From Caldicellulosiruptor morganii (GTDB lineage Bacteria > Bacillota > Thermoanaerobacteria > Caldicellulosiruptorales > Caldicellulosiruptoraceae), in the NCBI RefSeq assembly GCF_026810225.1, contig NZ_CP113865.1:597001-661000 (forward strand): 64,000 nucleotides of DNA. The letters run 5' to 3'. Below the pieces are notes generated by a model. It saw only the letters and a list, made by a program, of their open reading frames with translations. It was not told the origin of the DNA and did not search any database. The stretch's first letter is position 1, and every line of letters starts with the position of its first letter. Of this stretch, positions 1 through 64,000 are shown one piece after another. The position numbers and the translations under genes were made by a program.

Positions 1-597
1 TTAAATGAAATTAATAACTGCAATTTTGATTTTCAGTTTAAGTATCCTTCAAAGAATGTAAAGTACAAGCTCGAAGGCTTTTTGTATCCTGACACATATG
101 AAGTGTTTGAAGGTGAATCAGAAAAGGACATAATCAAAAGGATGTTGAATAGATTTGTTGATGTTTACAATAGTATAAAAAACAGCAAGACTACTCAGCT
201 AAGTGATATTCAAACCATAATTCTTGCATCAATTGTTGAGAAGGAAGCCAAAAAAGATTTTGAACGACCCCTGATTGCAGGTGTGTTTATAAACAGATTG
301 AATCAGGGGATGAGGCTGGAAAGCTGTGCAACAGTTGAATATATTTTACCCGTGCACAAAGAGGTTTTATCACTGAGTGATGTTAGGATAAAATCACCCT
401 ATAATACATACCTTTACAATGGGCTTCCACCTTCTGCAATATGCAACCCGGGCAGGAAAAGCCTGCTTGCTGCTTTGAATCCTCAAAAGACTGACTATTT
501 ATTTTTTGTTGCCAGAAAAGATGGCACTCATGTATTCTCAAAGACATTTGAAGAGCACATAAATGCTCAAAAAGAAATAGAAGAAGGGGAAAAATAG
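1..597 (+). CDS. mltG: Endolytic murein transglycosylase MltG (5' end missing)
   Basis: C-terminal part of a YceG/MltG protein, which cleaves nascent peptidoglycan glycan strands at the membrane and so sets glycan length. The frame is open from base 1, so the start and the N-terminal membrane anchor lie upstream of the window. The visible part has the family signature LEGFLYPDTYEV (about 70-105), the catalytic glutamate context SIVEKEAK, and the conserved YNTYLYNGLPPSAICNPG segment followed by the C-terminal FVARKDGTHVFSKTFEEH. It ends 4 bp before trmR. The order mltG, O-methyltransferase, U32 peptidase matches the yrrL-yrrM-yrrN/O operon of Bacillus subtilis. Confidence 0.93.
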   Translation, partial: LNEINNCNFDFQFKYPSKNVKYKLEGFLYPDTYEVFEGESEKDIIKRMLNRFVDVYNSIKNSKTTQLSDIQTIILASIVEKEAKKDFERPLIAGVFINRLNQGMRLESCATVEYILPVHKEVLSLSDVRIKSPYNTYLYNGLPPSAICNPGRKSLLAALNPQKTDYLFFVARKDGTHVFSKTFEEHINAQKEIEEGEK

Positions 598-601
598 AAT
601 T

Positions 602-1240
602 ATGGATATTTCATGTGAGATTTTGAACCAGTTTATAAGGTCCAAGCTTACAAACGTTGATGAGAGGTTTTTAAAGATTGAAGAGTATGCAAAGAAAAAT
701 AATATTCCAGTTGTGTCAAGAGAAGTATCAAGGCTTCTTACAATTCTGACAATGATCAAAAAGCCAAAAAGGATACTTGAGCTTGGCACAGCCATTGGAT
801 ACTCAACTCTCTCTATGCATATAGGGTTTCCTGAGGCAAAGATAATTTCAGTAGAAATGGACTTTGACATGGTTATGCAGGCAAAAAAGAATATAAAAGA
901 GTTCAATGCAGAGGACAAAATAACCATTGTTGGTGGGGATGCCAAAGAGGTTTTGCAGGCTATTGAAGGTCAGTTTGACATGGTGTTTTTCGATGCTGCA
1001 AAGGCTCAGTATATTGACTATTTTAATCTTACAAAAGATAAAATGTCAGAAGAGTGTCTGTTTGTCTGTGACAATGTGCTTTACAAAGGCATGGTGGTTG
1101 CCAGAAGATATCTTGTAAGGAGAATGATTACGATTGCAAAGAGGATGAACAGGTTTATAAAGATGATTGAGGATGACCCCAATTTTGTAATGACTCTTTT
1201 ACCAGTTTCTGATGGTGTTTTAATTGCTATCAAGAAATAA
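602..1240 (+). CDS. trmR: tRNA 5-hydroxyuridine methyltransferase TrmR (O-methyltransferase family 3)
   Basis: A 212-residue class I SAM-dependent O-methyltransferase. The SAM-binding motif is ILELGTAIGYSTL (about residues 59-71), followed by an acidic strand (ISVEMD) and the metal/catalytic region FDMVFFDAAKAQY. Its closest functional match by context is B. subtilis YrrM (TrmR), which methylates 5-hydroxyuridine at the tRNA wobble position to 5-methoxyuridine. The next gene is the U32-type hydroxylation factor that makes the substrate. It is tightly packed between mltG and the U32 gene, so it is probably co-transcribed with them. Assignment as TrmR rather than a small-molecule O-methyltransferase rests mainly on this neighbourhood. 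Confidence 0.85.
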   Translation: MDISCEILNQFIRSKLTNVDERFLKIEEYAKKNNIPVVSREVSRLLTILTMIKKPKRILELGTAIGYSTLSMHIGFPEAKIISVEMDFDMVMQAKKNIKEFNAEDKITIVGGDAKEVLQAIEGQFDMVFFDAAKAQYIDYFNLTKDKMSEECLFVCDNVLYKGMVVARRYLVRRMITIAKRMNRFIKMIEDDPNFVMTLLPVSDGVLIAIKK

Positions 1241-1254
1241 TGGAGGTTTTTGAT

Positions 1255-2481
1255 ATGACTGTAAAAAGACCAGAGCTTGTTGCGCCGGCTGGTGATCTTG
1301 AAAAACTTAAAGTTGCAATAGTGTATGGTGCGGACAGTGTTTATATAGGTGGCAGGGAGTTTGGGCTAAGAAAATATGCCGGCAATTTTGACTTAGAGGA
1401 GATGAAAGAAGGGATTGATTTTGCCCACAGACATGGCAAAAAAGTGTATTTGACTGCCAACATCTTCGCAAGGAATGAAGATATCAGAAAGATAGATGAA
1501 TTTTTTGACAGTATAAAAGATCTGGGCTTTGACGGGATAATTGTGTCAGACCCGGGCGTGTTCAAAAAGGCAATAAAGCTTGGGATTCCTGTGCACATAA
1601 GTACCCAGGCCAATACTACCAATTACGAAAGTGCACGATTCTGGTATGAACTTGGTGCAAAGAGGATAGTGCTGGCAAGAGAGCTATCTTTGGAAGAGAT
1701 AAAAGAAATTCGAGAAAATACCCCGCAAAAGCTGGAGCTTGAGGCTTTTGTCCATGGCGCTGTGTGTATTTCATATTCAGGAAGGTGTTTTCTGAGTGCG
1801 TATATGACAGGAAGAGATGCAAACAGGGGTGAATGCGCTCATCCTTGCAGATACAAATACTATATCATGGAAGAAAAAAGACCCGGGCAGTACTTTGAAG
1901 TGTTTGAAGATGTTGATGGGACATATATTTTCAACTCAAAAGACCTTTGCATGGTTGAACATATTGACAGGCTGGTAGAGGCAGGAATTGACGCGTTCAA
2001 GATTGAAGGAAGGATGAAAAGTAGTTTTTATGTTGCAACAGTTGTAAGTGTGTACAGAAAAGCAATTGACAAATTTTTGAAGGACCCTGAAAACTTTGAA
2101 CCCGAAAAAGTGTGGCTTGAGGAGATTGCAAAATGCTCGCACAGAAGCTACACCACCAATTTTTACTTCGGCAGGCCGGCACACAATGATTACAAGTTTG
2201 AATCAAGCAAATACATTCGCGAATATGACTTTGTTGGCATTGTAAAAGAGGTTTTGGAAGATGGCTTTGCGGTGGTTGAGCAGAGAAATAGGTTTTTCAG
2301 AGGCGATGTTGTGGAGGTTATGCTTCCGGATGGCACATATTTTGTGCAGAAACTTGATAGTATTTTTGATCTGGAAGGCAATCCTCTGGAGGTTGTTCCA
2401 CATGCACAGCAGCTTACAAGAATAAAATTTGACAGACCTGTTACCGAGTTTGCCATACTGAGGAGAAAAGCGAAAGAATAA
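1255..2481 (+). CDS. Peptidase U32 family protein, tRNA hydroxylation factor TrhP type
   Basis: Member of the U32 'peptidase' family. Despite the name, its characterised relatives (TrhP/YegQ, YrrN, YrrO) are needed for prephenate-dependent 5-hydroxylation of tRNA U34. Visible family features are LVAPAGDLEKLKVAI at the N-terminus, the DGIIVSDPG barrel strand, and the U32 signature FVHGAVCISYSGRCFLS with clustered cysteines (CISYSGRC and GECAHPCRYKY), which probably bind an Fe-S cluster. A DAFKIEGRMKS motif follows. I chose ATG 1255 because GGAGGT at 1242-1247 is well spaced for it; an earlier in-frame ATG at 1240 overlaps the trmR stop and has no site. B. subtilis has two such genes here; this window has one. 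Confidence 0.87.
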   Translation: MTVKRPELVAPAGDLEKLKVAIVYGADSVYIGGREFGLRKYAGNFDLEEMKEGIDFAHRHGKKVYLTANIFARNEDIRKIDEFFDSIKDLGFDGIIVSDPGVFKKAIKLGIPVHISTQANTTNYESARFWYELGAKRIVLARELSLEEIKEIRENTPQKLELEAFVHGAVCISYSGRCFLSAYMTGRDANRGECAHPCRYKYYIMEEKRPGQYFEVFEDVDGTYIFNSKDLCMVEHIDRLVEAGIDAFKIEGRMKSSFYVATVVSVYRKAIDKFLKDPENFEPEKVWLEEIAKCSHRSYTTNFYFGRPAHNDYKFESSKYIREYDFVGIVKEVLEDGFAVVEQRNRFFRGDVVEVMLPDGTYFVQKLDSIFDLEGNPLEVVPHAQQLTRIKFDRPVTEFAILRRKAKE

Positions 2482-2506
2482 AAACTGCAAAAAATGGTAT
2501 TAAAAA

Positions 2507-2583
2507 TGGTCGGGATGACAGGACTTGAACCTGCGACCTCCTGGTCCCGAACCAGGCGCTCTACCAAACTGAGCCACATCCCG
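2507..2583 (-). tRNA. tRNA-Pro (CGG)
   Basis: Reading the minus strand gives a complete cloverleaf. The acceptor stem is CGGGATG/CATCCCG with discriminator A, and CCA is encoded at 2507-2509. The anticodon stem is CCTGG/CCAGG around the loop TTCGGGA, so the anticodon is CGG (proline). The T-arm is GCAGG-TTCAAGT-CCTGT. It is the only gene I can support on the minus strand and sits convergent to the U32 gene. Confidence 0.96.
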
Positions 2584-2676
2584 ACCTTTTGCTTATTTGC
2601 CTTTTCAATTCTGTTTGCAAATCTCTACTTTACATTATATAATATTTTTCAAAAAAATCAATTGTAAAAGGAGAAA

Positions 2677-3162
2677 TTGATTTTGAAACTGGTTCGAAAA
2701 AGATTTTATCCTCAGGAAGAGATAGATATTTCATCTGATGAGATAATCTATATGGACGATGATGTTCTTATAACCAAATGGCTTCCGATTAAAAAAAGAG
2801 AAGATATCAAATGGGGCGCTTCCTGTGTGTACCTGAAAAAAGGAATTAAAATTAGCAAGGTTTACGGTCATGATGATGGACTGCTATATACCTATTGTGA
2901 TATTATTGATACACATATAGATACTGATAAAATTGTGACAGAAGATTTGCTTGTTGATGTAATAGTTTTCCCGGATGGAAGGTATAGGATTGCTGATATT
3001 GATGAGCTTGTCTGGCTAAGAAGAGAGAATAAAATTTCGGAAGAGATTGTACTTATGGCTCTTGAAAGGCTGAATTTTTTGCTTACTGACATTTACAATG
3101 GCTTTGAGCTGGACAGGGTTGAAGAGTATCTTAAAAAAAGGAGTGAAATTAATCCACAATGA
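2677..3162 (+). CDS. DUF402 domain-containing protein
   Basis: A 161-residue protein of the DUF402 (FomD-like) type. The recognisable core is the strand-rich run from about residue 45 (WGASCVYLKKG) through YTYCDIIDTHID, DLLVDVIVFPDG and YRIADIDEL. Relatives include nucleotide phosphohydrolases that coordinate metal through the clustered acidic residues, but the substrate here is unknown. A TTG start is used: either 2677 or 2683, both downstream of AAAGGAG at 2667-2672. The stop overlaps the ATG of the methyltransferase that follows by 4 bp (ATGA), so the two are translationally coupled and may act together. Confidence 0.8.
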   Translation: MILKLVRKRFYPQEEIDISSDEIIYMDDDVLITKWLPIKKREDIKWGASCVYLKKGIKISKVYGHDDGLLYTYCDIIDTHIDTDKIVTEDLLVDVIVFPDGRYRIADIDELVWLRRENKISEEIVLMALERLNFLLTDIYNGFELDRVEEYLKKRSEINPQ

Positions 3163-3956
3163 TAATAATCGGTGAAAAGATTAATTCAACTGTCAGGAGT
3201 GTTGCTGATGCAATAAAAGAAGGCAATTTTCAGTATATTGTGGACCTTGCCAGAAAACAGTATTCCGCAGGTGCTCACTATATAGATGTAAATGCAGGAG
3301 TGTTTGTTGATGAGGAAGCAGAGATTCTAAAGAGGATGGTCGAGAGTATTCAAAGTGAAATTGATGCTCCACTTTCAATTGACAGTCCAAGACCAGAGGT
3401 CATAGGAGAGGTTATGAAAATTTACAGAGGGAAAAGAGCAATATTTAATTCTGTGATTTTTGAAGAGGGAATTTTGAAAAGAGCCCTGCCTGTTATCAAG
3501 GAATATAACATGAAAGTGGTAGCACTTTTGATGGATGATGTTGGTATACCTGAAGACCCGGAAAAAAGGCTTGAAATAGCCATAAGGCTTATGGATATGT
3601 TTGCTAAAAACGGCATAGCTGAAGAAGATATATTTTTGGACCCAATGGTTCAGCCTGTATCTGTTGATAGCAGATATGTTGGAGTTGCTCTTGAGACAAT
3701 AAAACTGATAAGAAAAGAATTTAGCAAAGTTAACATTATTTGTGGACTTTCAAATATCTCATTTGGGCTGCCAAAAAGAAGATGGGTCAACAGGGCATTT
3801 TTGCCCATTGCCATTTATTTTGGATTAAACAGCTGCATTGCTGACCCGCTTGATGATGTTTTGATGAAATTGGTTTATGCCTCAGAAGTTCTTTCCGGGC
3901 AGGATGAGTTTTGTATGGAGTATATTACAAAGGCAAGAGAAGGACTTCTGGATTAG
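3159..3956 (+). CDS. Pterin-binding methyltetrahydrofolate methyltransferase family protein
   Basis: A 265-residue single-domain TIM barrel of the dihydropteroate synthase-like pterin-binding family, closest in style to methyltetrahydrofolate:corrinoid methyltransferases (AcsE/MtgA type). It begins MIIIGEKINST, followed by the YIDVNAGVF strand, LSIDSPRPEVIG, and the conserved Asn segment AIFNSV. DIFLDPMVQPVS and IICGLSNISFGLP are typical of later barrel strands. Such proteins move the methyl group of CH3-H4folate to a cobalamin cofactor. No corrinoid protein or acetyl-CoA synthase gene is visible nearby, so its acceptor is unknown; a role in a split methionine synthase is one possibility. It overlaps DUF402 by 4 bp. 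Confidence 0.8.
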   Translation: MIIIGEKINSTVRSVADAIKEGNFQYIVDLARKQYSAGAHYIDVNAGVFVDEEAEILKRMVESIQSEIDAPLSIDSPRPEVIGEVMKIYRGKRAIFNSVIFEEGILKRALPVIKEYNMKVVALLMDDVGIPEDPEKRLEIAIRLMDMFAKNGIAEEDIFLDPMVQPVSVDSRYVGVALETIKLIRKEFSKVNIICGLSNISFGLPKRRWVNRAFLPIAIYFGLNSCIADPLDDVLMKLVYASEVLSGQDEFCMEYITKAREGLLD

Positions 3957-3985
3957 AAAATTTTCATGATTGAAAAGGTGAAAAG

Positions 3986-5287
3986 ATGCTAAAAATTTCT
4001 AATATACATCACAGCAGCCTGGCACAGAAGTGTGGTTTGAAAGCAGGGGATATAGTTTTAAAAATAAATGACTGGGAGATAAATGATATAATTGACTATT
4101 TATACTATTCCAGGGAAGAAAAACTTGTAATTGAGTATTTGAGAGATAATAAGCTTTATAGAGTTGGACTTATAAACAGAAAATTAAAGCCGCTTGGAAT
4201 AGAGTTTGAATATGAAATGGTAAGAAGATGTGCAAACAGGTGTATATTCTGCTTTATTGACCAGCTTCCCAGAGGTATGAGAAAGACTCTTTATATAAAG
4301 GATGATGATACAGCACTTTCAATTTTGAGTGGCAATTACATTACGCTTACTAACCTGACTGAAAAGGATTTTGAAAGGATAGTTAAATTTCATTTAAGTC
4401 CTCTGAAAATATCTGTTCACACAACCAATCCGGGTTTGAGAGAGTTTATATTGAAAAATCCAAAGGCTTCATTGATTTTGGATCAGCTTGAGTATTTAGC
4501 AGAGCACCGAATTGAGTTTGATGCCCAGATTGTCCTTATGAAAGGGATAAATGATAAATTTGAACTTGACAGGACAATTTCTGATTTGTCACGATTTTAT
4601 CCCTGCATTCGATCCATTGCGGTTGTACCGGTTGGGCTTACAAAGTACCGCGAGGGGTTGTTTGCTCTTGAGCCTTTTTCTAAGGATGATGCAAAGGAGG
4701 TTTTAAATCAGATAGCAAAATGGCAGCAGAAGTTCAAACAGGAGTTTGGCACAAAGCTTGTATTTGCCTCCGATGAGTTTTATATAAAAGCTCAAAAAAA
4801 GATTCCAAATTATGAGTTTTACGAAGATTTCAGACAGATAGAAAATGGAGTGGGTTTGCTTGCTCTATTTAAAAGACAATTTTTGGCAGCTTTGAACAAA
4901 TTAAAGCCAGATTACAATGTTAAAAAACATATAACACTTGTGACGGGTGTTTCGGCGTATGACTTTTTGAAAAAGCTGATGAAAGTGTTTAACAGAAAAT
5001 TTCCAAACATCAGAGTTGATATTGTAAAAATTGTAAATAATTTTTTTGGACATACCATTACAGTTGCAGGGCTTCTTACAGGGAAGGACATAATTGAACA
5101 GCTGCAAAATGTTGATATAGGTGATTATATTTTGATTCCCTCGTGTGCACTCAATCATGAAAACAGATTCCTGGATGATATTCATATAGACCAGATAAGA
5201 GATAGATTTGGCAGAGCAGTTTTTCCTGTTGAGAATCACGGCAGAAAATTGCTTTACTATCTTCTGAAGGGTGGTGAAGAGGATTGA
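3986..5287 (+). CDS. DUF512 / PDZ-radical SAM-like protein upstream of der
   Basis: A 433-residue protein. The N-terminal 65 residues read as a PDZ-like domain (SSLAQKCGLKAGDIVLKINDW). Next comes a cysteine cluster of the radical-SAM kind, C-x3-C-x2-C in RRCANRCIFCFIDQLPRGMR (residues about 78-97). The C-terminal DUF512 region includes FASDEFYI and the late LLTGKDIIEQL. The family is conserved in Firmicutes and cyanobacteria, usually immediately before der, and its reaction is unknown. Here its stop overlaps the TTG start of der by 4 bp. The cysteine motif and barrel-like body support an Fe-S/SAM enzyme, but this is inference. Confidence 0.85.
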   Translation: MLKISNIHHSSLAQKCGLKAGDIVLKINDWEINDIIDYLYYSREEKLVIEYLRDNKLYRVGLINRKLKPLGIEFEYEMVRRCANRCIFCFIDQLPRGMRKTLYIKDDDTALSILSGNYITLTNLTEKDFERIVKFHLSPLKISVHTTNPGLREFILKNPKASLILDQLEYLAEHRIEFDAQIVLMKGINDKFELDRTISDLSRFYPCIRSIAVVPVGLTKYREGLFALEPFSKDDAKEVLNQIAKWQQKFKQEFGTKLVFASDEFYIKAQKKIPNYEFYEDFRQIENGVGLLALFKRQFLAALNKLKPDYNVKKHITLVTGVSAYDFLKKLMKVFNRKFPNIRVDIVKIVNNFFGHTITVAGLLTGKDIIEQLQNVDIGDYILIPSCALNHENRFLDDIHIDQIRDRFGRAVFPVENHGRKLLYYLLKGGEED

Positions 5288-6603
5288 AACCGACCGTGGC
5301 AATAGTAGGAAGACCAAATGTAGGAAAGTCCACACTTTTCAATAGATTGATTGGAGAAAGGCGTGCTATTGTGGATGACACCCCGGGTATTACGCGCGAC
5401 AGAATTGTAGGCGAGACAGAATGGCGCGGGATTTCTTTTAATGTGATAGACACCGGTGGTATTGAACCCTATTCGGAGGACATAATCTTAAAACAGATGA
5501 GGCGTCAGGCACAGTTTGCCATTGATATGTCTGATGTGATAATCTTCATGGTGGATGGCAAGACCGGTCTTACTGATGCGGACAGAGAGGTTGCAAACAT
5601 GCTGAGGGTTTCAAGAAAACCCATCGTACTTGCAGTGAACAAAATTGACAACATCTCGGAACAGCCAGTTATTTACGAATTTTACAGCTTAGGGCTTTCT
5701 GATCCGATTCCTATGTCAGCTGAGCATGGCACAGGAGTTGGGGATGTATTGGATGCGGTTGTTAATTACTTTGGTGAAATGGGAATAAATGAAATAGAGG
5801 AAGATTCAATAAAGGTTGCTATAATAGGAAAGCCAAATACAGGAAAGTCCTCTCTTGTAAACTATATTCTTGGCGAGGAGAGGGTGATTGTAAGCGATAT
5901 TCCTGGCACAACCCGCGATGCTATAGACTCTCAGGTTGAATTTGAAGGCAGGCTTTTGACACTTATTGACACAGCAGGGCTCAGAAGAAAAAGCAAGATT
6001 TATGACAATATTGAACGATACAGTATGCTGAGGACTCTTTCGGCAATAGAAAGAAGTGACATTTGCATTATACTTATTGATGGCACAGAACCGGTTTCTG
6101 AGCAGGATGCGAAGATTGCCGGGTATGCATATGAGGCAGGTAAGGGGTGTATTATTGCGGTTAATAAATGGGATGCTGTTGAAAAGGATGAAAAAACAGC
6201 TGATGAGTACAGGATGCAGATTGAAGAGAAGCTGAGCTTTCTTAAGTTTGCACCCATTTTGTTCATCTCTGCAAAGACAGGTTTCAGGGTAAAAAAACTT
6301 CTTGAGACAGTTTTGTATGTATACGAAAATTACACAAGAAGAATCACAACAGGGCAGATAAACGACGTTCTGGCAGAGGCTACCACAATATACCAGCCAC
6401 CAAGTGATAAGGGCAAGCAGCTCAAAATTTACTACATGACACAGGTTGGAGAAAAGCCACCCAAAATTGCTATATTCGTAAACGATAAAGACTTATTTCA
6501 CTTTTCGTATCAAAGATATATTGAAAACTATCTTAGAAAAACTTTTGATTTTACAGGGGTACCAATAATATTTTTGATAAAAGAGAAAGGGGAAAAGGCT
6601 TGA
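5284..6603 (+). CDS. der: Ribosome biogenesis GTPase Der (EngA)
   Basis: A 439-residue tandem GTPase that acts in assembly of the 50S subunit. Domain 1 has P-loop GRPNVGKS (residues about 8-15), DTPGITRD, DTGG and NKID. Domain 2 has GKPNTGKS (about 183-190), DIPGTTRD, DTAG and NKWD. The C-terminal KH-like domain includes IYYMTQVGEKPPKIAIFVN. Length is normal for the family. The start is TTG 5284, inside the end of the DUF512 gene, and the stop overlaps the plsY ATG, so DUF512-der-plsY form a translationally coupled chain. Confidence 0.97.
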   Translation: MKPTVAIVGRPNVGKSTLFNRLIGERRAIVDDTPGITRDRIVGETEWRGISFNVIDTGGIEPYSEDIILKQMRRQAQFAIDMSDVIIFMVDGKTGLTDADREVANMLRVSRKPIVLAVNKIDNISEQPVIYEFYSLGLSDPIPMSAEHGTGVGDVLDAVVNYFGEMGINEIEEDSIKVAIIGKPNTGKSSLVNYILGEERVIVSDIPGTTRDAIDSQVEFEGRLLTLIDTAGLRRKSKIYDNIERYSMLRTLSAIERSDICIILIDGTEPVSEQDAKIAGYAYEAGKGCIIAVNKWDAVEKDEKTADEYRMQIEEKLSFLKFAPILFISAKTGFRVKKLLETVLYVYENYTRRITTGQINDVLAEATTIYQPPSDKGKQLKIYYMTQVGEKPPKIAIFVNDKDLFHFSYQRYIENYLRKTFDFTGVPIIFLIKEKGEKA

Positions 6604-7211
6604 TGAAAGCACTTCAGATTTTGATTGTGCTTGCTGTAGGGTATTTGCTTGGGAGTGTACTGCCTGCTCTCATAATTGGTAAGATGTTAAATGGAGTTGA
6701 TATCAGAAAATATGGCAGTGGTAATCCGGGCACTACAAATGTCCTTCGCACAATGGGGATAGGTCCTGCTATTCTGGTATTTGCCATTGACGTTCTAAAA
6801 GGGGTTGTTGCAGCTTTATTTGCTAAGATTGTCATGCCGGATGATGTTGTTCTGGGCGTCACACTTGCCGGATTTGCAGTTATCTGCGGTCATAACTGGC
6901 CTTTGTATTTTGGATTCAGAGGAGGAAAGGCAGTTGCAACATCCATTGGTGTTGCGCTTGTTGCAACGCCTGTTATTACTCTTGTTGTAATACCCCTTGC
7001 ACTGGTTGTGCTTGTATTGACAAGATATATGTCTTTGACAGGTATAACAGGCAGTATCTTGTATTTCTTTGCTGTTTTAATATTTGCAAGAGAGTACTGG
7101 TTTTTAGCACTTGTCATAATGATTGTCGTTATATTCCGTCACAGAGAAAACATTAAGAGGCTTTTGAACGGGACCGAAAGAAGAGTTGGAGAGAGGGTAA
7201 AACTGCGCTGA
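6603..7211 (+). CDS. plsY: Acyl-phosphate:glycerol-3-phosphate acyltransferase PlsY
   Basis: An integral membrane enzyme of about 202 residues that acylates glycerol-3-phosphate with acyl phosphate, the first step of phospholipid synthesis. The three PlsY signatures are all visible: SGNPGTTNVLRTMG (about residues 39-52), CGHNWPLYFGFRGGKAVATSIG (about 97-118) and the C-terminal IFRHRENIKRLLNGTE. Five or so hydrophobic spans surround these loops. The ATG at 6603 overlaps the der stop. In many Firmicutes gpsA follows plsY; here a methyltransferase takes that place. Confidence 0.96.
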   Translation: MKALQILIVLAVGYLLGSVLPALIIGKMLNGVDIRKYGSGNPGTTNVLRTMGIGPAILVFAIDVLKGVVAALFAKIVMPDDVVLGVTLAGFAVICGHNWPLYFGFRGGKAVATSIGVALVATPVITLVVIPLALVVLVLTRYMSLTGITGSILYFFAVLIFAREYWFLALVIMIVVIFRHRENIKRLLNGTERRVGERVKLR

Positions 7212-7936
7212 TGAAATCCTATGACAGTATTGCAGTCTATTACAGGAAGTTTTACAATGTGTTCTTTGACAGAGTGTCAATTATTCGATTTTTAAAAAAG
7301 ATATTTTATAAGTTCAATATCTCAAAAAAGTCAAAAATACTGGACGTGGGATGCGGAACAGGTTCTCTTTTGCGTTTGCTTGCCAGAATGGGGTTTGGAC
7401 ATCTCTACGGTGTTGACAGGTCAAGCCGGATGATAAAAATAGCCGGATGTGTACTCTTATCTGACAATGTAAAGCTTTATAATGAAGATTTTTTGAAGTT
7501 TGACTCAAAGCACAGGTTTGATGTTATACTTTCTACAGTGGATGTCTTAAATCATATTGATAGAAAGCATTTGTTGAAATATTTGAAGAAGGTAAAAAAA
7601 TTACTGTCCGGGGATGGCATATTTATATTTGATTTAAACACACAGGAATATTTAGAAAGATTAGCCAAAAGAAAAAAGGCAGTAAAGAGAATAAAAGATA
7701 TGCTGCTTTACTGGAAGTTCAATAAAGCAGGGCAAAAGATCATCATCCACTTTTCTGTTATTGATAGGAACAGGACTGTATACGATAAAATCATTCAGTA
7801 CATCTATCGTGAGGAAGAAGTAGAAAAGCTGCTTGAAAAAAGTGGCTTTTTGATAGTCGAAAAGGTCTATGATTATAAAAGTTCTGTTAAAACCTCTTTT
7901 TGTTCAAAGGTGTGTTACGTATGTAAAAAGATTTGA
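7211..7936 (+). CDS. Class I SAM-dependent methyltransferase
   Basis: A 241-residue protein with a clear Rossmann SAM site, ILDVGCGTGSLLRLLARMG (about residues 43-61), an acidic residue at the end of strand 2 (YGVDRSSRM), and motif IV-like VILSTVDVLNHI. Substrate unknown; relatives include small-molecule and tRNA methyltransferases. The C-terminal 60 residues are basic and resemble UbiE/COQ5-like lids. Its ATG overlaps the plsY stop by 1 bp, so it is the last intact gene of the DUF402-to-plsY chain. It is followed by a dead cold-shock gene fragment. Confidence 0.82.
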   Translation: MKSYDSIAVYYRKFYNVFFDRVSIIRFLKKIFYKFNISKKSKILDVGCGTGSLLRLLARMGFGHLYGVDRSSRMIKIAGCVLLSDNVKLYNEDFLKFDSKHRFDVILSTVDVLNHIDRKHLLKYLKKVKKLLSGDGIFIFDLNTQEYLERLAKRKKAVKRIKDMLLYWKFNKAGQKIIIHFSVIDRNRTVYDKIIQYIYREEEVEKLLEKSGFLIVEKVYDYKSSVKTSFCSKVCYVCKKI

Positions 7937-7981
7937 ATAGCATAAAATTCTCAGTGATAGAACATAATATTAGCTTGTAGA

Positions 7982-8113
7982 GATGTATTTGTTCATTTTT
8001 CGGCCATCAACATGGAAGGATACAAGACTTTGGCAGAAGGGCAGATGGTGGAGTTTGATGTGGTAAAAACCGAAAGGGGCAACCAGGCAGTAAATGTGAG
8101 AAAGGTAAAATAA
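7982..8113 (+). pseudogene. Cold-shock protein (CspA family), 3' remnant
   Basis: Forty-three codons that read as the C-terminal two thirds of a cold-shock domain: the RNP2-like DVFVHFSAI, then the [14 protein letters not shown] strand, and AVNVRKVK before TAA. The N-terminal strand with the KWF and RNP1 GFGFI motifs is absent. The frame is closed by TAG at 7958-7960 with no start codon between, so this cannot make a normal protein. It is followed by an intact terminator, which suggests a once complete gene whose 5' half was deleted. Confidence 0.82.
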
Positions 8114-8144
8114 GCTTCTGGCAATTTTGCTGGAAGCTTTTTTG
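8112..8144 (+). terminator. Rho-independent terminator after csp remnant
   Basis: Stem AAGCTTC (8112-8118) with GAAGCTT (8133-8139), an inner GCAA/TTGC extension, then a T run. It now serves the genes upstream of the csp remnant. Confidence 0.8.
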
Positions 8145-8207
8145 TTTTTGGTATAAAATAAAATCTATAAGAATTTTAATTTTTAACTCTGGGGGTATTA
8201 AAAGCTT

Positions 8208-9068
8208 ATGGCAAGAATTCTAAGGGCACTGTCAAAGGATAAGAATGTGGCAATTTTTATCATGGATTCTACAGATATAGTCGAAGAAGCAAGAAGAATA
8301 CATAATCTGCCTCCTATTCCAACAGCTGCTCTTGGCAGACTTCTGACGGCTGCATCAATGATGGGTGTGATGTTGAAAGGAGAAAAGCATACTCTTTCAA
8401 TTCAGATCTCCTGCAGCGGTATTCTGAAAGGACTGGTTGCAGTTTCTGATTCAAAGGGAAATGTCAAAGGCTATGTGAAAAACAAAGAGGTTCTGACAGA
8501 GATAAACCAGGCCGGTAAGCTAAATGTCAGAGGAGCAATAGGAGATGGTACACTTACAGTGATAAAAGATTTAGGTTTGAAAGAACCCTACATTGGTCAG
8601 ATAGAACTTGTATCGGGTGAGATTGCTGAAGATTTAACACACTATTTTGTATTGTCAGAACAGATTCCATCTGCTGTTGCACTTGGTGTTTTGATAGATA
8701 CTGACGAAAGTGTGAAATCAGCAGGCGGTTTTATAATTCAACTTTTGCCTGAAACTCCGGAAGGCTTAATTGAAAAACTTGAAGAAAGGATTAAAAATTT
8801 TTCAAATATTTCATCTGTACTGGCAGAGAAAGATATTATGCAAATAACTGCACAGCTTTTTGGCGACATCGAATATGAGGTTTTGGATGAGTATTTTCCA
8901 GGCTACAAATGTGACTGTTCCAAAGAGAAAGTAGAGAGCATAATTCCTCTTCTCACTGATGAAGAAATTTCAGATGACAGAATAGAAGTTGTTTGCAGCT
9001 TTTGCGAGAAAAGATACTATTTCACTAAGGAAGAGGCTTTCAGAATTAAATATGGCGCAAAAGAATGA
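8208..9068 (+). CDS. hslO: Redox-regulated chaperone Hsp33
   Basis: A 286-residue holdase chaperone activated by oxidation. The N-terminal substrate-binding domain is normal (MARILRALSKDKNVAIFIMDSTD at the start, then GRLLTAASMMG and the GNVKGYVKN turn). The C-terminal zinc redox switch is intact, C-x-C (about residues 244-246, KCDCSKEK) and C-x2-C (about 264-267, CSFCEK). When oxidised the four cysteines release zinc and unfold the linker. It is a single gene with its own spacing, between the csp remnant terminator and the tRNA operon. Confidence 0.96.
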   Translation: MARILRALSKDKNVAIFIMDSTDIVEEARRIHNLPPIPTAALGRLLTAASMMGVMLKGEKHTLSIQISCSGILKGLVAVSDSKGNVKGYVKNKEVLTEINQAGKLNVRGAIGDGTLTVIKDLGLKEPYIGQIELVSGEIAEDLTHYFVLSEQIPSAVALGVLIDTDESVKSAGGFIIQLLPETPEGLIEKLEERIKNFSNISSVLAEKDIMQITAQLFGDIEYEVLDEYFPGYKCDCSKEKVESIIPLLTDEEISDDRIEVVCSFCEKRYYFTKEEAFRIKYGAKE

Positions 9069-9161
9069 GAAAAATTAAGCTATCTTTAGTCCGAATAAGA
9101 AAAGTCCAAAAAAATGAAGAAAAATAATAAAATTTGGCTCATTTCTGCCCGAAAAATGCTA

Positions 9162-9190
9162 TTGAAAAACCCCGAGATGTCAAGTATAAT
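9162..9190 (+). promoter_or_regulatory. SigA-type promoter of the tRNA operon
   Basis: TTGAAA (9162-9167), a 17-bp spacer, and a perfect TATAAT (9185-9190), about 40 bp before tRNA-Val. Confidence 0.85.
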
Positions 9191-9199
9191 AAAACATGT

Positions 9200-9223
9200 C
9201 GCCGCTGATTAAAAGCAGCGGCG
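9200..9223 (+). promoter_or_regulatory. GC-rich hairpin in the tRNA operon leader
   Basis: CGCCGCTG (9200-9207) and CAGCGGCG (9216-9223) form a perfect 8-bp stem with an 8-nt A/T loop, right at the predicted transcript 5' end and just before the first tRNA. There is no T run, so it is unlikely to be a terminator. It may guide 5' processing or protect the leader. Confidence 0.6.
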
Positions 9224-9231
9224 GGAGAAAA

Positions 9232-9307
9232 GGGCGGTTAGCTCAGCTGGGAGAGCACCTGCCTTACAAGCAGGGGGTCGCAGGTTCGAGCCCTGCACTG
9301 CCCACCA
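9232..9307 (+). tRNA. tRNA-Val (TAC)
   Basis: Acceptor stem GGGCGGT/ACTGCCC, anticodon stem CCTGC/GCAGG around CTTACAA (anticodon TAC), T-loop TTCGAGC, and encoded CCA. Confidence 0.97.
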
Positions 9308-9315
9308 TCTAAAAT

Positions 9316-9392
9316 GGCCCAGTAGCTCAGTCGGTTAGAGCGCCAGCCTGTCACGCTGGAGGTCGAGGGTTCGAGTCCCTTCTGGGTCGCCA
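9316..9392 (+). tRNA. tRNA-Asp (GTC)
   Basis: Acceptor stem GGCCCAG/CTGGGTC, discriminator G, anticodon stem CCAGC/GCTGG around CTGTCAC (anticodon GTC), and encoded CCA. Confidence 0.97.
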
Positions 9393-9412
9393 GTTTATAT
9401 GTGAAAATATAC

Positions 9413-9488
<76 letters not shown>

Positions 9489-9507
9489 ATCAGAATACTT
9501 TTTACGA

Positions 9508-9583
9508 GCGGGAATAGCTCAGTTGGTAGAGCGCTACCTTGCCAAGGTAGATGTCGCGGGTTCGAGTCCCGTTTCCCGCTCCA
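9508..9583 (+). tRNA. tRNA-Gly (GCC)
   Basis: Acceptor stem GCGGGAA/TTCCCGC, discriminator T, anticodon stem CTACC/GGTAG around TTGCCAA (anticodon GCC), and encoded CCA. Confidence 0.97.
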
Positions 9584-9603
9584 AAATTTTATAAGCAAAA
9601 AAT

Positions 9604-9678
9604 GGCGCCATAGCCAAGCGGTAAGGCAAGGGTCTGCAAAATCCTGATTCCCCGGTTCAAATCCGGGTGGCGCCTCCA
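9604..9678 (+). tRNA. tRNA-Cys (GCA)
   Basis: Acceptor stem GGCGCCA/TGGCGCC, discriminator T, anticodon arm AGGGT/ATCCT around CTGCAAA (anticodon GCA), and encoded CCA. It is the last tRNA of the operon. Confidence 0.96.
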
Positions 9679-9696
9679 AAGTTAGAAAATAGAGAG

Positions 9697-9725
9697 CCTG
9701 CTCAGCAAAGTGAGCAGGTTTTTTT
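9697..9725 (+). terminator. Terminator of the tRNA operon
   Basis: CCTGCTCA (9697-9704) pairs perfectly with TGAGCAGG (9711-9718) over a 6-nt loop, followed by seven T. Confidence 0.93.
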
Positions 9726-9744
9726 GTTTTCCAAAGAAGGATTT

Positions 9745-9773
9745 TTGCAGCTTATGTCGAATAAATATATACT
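9745..9773 (+). promoter_or_regulatory. Promoter of hppA
   Basis: TTGCAG (9745-9750), a 17-bp spacer and TATACT (9768-9773), placed between the tRNA terminator and the hppA ribosome site. Confidence 0.6.
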
Positions 9774-9834
9774 GTACGCTTTTTTGCTAAATGTCAAACT
9801 ACCAACAAAATACTCTTTCAAGGAGGGATCTTCT

Positions 9835-11970
9835 TTGAGTGGCTATCTTGCTTTAATTTACGGTGTTGTTATATTTGCAATTCTTGTGATAATTGGTCTT
9901 ATCAGGTTTATCTTTTCTCAGGAAAAAGGTAATGAAAAAATGCAGGAGATTGCAAACGCTATTAAAGAAGGTGCAATGGCTTTTCTGAACAGACAGTACA
10001 AGACCATTGGTATTTTGGCATTAATTGTAGCGGTTATAATCATAATTGCTAACTATTTTGGTAATCTTTCAAAAGGATCTTCACATGCCATTTCGGTTGC
10101 TCTTCATATTGGGTTTGCATTTATTACCGGTGCACTCTGCTCGGCAATATCCGGCTATCTTGGGATGTATATTGCGGTGAATTCAAATGTGAGGGCTGCA
10201 GCAGGTGCAAGAAAGGGCTTGAACAGAGCTCTTCAGATAGCTCTTCGCGGTGGTGCTGTGACAGGTTTGGCTGTGACTGCACTGTCACTTTTGGGAGTTG
10301 CAACGCTATTTTTGCTTTACGGTGGAGCTTCTGGCAATGAAAATCTTATAAAAGAGGCGCCTTCACTGATTGTAGGGTTTGGATTTGGTGCATCGTTTGT
10401 GGCGCTCTTTGCACAGCTTGGCGGTGGAATCTATACAAAAGCAGCTGACGTTGGTGCCGACCTTGTGGGTAAAGTTGAGGCTGGAATTCCCGAAGATGAC
10501 CCGAGAAACCCGGCTGTTGTTGCCGACCTTGTCGGTGACAATGTAGGTGACTGTGCAGGCCGTGGTGCTGACCTGTTTGAATCAACAGCGGCTGAGAATA
10601 TCGGTGCTATGATACTCGGTGTTGCATTATATCCTGTGTTTGGCTGGAAGGGGATACTGTTCCCGATTGTTGCGCGTGCTATTGGTATTGTATCATCTGT
10701 AATTGGACTTTTCTTTGTAAACACGAAAGACGAGAGCAAGGACCCAATGAAGGCTTTGAACAAGGGGTATTTTGTGACTACAATTTTGAACTTGATTGTT
10801 TTGATTTTTGTAGTAAAGGCAATGCTCTCTGGCAAGCTTCCAAATGGGCAGGAGGTTAACTGGTGGCTGCTATATGGCTGTGCTGTTGCCGGGATTGTGC
10901 TTAGCTATATCTTTGTTTGGCTTACAGATTTTTATACCTCCTACCATTACAGACCTGTACAGGAGATAGCAAAAGCATCTACAACTGGTCCTGCAACAAA
11001 CATCATAACAGGTATGTCTGTTGGCATGGAATCAACAGCCCTGCCAGTTATATTTATCTCAATTGCAATTTATATTGCATACAAGCTTGGTGAACATGCA
11101 CTTCCTGGCTTTGCGACAGGCGGTCTTTACGGTACAGCAATCGCTACAATGGGAATGCTTTCAACCTGTGCATATATTTTAGCAATGGACACATTTGGAC
11201 CGATTACTGACAATGCAGGTGGTATCACTGAGATGTCAGGTGCACCTGAAGAGGTCAGGAATGTAACAGACAGGCTTGATGCCTGCGGTAATACAACAAA
11301 GGCTTTGACCAAAGGTTATGCAATAGGTTCTGCAGCTCTGGCTACATTCCTTCTTTTCTCAGCATACCTTGATGAGGTTAAAAAGATTTTGGGCAGGCCT
11401 CTTGAATCCTGGTTCTCTGTTGATATTGGCAAACCTGAAGTATTCATCGGCGCATTTATTGGAGCAATGGTTGTGTACCTGTTTAGCTCAACAGCAATAA
11501 GGGCTGTTGGAAGAGCTGCACAGTATGTAATCCTGGAAGTTAGACGTCAGTTCAAAGAAATCCCGGGTATTATGGAAGGAAGAGCAAAACCAGATTATGC
11601 AAAGTGTGTTGACATTGTCACAAAAGGTGCATTGAAAGAAATGGTGGTACCGGGTATGATTGTTGTAATTGCTCCAATTCTTGTGGGAATTTTGCTTGGC
11701 AAAGAAGCAGCAGCAGGGTTTTTGATGATAGGTACAATTGCGGGTGTCATTCTGGCACTGTTCCTGAACAACGGCGGTGGCGCCTGGGACAACGCTAAGA
11801 AATACATCGAACTTGGAAATTATGGCGGCAAAAGATCTGATGCACACAAGGCAGCAGTTGTTGGCGACACTGTTGGTGACCCATGCAAAGACACAGCAGG
11901 TCCATCCTTGCATGTTCTTGTAAAGCTCATTTCCACAATTACTCTTGTGTTTGTATCACTTTTTAGATAA
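9835..11970 (+). CDS. hppA: Membrane-bound proton-translocating pyrophosphatase, K+-independent type
   Basis: Polytopic enzyme of about 711 residues that couples pyrophosphate hydrolysis to cation transport across the membrane. The catalytic loop is intact: DVGADLVGKVEAGIPEDDP then NPAVVADLVGDNVGDCAGRGADL. The second acidic cluster DNAGG (DTFGPITDNAGGITEM) and the last GDTVGDPCKDTAGPSLH are also present. The subtype-determining motif reads GNTTKA (Lys at about residue 489), the form found in K+-independent H+-pumping enzymes; K+-dependent ones have Ala there. TTG 9835 is the start because AGGAGGG at 9821-9827 is well placed. The longer frame upstream runs into tRNA-Cys. Single gene with its own promoter and terminator; it probably supplies proton-motive force from biosynthetic pyrophosphate. 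Confidence 0.95.
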   Translation: MSGYLALIYGVVIFAILVIIGLIRFIFSQEKGNEKMQEIANAIKEGAMAFLNRQYKTIGILALIVAVIIIIANYFGNLSKGSSHAISVALHIGFAFITGALCSAISGYLGMYIAVNSNVRAAAGARKGLNRALQIALRGGAVTGLAVTALSLLGVATLFLLYGGASGNENLIKEAPSLIVGFGFGASFVALFAQLGGGIYTKAADVGADLVGKVEAGIPEDDPRNPAVVADLVGDNVGDCAGRGADLFESTAAENIGAMILGVALYPVFGWKGILFPIVARAIGIVSSVIGLFFVNTKDESKDPMKALNKGYFVTTILNLIVLIFVVKAMLSGKLPNGQEVNWWLLYGCAVAGIVLSYIFVWLTDFYTSYHYRPVQEIAKASTTGPATNIITGMSVGMESTALPVIFISIAIYIAYKLGEHALPGFATGGLYGTAIATMGMLSTCAYILAMDTFGPITDNAGGITEMSGAPEEVRNVTDRLDACGNTTKALTKGYAIGSAALATFLLFSAYLDEVKKILGRPLESWFSVDIGKPEVFIGAFIGAMVVYLFSSTAIRAVGRAAQYVILEVRRQFKEIPGIMEGRAKPDYAKCVDIVTKGALKEMVVPGMIVVIAPILVGILLGKEAAAGFLMIGTIAGVILALFLNNGGGAWDNAKKYIELGNYGGKRSDAHKAAVVGDTVGDPCKDTAGPSLHVLVKLISTITLVFVSLFR

Positions 11971-11989
11971 TGATGAGCAAAAAGATAAA

Positions 11990-12034
11990 AAAGGGGAAGA
12001 AGGGTTTTTAAAGACCTTTCTTCCCTTTTCTGTT
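11990..12034 (+). terminator. Terminator of hppA
   Basis: A roughly 16-bp stem with G-U pairs (11990-12005 with 12014-12029) around TTTTAAAG, followed by a T-rich tail. Confidence 0.85.
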
Positions 12035-12093
12035 TTAAGGGGATTTTTACTTTAAGAGCTATTTACTTTTTTAAGACAGAAAATAAAATAAAG

Positions 12094-12123
12094 TTGTTAA
12101 ACAATTTTCAAAAATGGTATAAT
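12094..12123 (+). promoter_or_regulatory. Promoter of the split 108-residue gene
   Basis: TTGTTA (12094-12099), an 18-bp spacer and TATAAT (12118-12123). A strong ribosome site (AGGGGGG at about 12141-12147) and ATG 12155 follow. Confidence 0.7.
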
Positions 12124-12154
12124 AAAATTAGGAGATAAATAGGGGGGATCACAG

Positions 12155-12304
12155 ATGGGTTTATTTAGTTTGGGTGTTCCAAAGCAGATAAAAGAGTTGG
12201 GGCGCGACATCTGTGAGCCACTTGATGTTGAGTACATTGAAGGTCATCCGGACATAAAGTATCAGGGAAGAATGAAGCTGCATGTCTGTCAGAACGGTTT
12301 TTAT
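12155..12304 (+). pseudogene. 5' part of an unknown gene split by a TnpB element
   Basis: Fifty codons from MGLFSLGVPKQIKELG to QNGFY, with good promoter and ribosome site. At base 12304, directly after TTTTTAT, the frame passes into the mobile element and runs only to a chance stop at 12349. Joining base 12304 to 13663 restores one open frame (QNGFY-LIDPSKK) of 108 residues ending at 13839. I do not recognise the family. The protein is soluble, mixed alpha/beta in composition, with two cysteines near the insertion point. Confidence 0.85.
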
Positions 12305-12389
12305 CTGAAATATAGCAAGAAGACTCCATCTTCTTCAAGATGGAGATGAATTGCTAAAAATGTGATAAAATATTTCTGGGTGATGACAA

Positions 12390-13607
12390 GTGTACAAAAC
12401 ACAGAAAAATCATATAAGATGTAATAAGAAAACATACAAACTTTTGCGAAAGCTCTGTCACTTTTCAAAAAACCTGTACAACTTTGCTCTGTATCATATA
12501 AGACAGCACTATTTTCAAACTCATGAATATTTGCGATATGAAAGTGTATATCACATTGCAAAAGGCAACCAAAACTACATGCTCTTGCCATCACAGGTTG
12601 CACAGCAGACACTTATTTCGGTGGATGAATCTTTTAAATCTTTTTTGAACCTTTTGAAAGCCAAAAAAGAAGGAAAGGTAAAAGAGAAGGTTTCTATGCC
12701 CAGATACCTACCAAAGGAAGGGATGTACCAGATAGTTTTTCCAAAAGACCAGTTCAAGATAGAAGATAAGAAAGTGAGACTGAGCCTTGGCAGAAACTTT
12801 TCAAAGGAGTTTGGGGTAAGATACTTATATTTTGATTTGCCAAAAAACATTGCAGGCAAAAAGATTAAGGAAGTCAGGATAATTCCAAGATACCATGGGA
12901 AATGGTTTGAGATTGAGTATGTGTATGAGGAAAAAGAGCAGGATTATGAGCTTGACAAAAGCAGGATTTTGGCAATAGACTTGGGATTAAACAACTTTGC
13001 AGCGCTTACGGATACCATTGGGACTGCCTTTTTGATAGAGGGCAGGTTTTTAAAATCAGTCAACCGATGGTATAACAAAGAAAAAGCAAGACTGCAAAGT
13101 GTATACTCCAAACAGGGAATCAAATATGGTTCAAAACTTGCTCAAATTTCTCTAAAAAGACAGCATATAGTTGAGAACTTTTTAAATCAGGCTGTAAACG
13201 TTGTAGTTAAGCACTGTCTGGAAAATAAAATAGGAATAGTTGTTGTGGGTAGGATGAAAGAGATAAAGCAGGGTATAGAGCTGGGGAAGGTGAACAATCA
13301 GAACTTTGTGGGGATACCGTACAAGAAGTTTAAGAGAAAATTAGAAGCAAAGTGCAGGTTATATGGGATAGAGTATGTGGAGGTAGAAGAAAGCTACACC
13401 TCACAGAGGTGCAGCAGATGTGGGATAATTGACAAAAGTAACAGAAAGCACAGGGGCTTGTATGTATGCAAGGAATGTGGGAATGTATTGAATGCGGATA
13501 TAAATGGGGCGATAAACATACTTTTGAAGGTAGCTGGTGAATCTGCAAAAGAGCAGATAACCAGTAGTGGGTGTGTGAACCACCCTGTGAGAATAAGGGT
13601 AGCATAA
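12390..13607 (+). CDS. tnpB: TnpB, RNA-guided nuclease of an IS200/IS605-type element
   Basis: A 405-residue OrfB/TnpB protein with a GTG start. RuvC-I is ILAIDLGLNNFAAL with its aspartate (about residues 192-205). The RuvC-II strand reads IGIVVVGRMKEIKQG, where the usual catalytic Glu (VVE) is Gly. The zinc ribbon is C-SRC and C-KEC (about 350-370), then RuvC-III NADINGAINIL. Just before the zinc ribbon it has EESYTSQ where canonical TnpBs have a non-acidic residue, a pattern reported for rearranged-catalytic-site TnpBs. TnpB with an omega RNA cuts empty donor sites and so maintains the element. No tnpA is adjacent, so mobility would need one in trans. Confidence 0.93.
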   Translation: MYKTQKNHIRCNKKTYKLLRKLCHFSKNLYNFALYHIRQHYFQTHEYLRYESVYHIAKGNQNYMLLPSQVAQQTLISVDESFKSFLNLLKAKKEGKVKEKVSMPRYLPKEGMYQIVFPKDQFKIEDKKVRLSLGRNFSKEFGVRYLYFDLPKNIAGKKIKEVRIIPRYHGKWFEIEYVYEEKEQDYELDKSRILAIDLGLNNFAALTDTIGTAFLIEGRFLKSVNRWYNKEKARLQSVYSKQGIKYGSKLAQISLKRQHIVENFLNQAVNVVVKHCLENKIGIVVVGRMKEIKQGIELGKVNNQNFVGIPYKKFKRKLEAKCRLYGIEYVEVEESYTSQRCSRCGIIDKSNRKHRGLYVCKECGNVLNADINGAINILLKVAGESAKEQITSSGCVNHPVRIRVA

Positions 13608-13662
13608 AATGCTGCCAAACTTCTCATGAAGCCTTAACCTCTTTAGGTTGATGGTAGTTCAC
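13540..13662 (+). ncRNA. Candidate omega RNA at the right end of the first TnpB element
   Basis: The 3' end of tnpB and the 55 bases after it carry stacked hairpins. GGTAGCAT (13598-13605) pairs with ATGCTGCC (13609-13616), and the right-end stem lies at 13634-13651. By analogy with other TnpB elements, the RNA would end at about 13662 and use the host sequence beyond as guide. No expression evidence. Confidence 0.4.
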
Positions 13663-13839
13663 CTGATTGACCCTTCAAAAAAGCACTTTGGAGTTGTTAA
13701 GTGGACAGATTTCAAAGATGCATACCCCAGCAAGACAGGTGACAGAAGAACAGTGATTGCAACAAATAATTTTAAGATCTACTTGCTTGGTATTGAAGAA
13801 AGAGTTTGCGAGGTTTTGACAAAGAGAATGGCAAGCTAA
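13663..13839 (+). pseudogene. 3' part of the gene split by the TnpB element
   Basis: Fifty-eight codons, LIDPSKKHFGVVKW to LTKRMAS, continuing in frame from the 5' part when the element is removed. A start further upstream (ATG 13648 or 13651) lies inside the element's right-end hairpin, so any product from it would be a chance fusion. A terminator follows at 13883. Confidence 0.85.
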
Positions 13840-13882
13840 GGTGAGTTAAGTATATACATGAATAGGTGCTTTATAAATTGAA

Positions 13883-13912
13883 GGGCTGCGCTTTTGCAGT
13901 CCTTTATCTTTT
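13883..13912 (+). terminator. Terminator of the split gene
   Basis: GGGCTGC (13883-13889) pairs with GCAGTCC (13896-13902) with one G-T pair, followed by a T-rich tail. The rest of 13840-14138 holds no gene. It has only AT-rich DNA with two copies of TTAGCAAAAGAA. Confidence 0.75.
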
Positions 13913-14138
13913 TTGAACATATTGAAAAGTTTGCTCTTCAAGAAAAGTATATCAAATTTACATAGAACTTTTTAATTCCAAATTATGAAGAAAACTTAAG
14001 AAAAATTGAGTTAGCAAAAGAAGTAGAGAGCTGAGCTAAAGAATGAAATTTAGCAAAAGAACGGAATTCAGTGTAAAATATTTAAAGGACTTTAGATTAA
14101 AAGAGCATAATAAGTAACTTTTTTTGGAGGGTAATTTT

Positions 14139-14780
14139 ATGTCTTTTCCAATTTATATTGCCAATGAATTAACAAAAAAGTTTGGGAACAAAGTGGTTAT
14201 AGATAAACTGAGCTTTGAAATATATGAGAATGAATTTGTTTATTTAAAAGGAGCAAATGGCACAGGAAAGACTACGCTACTCAATATTATTGCAAAGTTA
14301 GATGATTTATGGAGTGGTGAATTAAAATTCAAAGGTATGAGCTTAAAAAAGATAAAGTTACATAATTATCCAATCAGTTATATACCAGATACACCTGTTT
14401 TTTATGAAGGTTTAACAGTAAAAGAGCATTTGAATTTTATATCTTCAATGTATGGCTTAAAAGATAAAGAAGCAAAAGAAATTGTGAATATATATGTAAG
14501 TGTATTTAATCTAAAAGAATATTTAAATTATTTACCTTCTCAGCTTTCGCGCGGTAATAAGCAAAAAGTAATGCTGTGCTGTTGCTTGCTAAAGGATTTT
14601 GAGGTGTTAATAGCTGACGAGCCTTTTAATTTTTTGGATTCTGCTTCTGTTAAGGCTTTATTTGAAGTGTTATCTATAATAAAAAGTAGCGGGAAGACTA
14701 TAATATTAACATCGCACGAGGTTGAATATGTAAAAAATTTGATGGACAGAGAGATTGAACTTAAGAGGAGTGTAAAGTAA
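14139..14780 (+). CDS. ABC transporter ATP-binding protein
   Basis: A 213-residue ATPase. Walker A is KGANGTGKTTL (about residues 37-47), the Q-loop region is ISYIPDTPVFYEGL, the signature is LSRGNKQKVML (about 135-145, LSRGN in place of LSGGQ), Walker B is VLIADEPF, and the H-loop is ILTSHE. ATG 14139 follows GGAGG at 14126-14130. The permease gene begins 2 bp after its stop, giving a two-component exporter-like system. Codon use is strongly AT-biased compared with the flanking housekeeping genes, which suggests transfer. Substrate unknown; bacteriocin or antibiotic export/immunity is typical for such pairs but not shown. Confidence 0.9.
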   Translation: MSFPIYIANELTKKFGNKVVIDKLSFEIYENEFVYLKGANGTGKTTLLNIIAKLDDLWSGELKFKGMSLKKIKLHNYPISYIPDTPVFYEGLTVKEHLNFISSMYGLKDKEAKEIVNIYVSVFNLKEYLNYLPSQLSRGNKQKVMLCCCLLKDFEVLIADEPFNFLDSASVKALFEVLSIIKSSGKTIILTSHEVEYVKNLMDREIELKRSVK

Positions 14781-14782
14781 AA

Positions 14783-16018
14783 GTGTTAAAGTTGCTTTTA
14801 GTTGAATATAAAGATAAACTGCGAATGCAAATGTTGATATTTAAACGTTTTGGAATGATACTGATATTGGGATTGATACTATTATTTTGGGTAACCTCAA
14901 GTTTGACTGATACCCTTTCTTTGGATAAATTTAATTATTTAGCAAACAGATGGGTAATCCTTTTAACTATTGTATTATTCTTTGCATTGAAAATATATAT
15001 ATCCAGGAATACTAACATATATCTTTATTTTCCAACATTTACTCATTTTTATACACAAACTTCTTACAAACTCAGACTTATAATAATAATCAAACTTATT
15101 AGCTATTTATTTTCAAGAGTTTTCTTATTCTATCTATTATACGAAATGGCAATATATATATTTGGTGAAAGGTTATATTTATTCATAACAAACAAGATTC
15201 TATTTCTATTTATTATGACAGACATTTTTGCTGAGCTGATCAGGTTTATTTGTTCATTTACTATTTTTTCAAAATATTCTTTTATAACAAGGATGCTGTC
15301 ATTGTTGACGTTTGTTTTATTAGTTTACGTTTTGAAGGAAAAGGTTTTTCTTATATTATTAGCAATTGAGATAGTGTTAATACCCATAATTTTGAAAAAC
15401 ATTGATATAAATAAATTGTTAAATTATAGCAAAATTATATATAAATCAAGCTGGGGATGTGCAAGAGGTGACTGGGAATTACTTGTAGAAGTAAGTGAAG
15501 AATACAAGAAGTTGATTGATTTTGATGAAAAGAAATCTTGCAATTTGGTGCTATCATTTCCATTTAATATCTTGTTACACCAATTTTTGATTTTTAAAAG
15601 AGTCTATTTGAGGCAATTAATATTGTTATTGTTGATAACTGTATTATCGATTATTATCATGCCAAAACTGCAATTAAGTGTACAGCCATATTGCTATTTT
15701 ATCATTCATAGCTTTACGTTATTTTACCTCTTACTATTCTACTCGATGGATACAAAAGAACATATGTATTTCTATATGCATAGATTAAACAACTTAGAGT
15801 TAGCATTTTCTGCACTGTCTTTTGTGCTTTTTAATGTATTTTTGAACTTCCTGCTGCTTGTTTTTTTACAACCATTATGGTATTACAAAATAGTCTGGTA
15901 TTTAATATTAGACTCACTCCTGCTTTTTGGGTTAAAAATTTTATGGCAAAATGAAAAAGTTAAGTTTTTAATGATATGCGGTATAATAATTCTGGAGGGT
16001 TTGCTGATCAGAGCTTAA
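14783..16018 (+). CDS. ABC transporter membrane protein (permease partner)
   Basis: A 411-residue, very hydrophobic protein with about nine or ten predicted membrane spans, rich in Leu, Ile, Phe and Tyr. It has a longer soluble stretch around residues 205-260 (KSSWGCARGDWELLVEVSEEYKKL). The GTG start at 14783 lies 2 bp after the ATPase stop, so the two are translationally coupled and almost certainly form one transporter. I see no match to a named permease family. DNA composition is markedly AT-rich, as in its partner. Confidence 0.75.
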   Translation: MLKLLLVEYKDKLRMQMLIFKRFGMILILGLILLFWVTSSLTDTLSLDKFNYLANRWVILLTIVLFFALKIYISRNTNIYLYFPTFTHFYTQTSYKLRLIIIIKLISYLFSRVFLFYLLYEMAIYIFGERLYLFITNKILFLFIMTDIFAELIRFICSFTIFSKYSFITRMLSLLTFVLLVYVLKEKVFLILLAIEIVLIPIILKNIDINKLLNYSKIIYKSSWGCARGDWELLVEVSEEYKKLIDFDEKKSCNLVLSFPFNILLHQFLIFKRVYLRQLILLLLITVLSIIIMPKLQLSVQPYCYFIIHSFTLFYLLLFYSMDTKEHMYFYMHRLNNLELAFSALSFVLFNVFLNFLLLVFLQPLWYYKIVWYLILDSLLLFGLKILWQNEKVKFLMICGIIILEGLLIRA

Positions 16019-16131
16019 TACTCTTTAAATTTAACATCAGCTACTATTTTCATCAAGCTATGATTTCCAGTTTCATCAAAAAGGTATTTATTTAATATTA
16101 CAATTTAGGACTAATTTTTTTTAACAAAAGC

Positions 16132-16161
16132 TTGCACATTTTAACTCAAAAGTGATATTAT
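16132..16161 (+). promoter_or_regulatory. Promoter of the antitoxin/zeta toxin operon
   Basis: TTGCAC (16132-16137), an 18-bp spacer and TATTAT (16156-16161). A GGGGAGG ribosome site follows within 10 bp. Confidence 0.65.
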
Positions 16162-16184
16162 TAAACTAGGGGAGGGTGATGAAA

Positions 16185-16475
16185 ATGAGCGATATAAAAA
16201 CTATTCAAGAAGATATCAGACACGAAGTTGGCATTGACTTAATATGCGGCCTCTTGGGTAAACTTACAAATATACTTATTAACATTAAAAACTCAGACAT
16301 CGAAGATAAAGAGCAGAAAATCGAAAAACTAAGAAAAATAAAGGCTGCCCTTGCAAAAGAAAGAGATGAAGCATACAGAGGAAATAAGGACACAATTGAA
16401 AGAGCTTACACCATATACGTCACACTTTTAGATTTAATTGCCGTAAACGAATCAAGTTTTATAGAGATCTTGTAA
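16185..16475 (+). CDS. Antitoxin-like small protein, copy 1 of a tandem pair
   Basis: A 96-residue acidic, helical protein (MSDIKTIQEDIRHEVGID at the start), first of two tandem copies that differ at only 14 positions. It sits immediately upstream of a zeta-toxin gene, which is the position of the epsilon/PezA antitoxin. I do not recognise the family by sequence, so its antitoxin role is inference from position, size and promoter order. No helix-turn-helix is evident, so it may neutralise by binding rather than by repression. Start ATG 16185 is well spaced from the ribosome site at 16169-16175; ATG 16179 is also possible. Confidence 0.7.
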   Translation: MSDIKTIQEDIRHEVGIDLICGLLGKLTNILINIKNSDIEDKEQKIEKLRKIKAALAKERDEAYRGNKDTIERAYTIYVTLLDLIAVNESSFIEIL

Positions 16476-16489
16476 GAGGAGGGATGAAA

Positions 16490-16780
16490 ATGAGCGATAT
16501 AAAAACTATTCAAGAAGATATCAGACACGAAGTTGGCATTGACTTAATATGCGGCCTCCTGGGTAAACTTACAAATATACTTATTAACATTGAAGACTCA
16601 GACATCGAAGATAAAGAGCAGAAAATCGAAAAACTTAATAAACTTTTGGATACTCTCTACAAAGAAAGATCTGAAGCATACAGAGGAAATAAGGACACAA
16701 TTGAAAGAGCTTACACTGTATACGTCACACTTTTAGATTTAATTGCCCTAGACGAATCAAAGTTTGTAGAAATCTTGTAA
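16490..16780 (+). CDS. Antitoxin-like small protein, copy 2 of a tandem pair
   Basis: A 96-residue near-copy of the gene just upstream. The first 34 residues are identical. Most changes fall in one block (residues about 50-62: NKLLDTLYKERSE versus RKIKAALAKERDE), and the ends differ by conservative swaps. The two ribosome sites and the first 100 bp of each gene are almost identical at DNA level, showing a recent duplication. The zeta-toxin reading frame begins 13 bp after the stop. Having two slightly different copies could allow one to keep binding the toxin or a relative after the other drifts. Confidence 0.7.
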   Translation: MSDIKTIQEDIRHEVGIDLICGLLGKLTNILINIEDSDIEDKEQKIEKLNKLLDTLYKERSEAYRGNKDTIERAYTVYVTLLDLIALDESKFVEIL

Positions 16781-16793
16781 GAGGGGGTTGACA

Positions 16794-17660
16794 ATGGACG
16801 AACTTATCTACAAGTTGGACGAAAAAACTCACAACGAAACTTTAGAAGAATTAAAAAATAAGCTTTATTCAGGTAAAACACCTGTAGCCAATCCTCAAAT
16901 AGTAATTCTTGGTGGGCAACCAGGTGCAGGAAAAAGTAAAATAATAACATTATCAGAAAACCAATTTTTTAAAGATGGCAATGTTGTAGTGATAAACGGT
17001 GACGATTTCAGGCACTATCACCCAAAAGCCGAAGAAATATTTTAAAGTCATGATAAGCTGTTTGCCAAATTGATAGATCCAGATGTGAGGGAATGGACAC
17101 GAAAAATCTTTGATGAAGCCATGAACAAAAAATTTAACATCATCTTCGAGGGAACTCTTAGAACACACCAAATCTGCGAAACAATGAAGAAGCTAAAACA
17201 ATTAGGTTATGAAATAACTCTGAGAATTCTTGCAGTGAATGAACTTATAAGCAGAGCTGCAATTTATTCAAGATATATAAAAAAATTTAAAGCTTCTGGG
17301 AAAAATGTAGCAAGATTTTCTGAAAAAAAGGCACATGATGAAGCGTACTCTGGAATGCTAAAAACAATAGAAATCATAGAGAAAGAAAAATTATGTGATA
17401 AATTAGAAGTTTTTAATAGAGACGGTCAGCTACTATTTAGCAGTGAACCAGATCCAAACAGAAGTTGTATACCAACAATAATCGAAGAGCGAAGCAGAAA
17501 ATGGAGTTTAGAAGAATATAAAGAATTCATTGAATGGACTAATGCAATAATAGAAAAGCTCAAGAAATACAATCTCAAAGAAGAATACGAAGGAGAAATT
17601 AAAGAGCTACAATCGAAAGCTAAAGAAATGTTGAATGAAAAAGACAGATCATCGATTTAA
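16794..17660 (+). pseudogene. Zeta toxin (PezT family), interrupted by an in-frame stop
   Basis: A zeta-toxin kinase reading frame of 288 codons that would be continuous except for TAA at 17043-17045 (codon 84). Before it come Walker A GGQPGAGKSK (about residues 43-52) and the zeta motif GDDFRHYHP. After it, in the same frame, come the helix DVREWTRKIFDEAM and the family motif IFEGTLRT. Zeta toxins phosphorylate UDP-N-acetylglucosamine and so poison cell-wall synthesis. The break separates the P-loop from the substrate-binding half, and the second half has no ribosome site, so the toxin is probably inactive. Sequencing error or stop readthrough cannot be excluded. Confidence 0.85.
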
Positions 17661-17735
17661 AAAAGCAAAAAACTGAAAACAAAACGAAAAAATAAAGAAA
17701 GTAGAATACAAAGTTTACGAAAATAAGTACAAATT

Positions 17736-17817
17736 AACCTAACAAAAACTCTACAAGAAAATCAGAATCAGAATTTTTTCAGTTTCTCACAGGTGTTTTT
17801 AGAGTTTTTGTTAGGTT
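17736..17817. repeat. Perfect 18-bp inverted repeat after the toxin gene
   Basis: AACCTAACAAAAACTCTA (17736-17753) and its exact complement (17800-17817) are separated by 46 bases. A T-rich tail follows the right arm. It could be a long-looped terminator for the toxin operon or the ends of a small decayed element. Confidence 0.75.
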
Positions 17818-18328
17818 ATTTTTTGTTATTTTAGCTATTTCATTTTTGAAATTGTTAGTTAATTGGTCGAACATAAAAAAATATACCCCTCTGAAACACT
17901 TTTGAAGCTTTTTATACATTGTTGAAAAGCCCAAATAAAAAAACATATCCTGCGTTAAAAATCATTTCTAAAATGCTTTTAAACTTTTGATAATTGTTAC
18001 ATAAAAATTTGACTAATTATTTTGTGCACAACCCGTCAAACTTTTTCTTTTATCCAGGTTTTGGTTTAGCTTTAAAGCAAGCAGTTGTAAAGTTTCAATA
18101 ATATCAATTTTTTCAACGATTTTATAAATTCAAGCTCAAAATTTTTATTTCATCATTTGACATCATTTTATAAGCATCTATTTTTTTACTTTTTTGCAAT
18201 AAAAATTTTTTTCCTACAAACTCTTGACACTATCCATCATCTTTATTTTCTTGATAATGAGATTTTTTTACTATAAAATAAAAAAGAGTAGCAAAAAGCT
18301 TTAAAAACTAAAGGAGATGAGATAAAGC
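17818..18328. other. AT-rich region without an intact gene
   Basis: No open frame with a ribosome site is visible on either strand. On the minus strand, short protein-like runs appear in different frames. One is about 18225-18120 (containing KKIDAYKMMSNDEIKIL), and another is about 18120-18010 (IVEKIDIIETLQLLALKLN). This would fit a gene decayed by frameshifts. A TTGACA at 18224-18229 and TATAAA at 18272-18277 are possible pieces of the gatC promoter, but no pair has good spacing. Confidence 0.4.
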
Positions 18329-18613
18329 ATGATAACAAAACAGGACGTTGAATATGTTGCAAACCTTGCAAGGCTAACTTTGACAGAAGAAGAGATAGAG
18401 AAGATGACAAAAGAGCTTGGTGCTATAATTGAATTTGCAAATAAGCTTTCAGAGCTGAACACTGAAGGGATTGAACCAACTGCACATGTTCTTAACCTTT
18501 ACAATGTTTTCAGAAACGATGAGGTAAAACCTTCATATCCGCGCGAAGAGATTTTGAAAAATGCTCCATCTCATGATGATGTATGCATAAAAGTTCCAAA
18601 GATAGTTGAGTAA
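18329..18613 (+). CDS. gatC: Asp-tRNA(Asn)/Glu-tRNA(Gln) amidotransferase subunit C
   Basis: A 94-residue GatC, the small clamp that holds GatA to GatB in the GatCAB amidotransferase. Typical features are the N-terminal DVEYVANLARLTLTEEE and the C-terminal proline-rich segment LNTEGIEPTAHV followed by NVFRNDEVKPS. GGAG at 18312-18315 gives the ribosome site. It is first of gatC-gatA-gatB; the 660-bp non-coding stretch before it holds its promoter. Confidence 0.97.
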   Translation: MITKQDVEYVANLARLTLTEEEIEKMTKELGAIIEFANKLSELNTEGIEPTAHVLNLYNVFRNDEVKPSYPREEILKNAPSHDDVCIKVPKIVE

Positions 18614-18639
18614 AACCTTAGAAGGAGGCAAAATTAAAA

Positions 18640-20100
18640 ATGCTATATAACTTAACCGCGCACGAAGCAATTGAACTTATAAAGAAAAAAGAGGTCACCT
18701 GCCAGGAGGTTGTCCAGAGCGTTATTGACAGGATTAAACAGGTTGAAGATAAAGTGAAGGCATATATAACAGTTACAGAAGAAGAGGCAATGGAGAGCGC
18801 AAAGAAGATTGATGAAAAGATATCAAAGGGCGAAGATGTTGGGGTGCTTTATGGTCTTCCAATTGCCTTAAAAGATAATCTTTGCACAAATAGGATAAAA
18901 ACAACCTGTGCATCAAAAATACTTTACAACTTTGTTCCGCCTTACGATGCAACAGTTGTGAAAAAGCTAAAAGAAAACCATATGACACTTTTGGGCAAGC
19001 TCAATATGGACGAGTTTGCAATGGGGTCATCCACAGAGAATTCTGCATTTCACACAACCAAAAATCCATGGGATTTGGAAAGGGTCCCGGGTGGCTCAAG
19101 CGGCGGCTCTGCAGCAGCTGTTGCTGCGGATGAGGCATTCTTTACACTTGGTTCGGACACAGGTGGTTCTATCAGGCAGCCTGCTTCGCTCTGCGGAGTT
19201 GTTGGTATGAAACCAACATATGGAAGAGTTTCTCGTTTTGGACTTGTTGCGTTTGCATCTTCTCTTGATCAGATAGGACCTTTAACAAAAGATGTTGAAG
19301 ATTGTGCTTTGGCTATGAACATCATCTGCGGACATGACCCATATGACGCGACATCAGCACCGGTTGACGTTCCGGATTTTACAAAAGCCCTGGTGAATGA
19401 TGTGAAAGGGTTAAAAATAGGTGTTCCAAAAGAGTATATGGAAAAAGGGATTAACCCGGAGGTAAAACAAGCAGTTGAGAAGGTTCTTGAGCTTTTGAAA
19501 ACTCTTGGGGCAGACTATGAAGAGTTTTCAATACCAATTGTGGAATATGCGCTCCCAACATACTATATAATTGCATCCTCTGAGGCAAGTTCAAACCTTG
19601 CGAGATACGATGGAATCAAATACGGGTATAGAACTCAAAACTATGAGGATTTAATAGATTTATACAAAAAGACAAGATCAGAGGGCTTTGGAGCTGAAGT
19701 AAAAAGAAGAGTTATGCTTGGCACATATGCGCTTTCAGCGGGGTATTATGATGCTTACTACAAGAAGGGCTTGCAGGTTAGAACCCTGATCAAGCGAGCA
19801 TTCGATGAAGCTTTCCAGAAGTATGATGTGATTGTAACACCAACAAGCCCAACAACAGCATTCAAAATTGGCGAAAGGGTAGCAAATCCGCTTGAGATGT
19901 ATATGTCTGATATATGCACAGTGCCTGTAAATATCGCAGGACTTCCTGCTATTTCTGTTCCATGCGGGTTTGACAGCAATGGTCTTCCGATAGGTCTTCA
20001 AATAATAGGGAAGGCATTTGATGAGGAAACTATCCTGAGGGTAGCATATACCTATGAGCAAAATAGCGGATACAGGAATCTGAAACCTGGGAATTTATAA
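18640..20100 (+). CDS. gatA: Asp-tRNA(Asn)/Glu-tRNA(Gln) amidotransferase subunit A
   Basis: A 486-residue amidase-signature protein that releases ammonia from glutamine for transamidation of mischarged tRNA. The Ser-cisSer-Lys triad is in place: Lys in IALKDNL (about residue 79), cis-Ser in [17 protein letters not shown] (about 150-170) and the nucleophile Ser in [16 protein letters not shown]. Full length for the family. AGGAGG at 18621-18626 precedes ATG 18640; it is 26 bp after gatC. Confidence 0.98.
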
Positions 20101-20141
20101 ATTCCAAAATATAGTATATAATTCAAGAGGTGAAACTGAGG

Positions 20142-21584
20142 ATGGAATATGAAGTTGTGATTGGTCTGGAAGTTCATGCAGAGCTTGCAACAGAGTCAAA
20201 GATATTCTGCTCCTGCACAACAGAGTTTGGAGGAGAGCCGAACACTCACTGCTGCCCTATTTGCACAGGTATGCCGGGAGTTTTGCCGGTTCTGAACAAA
20301 AAGGCTGTGGAGTATGCTATAATGGCGGGGCTTGCAACAAATTGTGAGATTGCAAGATATAGCAAGCAGGATAGGAAAAATTATTTCTACCCTGACCTTC
20401 CAAAGGCTTATCAGATTTCGCAGTATGACTTGCCGCTTTGTTACAATGGCTACATTGACATTGAAGTAAATGGGCAGAAAAAGAGAATTGGAATAAAGAG
20501 GATTCACATTGAAGAGGATGCCGGGAAGCTTCTTCATGACCAGTGGGACGAAGGCAGCCTTGTTGACTTTAACAGATGTGGAGTTCCTTTGATAGAGATT
20601 GTTACAGAGCCGGATTTGCGCTCAAGTGAGGAGACGCGAATTTTCCTTGAAAAGCTAAAAGCAATTTTACAGTACACAGGTGTTTCTGATTGCAAGATGC
20701 AGGAAGGTTCGCTCAGAGTTGATGTCAATCTTTCTGTAAGACCAAAAGGCTCAAAGGAGTTTGGAACAAGGACCGAGATGAAAAATTTAAATTCATTCAG
20801 GTCGGTTGTCAGGGCGATTGAATACGAAGCAAAAAGGCAAATAGAGGTTTTGGAAAGTGGCGGTGCTGTCATTCAGGAGACAAGAAGATGGGATGAGGCA
20901 AAGGGAATAAGCCTTGCAATGAGGACAAAAGAGGAAGCGCATGACTATAGATACTTTCCCGAGCCCGACCTTCCACCTATCATTGTAGATGAGGGGTGGA
21001 TTGAGGAGATTAAAAAGAGAATTCCTGAGCTTCCTGACCAGAAAAAGGAGAGGTATGTAAAAGAATACGGGCTTCCTGAGTATGACGCCGGGGTTTTGAC
21101 ATCGTCAAAAGCAATAGCAAACTATTTCGAAGAGTGCATAAAGTATACTCAGAATATAAAGGCTGCAAGCAACTGGATGATGGGAGAGATCATGAGAGTC
21201 ATAAATGAAAGAGGACTGGAACCTGAAGAGATTGACAGTATAAAGATTAAACCAAATCAGCTTGCAAGTCTAATTAACCTTGTTGATAACAAAACAATTT
21301 CCAATACCATTGCAAAGCAGGTTTTTGAAGAAATGCTTGAAACAGGAAAAGATCCTGAGGTCATTGTAAAGGAAAAAGGGCTTGTTCAGATAACAGACAG
21401 GAACGCAATTTTGGAAGCGGTAAAGCAGGCAATAGCAGACAATCCAAAATCAGTAGAGGACTACAAAAATGGAAAGGAAAAGGCATTTGGATTTCTGGTA
21501 GGTCAGGTTATGAAGATAACAAAAGGCAAGGCTAATCCACAGCTTGTCAATGAAATTCTAAAAGAAGAGCTTGGGAAAATCTAA
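20142..21584 (+). CDS. gatB: Asp-tRNA(Asn)/Glu-tRNA(Gln) amidotransferase subunit B
   Basis: A 480-residue GatB, the kinase/transamidase subunit that activates the tRNA-bound Glu or Asp. It opens [15 protein letters not shown]. The zinc site is made by CSC and C-C-P-I-C (about residues 26-45), and the cradle includes [19 protein letters not shown]. The C-terminal YqeY-like tail domain is complete. I use ATG 20142, as in other GatB proteins, rather than the in-frame GTG at 20130. Last gene of gatCAB, with a strong terminator 13 bp after the stop. Confidence 0.98.
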
Positions 21585-21597
21585 ACTCTGGGGATAA

Positions 21598-21640
21598 GGA
21601 GCTTTCTTTGCAAATATTTAAAAGAAAGCTCCCTCTTTTT
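21598..21640 (+). terminator. Terminator of gatCAB
   Basis: Perfect 12-bp stem GGAGCTTTCTTT (21598-21609) with AAAGAAAGCTCC (21621-21632), followed by a T run. Confidence 0.93.
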
Positions 21641-21662
21641 TAGATTTTTTGAAAAGGTGAGA

Positions 21663-22007
21663 ATGAAAGTGGAAGACAAAAAGTTTGGAATAGAGGAAGA
21701 AATCCTGGATAAGATTGTTGAAATTTTTAAGAAGTACAGGCAAGTAAGAAAAGCCTGTGTCTTTGGTTCAAGGGCAAGAGGAGACTATAAAAGAGGTTCT
21801 GACCTTGATTTATGTATTTGGCTTGAAGAGGGGTGTGAAAACCCGGTTTACAAAATTGAGGATGAGCTGGATGAACTTGATACAATATTGCTGTTTGATA
21901 TTGTTGCCTTTAACAGCATTACAAAAGAAAGTCTCAAAGAAAGTATTTTAAGAGAAGGAGTAATCATTTATGAGAGATTTGAAGAGATAATAGCTTCTGA
22001 GCTGTGA
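21663..22007 (+). CDS. MNT-type nucleotidyltransferase domain protein
   Basis: A small protein of about 114 residues with the minimal nucleotidyltransferase signature GSRARGDYKRGSDLDLCIW, giving the G-S and D-x-D metal-binding residues (about residues 40-58). A third acidic residue, Asp in LLFDIVAF, follows. Such proteins often pair with a HEPN partner as a toxin-antitoxin system in which the MNT protein adenylylates the HEPN toxin. No HEPN gene lies on either side here, so it stands alone. It is followed by 60-100 bp and then an M16 peptidase gene, which looks unrelated. Confidence 0.82.
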   Translation: MKVEDKKFGIEEEILDKIVEIFKKYRQVRKACVFGSRARGDYKRGSDLDLCIWLEEGCENPVYKIEDELDELDTILLFDIVAFNSITKESLKESILREGVIIYERFEEIIASEL

Positions 22008-22105
22008 AAATGCATCAAATTTGTTGATGTATTTGCAAAAAAAGGGTAAAATAAAGTTAAAAACATTTGCCTGAGCAAGTGTACTTTTTTGAGGAGATGA
22101 GGAAA

Positions 22106-23380
22106 GTGCAGAGGATAAATTCAAATAACAACTTTTATATGGCATTTTACGATGATAGATTCAAAACAAACAGAGTGGCAGTAGCATTTATTGACAGGCT
22201 GGAAAAAGGGAAAAATACCTTAAATGCTCTGTTTCCAATGGTTTTAATCAGGGGAAACAATAAGTATAAGAATATGAAAGAGATAAACAGGTTTTTGGAC
22301 AGTATGTATGGTGCATCTTTGAGTATTGACGTTGATAAAAAAGGTGATTTGCAAATAATCACATTTGGACTGAGCTTTTTAAACGATAGGTTTGTGGGCG
22401 AGAAGCTTTTTGAGAAGTGTCTGCAGTTTTTACATGATATAATATATGGACCGATAAAGTACGGTGGCGGTTTTGAAGAAGATGAAATAGAACAGGAGAA
22501 AAACAATCTCAAGCAGGAGATAGAAAGCAGGATAAACGATAAGGTGCAATACGCAATTGATAGATGTATAGAGATAATGTTTGAGGGACAAAGTTACGCG
22601 CTTTATGAAAAAGGCAGTGTTGAAGATCTGGCACATATAACAAAAGAAAAGCTTTACTCCCAGTACAAAGAGGTTGTTGAGAAAAAGCCAATGTATGTAA
22701 TGATTTATGGTGACTACAATGAGGAATATGCAATTTCCAGAGCGTTAGAAATATTCGGGCAAAAGGAAAGGGAAGACATCAGAAATGATTTTGCTATAAA
22801 CATTCCTTTTAACGGCACAAAATATATAACAGAAGAGCTGGAAGTGAATCAGGGCAAGATTTCAATCGGTATAAGGACAAACGTTGATACCACAACTTCT
22901 GATTACTACAGGCTTTTGATGTTAAATGGGATTTTGGGTGCATCGCCAAAGTCAAAGCTATTTGAAAATGTGCGTGAAAAAGCTTCGCTATGTTACTACG
23001 CATTCTCAAGGATAGACAGGTTTAAATCTGTCATGGTGATAAGCTCTGGTATAGAAGTAGAAAACTATGAGAAAGCTTTGAATCTTATATTGCAGCAGAT
23101 TGAAGATATTAAAAGCGGGAGCATTACAGATATTGAGTATGAAAGTGCTATAAACTATTACAAAACAGCGCTGATGGCTATTTATGACAGTCCCAAGGAT
23201 CTTCTGGGATTTTATTTCAACCAGGCTCTTGTAGGTGAGCTGGTAGAACCAAAAGATATTTTTGAAAAGATAAAAAGTGTAAAAATTTCTGATGTCATTG
23301 AGATTGCAAATAGATTTGAGCTTGACACAGTATATTTTTTAAGAAACAGAGGTGCAAATAACAATGGAGAGAATATATGA
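22106..23380 (+). CDS. yfmF: M16-family protein, inactive partner (YfmF/YmfF type)
   Basis: About 424 residues of insulinase/M16 fold without the zinc-binding HxxEH motif; the region where it should lie reads FLDSMYGASLSIDV. It is followed by a second M16 protein that does keep the motif, the order of the paired ymfF-ymfH genes of Bacillus. There they are linked to 5-aminopentanol modification of elongation factor P. Paired M16 proteins generally work as heterodimers with one catalytic and one substrate-binding partner. Start is uncertain: GTG 22106 has GAGGAG 9 bp upstream; ATG 22097 abuts the same site. Confidence 0.82.
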   Translation: MQRINSNNNFYMAFYDDRFKTNRVAVAFIDRLEKGKNTLNALFPMVLIRGNNKYKNMKEINRFLDSMYGASLSIDVDKKGDLQIITFGLSFLNDRFVGEKLFEKCLQFLHDIIYGPIKYGGGFEEDEIEQEKNNLKQEIESRINDKVQYAIDRCIEIMFEGQSYALYEKGSVEDLAHITKEKLYSQYKEVVEKKPMYVMIYGDYNEEYAISRALEIFGQKEREDIRNDFAINIPFNGTKYITEELEVNQGKISIGIRTNVDTTTSDYYRLLMLNGILGASPKSKLFENVREKASLCYYAFSRIDRFKSVMVISSGIEVENYEKALNLILQQIEDIKSGSITDIEYESAINYYKTALMAIYDSPKDLLGFYFNQALVGELVEPKDIFEKIKSVKISDVIEIANRFELDTVYFLRNRGANNNGENI

Positions 23381-24644
23381 TGACGTTTTGCATGAGGAGA
23401 TTTATATAAACTCATATCCGAACGGGCTTAAAGCTTTTGTGATTAAAAAGAAAAACTTCAGCAAAGCATTTGCAGGGTATGCCACAAAATATGGGTCTGT
23501 TGACAGCAAGTTTATCCACCCGCGGACAAATGAAGTAGTTGAAGTGCCGGACGGGATTGCACACTTTTTGGAACACAAACTATTTGAAGAGCAGGACGGG
23601 AATGTATTTGACAGGTTTGCAAAATTTGGTGCAATGGCAAATGCCTTTACTTCATTCAAGGAGACAGTTTACTACTTTATTTCAACCCAAAATTTTTATG
23701 AAAATTTTGAGATACTTCTTGATTTTGTGCAAAATCCGTTTTTTACAGATCAGAATGTTGAAAAAGAAAAGGGTATAATTGCGCAGGAAATCAGGATGTA
23801 CCAGGACAATCCAAATTGGAAGGTATATTTTAATCTTTTAAATGCCCTGTATGTCAGGCATCCTGTGAAGATTGACATAGCAGGTACACTTGAGAGTATC
23901 CAGAAGATAACAAAGGATGATCTCTACCTGTGCTACAATACCTTTTATCATCCCAGCAATATGATCATTGTTGTGTGTGGCGATGTTGACCCACAGAAGG
24001 TTTTTGAGGTGATTGAAAGGATGACAAAGACAAAGGAGTATCAGAGGCTAATTGAAAGAATCTATCCTGAAGAGCCCGACAGGGTAAATCAAAAAAGAGT
24101 GGAAGAGAAGCTTGCTATTTCAACACCCATTTTTTATATAGGCTTCAAGGATGTTGTTAATGATCTTCCACCGTATGACATGATGATGAAAGATATACAC
24201 ACACAAATCCTGGCTGAAATGCTTTTTGGAAAGTCTACAGACTTTTATGAGCAGCTTTATAATGAAGGTTTGATCAACCAGAATTTTGGATTTGAATACA
24301 GCTGTGAGCCTGAATATTCGTTTTTCATGATAGGTGGAGAAAGCAAAGACCCGGATAGAGTTTATGAAAGGATACTTGAGCATATAGAGGAAGTAAAAAA
24401 CAGAGGTATTTATAAGCAGGAGTTTGAAAGGGCTAAAAAGGTTGTGCTGGGAAGCCACCTGCGAAAGTTTGATAACCCTGAAAGGCTATCTGTTGAGTTT
24501 ATCTATAGCTATTTCAAGGGCGTGAATATATTTGAGTATGTAAAGGAGATAAATTCAGCATCGTTTGAAGGTTGCCAGAGCAGACTTAAAGACTTTTTTG
24601 ATAAAGATAAAAGCTGTATTTCTATAGTGTCCCCTGTAAAGTAA
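23364..24644 (+). CDS. yfmH: M16-family zinc metallopeptidase (YfmH/YmfH type)
   Basis: About 426 residues with the inverted zinc motif H-F-L-E-H (HFLEHKLFEEQDG, about residues 68-80) and the downstream glutamate in EKEKGIIAQEIRMYQDNP. The start, ATG 23364, lies 17 bp inside the end of the preceding M16 gene, so the two proteins are made together. The pair probably forms a heterodimer with this subunit catalytic. Known Bacillus homologues are annotated as EF-P modification-associated; the real substrate is not established. lgt follows directly. Confidence 0.87.
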   Translation: MERIYDDVLHEEIYINSYPNGLKAFVIKKKNFSKAFAGYATKYGSVDSKFIHPRTNEVVEVPDGIAHFLEHKLFEEQDGNVFDRFAKFGAMANAFTSFKETVYYFISTQNFYENFEILLDFVQNPFFTDQNVEKEKGIIAQEIRMYQDNPNWKVYFNLLNALYVRHPVKIDIAGTLESIQKITKDDLYLCYNTFYHPSNMIIVVCGDVDPQKVFEVIERMTKTKEYQRLIERIYPEEPDRVNQKRVEEKLAISTPIFYIGFKDVVNDLPPYDMMMKDIHTQILAEMLFGKSTDFYEQLYNEGLINQNFGFEYSCEPEYSFFMIGGESKDPDRVYERILEHIEEVKNRGIYKQEFERAKKVVLGSHLRKFDNPERLSVEFIYSYFKGVNIFEYVKEINSASFEGCQSRLKDFFDKDKSCISIVSPVK

Positions 24645-24669
24645 AAAATTGGTGGATGTGAAAAAGCAG

Positions 24670-25473
24670 ATGTTTGATAACAGTATAGTGTTCCCGGGAC
24701 TTCACCTTAAATTTGATTTTAGCCCGGTTGCTTTTAAAATATTTGGTCTTGAAATAAGATGGTATGGAATTATAATTGCAGTGGGCTTTCTTTGTGGTTT
24801 TCTTCTTTCAAACTATATTGCAAAGAAGGAGAATATTCAAACCGATGTTTTGCTTGACATTGCAATAATTGCAACCCCGGTTGCAATTGTATTTGCAAGG
24901 TTGTATTATGTGGTGTTTAATTTCAAAGAGTTCAGGGGAAATCTCGCAGCTATATTTGCCATACGTCAGGGCGGGCTTGCAATCTATGGTGCTGTGATAG
25001 GAGCTGTTATCAGCAGTTATGCATACTGCAGGGCAAAGAAACTTAATTTTTTAAAAATATGCGACACAGGTAGTTACGGTCTTATCCTGGGGCAGGCAAT
25101 TGGAAGATGGGGCAATTTTGCAAATCGCGAAGCTTATGGGTATGAAACAAAACTTCCCTGGCGTATGCAAATATACAGCTTTGAGGCAGGAAGGCGTATA
25201 GAAGTTCATCCCACCTTTCTGTATGAGTCAATATGGGATTTCATTGTACTTGCTGCTTTGATTTATTTGAGAAGATATAAGAGAAAAGACGGTGAGATTT
25301 TTGGATTTTACCTTATGTTGTACTCTGCCGGCAGGTTTTTTATTGAAGCCTTGAGATCAGATAGTCTAATGCTTGGCACAGTCAGAATATCGCAGGCTTT
25401 AGCGCTGATTTGTATTGTTGTTGGTCTGTTTTTAGTTTTAAAATCAAGGTTGAAGCATTTCGACAAAATATAG
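24670..25473 (+). CDS. lgt: Prolipoprotein diacylglyceryl transferase
   Basis: An integral membrane enzyme of about 267 residues that attaches diacylglycerol to the lipobox cysteine of prelipoproteins. Signatures are IRWYGIIIAVGF in the first span, the RQGGLAIYGAVIG loop, and GRWGNFANREAYG (about residues 148-160), the family hallmark. HPTFLYES then follows, with a C-terminal GRFFIEALRSDS. Seven hydrophobic segments fit the known topology. Start is uncertain: in-frame TTG 24649, GTG 24652 and GTG 24658 precede ATG 24670, and none has a good ribosome site. It probably relies on coupling to the M16 gene. Confidence 0.94.
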   Translation: MFDNSIVFPGLHLKFDFSPVAFKIFGLEIRWYGIIIAVGFLCGFLLSNYIAKKENIQTDVLLDIAIIATPVAIVFARLYYVVFNFKEFRGNLAAIFAIRQGGLAIYGAVIGAVISSYAYCRAKKLNFLKICDTGSYGLILGQAIGRWGNFANREAYGYETKLPWRMQIYSFEAGRRIEVHPTFLYESIWDFIVLAALIYLRRYKRKDGEIFGFYLMLYSAGRFFIEALRSDSLMLGTVRISQALALICIVVGLFLVLKSRLKHFDKI

Positions 25474-25510
25474 CAAAAAATTAGCACAATGTCTTTTTAG
25501 AGTATTTTTG

Positions 25511-25539
25511 TTGACAAAATGCGCATTTGGTTTTATAAT
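25511..25539 (+). promoter_or_regulatory. Consensus promoter of the Spo0E-like gene
   Basis: Perfect TTGACA (25511-25516), 17-bp spacer and perfect TATAAT (25534-25539). Confidence 0.85.
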
Positions 25540-25570
25540 TAAAATACAATCTCTGTAAGATGGTGGGAAT

Positions 25571-25750
25571 ATGATAACAGATAAAATAATGAAGCTAAGA
25601 GAAAAACTGGATGAGCTTATCAATAGTAATGCTGATTATGACGCTATATATCATGTGAGTATTGAGCTGGACAAGCTGATACTGGACTACTACAGGGAGC
25701 AGAATGAGCTGGTATTCAAGAAGCTGAAGCAGAAAGAGGGGAAGGTTTAG
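25571..25750 (+). CDS. Spo0E-like aspartyl-phosphate phosphatase
   Basis: A 59-residue helical-hairpin protein starting MITDKIMKLREKLDELI. The second helix carries the family signature S-I-E-L-D-K-L-I-L-D-Y (about residues 30-40), where Ser and Asp of SxxLD mark the phosphatase site. Spo0E proteins remove phosphate from Spo0A and so delay sporulation or other Spo0A-dependent programmes. It has its own consensus promoter and a strong terminator, so it is a single-gene unit just ahead of the mraZ division cluster. Confidence 0.85.
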   Translation: MITDKIMKLREKLDELINSNADYDAIYHVSIELDKLILDYYREQNELVFKKLKQKEGKV

Positions 25751-25817
25751 GAGCTTTTGTGTTTTTGATAAAAAAGCGGGGGGCTTGTGTGCTAAATAAA
25801 AAAGAAAATACAAAAGA

Positions 25818-25846
25818 TAGGGCAGTAGAATGCCCTATTTTTTTTT
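25818..25846 (+). terminator. Terminator of the Spo0E-like gene
   Basis: TAGGGCA (25818-25824) and TGCCCTA (25831-25837) around GTAGAA, followed by eight or more T. Confidence 0.92.
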
Positions 25847-25852
25847 CTTTTA

Positions 25853-25881
25853 TTGAAGGATTTTTCAAATTGGTATAGAAT
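25853..25881 (+). promoter_or_regulatory. Promoter of the mraZ/dcw cluster
   Basis: TTGAAG (25853-25858), 17-bp spacer and TAGAAT (25876-25881). The predicted start point falls at the edge of the MraZ repeats. Confidence 0.6.
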
Positions 25882-25889
25882 ATTTTTAT

Positions 25890-25916
25890 AAAGTGGTGCA
25901 AAGTGGAGCAAAGTGG
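25890..25916 (+). promoter_or_regulatory. MraZ operator: three AAAGTGG repeats at 10-bp spacing
   Basis: AAAGTGG occurs at 25890-25896, 25900-25906 and 25910-25916, exactly one helical turn apart, between the -10 box and the mraZ ATG. MraZ proteins bind direct repeats of this kind (AAAGTG-type boxes in Mollicutes; GTGG/TGGG repeats elsewhere) as an oligomeric ring. This is therefore very probably the autoregulatory site of the division cluster. Confidence 0.88.
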
Positions 25917-25920
25917 TTGG

Positions 25921-26352
25921 ATGTTAATAGGTGAATACAAGCATGTGGTAGATAACAAAGGGAGAGTGACTTTGCCATCCAGGTTCAGAGAAGAACTGGG
26001 TGATAGATTTATTCTTACAAAAGGGCTTGATAACTGTCTTTTCGGGTATTCGCTCAAAGAGTGGGCAGTACTGGAAGAAAAGCTAAAGAAGTTGCCTCTT
26101 ACGAATAAAGAGGCAAGAGCTTTTTTGAGATTTTTCTTTGCGGGGGCATGTGAGTGCGAGGTTGATAGGCAGGGGAGAATTTTAATACCCCAGAATTTAA
26201 GAGAATATGCCAGCTTGCAAAAAGAGGTATTTATCATAGGTGTTATGACCAGAATAGAAATATGGAGTGAAGAAAACTGGAAGAGAGAAATGGCCGATGA
26301 GAGCCTTTCTGTTGAAAAGATTGCACAGAAAATGGAGGAACTCGGGATATAA
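25921..26352 (+). CDS. mraZ: Transcriptional regulator MraZ
   Basis: A 143-residue protein with two SpoVT/AbrB-like half-domains. The first is [20 protein letters not shown] (about residues 4-23) and the second [19 protein letters not shown] (about 78-96), each with the DxKGR/DRQGR-type turn that contacts DNA. It starts at ATG 25921, matching other MraZ proteins; the longer in-frame GTG at 25903 lies inside the operator repeats. First gene of the division and cell-wall cluster; it represses its own promoter in other bacteria. rsmH follows within 31 bp. Confidence 0.97.
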
Positions 26353-26382
26353 AAATTAAGAAGGCAAAAGGTGAATGCAGAT

Positions 26383-27306
26383 ATGTACGAACATATACCG
26401 GTTTTGCTTGAGGAATCAGTGTCATATCTGGTGACAGACCCTGATGGGATTTATGTTGATGCCACGTTTGGGCTCGGGGGACATTCAAAAAGAATACTGG
26501 AAAAACTATCAAACAAAGGTTTGCTTGTAGCAATAGATAGAGATAAAGAAGCAATTGAGATGGGCAAAGAAAAGTTTAAAGGTTGCAATAATATAAAGAT
26601 TGTTCACTCACCATTTTCAAAGTTGGATGAGGTTCTTGAATCTCTTGGGATTGACAGAATTGACGGGATACTATTTGACCTTGGCGTGTCATCTTTGCAG
26701 CTTGATAAAGAAGATAGGGGTTTTTCGTACAACAGCGACTCTTTCCTGGACATGAGGATGGACAGGACAAGTAAGCTTACTGCATTTGATGTTATCAATA
26801 ATTACCCCGAAAAGGAGTTAGAAAGAATTATAAGGGAATATGGTGAAGAGCGATATGCCAGAAGGATTGCAAATGAGATAGTAAAAAGAAGGCAGCAAAA
26901 GCCGATTGTGAGCACAGCAGAATTGAACCATTTGATAAACTCAATTGTTCCAAGACCAAAAGACGGGTCAAACCCTGCAAAAAGGACATTCCAGGCAATA
27001 AGGATTGAGGTAAACAACGAATTTGACGAGATAAAAACAGCACTTGAAAAGAGTCTGAGGTTTTTAAAAAGTGGAGGAAGGATTTGTGTTATATCTTTTC
27101 ATTCTCTTGAAGACAGAATAGTAAAAGAATTTTTTAAATACCACTCGCTTGAATGTGTATGTCCGAAGGATATACCGGTTTGTGTATGTGGCAAGAAGAA
27201 AGAACTCAATATACTCACTAAAAAGCCAATAACCCCTACCAAACAGGAGATTAAGAAGAACAAAAGAAGCCACAGTGCAAAGCTGAGAGTGGCTGAGAAG
27301 GTATGA
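26383..27306 (+). CDS. rsmH: 16S rRNA (cytosine-1402-N4)-methyltransferase RsmH
   Basis: About 307 residues. It starts MYEHIPVLLEESVSYL, with the SAM site VDATFGLGGHSKRIL (about residues 28-42), AIDRDKEAI, and the MraW signatures DGILFDLGVSSLQLD and RGFSYNSDSFLDMRMD. FQAIRIEVNNE and VISFHSLEDRIVKEFF complete the family pattern. It methylates C1402 of 16S rRNA at the P site. GTG 26371 is an alternative start; ATG 26383 fits the family and the AAGGTG site. Confidence 0.98.
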   Translation: MYEHIPVLLEESVSYLVTDPDGIYVDATFGLGGHSKRILEKLSNKGLLVAIDRDKEAIEMGKEKFKGCNNIKIVHSPFSKLDEVLESLGIDRIDGILFDLGVSSLQLDKEDRGFSYNSDSFLDMRMDRTSKLTAFDVINNYPEKELERIIREYGEERYARRIANEIVKRRQQKPIVSTAELNHLINSIVPRPKDGSNPAKRTFQAIRIEVNNEFDEIKTALEKSLRFLKSGGRICVISFHSLEDRIVKEFFKYHSLECVCPKDIPVCVCGKKKELNILTKKPITPTKQEIKKNKRSHSAKLRVAEKV

Positions 27307-27337
27307 ATAATATCATATAAGGGGGTTTTTATTTATT

Positions 27338-27829
27338 ATGGCAAGAGAAAATTTTGCTATTTATAACCACCAGTATTTAGAAGAGCTTGAAAGAAGGGAT
27401 CTTGAGCAAGAGATACTCAAAAAGAATGAATTGAGAAAAAAGATAGGACAGCAGAGAAAACTTGAAAAACTAAAATTGATAAGGCGACTTATGTTTGTAA
27501 GTTTATTCTGCTGTATCTCTATAATTCTCATGTGCGGGTATGTGAATATTACGGCAGAGAGGGCAAAACTTGCAAAACTTCAGAACGAGTTGAAATTCCA
27601 GAGCGACATAAATAAAGAACTAAAGCTTCAGATAGATGGTAAATTTACACTTTCTGAGATAGAAAAAATTGCCAAACAGAAATATTCAATGACCTATCCT
27701 GATTCATCGCAGATTATTTATGTGGCTGTTGACAGTAGTAGCAATAATAAGGTTTTAGCCAAAAAAGATAAGGCAAACTATAATAATAGAATCTTTTCAA
27801 TAATAAACTTTATTAAGAAATTGTTTTAA
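27338..27829 (+). CDS. ftsL: Cell division protein FtsL-like (septum formation initiator family)
   Basis: A 163-residue bitopic protein. There is a charged cytoplasmic N-terminus of about 45 residues, one membrane span (LMFVSLFCCISIILMCGYV), then a coiled-coil segment (ERAKLAKLQNELKFQSDINKE). The short FTLSEIEKIAKQKYSMTYPD motif is typical of FtsL/DivIC. It sits between rsmH and the PBP gene, the standard ftsL place. Sequence identity in this family is low, so the name rests on topology and position. GGGGG 8-10 bp before ATG 27338. Confidence 0.87.
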   Translation: MARENFAIYNHQYLEELERRDLEQEILKKNELRKKIGQQRKLEKLKLIRRLMFVSLFCCISIILMCGYVNITAERAKLAKLQNELKFQSDINKELKLQIDGKFTLSEIEKIAKQKYSMTYPDSSQIIYVAVDSSSNNKVLAKKDKANYNNRIFSIINFIKKLF

Positions 27830-27865
27830 ACCATCCATTTGTTTTTTTGTGGGGGTAACAGAAAC

Positions 27866-30025
27866 TTGAAAGAAGCATCAATCAGGTTGAAAAAAAGAGT
27901 TATATTTGTAATGGTGATATTTTTTTTAAGTTTCGTATTGCTTGCAGGAAGGCTTTCATACCTGCAGCTAATAAAAGGTGAAGACCTTAAGAAAAAGGCA
28001 TTTGCGCAGTGGACCAGAGAAAGACTTGTAGCCCCCAAAAGAGGGAGCATAGTTGACAGAAATGGCAAGATTCTGGCAATGTCGGTTACAGCAGAGACTG
28101 TTGTTGCAGCATTAAGTCAGGTAAAAGACAAAGAGTACACTGCAAAAGTACTTTCAAATATCCTGGGAATGGACTATGAGAAAATTCTGAAAAAACTCAA
28201 CACAAAAGGTGTCTCTGATGTGTACATAGCAAGAAACATAGATAAAGACAGGGCAAATAAAATAAGAAAATATGACCTGCCCGGGATTTATCTTACAGGT
28301 GGTACAAAAAGGGTGTATCCAAACGCAAATTTTTTATCCCAGGTACTTGGATTTACCGGAATAGATGATCAGGGTTTGGCCGGGCTTGAACTTTACTATG
28401 ACAGGTATTTAAGGGGGAGACCCGGTAGTATTGCCTCAGAGACTGATGCGAGTGGAAGGTCAGCACCATTTTCTGAGGAATTTTTTAAAAAACCGGTTGA
28501 TGGATATGACCTTATGCTTACAATTGACGAGACAATTCAGCACTTTGCAGAAAAATACGCTAAGAAAGCTCTGTACGATAATAAAGCAAAAAGTGTTACA
28601 ATCATAGTGGAGAAGGTCAAAACAGGAGAAATTTTAGCAATGACATCAAAACCTGATTTTGACCCAAATAAGCCGTTTGAGCTGATTTATAAAGATAGAT
28701 TTCCTGATTTTGATAAGCTCCCGCAGTCTGAGAAGATGAAAATTATTCAATCAATGTGGAGAAACAGGGCACTAAATGATGTATACGAGCCAGGTTCTAC
28801 GTTTAAGATTGTCACTGCAGCTGCAGGGTTTGAAGAGGGAGTTGTAAGTGAAAACTCTCAGTTTTACTGCAAAGGTTATGTAAAGGTAGCAAATGCCATA
28901 CTTAAATGCTGGCGATATTACAATCCACATGGCTCAGAAAATTTTGTGGAGGGCGTGCAAAACTCATGCAACCCCGTATTTATAGAAGTTGGGCAGAGGC
29001 TTGGCAAAGAGAAGCTTTATAAGTATATAGATCTATTTGGGTTCGGGAAAAAGACAGGGATTGACCTTCCGGGTGAGGCAAAGGGTATTGTCCAGCCTAT
29101 TAACAGGGTGGGACCGGTTGAACTTGCTACAATATCGTTCGGGCAGGGTATTTCAGCAACCCCTATTCAGGTAATCAGCATGATAAATGCTGTTGCCAAT
29201 GATGGTGTATGGGTACAGCCACATGTTGTTAAGGCTATTTATGACAGAGACAGGAGGTTAATAAAATCATTTGACAGCGTGCCAAAAAGGAAGGTTTTAA
29301 ACAGCAGCACTGCACGGAGGTTAAGAAACATTTTGCAGTCTGTTGTGACAAATGGTACTGGTCATAATGCATATCTTTTGGGTTACAGGGTTGCTGGCAA
29401 GACCGGTACATCGCAAAAGTATGATAAAACTAAAAAAAGGTATATAGCATCCTTTGGTGGGTTTGCCCCGGCTGATAATCCAGAGGTTTCAGTACTTGTG
29501 GTAATAGATGAGCCTGACCCTTCGCTTTACTATGGTGGGTTGATTGCGGCACCTGTTGCGCGTGACCTTCTGAATGATATTTTGAGATACCTTGAGGTGC
29601 AACCACAGTATACAGCTGATGAGCTAAAGCAGATTGAATTTTACAAAGAGTATATTGTACCAAATGCTGTTGGTATGGACATTGAAAATGCAAAAAAAGT
29701 GATCTCAAACAGCAAGTTCAATGTTAGGATAATAGGCAATGGCAGCAGTGTAGTTGACCAGGTGCCAAAGGCAGGGTTTATGCTAAAAGAGGGTTCAACC
29801 ATAGTTCTTTTTACTGAAAAGTTGCAAAGCCAGGATGTTGTAGTTCCCAGTGTGATAGGCTTTAGTATGCAGGATGCACAGAAAGTATTGACGGGCAATA
29901 TGCTGAATATAAAAATAAAAGGGATAAAGGGAAAAGCTATAAGGCAAAGCCCACAGCCGGGCACAAAAGTTTTGGTTGGCTCCATTGTTGAAGTTGAATT
30001 TGCCGACAGAGAGAATGCCGAATAG
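27866..30025 (+). CDS. Class B penicillin-binding protein (FtsI/PBP2B type) with two PASTA domains
   Basis: About 719 residues. N-terminal membrane anchor (VIFVMVIFFLSFVLLAGRL), a dimerisation domain with RGSIVDRNGKILA, and a transpeptidase domain. The active-site motifs are STFK (EPGSTFKIV), S-C-N (QNSCNPVF) and KTGTS. Two PASTA repeats follow, each starting VxPxxxGMxxxxA (about residues 595-650 and 660-715). Two PASTA domains are as in B. subtilis PBP2B; SpoVD has one, so the septal division enzyme is the better reading. TTG 27866 is chosen because GGGGGT at 27851-27856 is 9 bp upstream. Confidence 0.93.
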   Translation: MKEASIRLKKRVIFVMVIFFLSFVLLAGRLSYLQLIKGEDLKKKAFAQWTRERLVAPKRGSIVDRNGKILAMSVTAETVVAALSQVKDKEYTAKVLSNILGMDYEKILKKLNTKGVSDVYIARNIDKDRANKIRKYDLPGIYLTGGTKRVYPNANFLSQVLGFTGIDDQGLAGLELYYDRYLRGRPGSIASETDASGRSAPFSEEFFKKPVDGYDLMLTIDETIQHFAEKYAKKALYDNKAKSVTIIVEKVKTGEILAMTSKPDFDPNKPFELIYKDRFPDFDKLPQSEKMKIIQSMWRNRALNDVYEPGSTFKIVTAAAGFEEGVVSENSQFYCKGYVKVANAILKCWRYYNPHGSENFVEGVQNSCNPVFIEVGQRLGKEKLYKYIDLFGFGKKTGIDLPGEAKGIVQPINRVGPVELATISFGQGISATPIQVISMINAVANDGVWVQPHVVKAIYDRDRRLIKSFDSVPKRKVLNSSTARRLRNILQSVVTNGTGHNAYLLGYRVAGKTGTSQKYDKTKKRYIASFGGFAPADNPEVSVLVVIDEPDPSLYYGGLIAAPVARDLLNDILRYLEVQPQYTADELKQIEFYKEYIVPNAVGMDIENAKKVISNSKFNVRIIGNGSSVVDQVPKAGFMLKEGSTIVLFTEKLQSQDVVVPSVIGFSMQDAQKVLTGNMLNIKIKGIKGKAIRQSPQPGTKVLVGSIVEVEFADRENAE

Positions 30026-30055
30026 AAGATTTATTGAGCAAGAGGTGACTTTGAG

Positions 30056-31516
30056 GTGAAATTGAGTAAGCTAATAGAAGGTCTGGATATTATCAGGACA
30101 AATATACAGGATTTTGATCAGGATATAAAAGATATTGCTTATAATTCAAAGAATGTAGAGGATGGCTTTGCATTTGTATGCATAAAGGGATTTAAAACGG
30201 ATGGTCATGAATATATAGATGAAGCTATAAAAAGAGGTGCAAGACTTATAGTTGTTGATGAGTTTTATGACACATCCAGGCTTGAGGATAAAATACCTTT
30301 TATAAAAACATCAAACACAAGAAGAGCTCTTGCAATTATTTCTGCTAACTTTTTTGGTCATCCTTCAAAAGAGTTTTTGCTCATCGGTGTGACAGGGACA
30401 AATGGCAAGGCATCAACAACCTTTATGATAAAATCAATCCTTGGACAGAGTGGTCATAAAGTTGGGCTTATTGGAACAGTTAAGAACATGATAGGGGAAA
30501 AAGAAATAGAGGCAAAACACACAACACCCGAGTCTTATGATTTACAGAAACTGTTTTTTGAGATGAAAAAAGAAAATGTGGACAGTGTTGTGATGGAAGT
30601 ATCATCACATTCGCTTGAACTGCATCGTGTGGATGGTTGTGACTTTGATGTTGGAGTGTTTACCAATCTTACTCAGGACCATCTTGATTTTCACCAGACG
30701 ATGGAAAACTATTTTGCTGCGAAGTTGAAGCTTTTTAAAATGAGTAAAAAAAGAGTTGTGAACATTGACGATGAATGGGGAAGAAAGATTGCAAGTATAT
30801 ACCCTGATTCTGTGACATATTCTAAAGAAAATGGTGGGGATGTAGTTGCAAAGAATATAAAACTTTTTGTCAACAAAAACCAGTTTGAGCTCTGGCACAA
30901 AGATCAGAGTGTATCTGTTACTCTTTCCATTCCCGGTATTTTTTCAATATACAATGCACTGGCAGCATCAGCCTGTGCAGTTTCACTTGGAATGGATCTG
31001 AAGACCATTAAAGAAGGGCTTGAAGCTTTAAAGGCAATACCCGGCAGGTTTGAGATAGTTGAGTCAAACGATAGGTTTACAGTGGTGATTGATTATGCAT
31101 ACACCTCCGACGGACTTTTAAATTTAATGAAAACTGTGGATGAGGTTGCAAAGGGAAGGAAGGTTCTTCTTTTTGGCTGTGGAGGGGACAGGGACAGGGC
31201 AAAACGACCTGTTATGGGTGAAATTGCCGGAAAAATGGCTGACTTTGTGATTGTAACCTCTGACAATCCACGCACGGAGGATCCTATTAAAATCATAGAG
31301 GATATACTTGTGGGCTTGCAAAAGACAAATGTCGAATACGTGGTTATTCCGGACAGATATGAGGCAATCAAATATGCTTTGCAGAATGCAAGAGAGAACG
31401 ACTTTATTGTTCTTGCTGGAAAGGGGCATGAAAATTACCAGATTTTAAAAGACAGAACCATTCACTTTGATGAGAGAGAGGTTGTGAAAAATATCCTGGA
31501 GGAACTCAAGGGATGA
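30056..31516 (+). CDS. murE: UDP-MurNAc-L-Ala-D-Glu:meso-diaminopimelate ligase
   Basis: A 486-residue Mur ligase adding the third stem-peptide residue. The specificity loop DNPRTEDP (about residues 403-410) is the meso-DAP type, which agrees with the lysA (DAP decarboxylase) gene at 42.4 kb. The carbamylated-lysine region and EVSSHSL are normal. One oddity: the P-loop reads GTNGKASTT, with Ala119 where almost all Mur ligases have the Mg/phosphate-binding Thr (GTNGKTTTT). MurF and MurD in this window have the normal Thr. GTG start with GAGGTG 8 bp upstream. The stop overlaps murF. Confidence 0.96.
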   Translation: MKLSKLIEGLDIIRTNIQDFDQDIKDIAYNSKNVEDGFAFVCIKGFKTDGHEYIDEAIKRGARLIVVDEFYDTSRLEDKIPFIKTSNTRRALAIISANFFGHPSKEFLLIGVTGTNGKASTTFMIKSILGQSGHKVGLIGTVKNMIGEKEIEAKHTTPESYDLQKLFFEMKKENVDSVVMEVSSHSLELHRVDGCDFDVGVFTNLTQDHLDFHQTMENYFAAKLKLFKMSKKRVVNIDDEWGRKIASIYPDSVTYSKENGGDVVAKNIKLFVNKNQFELWHKDQSVSVTLSIPGIFSIYNALAASACAVSLGMDLKTIKEGLEALKAIPGRFEIVESNDRFTVVIDYAYTSDGLLNLMKTVDEVAKGRKVLLFGCGGDRDRAKRPVMGEIAGKMADFVIVTSDNPRTEDPIKIIEDILVGLQKTNVEYVVIPDRYEAIKYALQNARENDFIVLAGKGHENYQILKDRTIHFDEREVVKNILEELKG

Positions 31517-32862
31517 GCCTTTTTTTGAGCGAGATAGGGAGAATATTAAATGCTACGGTTGAAAATTTCAAGGAAGATATATTAATAGAAAGCTTTTCTA
31601 TTAATAGCAAAGATATTAGAAAAAATGCAATGTTTATTCCTTTGAAAGGTAACAGATTTGACGGTCATGATTTTATTGACCAGGCAATTGACAATGGTGC
31701 ACTTTGCTTTCTTACACAGAAAGATGTAATAGCAAAGAAAGATTGTCCTTACTTGAAGGTTGACGATACATTAAAAGCTATGCAAAATCTGGCTTGTGCT
31801 TACAGAGAAAAAAGAAAAGACCTTGTTGTGATTGGAATCACGGGAAGCGTTGGCAAGACAACAACAAAGGAGTATATATACAACGTGCTGAGTACCACCT
31901 ACAATACATACAAAAATCAGGGAAATTACAATAATCATATAGGTCTTCCATATTCTATTCTGAATATTCCGGATAAAACAGAAATAGCAGTCCTGGAGAT
32001 GGGTATGAGCAATTTTGGTGAAATATCTTTTCTTTCAAAAATATCAAAACCTGATATAGGAGTAATTACCAATATTGGAGTGGCACATATTGAGAATCTC
32101 AAAACAAGGTATAATATCTTTCTTGCTAAATCTGAGATACAGGATGGTATGCCAAGCAGTAGCTTGCTTGTCATAAACAATGATAATGATATTTTACATT
32201 CCCATAGAAATGAGCTCAAAAGAAGGGTTGTAACCATTGGGATTGAAAATGATTCTGATTTTATGGCAAAGGACATTCAAAAAGCGGCAAATGGATTTTA
32301 TTTTGTTGTGGACAGTTATAAATACTTTATTGAGACCTTCAACTTTCATGACATATACAATTCACTTTTTGCAATTGCAGTTGGCATAATTTTGGGAATT
32401 GACAGAGAAGCAATTGCACAAGGGATAATGAAGAAAGATGGGCTTAAAAGAAGGTTTGAGGTGATAAAAAAGGGTGATATTACAGTTATTGATGATACCT
32501 ACAATGCAAGTACACATTCAATGATTTCTGCAATAGATAGTGTATGTAATTTTGAGGGCAAAAAGATATTGGTGCTTGGCGATATGCTGGAACTTGGCAG
32601 TCTCTCCGAACAGGAACACAGAAAGGTTGGCAGTTACATAGTTACAAAACCGATTGATGTTGTTATCTGCACGGGTCAGGATGCCTTTTATATATTTGAC
32701 CAGGTGAGAAAGAACGAAAAAATTAAATCATATTTTGTATCAAAAGAAGAGTGTCTTGATATTCTTCAAAAAGAGCTTGAAGGGGGATCGGTTGTCCTGT
32801 TTAAAGCATCAAGAGGTGTAAAGCTTGATGAACTTGTAGATAACTTTCTCAGGGGGCTTTGA
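31513..32862 (+). CDS. murF: UDP-MurNAc-tripeptide:D-Ala-D-Ala ligase
   Basis: A 449-residue Mur ligase that completes the UDP-MurNAc pentapeptide. P-loop [15 protein letters not shown] (about residues 109-123), [13 protein letters not shown] and the MurF-typical [10 protein letters not shown], then DDTYNAS in the C-terminal domain. ATG 31513 overlaps the murE stop (ATGA), and its own stop is 2 bp before the mraY start, so murE-murF-mraY are tightly coupled. Confidence 0.97.
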
Positions 32863-32864
32863 AA

Positions 32865-33821
32865 ATGCTTGACATTGATACAATACTGGCAATTATAATC
32901 TCATTTTTGATAATTCTAATTGTTATGCCAGTTGCAATTCCGTTTTTAAGATACTTAAAATGCGGGCAGGTTGTCCGTGATGATGGACCACAGACACATC
33001 ATAAAAAAAGCGGTACTCCTACAATGGGCGGAATTATAATTTTTTTAAGTATTTTGATAACTTCATTGATTTTTTACAGAAAATATCCACAAATAGGAGC
33101 ACCGCTTGCCTGTGCATCCGCGTTTGGACTGATCGGGTTTATTGATGACTTTATAAAGGTTGTTTTAAAAAGGTCACTGGGTTTGCGTGCACGTGAAAAG
33201 TTGGTTTTGCAATTTTTGATCAGTATAACATTTTTATATTTTGTTCAAAGGTATCTGGGCACTGATGTGTATATACCGATTTTAAACAGATATGTAGATT
33301 TGAAATGGACATATGTACCTGTAATGTCCACTTTGATGGTATTTACTGTAAATGCCGTAAATCTTACAGACGGGCTTGACGGACTTGCAAGCGGGGTTAC
33401 TTTCATTGTTGGTCTGTTTCTGGCTATTATTTCAATCTTTTTTCAAAAACATGACATGGCAATCTTTAGCGGTGCTATTGTTGGAAGTTGTTTGGGGTTT
33501 TTAAGATATAATGCGTATCCTGCAATGGTTTTTATGGGTGATACAGGGTCGCTTATGCTTGGTGGGGCAGTTTTCGCAGTGGCTGTGATGTTAAAACAGC
33601 CTGTTCTGGTAATGATTATAGGTGGGTTTTATATCATAGAGGCACTTTCTGTCATATTGCAGGTAATATACTACAAGCTTACAAAGAGGCGACTATTCAG
33701 GATGGCACCTTTGCATCATCACTTTGAGCTTTTAGGATGGGATGAGGCGAAGGTTGTTGTTGTGTTCTGGATATTTACAGTTATATTCTGCTTGGTGGCT
33801 CTGGCAGTTATACAAATATAA
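32865..33821 (+). CDS. mraY: Phospho-MurNAc-pentapeptide translocase MraY
   Basis: A 318-residue polytopic membrane enzyme that makes lipid I on undecaprenyl phosphate. Signatures are [14 protein letters not shown] (about residues 43-56), the aspartates in [33 protein letters not shown], and the HHHFE loop near the C-terminus ([11 protein letters not shown]). About ten hydrophobic spans. Start ATG 32865, with GGGGG 9 bp upstream at the end of murF. Confidence 0.98.
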
Positions 33822-33838
33822 AACTGGAGGTTTTAAAA

Positions 33839-35200
33839 TTGGATTTAAACAAAAAAAATGTTCTGGTGGTTGGGCTTGGCAAAAGTGGAATATCATCGGC
33901 AAGGTTTTTAAAAAAACATGGAGCTTACGTTATCGGTTTTGATGAAAAAAGAGAGGATGAGTTAAAGGCTGAAGATGTAAAGGTTTTACATCAATTTACA
34001 GATGAACTCTTTTTTGAAGATTTGCCGGATAGCATTTTGGACAAAGTAAACATGGTTGTTGTAAGTCCTGGTGTGCCGCTTACAAAGAGATATATTCTGT
34101 TTGCTCACAAAAGGGGAATAGAGATAATCGGTGAGATGGAGCTTGCGTACAGGTTTTGTAAGAGTAAAAACATAGTTGCAATAACAGGGACAAACGGGAA
34201 AACAACAACAACCACACTTGTAGGAAAAATTCTACAGGAAGTTTACAGTGATGTGGTTGTGTGTGGCAACATAGGTGTGCCGTTTATTGATTGTATAGAA
34301 AGCACAGGTGCTGAAACCATTTTTGTTATTGAAGTTTCAAGTTTTCAGTTGGAGACAATAAAATATTTCAAACCTAAGGTTGGGTGTATTTTGAACATAA
34401 CGCCTGATCATCTAAACAGACATGCAAACATGGAAAACTATATAAAAGCAAAAATGAGGATATTTGAAAATATTGATGAAGAAGGGTTTACTGTTCTCAA
34501 TATGGACAACAATATCACAAGAGACTTGATTGGAGATGCAAAAGGAACGCCTATAATCTTTTCGAAAAGTAAGCTGGATAATGAGAATGGTGTTTTTGTT
34601 GATGGAGATTATATCTACTTTAGCTTCAATGGTAAAAAGGAAAAGGTGATGAATAAAAATGATATATTCATTCCGGGTGAGCACAATTTAGAAAATGCTA
34701 TTGCTGCAATTGCATGTGCACTGCCTTTTGGCATTGAGGCAGGCATTTTTGAAAGGGTGCTGAAAGAGTTCAGAGGGGTTGAGCACAGGATAGAGTTTGT
34801 TAGAGAAATAAATGGAGTTAAATTCTATAACGACTCAAAGGGTACCAACACCGATGCAGCTATGAGAGCTTTGAATGCTTTTAGCTCACCAATAATTCTG
34901 ATTGCGGGCGGTTATGATAAAGGGGAAAGCTTTGAGAAATTTGCAAAACTGATTTCGCAAAAGGTCAGGAAGGTGTTTTTACTTGGGCAGACAAGCCAGA
35001 AGATAGCAAAAGAATTACAGAAGGCAGGATACTCTAATTTTGAGTTTGTAGAAGATTTGAAAGAGGCTGTTGTAAAAAGCTACAGAGAAGCAAAAGAGGG
35101 AGATATAGTTTTGCTGTCGCCTGCATGTGCGAGCTGGGATATGTTTGAAAACTATGAACAAAGAGGAAGACTTTTCAAACAATATGTGAATGAACTTTGA
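33839..35200 (+). CDS. murD: UDP-MurNAc-L-alanine:D-glutamate ligase
   Basis: A 453-residue Mur ligase. N-terminal Rossmann domain (VLVVGLGKSGISSARFL), P-loop ITGTNGKTTTTTLV (about residues 113-126), EVSSFQLE, NITPDHLNRH, and the C-terminal DSKGTNTDAA and LLSPACASWDMF. TTG start with GGAGG 8-10 bp upstream. It lies between mraY and ftsW, its usual place. murC and murB are not in this window. Confidence 0.97.
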   Translation: MDLNKKNVLVVGLGKSGISSARFLKKHGAYVIGFDEKREDELKAEDVKVLHQFTDELFFEDLPDSILDKVNMVVVSPGVPLTKRYILFAHKRGIEIIGEMELAYRFCKSKNIVAITGTNGKTTTTTLVGKILQEVYSDVVVCGNIGVPFIDCIESTGAETIFVIEVSSFQLETIKYFKPKVGCILNITPDHLNRHANMENYIKAKMRIFENIDEEGFTVLNMDNNITRDLIGDAKGTPIIFSKSKLDNENGVFVDGDYIYFSFNGKKEKVMNKNDIFIPGEHNLENAIAAIACALPFGIEAGIFERVLKEFRGVEHRIEFVREINGVKFYNDSKGTNTDAAMRALNAFSSPIILIAGGYDKGESFEKFAKLISQKVRKVFLLGQTSQKIAKELQKAGYSNFEFVEDLKEAVVKSYREAKEGDIVLLSPACASWDMFENYEQRGRLFKQYVNEL

Positions 35201-35223
35201 GACTATTTGTGGGATGTGGAAAA

Positions 35224-36321
35224 ATGGAAAGAAAGATTGTCGATTATCCACTTTTATATGTTACTCTTTTGTTATCATTAATTGGAGTTGTCATGATATT
35301 CAGTGCAAGTTATTATTATGCATATTATCAATTTCATGATAGTTATCATTTTCTAAAAAAACAATTGATAGGTCTTGTTCTGGGTATAGCAGTAATGTAT
35401 ATAACAAGTCAGATGGATTATAAAATCTTTAAAAAACTGTCGGTGCTTTTTTATATAACAGGAACGGTGTTTCTTGTACTTGTTTTAATACCCGGGATAG
35501 GGAAGCTGGTGAATAATGCACGCAGATGGATTGATATTGGACCTATTCAATTTCAGCCATCAGAACTTGCAAAGTATGCCCTTGTAATACTGCTTGCAAG
35601 CTATCTTGATGAGACAGCTGAAACAAAATCAAAGTTCAAGGTTTTTATAATCTCCATAATTCTGAGCAGTGTTTATTTTATACTAATATACAAAGAGCCA
35701 AACATGAGTACGGCTATTCTGATACTTGCTATTGCAATGCTGATGCTTTTTGCATGGGGACTTAATATTGGCTACTTTTTAACAATTGGCTCTTTATCTT
35801 TGCCGGTTCTATATTATCTTACAGTAAAGGAAGCATATAGAGTTGAAAGAATACAGGCACTTTTTAACCCCTGGGCAGACCCGACAGACAAGGGCTATCA
35901 GATAATTCAGTCACTGTACGCAATTGGCTCTGGAGGACTTTTTGGTATGGGACTTGGTCAAAGCAGGCAAAAACTTTTGTACATTCCTGAGCCTCATACA
36001 GACTTTATTTTCTCTATCCTGTGTGAAGAGCTTGGCTTTGCAGGGGCTGTATCAATAATAATTTTGTTCATACTTTTCATCTGGCGTGGTTTTGTCATTG
36101 CTCTTAATGCGCCTGATAGGTTTGGGTTGCTTTTGGCATTTGGTATTACAAGCATAATTGCTGTTCAGGCTATTTTGAATATAGCAGTTGTTACAGCTTC
36201 TGTACCCGCAACAGGTGTGCCTATGCCATTTATTACCTATGGAGGTTCATCGATACTTTTTCATATGTTTGGAGTTGGAATACTTTTGAGTATTTCAAGG
36301 AGGATAAAGGTGTTAAAATGA
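35224..36321 (+). CDS. ftsW: SEDS-family peptidoglycan polymerase FtsW/SpoVE
   Basis: About 365 residues with ten predicted membrane spans. SEDS signatures are ARRWIDIGPIQFQPSELAKYALV (about residues 96-118), the GYQIIQSLYAIGSGGLFGMGLGQS loop, and FIFSILCEELGF. It polymerises glycan strands from lipid II together with a class B PBP, here probably the PASTA-bearing one upstream. ATG 35224 is used; the longer in-frame TTG at 35197 overlaps murD and adds residues not found in the family. The stop overlaps murG. Confidence 0.95.
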   Translation: MERKIVDYPLLYVTLLLSLIGVVMIFSASYYYAYYQFHDSYHFLKKQLIGLVLGIAVMYITSQMDYKIFKKLSVLFYITGTVFLVLVLIPGIGKLVNNARRWIDIGPIQFQPSELAKYALVILLASYLDETAETKSKFKVFIISIILSSVYFILIYKEPNMSTAILILAIAMLMLFAWGLNIGYFLTIGSLSLPVLYYLTVKEAYRVERIQALFNPWADPTDKGYQIIQSLYAIGSGGLFGMGLGQSRQKLLYIPEPHTDFIFSILCEELGFAGAVSIIILFILFIWRGFVIALNAPDRFGLLLAFGITSIIAVQAILNIAVVTASVPATGVPMPFITYGGSSILFHMFGVGILLSISRRIKVLK

Positions 36322-37427
36322 ACCATAAAAGGGTAAGTATTGTCTTCAGCGGAGGGGGTACTGGCGGGCATATATATCCGGCTCTTGCTGTTGCTGACTA
36401 TCTGAAAAAAAAGCACAGTGGACTTGAAGTGGTGTTTATTGGCACACAGCAGGGTTTGGAATCCAGGATAGTGCCGCAGCATGAATATCACATAGAGTAC
36501 ATTCAGGCAAAAGGACTAAAGAGAAGTTTGAGTTTAAAAAATGCTGATGTATTTGTTAAGTTTTTAAATGGCTACAGGCAGGCTCTGCGCATATTAAGAA
36601 AAGTAAAGCCTGAATTGGTTTTTGTGACAGGGGGCTATGTATCTCTTCCTGTTGCACTTGCGGCAAGAAAACTTGGGATTAAAATTGTATTGCATGAACA
36701 AAATGCATATCCCGGGCTTGCCAATAGAATAATTTCAAGATTTTGCGACAGGATCTTAATCAGCTTTGAAGAGAGCAGAAGATTTTTTAAAGATTCAAGC
36801 AAGACAGTACTTACAGGTAACCCTGTAAGACTTGAACTTTTATCTTATAGTCAGAAGGCTGCAAAAAATTTCTTGGATTTGACAGACAGGACAGTAGTTT
36901 TAGCAGTTGGTGGCAGCAGAGGTGCTGAGAATCTCAATAAAGCGGTGATTAAGCTTGCTAAGGAATTTGAGAATAACAAAGATGTATATTTTATTCTCTC
37001 AACCGGTGAAAAAAAATATCAAGAGGCGCTGAGCTTTGCAAATACCTTTGGCGCAAAAAATAACATCAAGATACTTCCGTATATTTCAGATATGCCAAAA
37101 TACCTTTCAGCTGCGGATATTGTAATATCAAGAGCAGGGGCTATGGCAATCTCAGAGATAACTGCACTTGGAAAGCCGAGTATACTTGTTCCTTCGCCAT
37201 ATGTGGCAAATAATCACCAGGAGCACAATGCAAGGTCTCTTGAGATGCAAGGTGCATGTTTTGTTGTTCTTGAGAGGGAATTGGAAAGTAACAAACTCAA
37301 ACTTTTCCTTGAAAAGCTTGTTTATGACAGAGCTGTGTATGAAAAAATGAGCAAAATCAGCAAGAAATTGGGCAAACCCGATGCCACCCGGAATATAGGG
37401 GAAATTATTGAGTTATACCTGTTTTAG
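36318..37427 (+). CDS. murG: Lipid II synthase MurG
   Basis: A 369-residue GT28 glycosyltransferase that adds GlcNAc to lipid I at the inner face of the membrane. The first glycine-rich loop is FSGGGTGGHIYPALAVA (about residues 10-26), the second is ITGGYVSLPVALAA-like (VTGGYVS), then HEQNAYPGLANR, GGSRGAENLN and the UDP-GlcNAc pocket RAGAMAISEITALGKPSILVPSP. ATG 36318 overlaps the ftsW stop by 4 bp. Unusually for Firmicutes, neither murB nor murC follows; ftsQ is next after 103 bp. Confidence 0.97.
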   Translation: MNHKRVSIVFSGGGTGGHIYPALAVADYLKKKHSGLEVVFIGTQQGLESRIVPQHEYHIEYIQAKGLKRSLSLKNADVFVKFLNGYRQALRILRKVKPELVFVTGGYVSLPVALAARKLGIKIVLHEQNAYPGLANRIISRFCDRILISFEESRRFFKDSSKTVLTGNPVRLELLSYSQKAAKNFLDLTDRTVVLAVGGSRGAENLNKAVIKLAKEFENNKDVYFILSTGEKKYQEALSFANTFGAKNNIKILPYISDMPKYLSAADIVISRAGAMAISEITALGKPSILVPSPYVANNHQEHNARSLEMQGACFVVLERELESNKLKLFLEKLVYDRAVYEKMSKISKKLGKPDATRNIGEIIELYLF

Positions 37428-37530
37428 TAACAGATATTGTGGTTTGTGAATAAATAATATGCGGTATTCATCCAAACTATTGTTTAAACAACTAAAAGCA
37501 AACAACGTTAAAGGTGAGTGAACTTAGTAA

Positions 37531-38265
37531 ATGAGCAGGTTAGTTAAAAAGATTACAGTATTATTGATTTTGGTTTTCTTAACACTTATATTTGTGTTTA
37601 GACTTGACTTCTTTAATGTGAAAGAATTTAGTATACATAATTTGAAAAGAGTTAAAAAAAATGATATTATAAAAATACTACAACAATATCAGAATAAGAA
37701 TATACTGAGCATAAATAAAAATGAAATTAGAAAAAAACTGCTGGAAAACCCCGAAATTGAAGATGTTAGAGTAAAAATACATTTACCAGATATGCTAATT
37801 TTAGAAATTTATGAAAAAGAGACAGCTGGTCTTATAAAATATTTAAACTCCTATATAGAGATTGATAAAAATGGGTATGTAATAAGAATAGAAGGAGATC
37901 TGCCCAAAAACTCAATTATATTTGAAGGGCTCAAAATAAATGAGGCAGCAGTTGGCAGAAAACTTGATGTTGAGGATAATCTTTTGCTTGATGAGGGAAT
38001 ACAGATTGCAAATAATTTGAAGAATTTTGATGTTTTTAGTAAATTTGATGTCGACAACGTTATTGTTTTACTGAAAAATATCAATGACATTGAACTTAAA
38101 ATAGACAAGCTAATAGTAAAATTAGGTGATGGCTCGGAGATAGATTATAAATTGAGGCTTTTGAAAAGTGTGTATGACAGGCTTCCAAAGCATATAGAAG
38201 GGATAATAACTGTGAATTCAAACGGGATAGCCACATTTAGTCCAGACGCCGGGGAGGAAAACTAA
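37531..38265 (+). CDS. ftsQ: Cell division protein FtsQ/DivIB
   Basis: A 244-residue bitopic protein. N-terminal membrane span (ITVLLILVFLTLIFVFRLDFF), a POTRA domain beginning FFNVKEFSIHNLKRVKKNDIIKIL and ending at the conserved NPEIEDVRVKIHLPDMLILEIYEKE. The beta domain contains KLGDGSEIDYKLRLL. It works with FtsL and DivIC in the divisome. It is rich in Lys, Ile and Asn, more AT-biased than its neighbours, which is common for this fast-evolving protein. AAAGGTGAG lies about 15 bp before ATG 37531. Confidence 0.92.
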   Translation: MSRLVKKITVLLILVFLTLIFVFRLDFFNVKEFSIHNLKRVKKNDIIKILQQYQNKNILSINKNEIRKKLLENPEIEDVRVKIHLPDMLILEIYEKETAGLIKYLNSYIEIDKNGYVIRIEGDLPKNSIIFEGLKINEAAVGRKLDVEDNLLLDEGIQIANNLKNFDVFSKFDVDNVIVLLKNINDIELKIDKLIVKLGDGSEIDYKLRLLKSVYDRLPKHIEGIITVNSNGIATFSPDAGEEN

Positions 38266-38270
38266 TTATT

Positions 38271-39014
38271 ATGAAAGTAAAGATAAAAAGACCAACAGGT
38301 GGACAGGTTGCAATTGCTATTTTGCTGCTTATTTTAGGGATATTGATTTCAATGCAGATAAAAAGTGTCAGGCAGAGCAATGAACTTAAAAACCTTGAAA
38401 AGGCAAGGGCTATTGAACTTGCTGAACAGATAAACCAGCTACGAAAAGAAAATAGCAGTTTGAAAGCTCATATTTATGAACTGGAAAGCAGGATTAAAGA
38501 GTACCAGGACTCAGCTGCGAGTATTAGCAAAACAACAGAGCTTTTAAAGGAAGAACTTGACAAAGTAAAGATACTGGCCGGGCTTACAGATGTGGTGGGA
38601 CCAGGCATAGTAATCACGCTTGACGACAGTAAGCTTCCTGCAACAACAAATGTTGACCCGAACAGTTTTCTTCTGCATGATTCAGATATTCTGCAGGTTA
38701 TAAACGAACTGAGGGCGGCAGGAGCTGAGGCAATATCAATAAATGACCAGAGAGTAGTAGCTACCACAGAGATAAGATGTGCCGGTCCAACAATCAGTAT
38801 AAACAATACGCGATATTCTGCCCCGTACATAATAAAGGCTATTGGTGATCCCAAAATTTTAAAGAATTCATTGATGATGCGGGGTGGTATTATAGACCTT
38901 TTAAAGGAGTTCTCCATTGAGGTCAAAATTGAAGAGGCTTCGAATATTGTGATTCCGAGATATACCGGGACTCTGAAATTTAATTTTGCAAAGATAAAGA
39001 GCGAAGGAAGTTGA
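38271..39014 (+). CDS. DUF881 family protein (YlxW/YlxX type)
   Basis: A 247-residue membrane-anchored protein: an N-terminal span (VAIAILLLILGILISMQI), a coiled coil (ELAEQINQLRKENSSLKAHIYELESR), then the DUF881 domain with VVGPGIVITLDDS and VNELRAAGAEAISINDQRVV. The family is found beside sbp and ftsZ in Firmicutes (B. subtilis ylxW and ylxX) and is thought to act in division or envelope work, but the molecular function is unknown. It lies 5 bp after ftsQ. Confidence 0.9.
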   Translation: MKVKIKRPTGGQVAIAILLLILGILISMQIKSVRQSNELKNLEKARAIELAEQINQLRKENSSLKAHIYELESRIKEYQDSAASISKTTELLKEELDKVKILAGLTDVVGPGIVITLDDSKLPATTNVDPNSFLLHDSDILQVINELRAAGAEAISINDQRVVATTEIRCAGPTISINNTRYSAPYIIKAIGDPKILKNSLMMRGGIIDLLKEFSIEVKIEEASNIVIPRYTGTLKFNFAKIKSEGS

Positions 39015-39021
39015 TGGTGAG

Positions 39022-39387
39022 ATGATTGTACTTATACTTGCACTGGCAATAGGCATCTTAATAGGTATATATATCCCTGTGAGTATTCCGCAGGATTATT
39101 CTTCATATATTGCAGTGGGGCTTCTTGCTGCACTTGATTCTATTTTTGGTGCCTTGAAATCAAACCTGAAAGGTGATTTTAAAATTGACATATTTATCTC
39201 TGGTTTTGTTGGGAACACATTGATTGCTATGCTTTTTGCATATCTGGGTGACAGGCTTGGGATTCCTTTGTATCAAGCGGCAGTTGTGGCGTTTGGCGTT
39301 AGGATTTTTCAAAACTTTGGGGAGATGCGAAGAAAGCTTTTGCTTAAAAATAAGAGTTTAACCGGGGAGGAGAAAGAAAATGATTAG
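39022..39387 (+). CDS. sbp: Small basic protein Sbp (DUF1290)
   Basis: A 121-residue membrane protein with three or four hydrophobic helices ([64 protein letters not shown]) and a basic C-terminus ([13 protein letters not shown]). It matches the Sbp/DUF1290 family that lies next to DUF881 genes before ftsZ in B. subtilis. Function unknown. Its last 8 bp overlap the start of ftsZ, indicating coupled translation. Confidence 0.93.
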
Positions 39388-40471
39388 TTTTGACACAGAA
39401 AAAATGACTGTTGCTCAGCTGAAAGTAATTGGTGTTGGTGGGGCGGGCAATAATGCAGTAAACAGGATGATTGATGTTGGAGTGTCGGGCGTTGAATTTA
39501 TAGCGGTTAATACAGATAAGCAGGCTCTGCAGAGGTCCAAGGCTCATTATAAGATTCAAATAGGTGAGAAGATAACAAAAGGACTTGGAGCAGGAGCTGA
39601 CCCCGAGATTGGGCGAAAAGCGGCAGAGGAGAGCAAAGAAGATATAGCTCAGGTTCTAAAAGGTGCTGATATGGTGTTCATCACAGCAGGTATGGGTGGT
39701 GGCACAGGAACAGGTGCATCTCCGGTTGTTGCTGAGATTGCAAAAGAACTGGGGATATTGACTGTTGCGGTTGTCACAAGACCGTTTAAAAGCGAAGGTG
39801 CAAAACGCAGGGTCAATGCTGAAAAGGGAATTGAAGAGCTAAAGAAGATTGTAGACACAATAATAATTGTACCCAATGACAGGTTGTTTATGCTCTCAAC
39901 CAATAAAGGTCTAAAAATATCAGATGCATTCAAAATGGCAGATGATGTTCTAAGGCAGGGAGTTCAGGGTATTTCTGATATAATATTGAATCCTGGTCTT
40001 ATCAATGTTGACTTTGCAGATGTGAGAGCTATTATGATGAATAAGGGATATGCACATATGGGTATTGGTAAGGCAAAAGGGGATGATAAGGTCCTGAAGG
40101 CACTGGAACAAGCCATTAACAGCCCGCTCTTGGAAACATCAATAAAAGGTGCAAAGGGAGTGCTTGTGAATTACACAGGCAACCCCGAAGAGCTTTTGCT
40201 CGATGAGATTGAAAAGGCAAATGAACTTATCTCATCCGAAGCAGATGAAAATGTCAACTTCATTATGGGTATTGTGTTCAATGAAGAGATGAAAGATGAA
40301 GTGCAAGTTACTGTCATTGCAACCGGGTTTGATTCTATAGAAGAGAATAAACAAGAACAGCAAAGTACTAAGATTCCTTCATCAAAGGTGGAAAACCTGA
40401 AAAACCTTTTGCAAGATGATGATGTGTTTGAAATTCCAATATTTCTGAAAAATAAAAGAATAAAATATTAA
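39380..40471 (+). CDS. ftsZ: Cell division GTPase FtsZ
   Basis: A 363-residue tubulin-like GTPase that forms the Z ring. N-terminal [15 protein letters not shown] (about residues 13-27), tubulin signature [20 protein letters not shown] (about 104-123), T7 loop [13 protein letters not shown]. The C-terminal anchor peptide [17 protein letters not shown] matches the consensus that binds FtsA, SepF or ZipA-like partners. ATG 39380 is preceded by GGGGAGG inside sbp. No ftsA gene precedes it here; the membrane anchor must be encoded elsewhere. Confidence 0.98.
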
Positions 40472-40598
40472 TTAAAACAAGGCAAAACTTTTTGCGAAGC
40501 AATAGAATGTTGCTAATTTTGTATTTTACATACACAGTTATTAAGAATAGAAAATGATGCAATTGGACATATTGATAAATATATATAATTTTTCGTGA

Positions 40599-40628
40599 TT
40601 GACAATTTATGCATCAAAAATTTATAAT
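40599..40628 (+). promoter_or_regulatory. Consensus promoter of the acyl-CoA ligase gene
   Basis: Perfect TTGACA (40599-40604), 18-bp spacer and perfect TATAAT (40623-40628). Confidence 0.85.
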
Positions 40629-40639
40629 AGTCTAAAGTC

Positions 40640-40680
40640 ATATAGCCTTTTACCTTATAGAGCAAGGTAAAAGGCTATAT
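40640..40680 (+). promoter_or_regulatory. Perfect 17-bp hairpin in the acyl-CoA ligase leader
   Basis: ATATAGCCTTTTACCTT (40640-40656) pairs exactly with AAGGTAAAAGGCTATAT (40664-40680) over a 7-nt loop. It begins about 5 bases after the predicted transcript start and ends just before the AAGGAGG ribosome site. It can act as an operator at DNA level or as a stabilising or regulatory 5' RNA stem. Confidence 0.75.
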
Positions 40681-40704
40681 AAGTTTTAAGGAGGCAATGG
40701 TAGG

Positions 40705-42366
40705 ATGGCTTTAATTGATATGACAATTCCTGATTATTTTGATATGATATCACAGAAGTACGCAGATAACCTTGCAGTAATTTATCATCATGAAAAGATT
40801 TATCTTACATATGCTGAGTTCAAAAAAATGGTAGAAGATGCAGCTAAGGGATTTATGGCAATAGGAGTTCAGAAAGGTGAACATGTTGCTGTCTGGGCAA
40901 CCAACAGGTTGGAGTATCTTATTTCTATTTTTGCTCTTGCTAAGATTGGTGCTGTTTTGGTTACAGTAAATACTAACTACAAAATATATGAGCTTGAGTA
41001 TCTGTTAAAGCAGTCAGATAGTTCCACACTTGTATTTATAGAGGGCTTTAAGGACTCTAATTATCTTGAAATTGTAAAACAGCTAAATCCTCAGCTTTCT
41101 ACCTGTGAGAAGGGAAAGCTTGAAAATCCCAACTTACCATATTTAAAAAGGTTAATTTTCATCGGGCAGGAACCTCAAAAAGGAATGTATACCTGGGATG
41201 AGGTTGTAGAACTTGGCAAAAATATTACAGACCAGGAGCTTTACCAGAGACAGAAAAGTTTACATCCTGACGAGGTTATCAATATGCAGTATACCTCCGG
41301 GACAACAGGATTTCCCAAAGGAGTTATGCTTACACATAAAAATATCTTGAATAATGGCTGTGCAATTGCTGATTGCATGAAACTCAAGCCAGAGGACAGG
41401 CTTTGCATACCTGTTCCGTTTTTCCACTGCTTTGGACTGGTGTTGGGAATTACTGCCTGTGTTACAAAGGGTGCTACGATGGTACCTCTTGATCACTTCA
41501 ATCCACTCATGGTAATGGAGACGATTCATTATGAAAAATGCACTGCTTTACATGGTGTGCCAACAATGTTCATTGCAATACTGCAGCATCCAGATTTTAA
41601 CAAATTTGATTTTTCTTCACTCAGAACAGGGATTATGGCAGGTGCCCCCTGTCCTATCAAAGTTATGAGAGAAGTTGTTGAAAAGATGAATATGAAGGAG
41701 ATAACAATTGCATATGGTCAGACAGAGGCCTCTCCTGTCATAACACAAACAAGGGTAGACGACCCGCTTGAATTTAGAGTATCCACTGTAGGCAAGCCAT
41801 TGGAAGGTGTTGAGGTTAAAATTGTTGATATAAATACCAGAGAAGAGGTTCCAAACGGAACAATTGGTGAGATCTGTGCAAGAGGCTATAATATCATGAA
41901 AGGGTATTATAAGATGCCCGAGGCAACAAAGCAGGCAATTGACCAGGATGGCTGGCTTCACACAGGTGATTTGGGCTATATAGACCAGAACGGGTATTTG
42001 AGAATTACCGGAAGGCTCAAAGACATGATAATAAGAGGTGGAGAAAATATATATCCGCGTGAGATAGAAGAGTTTTTATACACGCACCCGGCTGTCAAGG
42101 ATGTTCAGGTGGTTGGAGTGCCTGACAAAGTCTATGGTGAGGAGATAATGGCATTTATTATTTTGAAAGATGGTGCAAGCGCTTCGGAGGAAGAGATAAA
42201 GGAGTATGTAAGGCAGAACCTATCACGTCACAAAACTCCAAAATACATTAAGTTTGTAGATAGCTTTCCTACAACTGCCAATGGCAAGGTTCAAAAGTAC
42301 AAGCTCCGCGAGATGGCGATAGAGATGTTAAATCTTCACGATGCAGCGAATATTGAAACAGCCTGA
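40705..42366 (+). CDS. AMP-forming acyl-CoA synthetase (long/medium-chain fatty acid-CoA ligase family)
   Basis: A 553-residue adenylate-forming enzyme. A3/P-loop motif MQYTSGTTGFPKGVMLTH (about residues 194-211), A5 YGQTEASPV, A7 LHTGDLGYID, A8 GRLKDMIIRGGENIYPREIEE and A10 lysine in PTTANGKVQKYKL. It ligates CoA to a carboxylic acid through an acyl-adenylate; similarity in style is to the FadD/medium-chain group, but the exact substrate is unclear. Strong promoter, leader hairpin and AAGGAGG site; single-gene unit before lysA. Confidence 0.92.
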   Translation: MALIDMTIPDYFDMISQKYADNLAVIYHHEKIYLTYAEFKKMVEDAAKGFMAIGVQKGEHVAVWATNRLEYLISIFALAKIGAVLVTVNTNYKIYELEYLLKQSDSSTLVFIEGFKDSNYLEIVKQLNPQLSTCEKGKLENPNLPYLKRLIFIGQEPQKGMYTWDEVVELGKNITDQELYQRQKSLHPDEVINMQYTSGTTGFPKGVMLTHKNILNNGCAIADCMKLKPEDRLCIPVPFFHCFGLVLGITACVTKGATMVPLDHFNPLMVMETIHYEKCTALHGVPTMFIAILQHPDFNKFDFSSLRTGIMAGAPCPIKVMREVVEKMNMKEITIAYGQTEASPVITQTRVDDPLEFRVSTVGKPLEGVEVKIVDINTREEVPNGTIGEICARGYNIMKGYYKMPEATKQAIDQDGWLHTGDLGYIDQNGYLRITGRLKDMIIRGGENIYPREIEEFLYTHPAVKDVQVVGVPDKVYGEEIMAFIILKDGASASEEEIKEYVRQNLSRHKTPKYIKFVDSFPTTANGKVQKYKLREMAIEMLNLHDAANIETA

Positions 42367-42385
42367 AAATGATGTAAAATGCAGA

Positions 42386-42415
42386 TTGAATTTGAATGAG
42401 TCAATATGTTAGAAT
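42386..42415 (+). promoter_or_regulatory. Candidate promoter of lysA
   Basis: TTGAAT (42386-42391), 18-bp spacer and TAGAAT (42410-42415), with GGAGGGG about 20 bp later. Confidence 0.5.
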
Positions 42416-42445
42416 TATTAAAACCATTTCTGGAGGGGAAAGAGG

Positions 42446-43747
42446 ATGCAGCTTCGGTACAACCTTGAAATATCACCAGGGGGTAATCTTTCATGGGAAG
42501 GAATTGACCTTCTTGACCTGGTAGAAATGTACGGAACGCCTCTTTATGTTATGAATGAGAGGATGATAAGGGAAAATATAAATAGATTCAAGAGTGCACT
42601 TCAAAAATATTTTGGAGAAGATGGGCTTATAATTTATGCATCAAAAGCTTTCTGTACAAAGGCAATGTGCCAGATTGCAAAACAGGAAGGAATAGGGCTT
42701 GATGTTGTATCAGGTGGAGAGCTTTACACTGCTCTTTCAGTAGATTTTCCGACCGACAGGATATTTTTCCATGGCAATAATAAAACATATGATGAACTGG
42801 ATATGGCAGTTGAAAATGGAATAAAGATTGTTATTGACAACTTTGATGAACTTGAGCTGCTCAGCCTTATCTGCAAGACAAAATCAAAGAAGGCGGATGT
42901 TCTTATAAGAGTAAAACCTGGAATTGAAGCACACACTCATGAATTTATCCGGACAGGTCAGATAGATTCAAAATTTGGCGTTACACTTGAAAATGGTGAA
43001 GCATTTTCAATGGTAAAAAGAATACTCACAGAAGAACATCTGAACCTGGTTGGGCTTCATTGTCATATAGGCTCACAGATTTTTGAAACAGCACCTTTTA
43101 AGCTTGCAGCAAGGGTTATGCTTGAGTTTATATTAAAGATAAAAAAAGAGCTTGGTTATGACATCCACATTCTGGATTTAGGTGGTGGTTTTGGTATTAA
43201 ATATACTGCTTTTGACCAGCCACCTCAAATAGAAAAGTTCATAGAAGCTATAGCTGAAGAGGTGGAAGAGTTTTGCCAGCAAAAAGGTATTAAAAAACCT
43301 TTTATAGTTTTGGAGCCAGGTCGTTCAATAGTTGGGGAGGCTGGGATTACCCTTTATACAATAGGTGGTATTAAAGAGATTCCCAATGTCAGAAACTACG
43401 CATCTGTGGATGGTGGCATGACAGACAATCCACGTTATGCACTTTACCAGGCAAAGTATGACGCATACGTTGTTGAAAATCCACTGGGCGAAAGGACAAA
43501 GGTTTACACGATTGCGGGAAGATGCTGTGAGTCAGGGGATATACTCATAAAGGATATTAAACTTCCCGAGCTGAAAGTGGGACAGCATCTTGCTATCCTG
43601 GCAACAGGTGCATATAATTATTCTATGTCGAGCAATTACAACAGATTCCCGCGTCCGGCAGTTGTGCTTTTAAAAGATGGACAGGCAAAAATTATTGTAA
43701 AGCGTGAAACCTATGAAGACATAGTCAGAAATGATCTGGAAATATAA
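42446..43747 (+). CDS. lysA: Diaminopimelate decarboxylase
   Basis: A 433-residue PLP enzyme of fold III that makes lysine from meso-diaminopimelate. PLP lysine in YASKAFCTK (about residue 66), GLDVVSGGEL, HCHIGSQI, the phosphate-binding LDLGGGFG, EPGRSIVGEAG, and the catalytic Cys in GRCCESGDIL. AGGGGAAAGAGG precedes ATG 42446. With murE it marks meso-DAP as both cell-wall residue and lysine precursor. Confidence 0.97.
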   Translation: MQLRYNLEISPGGNLSWEGIDLLDLVEMYGTPLYVMNERMIRENINRFKSALQKYFGEDGLIIYASKAFCTKAMCQIAKQEGIGLDVVSGGELYTALSVDFPTDRIFFHGNNKTYDELDMAVENGIKIVIDNFDELELLSLICKTKSKKADVLIRVKPGIEAHTHEFIRTGQIDSKFGVTLENGEAFSMVKRILTEEHLNLVGLHCHIGSQIFETAPFKLAARVMLEFILKIKKELGYDIHILDLGGGFGIKYTAFDQPPQIEKFIEAIAEEVEEFCQQKGIKKPFIVLEPGRSIVGEAGITLYTIGGIKEIPNVRNYASVDGGMTDNPRYALYQAKYDAYVVENPLGERTKVYTIAGRCCESGDILIKDIKLPELKVGQHLAILATGAYNYSMSSNYNRFPRPAVVLLKDGQAKIIVKRETYEDIVRNDLEI

Positions 43748-43768
43748 AAAGTTATGGAGAGAAAGATT

Positions 43769-44401
43769 ATGGGCTTACCAGATATTTCAACAGCGTTACT
43801 CAGGATTCCTGGACTTTTGTTTGCTATATCTGTCCATGAAGCGGCACATGGATATGTTGCCTATCTTCAAGGTGATGACCTGCCTAAAAGGCAGGGAAGA
43901 ATTACATTAAATCCTCTGCCGCATATTGATATTTTGGGTGTAATTTCGCTGATGTTATTTGGTTTTGGATGGGCAAAACCTGTTTTGACAGACCCGAGAA
44001 GATACAAGAATCCCAGGGTAGGTATGGGACTTACTGCCCTGGCAGGGCCTGTTGCAAATATTTTATCTGCCATTGCATTTGCTTTGATTTTGAAGTATGT
44101 TGGAAACTACAATCTTGTTTCAAACAGATATGTTCTGGCTATGCTGCAGCAGGCATACCTGATAAATGTATATCTTGCCATATTTAATCTTTTACCCATA
44201 CCACCACTTGATGGGTCAAAAATTTTATTTATTTTTGCACCTGCAAAATATATAGAATTTTACGATAGATTCGAAATAGCTGGTCAGATAATACTTATTG
44301 CGTGTATATTTTTGGCACCATTTCTTCTTTCGTTTATACTGCAGCCAATAGCTTATGTTGTTATTAATTTTATAAATATCATACTGAGTCTATTTCCTTG
44401 A
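43769..44401 (+). CDS. Site-2 protease family (M50) membrane metallopeptidase
   Basis: About 210 residues, polytopic. Zinc motif H-E-A-A-H in AISVHEAAHGYVAYLQGD (about residues 18-35) and the third ligand region NLLPIPPLDGSKIL (about 136-149). It lacks a PDZ domain, so it belongs to the short S2P-like group (YwhC/YdeM style) common in Firmicutes rather than to RseP. The target is unknown. GGAGA at 43756-43760 supports ATG 43769; ATG 43754 is an alternative. It follows lysA by about 20 bp, likely the same transcript. Confidence 0.9.
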   Translation: MGLPDISTALLRIPGLLFAISVHEAAHGYVAYLQGDDLPKRQGRITLNPLPHIDILGVISLMLFGFGWAKPVLTDPRRYKNPRVGMGLTALAGPVANILSAIAFALILKYVGNYNLVSNRYVLAMLQQAYLINVYLAIFNLLPIPPLDGSKILFIFAPAKYIEFYDRFEIAGQIILIACIFLAPFLLSFILQPIAYVVINFINIILSLFP

Positions 44402-44454
44402 AAATTTTTTGAAGCATCAATTTCTAAAAACAATGAGGATGGGAGAAGGTAAGA

Positions 44455-45432
44455 ATGAAAAGAGTTTTATCGGGTACAAGGCCGACAGGAATTTTGCATC
44501 TGGGAAACTACTTTGGTGCAATAGAGAGCTGGGTAAAACTTCAGGATCAGTATGAGTGTTTCTTTTTTGTCGCCGACTGGCATGCACTTACAACCGGGTA
44601 TGAAGATACATCCAATTTAAGAGAGTATACAAAGCAGGTGATTATTGATTTGCTTGCGTGCGGGCTTGACCCCAATAAGTGTACCATATTTGTTCAATCT
44701 CATGTACCTGAGCACGCGGAGCTTCATCTTTTATTTTCAATGATAACTCCACTTTCCTGGCTCTACCGATGCCCGACTTATAAAGACCAGATGAGAGAGC
44801 TAAAAGAACGGAATATAGCAACCTATGGCTTTTTGGGATATCCATGTTTGCAGGCGGCAGATATTTTAATATACAAAGCTGAACTTGTTCCTGTTGGGGA
44901 GGACCAGCTTCCGCACCTGGAGCTCACAAGAGAAATTGCAAGAAGGTTCAACTACCTGTATGGGCAAACGTTCCCTGAACCGCAGCCAATCTTGAATACC
45001 GTAAAAGTCCTGATCGGGACCGATGGAAGAAAGATGAGCAAAAGCTATGGTAATACAATTGCTCTATCTGAAGATTTGGAAAGTGTGAGAAAAAAAGTAA
45101 TGAACATGGTCACAGACCCTGCGAGAATAAGAAAAAATGATCCCGGTCATCCGGAGGTTTGTACTGTATTTGCTTATCACAGGATATTCAGTCAAGATTC
45201 TATAGATGAGATAGACTCAAGCTGCAGACAAGGGAAAATTGGCTGTGTTGAATGCAAGAAGAAGCTGTTTGAAAATCTTTCTGGATTTTTGGAACCAATT
45301 CAGGGTAGAAGAAAAGAGCTTGAAAATGATATGGATTTTGTATATGGAGTGATTGAGGAGGGGGCTAAAAAGGCAAAAGCTGTAGCATCCCAAACATTAA
45401 AAGAAGCAAAGGATAGGGCAGGGCTGTTATGA
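44455..45432 (+). CDS. trpS: Tryptophanyl-tRNA synthetase
   Basis: A 325-residue class Ic synthetase. HIGH-like motif TGILHLGNYFGA (about residues 12-23), KMSKS-like GTDGRKMSKSYGNTI (about 188-202), and tryptophan-pocket segment PVGEDQLPHLELTREIA. Length is usual for the bacterial enzyme. I looked for a T-box leader and see none; only 53 bp separate it from the M50 gene. Its stop overlaps the scpA start by 4 bp. Confidence 0.97.
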   Translation: MKRVLSGTRPTGILHLGNYFGAIESWVKLQDQYECFFFVADWHALTTGYEDTSNLREYTKQVIIDLLACGLDPNKCTIFVQSHVPEHAELHLLFSMITPLSWLYRCPTYKDQMRELKERNIATYGFLGYPCLQAADILIYKAELVPVGEDQLPHLELTREIARRFNYLYGQTFPEPQPILNTVKVLIGTDGRKMSKSYGNTIALSEDLESVRKKVMNMVTDPARIRKNDPGHPEVCTVFAYHRIFSQDSIDEIDSSCRQGKIGCVECKKKLFENLSGFLEPIQGRRKELENDMDFVYGVIEEGAKKAKAVASQTLKEAKDRAGLL

Positions 45433-46139
45433 GCTTTGAGGTAAAGCTTCCTAATTTTGAAGGACCGCTTGACCTGTTGCTTTATCTTATAAAGAAAGAT
45501 AAGATAAATATCTATGATATTCCTATTTCTGAAATTACTAACCAGTATCTGATGTATATAAAACATATGGATGCTATAAATGTAGATTCTGTTTCTGAAT
45601 TTTTGGTTATGGCATCAACACTTCTGGAGATTAAATCAAAGATGCTTTTGCCAGCATTAAAACAGGAGGAAGATGACCCAAGACAGGAGCTTGTTGAAAA
45701 GCTCAAATTATATCAGAAGTATAAAGAGATGGCAATTTACTTAAAGGAGAATCATCCATATAGAGAAAGTTACAGAAGAGTGGTTGGCATAGAAACTCTG
45801 GAAAAGGATGTTACAGTAAAGCTTGATATAAGCAAACTTTTTGAGGCATATAAAAATATTCTGACTAAAAGTGAGGTATCGCCGATTAGTATCGAAAATA
45901 CTCAAAAACTCCATGAAATAACCAAAAAACAGACAATTTCAATTTTAAAAGTGATAAGGCAGGTTTTTGAGTATATAAAGCAAAAGGGTGTTTTGTATTT
46001 CAGTGCTCTTATAAAAGGAATTTCAAAAGAGGAGATAGTGTACAGATTCCTGGCAATTTTGGAGTTATGTAAATTGGGTCATATTTGTGTATCTCAGCAA
46101 CAGGTGTTTGACGATATAAAAATCACAAAAAGGCAGTGA
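45429..46139 (+). CDS. scpA: Segregation and condensation protein A
   Basis: A 236-residue kleisin that bridges the SMC heads. N-terminal domain FEGPLDLLLYLIKKDKINIYDIPISEITNQY (start of the chain, residues about 10-40) is the family signature; then SEFLVMASTLLEIKSKMLLP, a linker, and a C-terminal winged helix. ATG 45429 overlaps the trpS stop (ATGA). scpB follows after 12 bp, the usual arrangement. Confidence 0.96.
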   Translation: MSFEVKLPNFEGPLDLLLYLIKKDKINIYDIPISEITNQYLMYIKHMDAINVDSVSEFLVMASTLLEIKSKMLLPALKQEEDDPRQELVEKLKLYQKYKEMAIYLKENHPYRESYRRVVGIETLEKDVTVKLDISKLFEAYKNILTKSEVSPISIENTQKLHEITKKQTISILKVIRQVFEYIKQKGVLYFSALIKGISKEEIVYRFLAILELCKLGHICVSQQQVFDDIKITKRQ

Positions 46140-46151
46140 GGCTAAAAGAGG

Positions 46152-46691
46152 ATGGATAGGGCAGCTGCAAAGTCTGTGATTGAAAGTATACTTTTGATGA
46201 GTACATCACCGCTTGAAATAAACAGGCTTGCGAAGATTCTGAATATTTCCGAGGAGGAAGTTGAAAATTTTATTGAGGAGCTAAAGCAGGAGTATATTGA
46301 AGCTAAAAAGGGTTTTTTGATTGTAAAAGAAGAAAAAGGGTATGTTTTGGTTACAAACCCGGAGAATTCTAAGTATATAAAGGAGTATTTTGAATTTGAA
46401 CAAAAACAAATGGCACTTTCACAGGCTGCGTATGAGGTACTCTCTATAGTGGCACTCAACGGACCTGTAACAAGGCAGGAGATAGAAAAGATAAGAGGGG
46501 TTGGCAGTGAAAATGTGATAAAAAATCTGCTTGAAAAAGGGCTTATAAAAGAAGCAGGGCGGCTTGAAACAGTGGGAAGACCGGCTTTGTATGAGGTGAC
46601 AGAACTTTTTTACCACTGCCTGGGAATAAAAGATTTGGAAGAGTTGAAACAAAAGTTCATTGAGGCTCAAAAAGGGGATACAACAATTTGA
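46152..46691 (+). CDS. scpB: Segregation and condensation protein B
   Basis: A 179-residue protein with two winged-helix domains: residues about 1-80 (ESILLMSTSPLEINRLAKILNISEEEVENFIEEL) and about 85-165 (LSQAAYEVLSIVALNGPVTRQEIEKIRGV). VGRPALYEVTELF is the family hallmark. It dimerises and binds ScpA in the SMC-ScpAB chromosome condensation complex. The terminator hairpin overlaps its last codons. Confidence 0.97.
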   Translation: MDRAAAKSVIESILLMSTSPLEINRLAKILNISEEEVENFIEELKQEYIEAKKGFLIVKEEKGYVLVTNPENSKYIKEYFEFEQKQMALSQAAYEVLSIVALNGPVTRQEIEKIRGVGSENVIKNLLEKGLIKEAGRLETVGRPALYEVTELFYHCLGIKDLEELKQKFIEAQKGDTTI

Positions 46692-46706
46692 TGTATCCTC
46701 TTTTTG
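46670..46706 (+). terminator. Terminator of the trpS-scpAB transcript
   Basis: GGATACA (46676-46682) with TGTATCC (46692-46698), extended by A-T and G-T pairs to about 13 bp, followed by T5. The remaining bases up to 46970 show no gene. Confidence 0.88.
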
Positions 46707-46970
46707 TTTTTTATAGAAATATTTGCAAATAATATTATAAACTTATCCATCAGCATAAACATCAAGATTTGCACAGCATGGCAAAAAGATAAGATAATTG
46801 TACAGAAAAACCCTTTTGAAATTTCAGAAAGAGATTTTATATATTTTAAAAAGAAAGACGGTGCGTAGTTTGTGTATTTTTAACAAATGACTTGTTAACT
46901 CACAATATGTTATACTAAATTTAGACAGAATTCGACAAAAAGTAAAGCTTAAAATAGAGGATGTGGCAGG

Positions 46971-47346
46971 GTGGAGCTAAGAGTTAAAATACTTATTGTG
47001 ACAATCTTGATAGCACTTTTACCTTCATCAATTGTAGCTGTGTATGTTATGACAAACCTGATACCTCAGTATGAAAAGATAGTTTATGAGTATTTTGTAA
47101 ATCAGCAGAAAAGGTCCCTGGAAAAGATAACTCAAAAGGCATTTGATGATATCAATAGCAGATGTATTTGATGCCCTCACAACTGACAGACCTTACAGAA
47201 AAGCATATTCTACACAGGAAGCTATTCTAATCATGAAAAGTGATGTTGGGAAGAAATTTGATCCGGAGATATTTGATGTCTTTTTGCAGGTATTGGAAGA
47301 AGAGAAAAAATTAAATGTTGAGATGAAGATAGATGGACAGGTATAA
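46971..47346 (+). pseudogene. Remnant of a membrane HD-GYP sensor protein with internal deletion
   Basis: The 5' part (GTG 46971 to about 47160) encodes a membrane anchor (ILIVTILIALLPSSIVAVYVM) and the start of an extracytoplasmic sensor region (LIPQYEKIVYEYFVNQQKRSLEKI). The 3' part, in another frame (about 47143-47346), encodes the C-terminal end of an HD-GYP c-di-GMP phosphodiesterase: IADVFDALTTDRPYRKAYS and KKFDPEIFDVFLQVL. The catalytic HD, GYP and most of the sensor are missing. This is a former sensor-phosphodiesterase reduced to its two ends, joined out of frame near 47150. Confidence 0.85.
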
Positions 47347-48457
47347 ACTTAAGGTGTTGCTTGAGTCTGATGAAGGACCAAAACTTGATTTTAAAAGTAA
47401 GCTTTCTCTGGAGACAGAAAGTGAAAAAAAGGAACTTGTAAAGGATGTAATTGCTATTGCAAATTCAAGAGGTGGCAGAGGATATATCATCTTTGGTGTT
47501 GAAGACAAAACCAAAAAAGTCGTTGGAATAGAAGATGAAGGAATTACCGAGGAGAAGATTCAGCAGATTATCTCAAGCAGATGTGACCCTCCTGTTTCAA
47601 TTAAGTTTGAGATTATGGAGTACGAAGGTAAAAGAGTAGGGATACTTACCATTTACAAAAGCAGTTTGCGTCCCCACCAGATGGTGCAAAATGGAGTGTT
47701 TTATATAAGGCGTGGGTCCACCACAGATGTTGCAAAGCGAGAAGAGATTGCTTCCATGTTTGAAGAAAGTGGTATTGTCAACTTTGAGATGACAATCATA
47801 AGGAATGCAACTATTTCAGACCTTGACCCGAATCTTATAAGCTTATTTTTCAAAAAAAGTGGGATTGCTTCTGAATGGGATAATGTGGTTTTGCTTGAGA
47901 GCTTCGGAATTATTCAAAGAGACAGAGAAAACGGAAATTTTTACCCTACAATGGCTGGAATACTTGTCTTTGGTAAGTACCCGGAGCGGTTTATACCTTC
48001 TGCTTATTTGAATTTTGAATTTTTTGACCACAATATGATTATTTGTGGTAACATATATAGTATAATAAATTCGATTGTAAATAACCTGACAGGAAAGTAC
48101 CCGCAGAAGAATTTATGGGCGCTGTTTGAAGCAGTTGCGAATGCCCTTGTGCACAGGGACTACTGTGATATAACAAGGGCAACAGCGGTGAGGATTACCG
48201 AAAAGTCCATAGAAGTTGCAAATCCGGGCTGCCTTTTGGAAGGCAATATAGTTTACAATATGGGAAGGGAGATTATCCCGCGAAGGCGGAATCCCTGGAT
48301 TTATCAAAAGATGATTGTCTTGGACGAACATAATCTATTTTTAAGAAGCGGTAAAGGTATTGGGAAGATTAAAAAGAGTTATCCTTCTGCGAAGCTGGTA
48401 AACGTAAATTCTCAGAATACCTTTAAGATTATATTGCCGCCAATAGAGAAACTGTAA
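47333..48457 (+). CDS. AlbA_2 (Schlafen-like) putative DNA-binding / ATPase protein
   Basis: A 374-residue protein. The N-terminal AlbA_2 domain has ESDEGPKLDFKSKLS, IANSRGGRGYIIFGVED and the FYIRRGSTTDVA motif (residues about 10-135). The C-terminal half includes ALVHRDYCDITRATAVRITEKSIEVANPG, the HATPase-like module usual in these regulators. They are annotated as transcriptional regulators or ATP-dependent helicase-like proteins, without firm function. The start overlaps the HD-GYP remnant by 14 bp, so it was probably downstream of that sensor in one operon. The TPR-HTH gene follows after 8 bp. Confidence 0.85.
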   Translation: MDRYKLKVLLESDEGPKLDFKSKLSLETESEKKELVKDVIAIANSRGGRGYIIFGVEDKTKKVVGIEDEGITEEKIQQIISSRCDPPVSIKFEIMEYEGKRVGILTIYKSSLRPHQMVQNGVFYIRRGSTTDVAKREEIASMFEESGIVNFEMTIIRNATISDLDPNLISLFFKKSGIASEWDNVVLLESFGIIQRDRENGNFYPTMAGILVFGKYPERFIPSAYLNFEFFDHNMIICGNIYSIINSIVNNLTGKYPQKNLWALFEAVANALVHRDYCDITRATAVRITEKSIEVANPGCLLEGNIVYNMGREIIPRRRNPWIYQKMIVLDEHNLFLRSGKGIGKIKKSYPSAKLVNVNSQNTFKIILPPIEKL

Positions 48458-48465
48458 AGAGGAGT

Positions 48466-49863
48466 ATGTTGTCGAAGATGGTGAAAGGTAAGGTTGTGAA
48501 TTTGCATCCCACATCATCACGGTTTTTTAGGATGGGAATTAAACATTATGAAAAAGGTGAGATAGACATTGCTATTGAGAGACTCAAAAGAGCACTTGAA
48601 CTTGATAGTAAAAATATTGAGATAAAATTTAACTTGGCAGGACTTTTAGCACAGATAGGAGACTTTGAGAATTCAAATAGACTCTTGCAGGAGCTTGCTC
48701 ATGACAATCCAGAATTTTACGATTCTCTTTTTGGACTTGGCTGTAATTTTTTTGAGATGGGCAAGCTAAGAGAAGCAAAACACTTTTTAAAAAGGTATCT
48801 ACAGCTTAGCAATAACATGGAATTTAAGGAAGCAGCTGAAGATCTTCTTGATTTTATTGAGACGCAGCAGGAATTTGAAAAAGAACAAAAAGAGATGGAA
48901 AAATTAACAAAGCTTTTAGAAAGAGGCAATTTTCTTTTAGAAAATGGACGTTACGGGGATGCTATAAAGTATTTTAAGATGATACTGTCAAAAGATAATA
49001 CAATCTTTGCAGCAAGGAACAATTTGTCGCTTGCTTATTTTTATATGGGGGAGATTGAAAAAGCAATACAGGAGGCAAAGAAGGTTTTAGAGGTTGATAA
49101 ATACAATGTTTATGCAAATTGCAATCTGGCGTTTTTTTACAGTACAGCTGGCAAAACAAAAGAGCTCAGAAAGCAGCTGAAAATAATACTGGAGCTTAAA
49201 ACGTACGACAACAAAGACAGGATAAAAGTACTGGACACGCTGATAAAGCTAAATCAGCATGATGCAATTGTTGAGAGAGCAGCTGAACTCTTTGAAATTA
49301 CAAAAGAGCCTTATTTTAAGCATATACAGGCAATTGCATTGTATAATACAAAAAGGTATATAAAAGCAAAAAAGATATGGATGGAGCTTAAAAAGAAGTT
49401 TGACATGCCAGAAATCAGGATTGACTATTTCATCAAAAAGGTGGAGAATGTAATAAAAACCTTCAAAAAGGACACTGTAGACTATTTTGAAACAGGTTAT
49501 ACAGGTTCTTCACAGCTTGAGGAGAAAGAGTTTAAAAACCAGCTTCAAAAACATATTAATTTCTATTTTTCTCAGACATTTGAGGAAAATTCAAACAGGA
49601 TAATGGATATAATACAGCAAAATGTGCTGTTAAGTGAAGAAGATAAAAATGGCATCTACAAACTTTTAAATGCTCTTCCGCTTGAAAAACAGAGACTCAA
49701 TCTTACTGCAATTGCAGCGGTTGTATACTATGTCTATACAAAGCATTTTGCTAAAAGGAAGGTCAAACAAAAGGATATAGCACGGCAATTTGGTATCTCT
49801 CAAACAGTGTTTTCAAAATGGTTTAAAGAATTCAGGGAGTTATTGCTGGGAGAAGAAACTTGA
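48466..49863 (+). CDS. TPR-repeat protein with C-terminal helix-turn-helix
   Basis: A 465-residue soluble protein. At least five tetratricopeptide repeats lie in residues about 15-310 (for example HYEKGEIDIAIERLKRALEL, ENGRYGDAIKYFKMIL, YFYMGEIEKAIQEAKKVLEV). The C-terminus ends in a helical bundle and a clear HTH, VKQKDIARQFGISQTVFSKWFKEFREL (about 433-459). This is the layout of a repeat-sensor transcription factor, but no target is known. AGAGGAG precedes ATG 48466. Together with the AlbA_2 protein it forms a two-gene unit. Confidence 0.85.
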   Translation: MLSKMVKGKVVNLHPTSSRFFRMGIKHYEKGEIDIAIERLKRALELDSKNIEIKFNLAGLLAQIGDFENSNRLLQELAHDNPEFYDSLFGLGCNFFEMGKLREAKHFLKRYLQLSNNMEFKEAAEDLLDFIETQQEFEKEQKEMEKLTKLLERGNFLLENGRYGDAIKYFKMILSKDNTIFAARNNLSLAYFYMGEIEKAIQEAKKVLEVDKYNVYANCNLAFFYSTAGKTKELRKQLKIILELKTYDNKDRIKVLDTLIKLNQHDAIVERAAELFEITKEPYFKHIQAIALYNTKRYIKAKKIWMELKKKFDMPEIRIDYFIKKVENVIKTFKKDTVDYFETGYTGSSQLEEKEFKNQLQKHINFYFSQTFEENSNRIMDIIQQNVLLSEEDKNGIYKLLNALPLEKQRLNLTAIAAVVYYVYTKHFAKRKVKQKDIARQFGISQTVFSKWFKEFRELLLGEET

Positions 49864-49903
49864 GCTGTAAAACTTATTATACACAGAAGGAGGTATGCAA
49901 CAG

Positions 49904-49932
49904 TTGAGAATTACAATGCAAAAAGGTATAAT
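49904..49932 (+). promoter_or_regulatory. Promoter upstream of the second TnpB-like element (probably the original thrS promoter)
   Basis: TTGAGA (49904-49909), 17-bp spacer and perfect TATAAT (49927-49932). The next co-directional housekeeping gene is thrS, now 1.7 kb away because of the element. Confidence 0.6.
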
Positions 49933-50027
49933 TTTGACTGGGTAGCATTAAAAGTTATTCTGTATGCAAAAGGTTGGTAATATATATGCTACCAGCAGAA
50001 GAGCCTTAATAAGAGGTGTAAAAAAAC

Positions 50028-51506
50028 GTGGTAACAGTTCAGACCAAGCTTATTTTTGAAAGTTATGAAGACAAGCAAAAGATACTTGAGCTTATGAGAA
50101 GATGGTCTTCATGCATGAGATTTGCATACAAAAGGCTTTTAGAAGGCTTTGATAGAAATAGCCTCAAAAAAGATTTGCAGGGGATTTTTTATTTGAACTC
50201 AAGGTATGTAGATGATGCAATAATGAAAGCAAAAGCTGTTTTAGAGTCCTGCAAGCAAAGAGGAGAAGACCCGAGGAAAGCTATCTTTGGCGGCAGGCAG
50301 CTTTTTGAAAAGCTCAAAAAGCGGCATATAAATGGCAAGCCTTATAAAAAGCTCAAGATTGAGTGGCAGGAAAAAAGGAAAGGGAATTTATATTCAAGAG
50401 GGGACAGGAGCAAGAAAGGGAACTTAAACACAAGGATTGTGACAAATGAAAGAGGCACATTTTTGAGGATAAATGTAGGAGATAGAAAATATGTATTTGC
50501 AAGATTGTCAGCTGGTTATAAGAAAGGCAAAGATAGAAGACAAATTTTACAGGAGATTGCTACCCTTGGAGTGCCTTATTCTGTAGAGCTAAAACTCAAA
50601 AATGGGAATGTGTATGCTTACTTTTCAGCAGAAGAACTCTTTCCGGCGACAGAAATAACCAAGGAAAATGGTGCTATAGGTATAGATACAAATGCATATC
50701 CAAATCACATGGCATGGGTAGAGGTGGACAGAAGCGGACAGTTTATAAGCCATGGCAAGATTCCAATGCCAGAGCTTGAAAGTGGAAGTTTTGAAAAAAG
50801 AGAGTATTACAGGTGGCAGTATGCGCATGAGGTTGTGAAGATTGCAAAAGAGAAAAGAAAAGCTATTGTGATAGAGAGGCTTGATATAAAAGACAAAGGG
50901 CAAAGAGGAGATTTTTCTTTCAGAAAATCAAGACGGATAAGACATTTTTTCAGTTACAGGTCGCTTTTAGACAAAATCAAGATTTCAGCAAAACGAGAAG
51001 GGATAGAGGTTATAGAAGTAAATCCTGCGTACACATCAGTGATAGGGATGCTAAAGTTCGCACCGCAGTTTATGATAAGCAAAGATGTTGCAAGCGCATA
51101 TGTGATAGCAAGAAGAGGACTTGGAAAAAAAGAGAGGATACCTGCAAACTACATGAAGCTTTTAAATAATCTTGATGCCAGTAGTTTAGAAGAGCTAAAA
51201 GGGTATGTGAGAAAAGAAGTTAAAAATGTTTACTTGAGAAGGAAACAAATCAAAGAGATTGAATATGTAATGCGGAAGATACAAAGCTCTGGGAGTGAGC
51301 CAGGGAGGCTATTTGCACCTCTGGATGGAACAAGTGCGATTAGCTGTAGTGCAGGCTACAATCTCTGGCGAGTTCTCAGGGTAGCGGTGGTAACACCACT
51401 CTCCCCTGACAGGGTGTTGCGAGACATGTCTGTCCTGAAACGGATATTGGTTTCAGGGCAAGTGGGGGGACCGAAAATCGGCGCAAGTTCCTACTTCTTG
51501 GGGTAG
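50028..51506 (+). CDS. TnpB-related RuvC-like protein without zinc finger (IS200/IS605 accessory type)
   Basis: A 492-residue protein. RuvC triad: Asp in GIDTNAYPNHMAWVEV (about residues 222-237), Glu in AIVIERLDIKDKG (about 283-295), Asp in ISKDVASAYVIARRGLG (about 352-368). VIEVNPAYTSVIG matches the usual TnpB strand before the zinc ribbon, but the CxxC zinc ribbon itself is absent. The last 75 residues or so look like read-through of a structured RNA rather than a folded domain. Members of this family are annotated as TnpB-related accessory proteins; nuclease activity is untested. GTG start with AAGAGG upstream. Confidence 0.82.
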   Translation: MVTVQTKLIFESYEDKQKILELMRRWSSCMRFAYKRLLEGFDRNSLKKDLQGIFYLNSRYVDDAIMKAKAVLESCKQRGEDPRKAIFGGRQLFEKLKKRHINGKPYKKLKIEWQEKRKGNLYSRGDRSKKGNLNTRIVTNERGTFLRINVGDRKYVFARLSAGYKKGKDRRQILQEIATLGVPYSVELKLKNGNVYAYFSAEELFPATEITKENGAIGIDTNAYPNHMAWVEVDRSGQFISHGKIPMPELESGSFEKREYYRWQYAHEVVKIAKEKRKAIVIERLDIKDKGQRGDFSFRKSRRIRHFFSYRSLLDKIKISAKREGIEVIEVNPAYTSVIGMLKFAPQFMISKDVASAYVIARRGLGKKERIPANYMKLLNNLDASSLEELKGYVRKEVKNVYLRRKQIKEIEYVMRKIQSSGSEPGRLFAPLDGTSAISCSAGYNLWRVLRVAVVTPLSPDRVLRDMSVLKRILVSGQVGGPKIGASSYFLG

Positions 51507-51612
51507 GGGCTATGGCTTTCCCAAATACCGCCTGCTGGGGCTGGGAAAGTCTTGAGATGGCGGATTACAAATACCCCAGCCGCCAATACTGTACAATTTT
51601 GCACAGTATTGG
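51285..51612 (+). ncRNA. Structured, omega-RNA-like 3' region of the second element
   Basis: Base composition changes here to G/C-rich and the strand folds strongly. CCTGAAAC/GTTTCAGG (51434-51441 with 51450-51457) is a perfect 8-bp stem. CTTTCCCA/TGGGAAAG (51516-51523 with 51542-51549), CCGCC/GGCGG (51528-51532 with 51559-51563) and GCTGGGG/CCCCAGC (51534-51540 with 51574-51580) cross one another. That implies a pseudoknot or alternative folds. The region ends in a 10-bp hairpin. It overlaps the 3' end of the ORF, as omega RNAs do. Expression not shown. Confidence 0.5.
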
Positions 51613-51632
51613 TTGACCAGGAAAAGCTTTAA

Positions 51633-53552
51633 ATGGAAAAAGTAAAAGTCACTCTTCCGGATGGAAAAGTAATTGAAGTTGAAAAGTCAACCTGTGCTTT
51701 GGATCTGGTAAAATCAATTAGCATGAAACTTTACAAAGAGGCGGTTGCATGCAAGATAAACGGGGTTTTAAAAGATCTGTGGACAAATTTGTATGAGGAT
51801 TGCAATTTTGAAGTTGTTACATTTTCAAGCGATGAAGGAAAGAAAGTTTACTGGCATACAACTTCACATATCCTGGCCCAGGCGGTAAAAAGGATTTTTG
51901 GTGATGGGGTGAAACTTGCCATTGGACCTGCTATTGACAACGGTTTTTATTATGACTTTGATGTTCAGGAGTCCATTACAGCAGAGATTTTAGAAAAAAT
52001 AGAGCAAAAGATGCAGGAAATAATCAAAGAGGATTTGAAAATAGAGCGGTTTGAGCTCTCAAGGCAGGATGCTATAAAGCTTATGGAAGATAGGAATGAG
52101 CCATATAAAGTTGAGCTTATAAAAGAAATTCCGGAAGGCGAAGTTATTTCATTCTACAAACAGGGGGAGTTTGTTGACCTTTGCACAGGTCCACATCTTC
52201 CTTCGACAGGCAGAGTAAAAGCTTTCAAGTTGCTTTCTGTAGCAGGTGCGTACTGGCGTGGAAATTCTCAAAATAAAATGCTTCAAAGAGTTTATGGAAT
52301 ATCGTTTGAGAAAAAGTCACAGCTTGATGAATACCTTACAATGCTTGAAGAGGCAAAGAAAAGAGATCATAGAAAGCTTGGAAGAGAACTTGATCTGTTT
52401 GATATATTTGAGGAAGGACCGGGATTTCCTTTCTTCCTGCCAAAGGGGATGGTTATAAGAAACATTCTGGAAGACTTTTGGAGACAGGAGCATAAAAAAA
52501 GAGGTTATCAGGAGATAAGAACTCCTATAATGTTGACAAAAGACCTTTGGGTTCAGTCAGGTCACTGGGACCATTACAAAGAAAATATGTATTTTACCAG
52601 AATAGATGATCAGGAGTTTGCCATAAAGCCTATGAACTGTCCTGGTGGCATACTGGTATACAAGAGAAAATCACATTCATACAGAGAACTTCCTCAGCGT
52701 TTGTGTGAGCTTGGGCTAGTTCACAGGCATGAGTTATCCGGTGTATTGCATGGTCTTATGAGGGTAAGGTGTTTTACACAGGATGATGCTCATATATTCA
52801 TGTTGCCTTCGCAGATAAAGGATGAAATAAAGGGTGTAATTGATCTTGTTGACTATTTTTACAGTGTATTTGGTTTCAAATATCATGTTGAGCTTTCAAC
52901 AAGACCTGAAAACTCAATGGGGACAGATGAGCAGTGGAATATGGCAGAGACTGCTCTTAAAGAAGCTTTAGAGGAACTGGGTATAGATTACAAGATAAAT
53001 GAAGGTGATGGTGCTTTTTATGGTCCCAAGATTGATTTTCATCTTGAAGATAGTTTGAAAAGGACATGGCAGTGTGCGACAATTCAGCTTGATTTTCAGA
53101 TGCCAGAAAGGTTTGACCTGTATTATATAGGTGAAGATGGTGCAAAGCACAGACCGGTAATGCTGCACAGGGTTATCTTTGGAAGTATAGAGAGATTTAT
53201 TGCCATACTTACTGAACACTTTGCCGGTGCGTTTCCTGTTTGGCTGGCACCTGTTCAAATAAGAGTAATACCGGTATCCGATAATTTCAATGATTATGCA
53301 GCAAAAATATCTCAAATACTGAAGGAAAATGGATTCAGAGTTGAGGAAGATTTCAGGTCTGAGACAGTGGGGTATAAGATAAGAGATGCTCAGCTGCAAA
53401 AAATACCTTATATGGTGATAGTTGGCGAAAAAGAGAAAAAAGAAGATACTATATCTGTAAGGGACAGAAAGAAAGGTGATCTGGGAACTTTTACGGTTGA
53501 CCAGTTTATATCAATGGTTAAGGAGAAAGTAGAGAAAAAGGCTCTGGAATAA
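51633..53552 (+). CDS. thrS: Threonyl-tRNA synthetase
   Basis: A 639-residue class II synthetase. N-terminal TGS domain (residues 1-60), the editing domain with HTTSHILAQAVKRIF and the later zinc-like C in FVDLCTGPHLPSTG, then the catalytic core. Motif 1 is around FWRQEHKKRGYQEIRTPIM. MNCPGGI, motif 2 RVRCFTQDDAHIF and motif 3 LHRVIFGSIERFI follow. The anticodon-binding domain is at the C-terminus (QIRVIPVSDNF onward). No T-box is visible upstream; the TnpB-like element occupies the leader. The ribosome site (AGGAAA) is weak. Confidence 0.98.
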   Translation: MEKVKVTLPDGKVIEVEKSTCALDLVKSISMKLYKEAVACKINGVLKDLWTNLYEDCNFEVVTFSSDEGKKVYWHTTSHILAQAVKRIFGDGVKLAIGPAIDNGFYYDFDVQESITAEILEKIEQKMQEIIKEDLKIERFELSRQDAIKLMEDRNEPYKVELIKEIPEGEVISFYKQGEFVDLCTGPHLPSTGRVKAFKLLSVAGAYWRGNSQNKMLQRVYGISFEKKSQLDEYLTMLEEAKKRDHRKLGRELDLFDIFEEGPGFPFFLPKGMVIRNILEDFWRQEHKKRGYQEIRTPIMLTKDLWVQSGHWDHYKENMYFTRIDDQEFAIKPMNCPGGILVYKRKSHSYRELPQRLCELGLVHRHELSGVLHGLMRVRCFTQDDAHIFMLPSQIKDEIKGVIDLVDYFYSVFGFKYHVELSTRPENSMGTDEQWNMAETALKEALEELGIDYKINEGDGAFYGPKIDFHLEDSLKRTWQCATIQLDFQMPERFDLYYIGEDGAKHRPVMLHRVIFGSIERFIAILTEHFAGAFPVWLAPVQIRVIPVSDNFNDYAAKISQILKENGFRVEEDFRSETVGYKIRDAQLQKIPYMVIVGEKEKKEDTISVRDRKKGDLGTFTVDQFISMVKEKVEKKALE

Positions 53553-53556
53553 AAAG

Positions 53557-53622
53557 AAGGCTGCCTTTGATTGATGTTTGCTTGAATGCTTTTGGGGCTG
53601 TTTTATGGCAGCCTTTTTTAAA
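53557..53622 (+). terminator. Terminator of thrS
   Basis: AAGGCTGCC (53557-53565) pairs with GGCAGCCTT (53607-53615) over a 41-nt loop, followed by T run. Nothing else is recognisable in 53620-53800. Confidence 0.75.
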
Positions 53623-53805
53623 TTCTTTTTGTTATTTATGAATTACTTAAAAGGATCAAGAGAAAGATTTACAATATTGCATTTGTATGAATTTTTGGGA
53701 CTGGCCGATGAGGTTGTGCAAAGTTTATGAAAAATGGTCTGTTTTGATTATAGCATTTTTGGGAATAAATATTAATAAACAATATCATAATAAGGTGAAT
53801 GGCTT

Positions 53806-54843
53806 ATGTACAGAGTACTGGTTGTTGACGATTCAGCATTTATGAGGCAGCTCATCAAGTCAATTTTGGAACAAACAGGAATGTTTTCTGTAATGGTTGC
53901 GCAAACACCTCTTATTGCACTTGATAGAGTGAGGAAATTTAAATTTGATGTTATAACCATTGATTATGAGATGCCATATATGAATGGTGTTGAACTTATA
54001 AAGAAGATAAAAGAGATTTCAGACAGTAAAATCTTAATGATAAGTGCATATACCTATCCCGGTGCACATACAACATTTGAAGCATTGTCAGCAGGTGCAT
54101 TTGATTATATACTAAAGCCATCAACACAGGAAGAAATAAAAGAGTTCGAGAGTGAACTGATCAAGAAAGTAACTGCTGCGTGCAAAGAATACAGGATACC
54201 ACAAATTACAAAAGCTGTAACCGACGATATAAAAGATTTCAAAATGTCAGTAGAGGATAATCTAATTGAAAGAGCAAAAGCTGCAAAGGTTGTGGGTATT
54301 GGGATATCAACAGGGGGCCCCCCTGTTTTAGAAAAGATGTTTAAGGACCTCAAGAAAGATTTTTCTATTCCAGTTCTGGTTGTGCAGCACATGCCACCGA
54401 ACTTTACAAAACCGTTTGCAGAAAGGCTTGCTTCTATTACATCCAAATGTATCAAAGAAGCAGAGGATTGGGAAGAAATAAAACCGGGGTGTATATACAT
54501 TGCAAAAGGTGGGTATCACCTGGCTGTTGAAGGGAAAGCGGGCAAACTTTACACAAGAGTGCTTGACCTTGAAAAGATAAAGAGCCACAAACCATCTGCT
54601 GAGATTCTTTTTAGCTCAATTGCAGAGGCATGTGGCAAAGATGCCATAGGTATAGTTATGACCGGGATGGGTTCTGATGGAAGTGATGGTATACTGGAGA
54701 TGAGAAAAAAAGGAGCAATTACTATTGCGCAGAGTGAAAAGACATGCGTTGTCTTTGGAATGCCAAAGGCAGCTATTGAAAAAGGAGCAATTGAATTTGT
54801 TATGAGTCCTCATGAGATTGTTGGGTTATTAAATATGCTCTAG
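53806..54843 (+). CDS. cheB: Chemotaxis response regulator / protein-glutamate methylesterase CheB
   Basis: A 345-residue two-domain protein. The receiver domain has VVDDSAFMRQL at the start and phosphoacceptor Asp in TIDYEMPYMNG (about residue 55); Lys is in ILKPST. The methylesterase domain has the catalytic Ser in GIGISTGGPP (about 162-171), His in VVQHMPPNF, and Asp in VMTGMGSDGSDG. CheB removes methyl groups from chemoreceptors when phosphorylated. It stands alone here, with a terminator directly after; no other chemotaxis gene is in the window. Confidence 0.93.
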   Translation: MYRVLVVDDSAFMRQLIKSILEQTGMFSVMVAQTPLIALDRVRKFKFDVITIDYEMPYMNGVELIKKIKEISDSKILMISAYTYPGAHTTFEALSAGAFDYILKPSTQEEIKEFESELIKKVTAACKEYRIPQITKAVTDDIKDFKMSVEDNLIERAKAAKVVGIGISTGGPPVLEKMFKDLKKDFSIPVLVVQHMPPNFTKPFAERLASITSKCIKEAEDWEEIKPGCIYIAKGGYHLAVEGKAGKLYTRVLDLEKIKSHKPSAEILFSSIAEACGKDAIGIVMTGMGSDGSDGILEMRKKGAITIAQSEKTCVVFGMPKAAIEKGAIEFVMSPHEIVGLLNML

Positions 54844-54881
54844 GATAATAATTTTTAAAAATTTTTTTGATTCTAGCTGTA

Positions 54882-54920
54882 GATGACCACAAAAATTTGA
54901 CAGTGGTCATCTTTAATTTT
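54882..54920 (+). terminator. Terminator of cheB
   Basis: GATGACCAC (54882-54890) and GTGGTCATC (54903-54911) form a perfect 9-bp stem, followed by a T-rich tail. Confidence 0.85.
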
Positions 54921-54945
54921 GTGCAACAAAAAATTTTTCAGTTAA

Positions 54946-54974
54946 TTGACACAAAAAAGTGCTTGTGTTATAAT
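54946..54974 (+). promoter_or_regulatory. Consensus promoter of rpoBC
   Basis: Perfect TTGACA (54946-54951), 17-bp spacer, perfect TATAAT (54969-54974). A leader of about 140 bp without a convincing ORF runs to rpoB. Confidence 0.9.
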
Positions 54975-55123
54975 AACAAAATGCGTTAATATGGCTGTGA
55001 ATTCCTTTCAACAAAGACTGGTCTAAAAAAGCTTGATGTCGATATAGATACTTTCATGAATGCACTTGTAAGTTTAAGGAAACAATATTAAAGAGAAGGA
55101 AATTTTTTTAAGAGGTGATTTAG

Positions 55124-58100
55124 TTGGCGCTACCTCGTCCTGTGCAATATGGAAAAGTACAGAGAATGAGCTATGGAAAAGTAAAAGAAGTTCTGGATTT
55201 GCCATATCTGCTGGAAATCCAGAAAAAGTCATTTCAGTGGTTTTTAGACGAAGGACTCAGAGAGGTTTTAAAAGAGATATCTCCTATCAAGGACTACTCA
55301 GAGAATTTGCTTTTGGAGTTTGTGGACTACTATTTTGACGGACCACCAAAGTATTCTGAGCAAGAATGTAAAGAGAGAGATGCAACGTACGCAAGACCTC
55401 TCAAGGTTAAAGTGAGATTGATTAACAAAGAAACAGGTGAGATAAAAGAACAGGACATCTATATGGGCGATTTTCCAATTATGACCGAAACAGGGACATT
55501 TATAATCAATGGGGCAGAAAGAGTAATTGTAAGCCAGCTCATACGATCACCTGGGTGTTATTTTGCATCCTCAATTGACAAACAGGGTCGCAAGATTTTT
55601 TCTGGCACTGTGATTCCAAACAGGGGTGCATGGCTTGAGTTTGAAACAGACACCAGCGAGCTTTTGTCTGTCAGACTGGACAGAACAAGGAAAGTGCCAT
55701 TGACAACATTCCTCAAAGCACTGGGACTTTACAATCAGCAACTAATATTTGACAAATTTGGTGAGGATGAGAGGTTAAAAGCTTCTCTTGAGAAAGAAGC
55801 CAACAAAGGCGAGCTTGGAAATCCGGTTGAAAATGCACTTTTGGAGATTTACAGAAGGCTCAGACCTGGTGAGCCACCGAATGTTGAAAATGCAAGAAGT
55901 TTGCTGAAAAGAATGTATTTTGATCCAAGAGGATATGATCTGGCAAAGGTAGGAAGGTACAAGTTAAATAAAAAATTATCATTGTGGAAGAGAATTTTTA
56001 ACAAAAGAGCTGCCCAGGATGTTGTTGATGAAACAACAGGGGAGATACTTGTAAAAGAGGGTGAAATAATATCGAGAGAAACAGCACTTGCTATTCAGGA
56101 TGCAGGTATTAATGAGGTTTTAATATATATAGAAGACAGCAGAGTATTCAAAGTGGTTGGAAACAATACAGTAAAGCTTGAAAAGTATGTGGATTTTGAT
56201 GTCTCTGATTTGAACATCAGAGAACTTGTATATCTACCTGTTCTCAAAGAGATTCTGTCTGCGACCAGCGATGTGAGTGAAATTAAACAGTTAATTAAAG
56301 AGAGAGAAAGAGAACTTGTACCGTATTGTCTCACAATAGATGATATATTTGCTGCAACAAGCTATTTCCTGGGCTTAAAATATGGTATTGGTCATACAGA
56401 TGATATAGACCACCTTGGAAACAGAAGAGTAAGAGCGGTGGGTGAGCTGCTGCAAAACCAACTCAGAATAGGTTTTGCACGAATGGAAAGGGTTATCCGG
56501 GAGAGAATGAACATACAGGATATTGCTTCTGTCACACCACAAACGCTTATAAATATACGTCCTGTGACAGCTGCAATTAAGGAATTTTTTGGTTCAAGCC
56601 CGCTTTCTCAGTTTATGGACCAGGTGAACCCGCTTGCAGCTTTGACAAACAAAAGGAGACTTTCTGCACTTGGTCCAGGGGGGCTTTCAAGAGACAGAGC
56701 AGGGTTTGAGGTAAGGGACGTTCATCATTCTCACTATGGAAGAATGTGTCCTATTGAAACACCCGAGGGACCCAATATCGGTCTTATAACATCCTTAGCA
56801 ACATATGCAAGAGTCAATGAATATGGCTTTTTGGAGACACCCTACAGAAAGGTGGATAAGAAAGAAGGAAGAGTTACTGATGAGGTGATATATCTTACGG
56901 CAGATGAAGAGGACACATACAAAATTGCTCAGGCGACAGAACCTGTAGATGATGAAGGAAGATTTGTAAACCAGAGAATTACAGTAAGATTTGGAGAGGA
57001 TATTATTGAGGTTGACAAGCATGAGGTAGACCTTGTTGATATATCACCAAAACAGATTGTTTCAGTGTCTACATCATTAATACCATTTTTGGAAAATGAC
57101 GACGCAAACCGCGCGCTCATGGGCTCCAACATGCAGAGGCAGGCTGTTCCACTTCTGATGACAGAGTCACCAATTATTGGCACAGGTGTTGAGTATAGAG
57201 CTGCTGTGGATTCTGGTGTTTGCGTAGTTGCCAAGAAAGACGGTATTGTTGAGAAGGTTTCTGCCGATGAGATTGTCATCAAGAATAATGATGGCACAAA
57301 GGATGTATATCATCTTTTGAAATTTAAGAGGACAAACCAGGGGACGTGTTTTAACCAGCGACCAATTGTGAAAAAGGGGCAGGAAGTAAAGGCAGGCGAG
57401 GTTATAGCAGACGGACCATCAACCGACCATGGCGAGCTTGCGCTTGGCAAAAATGTTCTTGTTGCATTCATGCCATGGGAAGGCTATAACTATGAAGACG
57501 CTATATTAATCTCTGAAAGGCTTGTAAAAGAAGATGTATATACATCCATTCATATAGAAGAATATGAATGTGAGGCAAGGGATACAAAGTTAGGTCCGGA
57601 AGAGATAACCAGAGACATACCAAATATAGGTGAGGATGCAATCAAGGACCTGGATGAAAGGGGAATTATTAGAATTGGTGCAGAAGTAAAAAGTGGAGAT
57701 ATTCTTGTAGGTAAAGTTACACCAAAAGGGGAAACAGAGCTCACTGCCGAAGAGAGGCTTTTGAGAGCTATTTTTGGTGAAAAGGCAAGAGAAACAAGGG
57801 ATACATCCTTGAGAGTACCTCATGGTGAGGGTGGAATAGTTGTTGATGTGAAAGTGTTCTCCCGTGACAAAGGCGATGAGCTACCACCGGGTGTAAATCA
57901 GCTTGTAAGGGTATATGTTGCCCAGAAAAGAAAAATTTCGGTTGGCGACAAGATGGCAGGAAGGCATGGTAATAAAGGTGTTATTTCAAGAATTCTGCCT
58001 GTTGAGGACATGCCATTTTTACCCGACGGTACTCCGGTTGATATTGTATTGAACCCGCTGGGTGTACCATCGCGTATGAATATCGGGCAGATTTTGGAGA

Positions 58101-58807
58101 CGCACTTAGGTTATGCAGCAAAAGCACTTGGCTGGAAAGTAGCAACGCCTGTGTTTGACGGTGCCAAGGAAGAGGATATAGAAGAGGCTTTAAAACTTGC
58201 AGGGCTTTCACCAAGTGGGAAAACAGTACTCTATGATGGAAGAACTGGTGAGCCATTTGATAATGAAGTCACTGTAGGTTATATGTACATGCTAAAGCTT
58301 GTGCATCTTGTTGATGATAAGATTCACGCACGCTCAACAGGTCCTTATTCACTTGTTACACAGCAACCACTTGGTGGTAAAGCTCAGTTTGGCGGGCAGA
58401 GATTTGGTGAGATGGAAGTCTGGGCGCTTGAAGCATATGGAGCTGCGTATACATTGCAGGAACTTTTGACTGTGAAATCTGACGATGTCACCGGTAGAGT
58501 AAAGACCTATGAGGCAATTGTAAAGGGAGAGAATATTCCAGAGCCGGGTATACCTGAGTCGTTTAAGGTTCTGGTAAAAGAGCTCCAGAGCTTGTGCCTT
58601 GATGTGAAACTACTGTCTGAGGATAACAAAGAGATAGAGCTCAAAGAATCTGTAGATGAAGATGAGCAAATACAGGGTCTGACAGGTTTTGAACAGGGAC
58701 TTGAGGATATTGAAGATGTTGAAGAAGACAGAGAAAAATTCTATGAGGATTTAATGGATGCAGTCAATGAGCAAGACGAGGGTGCAGACGATGATTTTGA
58801 CGAGTAA
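55124..58807 (+). CDS. rpoB: RNA polymerase beta subunit
   Basis: A 1227-residue beta subunit, full length for Firmicutes. The fork/rifampicin region ([11 protein letters not shown], then [11 protein letters not shown]), [31 protein letters not shown] and the C-terminal [24 protein letters not shown] are all present. Compared with the E. coli cluster I sequence it has Asn509 at the position of His526, plus Pro for Gln510 and Ala for Glu523. TTG start with AGAGGTG 6 bp upstream and its own consensus promoter; rplJ and rplL do not precede it within the window. rpoC follows after 29 bp. Confidence 0.99.
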
Positions 58808-58836
58808 AAACCTCAAAAAGGTGGGTGTGAGGTGGA

Positions 58837-61800
58837 ATGGATTTATTCAACTTTGATGCCATAAAGATTAGCCTTGCTTCTCCTGAAAAGATTAGAGAAT
58901 GGTCAAGAGGCGAGGTAAAAAAACCCGAGACTATAAACTATAGAACATTGAAGCCCGAAAAAGATGGGCTTTTTTGTGAAAAGATTTTTGGTCCGACAAA
59001 GGACTGGGAGTGTCATTGTGGAAAGTACAAAAAAGTGAAATACAAAGGTGTTGTATGTGACAAATGCGGTGTTGAGGTAACAAAATCAAAAGTAAGACGT
59101 GAGAGAATGGGGCACATTGAACTTGCTGCCCCCGTCTCTCACATCTGGTATTTCAAAGGTGTACCAAGCAGAATGGGACTTATACTTGACATGACACCAA
59201 GAAACTTAGAAAAGGTCCTGTATTTTGCAGCGTATGTTGTAATTGACCCGGGCGATGTACCTAACTTAGAGAAGAAGCAGATTTTGTCTGAAAAAGAATA
59301 CAGAGAGCTTAAAGAGAAATATGGTGACAGATTCAAAGCGGGAATGGGTGCAGAAGCTATAAAGGAGCTTTTAAAGGAAATAGATTTGGATAAGCTCTCA
59401 AAGGAGCTAAGAGAAGAGCTTGAAATGGCAACAGGGCAAAAGAAACTGAAAATAATAAAAAGGCTTGAAGTTGTTGAGGCGTTCAGAAGGTCAGGTAACA
59501 GACCCGAGTGGATGATATTAGACGTAATACCAGTAATTCCACCTGAGCTTCGCCCGATGGTGCAGCTTGATGGTGGGAGATTTGCAACATCTGACTTGAA
59601 TGACCTTTACAGGAGAGTTATAAACAGAAATAATCGTTTGAAAAAGTTGATTGACCTGGGTGCGCCCGACATAATAATCAGAAATGAGAAGAGGATGCTT
59701 CAGGAAGCGGTTGACGCACTGATTGATAACGGAAGACGTGGCAGACCTGTCACAGGTCCAGGAAACAGAGCTCTTAAGTCTTTGTCTGATATGTTAAAAG
59801 GTAAGCAGGGAAGGTTCAGACAGAACCTTCTGGGTAAACGTGTTGACTATTCAGGACGTTCTGTTATTGTTGTTGGACCGGAGCTAAAAATATACCAGTG
59901 TGGTCTTCCAAAGGAAATGGCACTTGAGCTTTTCAAGCCTTTTGTTATGAAAAAGCTTGTTGAAAAAGGAATTTGCAACAATATCAAAAACGCCAAAAAG
60001 GCAGTGGAAAGACAGAGAAGTGAAGTATGGGATATACTGGAAGAAGTTATAAAAGACCATCCGGTTTTGCTAAACCGTGCTCCAACATTGCACAGGCTTG
60101 GTATTCAGGCATTTGAGCCAGTACTTGTTGAAGGAAGAGCTATAAGACTCCATCCTCTGGTGTGCACAGCATACAATGCTGACTTTGACGGCGACCAGAT
60201 GGCGGTGCATGTTCCACTGTCTGCAGAGGCACAGGCTGAGGCAAGGTTTTTAATGCTTTCTGCGAACAATTTGCTAAAACCTGCCGATGGTAAGCCTATT
60301 GTGGTTCCAACCCAGGATATGGTTCTGGGAATATATTACCTGACGCTTGAGAAGAAGGGTGACAGAGGCGAAGGGATGATATTCTCCTCAGAGGATGAGG
60401 CGCTTTTAGCGTATGATCATAAAGCGGTGGGGCTACATGCCAGAATCAAAGTAAAGAGGACGGTTGAGAAAGACGGTGAGGTTGTTTCGGGAATTGTTGA
60501 GACAACTGTAGGGAAAATTATACTGAATCAAGTAATTCCACAGAACCTGGGATTTGTCGACAGAAGCAAAAAGGAGAACTGGATAAAGTACGAGATAGAT
60601 ACGCTTGTTGATAAAAAAATGCTGGGCAAAATCATTGACAGGTGTATAAAAGTTTATGGAAATACTAAAACGGCAGAGATTTTGGATGAGATAAAAGAGC
60701 TTGGATTTAAATTTTCAACAAGGGGAGCAATCACAATTTCTGTATCCGACATGGTAATTCCAGAGGTTAAGCAAAAGCTCATAGCAGAGGCTGAGCAAAG
60801 GGTTGAGGAGATTGAAAAGCTATACAGGCATGGATTGATTTCGGATGAGGAGAGATATGAACAGGTAATTACTGTGTGGAATGAGACAAAGGACAGGATA
60901 ACAGAGGAACTTATCCAGAATCTTGATGAGTTTAACCCGATATACATGATGGCAAACTCGGGGGCGAGAGGTTCAAAAAATCAGATAAGCCAGCTTGCAG
61001 GTATGCGTGGGCTTATGGCAAATCCATCCGGAAAGACCATAGAGATGCCTATTAAGTCAAACTTCAGAGAGGGCTTAAATGTTCTGGAATTTTTCATCTC
61101 TACACATGGTGCAAGAAAAGGGCTTGCAGATACAGCGCTAAGAACAGCTGACTCAGGTTATTTGACAAGAAGACTTGTTGATGTTGCTCAGGATATTATT
61201 GTTCGTGAAGAGGACTGTGGTACAAGCAAAGGTGTTTGGGTGGAAGAGATAAGGGATGGCACAGAGGTAATTGAGACGCTTGAAGAAAGGATAATAGGAA
61301 GATATGCTGCCGAAGATATTGTACATCCGCAAACTGGAGAGATCATAGTAAGAAGGAATGAGGTTATAACAGATAATAATGCAAACAGAATAGTAGAGGC
61401 TGGTATAAAGAGTGTGTATGTAAGGTCAGTGCTTGAATGCAAAACAAAATATGGAGTTTGTGCAAAGTGTTATGGGCTTGACCTTGGCACAGGACAGCCG
61501 GTAAACGTTGGTGAAGCAGTGGGTATTATTGCTGCTCAGGCTATAGGTGAACCGGGAACACAGCTTACAATGAGAACATTCCACACAGGTGGTATTGCAG
61601 GGCAGGACATTACACAGGGTCTTCCGAGGGTTGAAGAGCTATTTGAAGCAAGAAAACCAAAAGGAGTTGCTATAATTTCTGAGATAGAAGGGTATGTTTC
61701 TATAAAGGAAGATAAGAAGAAGACTATCACAGTGCGCAACGACAATGGAGAGGAAAGGACTTATGAAGTGCCATATGGTGCAAGGTTGAAAGTGAATGAT

Positions 61801-62328
61801 GGGGATTATGTAAAAGCAGGAGATGAACTTACAGAAGGTTCACTCAATCCACATGATTTGCTGAGGATAAAAGGACCAAGAGGGGTTCAGAGCTATCTTC
61901 TGGCAGAAGTCCAGAAAGTTTACAAGATGCAGGGTGTTGATATAAATGATAAACACATAGAAATAATAATCAGGCAGATGATGAAAAAGGTCAAAATTGA
62001 AGATGCGGGTGATACAGAGCTTTTGCCGGGCGATATTGTAGAGATTCACAGGTTTGAAGAAGAGAATGACAGAGCGATAGCAGAAAGCAAACGTCCTGCT
62101 CTTGGAAGAAGGGTGCTTCTGGGTATTACAAAGGCAGCACTGTCAACAGAGTCGTTTTTGTCTGCTGCATCTTTCCAGGAGACAACAAGAGTTTTGACCG
62201 ATGCAGCAATTAAGGGTAAAGTGGACCCACTGATTGGTCTTAAAGAGAATGTTATCATAGGCAAGCTAATTCCAGCAGGAACTGGAATGGCAAAATACAG
62301 AAATATTGTGGTTCAAGAAAAAGTATAA
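58837..62328 (+). CDS. rpoC: RNA polymerase beta' subunit
   Basis: A 1163-residue beta' subunit. N-terminal zinc ribbon C-H-C with C-D-K-C (about residues 57-78), the catalytic loop [16 protein letters not shown] (about 447-462) with its three Asp, and the second zinc site made by C in [10 protein letters not shown] together with [14 protein letters not shown]. The bridge/trigger helix area includes [15 protein letters not shown] and the trigger loop [23 protein letters not shown] precedes ATG 58837. Last gene of rpoBC; see the hairpin that follows. Confidence 0.99.
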
Positions 62329-62335
62329 AAGAAAA

Positions 62336-62375
62336 AAGGGGTATGCCCGATAGAACTTTTAGAGGCATACCCCTT
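62336..62375. other. 12-bp inverted repeat after rpoC, T run only on the minus strand
   Basis: AAGGGGTATGCC (62336-62347) pairs exactly with GGCATACCCCTT (62364-62375). No T run follows on the + strand. On the minus strand the stem is followed by TTTTTTC-TTTT, so it has the form of a terminator for minus-strand transcripts. Confidence 0.7.
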
Positions 62376-62408
62376 GAAAAAGCCTAAAAGCTGCTTTAGC
62401 AAACTTTC

Positions 62409-62437
62409 TTGACATAAAATAATTTGAGTGTTATTAT
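62409..62437 (+). promoter_or_regulatory. Promoter of the str operon
   Basis: Perfect TTGACA (62409-62414), 17-bp spacer, TATTAT (62432-62437), about 50 bp before the L7Ae-family gene. Confidence 0.85.
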
Positions 62438-62487
62438 ATTTGAGTGTAATTTTACACCTTCCATTGTGAAAAAGGGAGGAAGTGAAT

Positions 62488-62739
62488 TTGTCATCAGACT
62501 TAGAAGCCTTAAAAACTTCTCCTAAGACAGTAGGGGCGCGCCAAACTGCCCAAGCTATCCAGAAAGGGAAAGCCAAAATAGTATTCGTGGCAAAAGATAG
62601 CGACGAATGGGTAGTGAGGGATATTATAGAGATGTGCAAACAAAAAGGTATAAAGCTTGTGTTTGTTGATTCCAAAAAGGAACTTGGAAAGATTTGCGGT
62701 ATAAGTGTGGCAGCATCCTCTGCCGCAATAATTGAATAA
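62488..62739 (+). CDS. L7Ae/L30e/S12e/Gadd45-family ribosomal protein (YbxF type)
   Basis: An 83-residue K-turn-binding protein of the YbxF group: VGARQTAQAIQKGKAKIVFVAKD, then IEMCKQKGIKLVFVDSKKELG and CGISVAASSAAII. Family members bind kink-turn RNA; YbxF associates with the ribosome. Position between rpoC and rpsL is the standard Firmicutes place. TTG 62488 lies 7 bp after GGGAGGA (62474-62480); the in-frame GTG at 62482 is too close to that site. Confidence 0.93.
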   Translation: MSSDLEALKTSPKTVGARQTAQAIQKGKAKIVFVAKDSDEWVVRDIIEMCKQKGIKLVFVDSKKELGKICGISVAASSAAIIE

Positions 62740-62764
62740 GATTTTCGACAAGGAGGTGTAATGA

Positions 62765-63202
62765 ATGCCAACAATAAACCAGCTTGTAAGATATGGGCGT
62801 GAAAAGAAGATTGATAAGTCAAAAGCACCAGCGCTCCAGAAAGGTTTTAATTCACTTAAAAAGAAGTACTATGATATAAGCTGTCCACAGAGAAGAGGTG
62901 TTTGTACAGTTGTAAAAACTGTTACACCAAAGAAGCCAAACTCTGCTTTAAGAAAGGTTGCCAGAGTAAGGCTTACAAATGGTATTGAAGTGACAGCATA
63001 CATTCCTGGTATTGGTCACAACCTGCAGGAACACTCTGTTGTTCTTGTAAGAGGTGGAAGAGTCAAGGACCTGCCGGGTGTAAGGTACCATATTGTAAGA
63101 GGAACTCTTGACTGTGCTGGTGTTGCTAACAGAAGACAGGGCCGTTCCAAATATGGAGCAAAAAGACCAAAGCAGCAGGCAGCTGGCGCGGCAAAGAAAT
63201 AA
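62765..63202 (+). CDS. rpsL: 30S ribosomal protein S12
   Basis: A 145-residue S12. [15 protein letters not shown] at the start, [17 protein letters not shown] and [16 protein letters not shown] carry the lysines and proline known to affect streptomycin sensitivity, all wild type. C-terminal [10 protein letters not shown] with a short Ala/Gln/Lys tail. AAGGAGG at 62750-62756 precedes ATG 62765. Part of the str operon. Confidence 0.99.
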
Positions 63203-63281
63203 TGAATATGACAGGGTAGCGTAGAGCAGGATACAAGCTTTAAAAAAGATGATTGTAGTTTTTAAAAAGGAGGGGTAGAGT

Positions 63282-63755
63282 TTGCCAAGAAAAGGACCAG
63301 CAAAGAAAAGAGAAATATTGCCAGATCCAGTCTATAATGACAGAGTGGTGGCAAAGCTTATAAACAAGGTAATGAAAGATGGAAAAAAATCTATTGCACA
63401 GAAGATAGTATATGGTGCATTTGATATAGTTAGAGAAAAAACCGGTAAAGATCCGCTTGAGGTGCTGGAACAGGCACTTAATAATGTTATGCCAGTACTT
63501 GAGGTAAGGCCAAGAAGAGTTGGTGGTGCAACATATCAGATTCCGATTGAAGTATCACCTGACAGAAGACTTTCGCTTGGTGTTAGATGGCTTGTTGAAT
63601 ATGCAAGGGAAAGAAAAGACAAAAGAACAATGAGGGAAAAGCTTGCTGCAGAGATTATGGATGCAGCAAACAATACAGGCGGTGCAGTCAAGAAGAAAGA
63701 AGATACACATAGAATGGCAGAGGCAAATAGAGCATTTGCACATTATAGATGGTAA
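63282..63755 (+). CDS. rpsG: 30S ribosomal protein S7
   Basis: A 157-residue S7: [21 protein letters not shown], then [16 protein letters not shown]-like ([21 protein letters not shown]) and the C-terminal [20 protein letters not shown]. It nucleates assembly of the 30S head. TTG start with AAAGGAGGGG about 10 bp upstream. It lies 79 bp after rpsL. Confidence 0.99.
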
Positions 63756-63787
63756 TATTACTTTTTTGACAAGGAGGACAGAAGAAA

Positions 63788-64000
63788 TTGCCCAGGCAGT
63801 TTCCGCTTGAAAAAACAAGAAATATAGGTATTATGGCTCATATAGATGCAGGGAAAACTACAACAACAGAGAGAATTCTTTTCTATACCGGTAAGGTTCA
63901 TAAACTGGGAGAAGTCCATGAAGGTACAGCTACCATGGACTGGATGGAACAGGAACAGGAAAGAGGTATTACAATAACCTCGGCTGCTACAACCTGTGAG
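63788..64000 (+). CDS. fusA: Elongation factor G (3' end beyond the window)
   Basis: First 71 codons of EF-G, the translocase GTPase. P-loop [20 protein letters not shown] (about residues 11-30), the switch I region [32 protein letters not shown] start at 63788 with AAGGAGG at 63771-63777. The frame is open at the window end. Last visible gene of the str operon. Confidence 0.98.

What the first reader, a model, noticed from the sequence alone, without database searches (positions are those of the whole stretch)
12155..13839. A TnpB-only element cut a 108-residue gene exactly in frame, giving its ends and target motif
Sequence shows: removing 12305-13662 joins QNGFY to LIDPSKK in one frame with an intact promoter, ribosome site and terminator. 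The left junction is preceded by TTTTTAT; the right end finishes GTAGTTCAC. Inference: the insertion motif, and hence the likely TAM of this TnpB, is TTTAT or a longer T-run plus AT. The first guide would begin CTGATTGACCC. The disrupted gene family is unknown to me.
Basis: partly seen in the sequence, partly recalled or inferred. Interest (0 to 1): 0.7.

Follow-up and report, generated by a model that had tools for sequence, protein, structure and literature searches.

The report
TnpB-only jumping gene with mapped ends
A small mobile element that carries only an RNA-guided DNA cutter (TnpB) has landed inside a small conserved gene; uninterrupted copies of that gene in twelve related genomes, and 37 insertions of the same element family, fix its exact ends and show that it always sits just after TTTAT, but it is a new member of a well-known kind of element.

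Summary
The finding holds. Window 12305-13662 (1358 bp) is a TnpB-only IS200/IS605-type element that interrupts a 108-codon gene without target duplication. Twelve related genomes carry the uninterrupted gene, five with the predicted junction TTTTTAT|CTGATTGACCC letter for letter. The element has nine ~1358-bp copies in this genome; across the genus 37 distinct insertions all follow TTTAT (0.36% of positions in the window). The right end is TTCAC (TTTAC in two own copies). The target, and so the likely TAM, is TTTAT; T is favoured but not required before it.

They mostly insert after TTTAA. A 4-nt DNA guide at the foot of the left hairpin covaries with the target (AAGA with TTTAT, AAGT with TTTAA, GAGA with TTCAT), as the IS608 guide-DNA rule predicts. 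The TnpB has the displaced RuvC-II glutamate, is under purifying selection, and its 3' end plus the right terminus form a conserved RNA fold abutting the guide. The broken gene is restricted to this bacterial family; its function remains unknown. Ordinary in kind, unusually well resolved.

The parts
12155..12304 (+). 5' part of the interrupted 108-codon gene (codons 1-50, ...QNGFY)
   Evidence: aligns to residues 1-50 of intact homologues in 12 relatives
12300..12304 (+). target / left cleavage site TTTAT (likely TAM)
   Evidence: TTTAT precedes all 37 distinct TnpB-only insertions; kept in about half of the empty alleles
12305..13662 (+). TnpB-only IS200/IS605-type element, 1358 bp
   Evidence: nine ~1358-bp copies in the genome, 92-94% identical; absent from the site in 12 relatives
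12320..12345 (+). left terminus: guide AAGA (12320-12323) directly before the subterminal hairpin (CTCCATCTTCTTCAAGATGGAG, 12324-12345)
   Evidence: guide covaries with target across element types: 156 of 159 predicted pairs Watson-Crick, shuffled mean 135.6, maximum 145; stem-loop 12324-12345
12390..13607 (+). tnpB, 405 aa, GTG start; predicted catalytic D197, E334 (displaced), D370; CxxC zinc ribbon
   Evidence: NCBIfam guided_TnpB 1.8e-66; Pfam OrfB_IS605 and Cas12f1-like_TNB; Ealt pattern matched
13528..13662 (+). predicted omega-RNA scaffold (overlaps the 3' end of tnpB); seven helices including a possible pseudoknot GTGAAC / GTTCAC
   Evidence: alignment A1 of 35 copies, 98.0% of cells paired, 8 pairs with changes on both sides against a shuffled mean of 1.6
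13628..13662 (+). right terminus: guide GAAG (13628-13631), hairpin, cleavage site ...TAGTTCAC
   Evidence: matched at about 85-92% by the tnpA-carrying elements over the last 35-38 bp
13663..13682 (+). predicted guide of this copy, CTGATTGACCCTTCAAAAAA
   Evidence: flanks the predicted RNA 3' end directly; five relatives carry TTTAT followed by its first 11 nt
13663..13839 (+). 3' part of the interrupted gene (codons 51-108 and stop, LIDPSKK...)

Best explanation
This is a non-autonomous TnpB-only element of the IS200/IS605 group. A Y1 transposase (TnpA) supplied in trans, most likely by the tnpA-carrying elements with the same termini elsewhere in the genome, moves it as a single strand and inserts it directly 3' of TTTAT. 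The target is read by a 4-nt DNA guide (AAGA) at the foot of the left hairpin. After insertion, the end of tnpB, the right terminus and the flanking host DNA are transcribed together; the processed omega-RNA carries the flank (CTGATTGACCC...) as guide. TnpB with this RNA cuts DNA where TTTAT precedes that sequence, that is, the empty site, so the element can be restored by repair from an intact copy. Shown by sequence: element ends, no duplication, empty alleles, 37 of 37 TTTAT, shared termini, guide/target covariation, conserved RNA fold, selection on tnpB. Inferred: TnpA action in trans, RNA processing, TnpB cleavage, and TAM = TTTAT.
For: Nine ~1358-bp copies. Empty alleles at this site in 12 genomes and at the sites of own copies 4 and 8 in 3 and 11 genomes; copies 3 and 6 also align to uninterrupted sites, less closely. 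TTTAT before all 37 distinct TnpB-only insertions against 0.36% of positions in the window. Three ~1749-bp elements with tnpA plus another tnpB share both termini; six PF01797 matches in the genome, four of them intact frames. The one genome of the genus without a PF01797 match (G011) has only truncated copies of this element. Guide/target pairs 156 of 159. RNA helices with two-sided changes. tnpB dN 0.035 / dS 0.23 among seven own copies and 0.14 / 1.12 between species. In ISDra2 the TnpA target equals the TnpB TAM and the RNA comes from the right end (PMC8612924).
Against: No cleavage, transposition or RNA data. The canonical RuvC-II glutamate position is glycine (VVVGRM); activity relies on the displaced E334, and in the published screen one ortholog of the RII-r5 clade was reported active (PMC10278001). 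Not all copies are intact: of nine own copies seven have a full tnpB frame. The pseudoknot rests mostly on invariant pairs. Guide/target covariation comes from only a few independent lineages.
Confidence: 0.85

Rival explanations
1. The element is a dead relic: TnpB is no longer a nuclease and the copy is simply a fixed old insertion.
For: The canonical RuvC-II Glu is replaced by Gly; two of nine own copies have broken frames.
Against: E334 fits the published displaced-glutamate pattern (PMC10711439); dN/dS is about 0.15; seven own copies have full frames; the RNA fold is kept by two-sided changes.
Confidence: 0.1
2. TnpB is active in RNA binding but repurposed as a guided DNA-binding regulator rather than a homing nuclease.
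For: RuvC-inactive variants of this kind exist (own knowledge of the TldR proteins).
Against: All three acidic residues are present; copies are numerous and dispersed and each has a different flank as guide, as expected of a mobile element and not of one domesticated regulator.
Confidence: 0.03
3. The element was moved by a transposase other than that of the 1749-bp tnpA elements, for example a lost one or another PF01797 protein of the genus.
For: The genome holds another, lower-scoring Y1 transposase (1499176-1499526); the target of the 1749-bp elements is TTTAA, not TTTAT.
Against: Only the 1749-bp elements were found here to share both termini, and the difference in target is explained by the difference in the left guide.
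Confidence: 0.15
4. The interruption is an assembly artefact or a recombination product between copies.
For: Copy L034 shows that such recombination occurs in this genome.
Against: Here both flanks are contiguous in 12 relatives with nothing lost or gained, and the ends match those of the other copies.
Confidence: 0.01

Closest known systems
ISDra2 (IS200/IS605; TnpB TAM TTGAT), PMC8612924
   Same: Pentanucleotide target kept on the left, no target duplication, TnpB with RNA from the 3' end of tnpB and the right end, target equals TAM
   Different: ISDra2 carries its own tnpA; target TTGAT; its TnpB has the canonical RuvC-II glutamate (own knowledge)
IS608 (Helicobacter pylori), PMC5934647
   Same: Guide DNA tetranucleotide 5' of each subterminal hairpin reads the cleavage site; here AAGA with TTAT and GAAG with TCAC fit the same pairing order
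   Different: Target TTAC; own tnpA
IS1341-type (tnpB only) members of IS200/IS605 (own knowledge)
   Same: Only tnpB, IS605-like ends, transposase presumably in trans
   Different: Not compared sequence by sequence here (ISfinder is not available)
Geobacillus stearothermophilus IS605-like elements whose TnpA acts on several TnpB and IscB elements (Meers et al. 2023, own knowledge; paper not held)
   Same: Thermophile with several nuclease types sharing ends and transposase
   Different: Different genus and sequences; that work has experiments, here there are none
TnpBs with displaced RuvC-II glutamate (Ealt), PMC10711439, PMC10278001
   Same: Pattern D-x-G ... ExxxxxxCxxC ... CxxC ... D is met
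   Different: Has DLG rather than the DPG of the Fanzor-like group

Membership tests
IS200/IS605 group | Insertion 3' of a short fixed motif with no target duplication | tested here: met
   Contiguous empty alleles in 12 relatives; TTTAT in 37 of 37 insertions
IS200/IS605 group | Subterminal hairpins with 5' guide sequences pairing with the cleavage sites | tested here: met
   Left guide: 156 of 159 pairs. The right guide GAAG fits TTCAC by eye in most copies; several copies deviate
IS200/IS605 group, autonomous members | Y1 transposase gene in the element | tested here: not met
   Element holds only tnpB; tnpA is on separate elements with the same ends. It is therefore filed as a non-autonomous, tnpB-only member
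TnpB / OMEGA nucleases | Protein family match | tested here: met
   NCBIfam guided_TnpB 225 bits, cut-off 100
TnpB / OMEGA nucleases | Acidic RuvC triad | tested here: met
   D197, E334, D370 by the Ealt pattern; the canonical Glu position is Gly
TnpB / OMEGA nucleases | Omega-RNA at the 3' end running into the flank | tested here: inconclusive
   Conserved fold up to the last base of the element; no Rfam match; transcription not tested
TnpB / OMEGA nucleases | RNA-guided cleavage next to the TAM | not testable with these tools
   Needs biochemistry

The most novel reading that the evidence does not exclude
In this genus one pool of TnpA serves at least two element types carrying different RNA-guided nucleases (this TnpB and the IS605-type TnpB, perhaps IscB elements too), and each type has its own insertion motif set by a DNA guide in its left end, so that the DNA guide and the TAM of the nuclease must change together.
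Probability: 0.45. Interest if true: 0.5.

Novelty: new member of a known kind. Interest (0 to 1): 0.38.

Why it matters
The co-resident TTTAT and TTTAA elements with different DNA guides are a natural experiment on how transposase target and nuclease TAM stay matched.

Tried and rejected
A T-run longer than TTTAT as part of the motif: position -6 is not fixed. Copy L034 as a natural re-targeting of the tnpA element to TTTAT: rejected, because its two flanks lie about 1.8 kb apart in relatives and its right flank follows TTTAA in G005, so it is a recombination product. Rfam: no match to the predicted RNA. Function of the broken gene: no Pfam or NCBIfam match, no PDB relative by profile (best E 0.27), no full-length relative elsewhere among 37 genomes of the class. 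Named genome collection with the 108-aa protein: nothing. Structure prediction of the 108-aa protein was not attempted: the joined protein is not encoded by the window letter for letter, and the intact homologues came from a tool not named in the stated rule. Several relevant papers are not held.

Full report
Observation. The 1358 bp at 12305-13662 lie inside a gene whose joined halves encode 108 residues. A search of 41 genomes with the joined protein found an uninterrupted gene in all 11 other genomes of the genus and in one genome of a sister genus, and only the two halves in the own genome. The gene is thus really broken in this strain, with nothing duplicated or lost.

Ends and motif. The own genome has nine copies of about 1358 bp, the other eight 92-94% identical to this one. 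Aligning their flanks gives TTTAT on the left and GGTAGTTCAC (GGTAGTTTAC in two) on the right in all nine. This also removes the 4-nt ambiguity caused by CTGA at both borders here. Including relatives, 37 distinct insertion sites of this element type with a readable left end were found and all follow TTTAT. TTTAT occupies 0.36% of positions in the window. The base before it is T in 22 of 35, so a longer T-run is not required. Uninterrupted sites in relatives confirm the rule closely for own copies 4 (3 genomes) and 8 (11 genomes, 8 with TTTAT and 3 with TTCAT); copies 3 and 6 also align to uninterrupted sites, less closely, with TTCAT in place of TTTAT for copy 6.

How it moves. The element has no transposase. 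The genome has three elements of about 1749 bp with an open tnpA frame and a different tnpB, whose first ~40 and last ~38 bp match this element's termini at about 85-93%, while the interiors give no DNA match. The simplest reading is that their TnpA works in trans. In line with this, the one genome of the genus with no PF01797 match, G011, has only truncated copies; this is one case, not a statistic.

Guide DNA. Elements with their own tnpA insert after TTTAA (single cases of GTTAA and TTGAA), not TTTAT. In IS608 a tetranucleotide just 5' of the hairpin pairs with the cleavage site (PMC5934647). Here the tetranucleotide before the left hairpin is AAGA in TTTAT elements, AAGT in TTTAA elements and GAGA in an IscB element at TTCAT. 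Scoring three pairs per element (-3, -4 and -1 of the target with guide positions 1, 2 and 4) gives 156 of 159 Watson-Crick pairs over 53 elements; shuffling guides among elements gives a mean of 135.6 and a maximum of 145 in 2000 trials. The pair positions were chosen after looking at the data with the IS608 rule in mind, two sites with atypical guides or spacing were missed by the pattern, and few lineages are independent, so this is good support and not proof. An apparent exception, a tnpA element at TTTAT (L034), turned out to be a recombination product: its flanks lie about 1.8 kb apart in relatives, and its right flank follows TTTAA in G005.

The nuclease. TnpB is 405 aa (NCBIfam guided_TnpB, 1.8e-66). 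The usual RuvC-II glutamate is a glycine (VVVGRM), but the protein fits the pattern for the displaced glutamate, with D197, E334 and D370 (PMC10711439). One ortholog with a RuvC-II rearrangement has been shown to cut DNA (PMC10278001). Seven of nine own copies keep the full frame, and dN/dS is about 0.15 within the genome and 0.12 between species (Nei-Gojobori, computed in a script).

The RNA. The last 135 nt of 35 copies fold into helices in which 98.0% of cells pair and 8 pairs show changes on both sides (shuffled mean 1.6, none of 500 shuffles as high; slid controls 1-3). The structure was drawn by eye from the window copy, which favours it on percentage paired, less so on two-sided changes. 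One further pairing, GTGAAC with the terminal GTTCAC, would tie the transposase cleavage site into the RNA; it is nearly invariant and so only suggested. The guide of this copy would start CTGATTGACCC.

The broken gene. It is present in all 13 genomes of the family searched (broken only here) and in no other genome of the class at full length; no family or fold is known for it. Its function remains unknown.

Verdict. Observation and interpretation are confirmed. The element is a new member of a known kind. The added value is the matched set of motif, DNA guide, nuclease and RNA in one genus.

Noticed in passing
L033, L034, L035 (own genome 371378-373125, 407402-409150, 2399852-2401600): Three ~1749-bp elements with tnpA and a canonical-glutamate tnpB share both termini with the window element but belong to a type that targets TTTAA; L033 sits at TTGAA and its flanks were not found contiguous in relatives.
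   Followed up: partly
L034 and L166-L169: Recombination between element ends appears to have removed about 1.8 kb, including most of one gene and the start of another.
   Followed up: partly
L038, L090, L143-L145: IscB-like genes (about 430-480 aa, named from their sequence, not scanned against a family library) end next to a hairpin like the left hairpin of the window element, in opposite orientation, at TTTAT or TTCAT.
   Followed up: partly
L172 (Thermoanaerobacter wiegelii Rt8.B1, NC_015958.1): A 78% identical TnpB in an element with the same termini, also after TTTAT, in another genus: likely horizontal transfer.
   Followed up: partly
window 13648-13839: The right end of the element supplies an in-frame TTG and ATG (MMVVHLIDPSKK...) to the 3' half of the broken gene; whether it is translated is unknown.
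   Followed up: no
window 16176-16780: Two adjacent, very similar ORFs of 98-99 aa, an apparent tandem duplication.
   Followed up: no
own genome copies L005 and L006: Right end TTTAC instead of TTCAC; these copies may be less able to leave.
   Followed up: no
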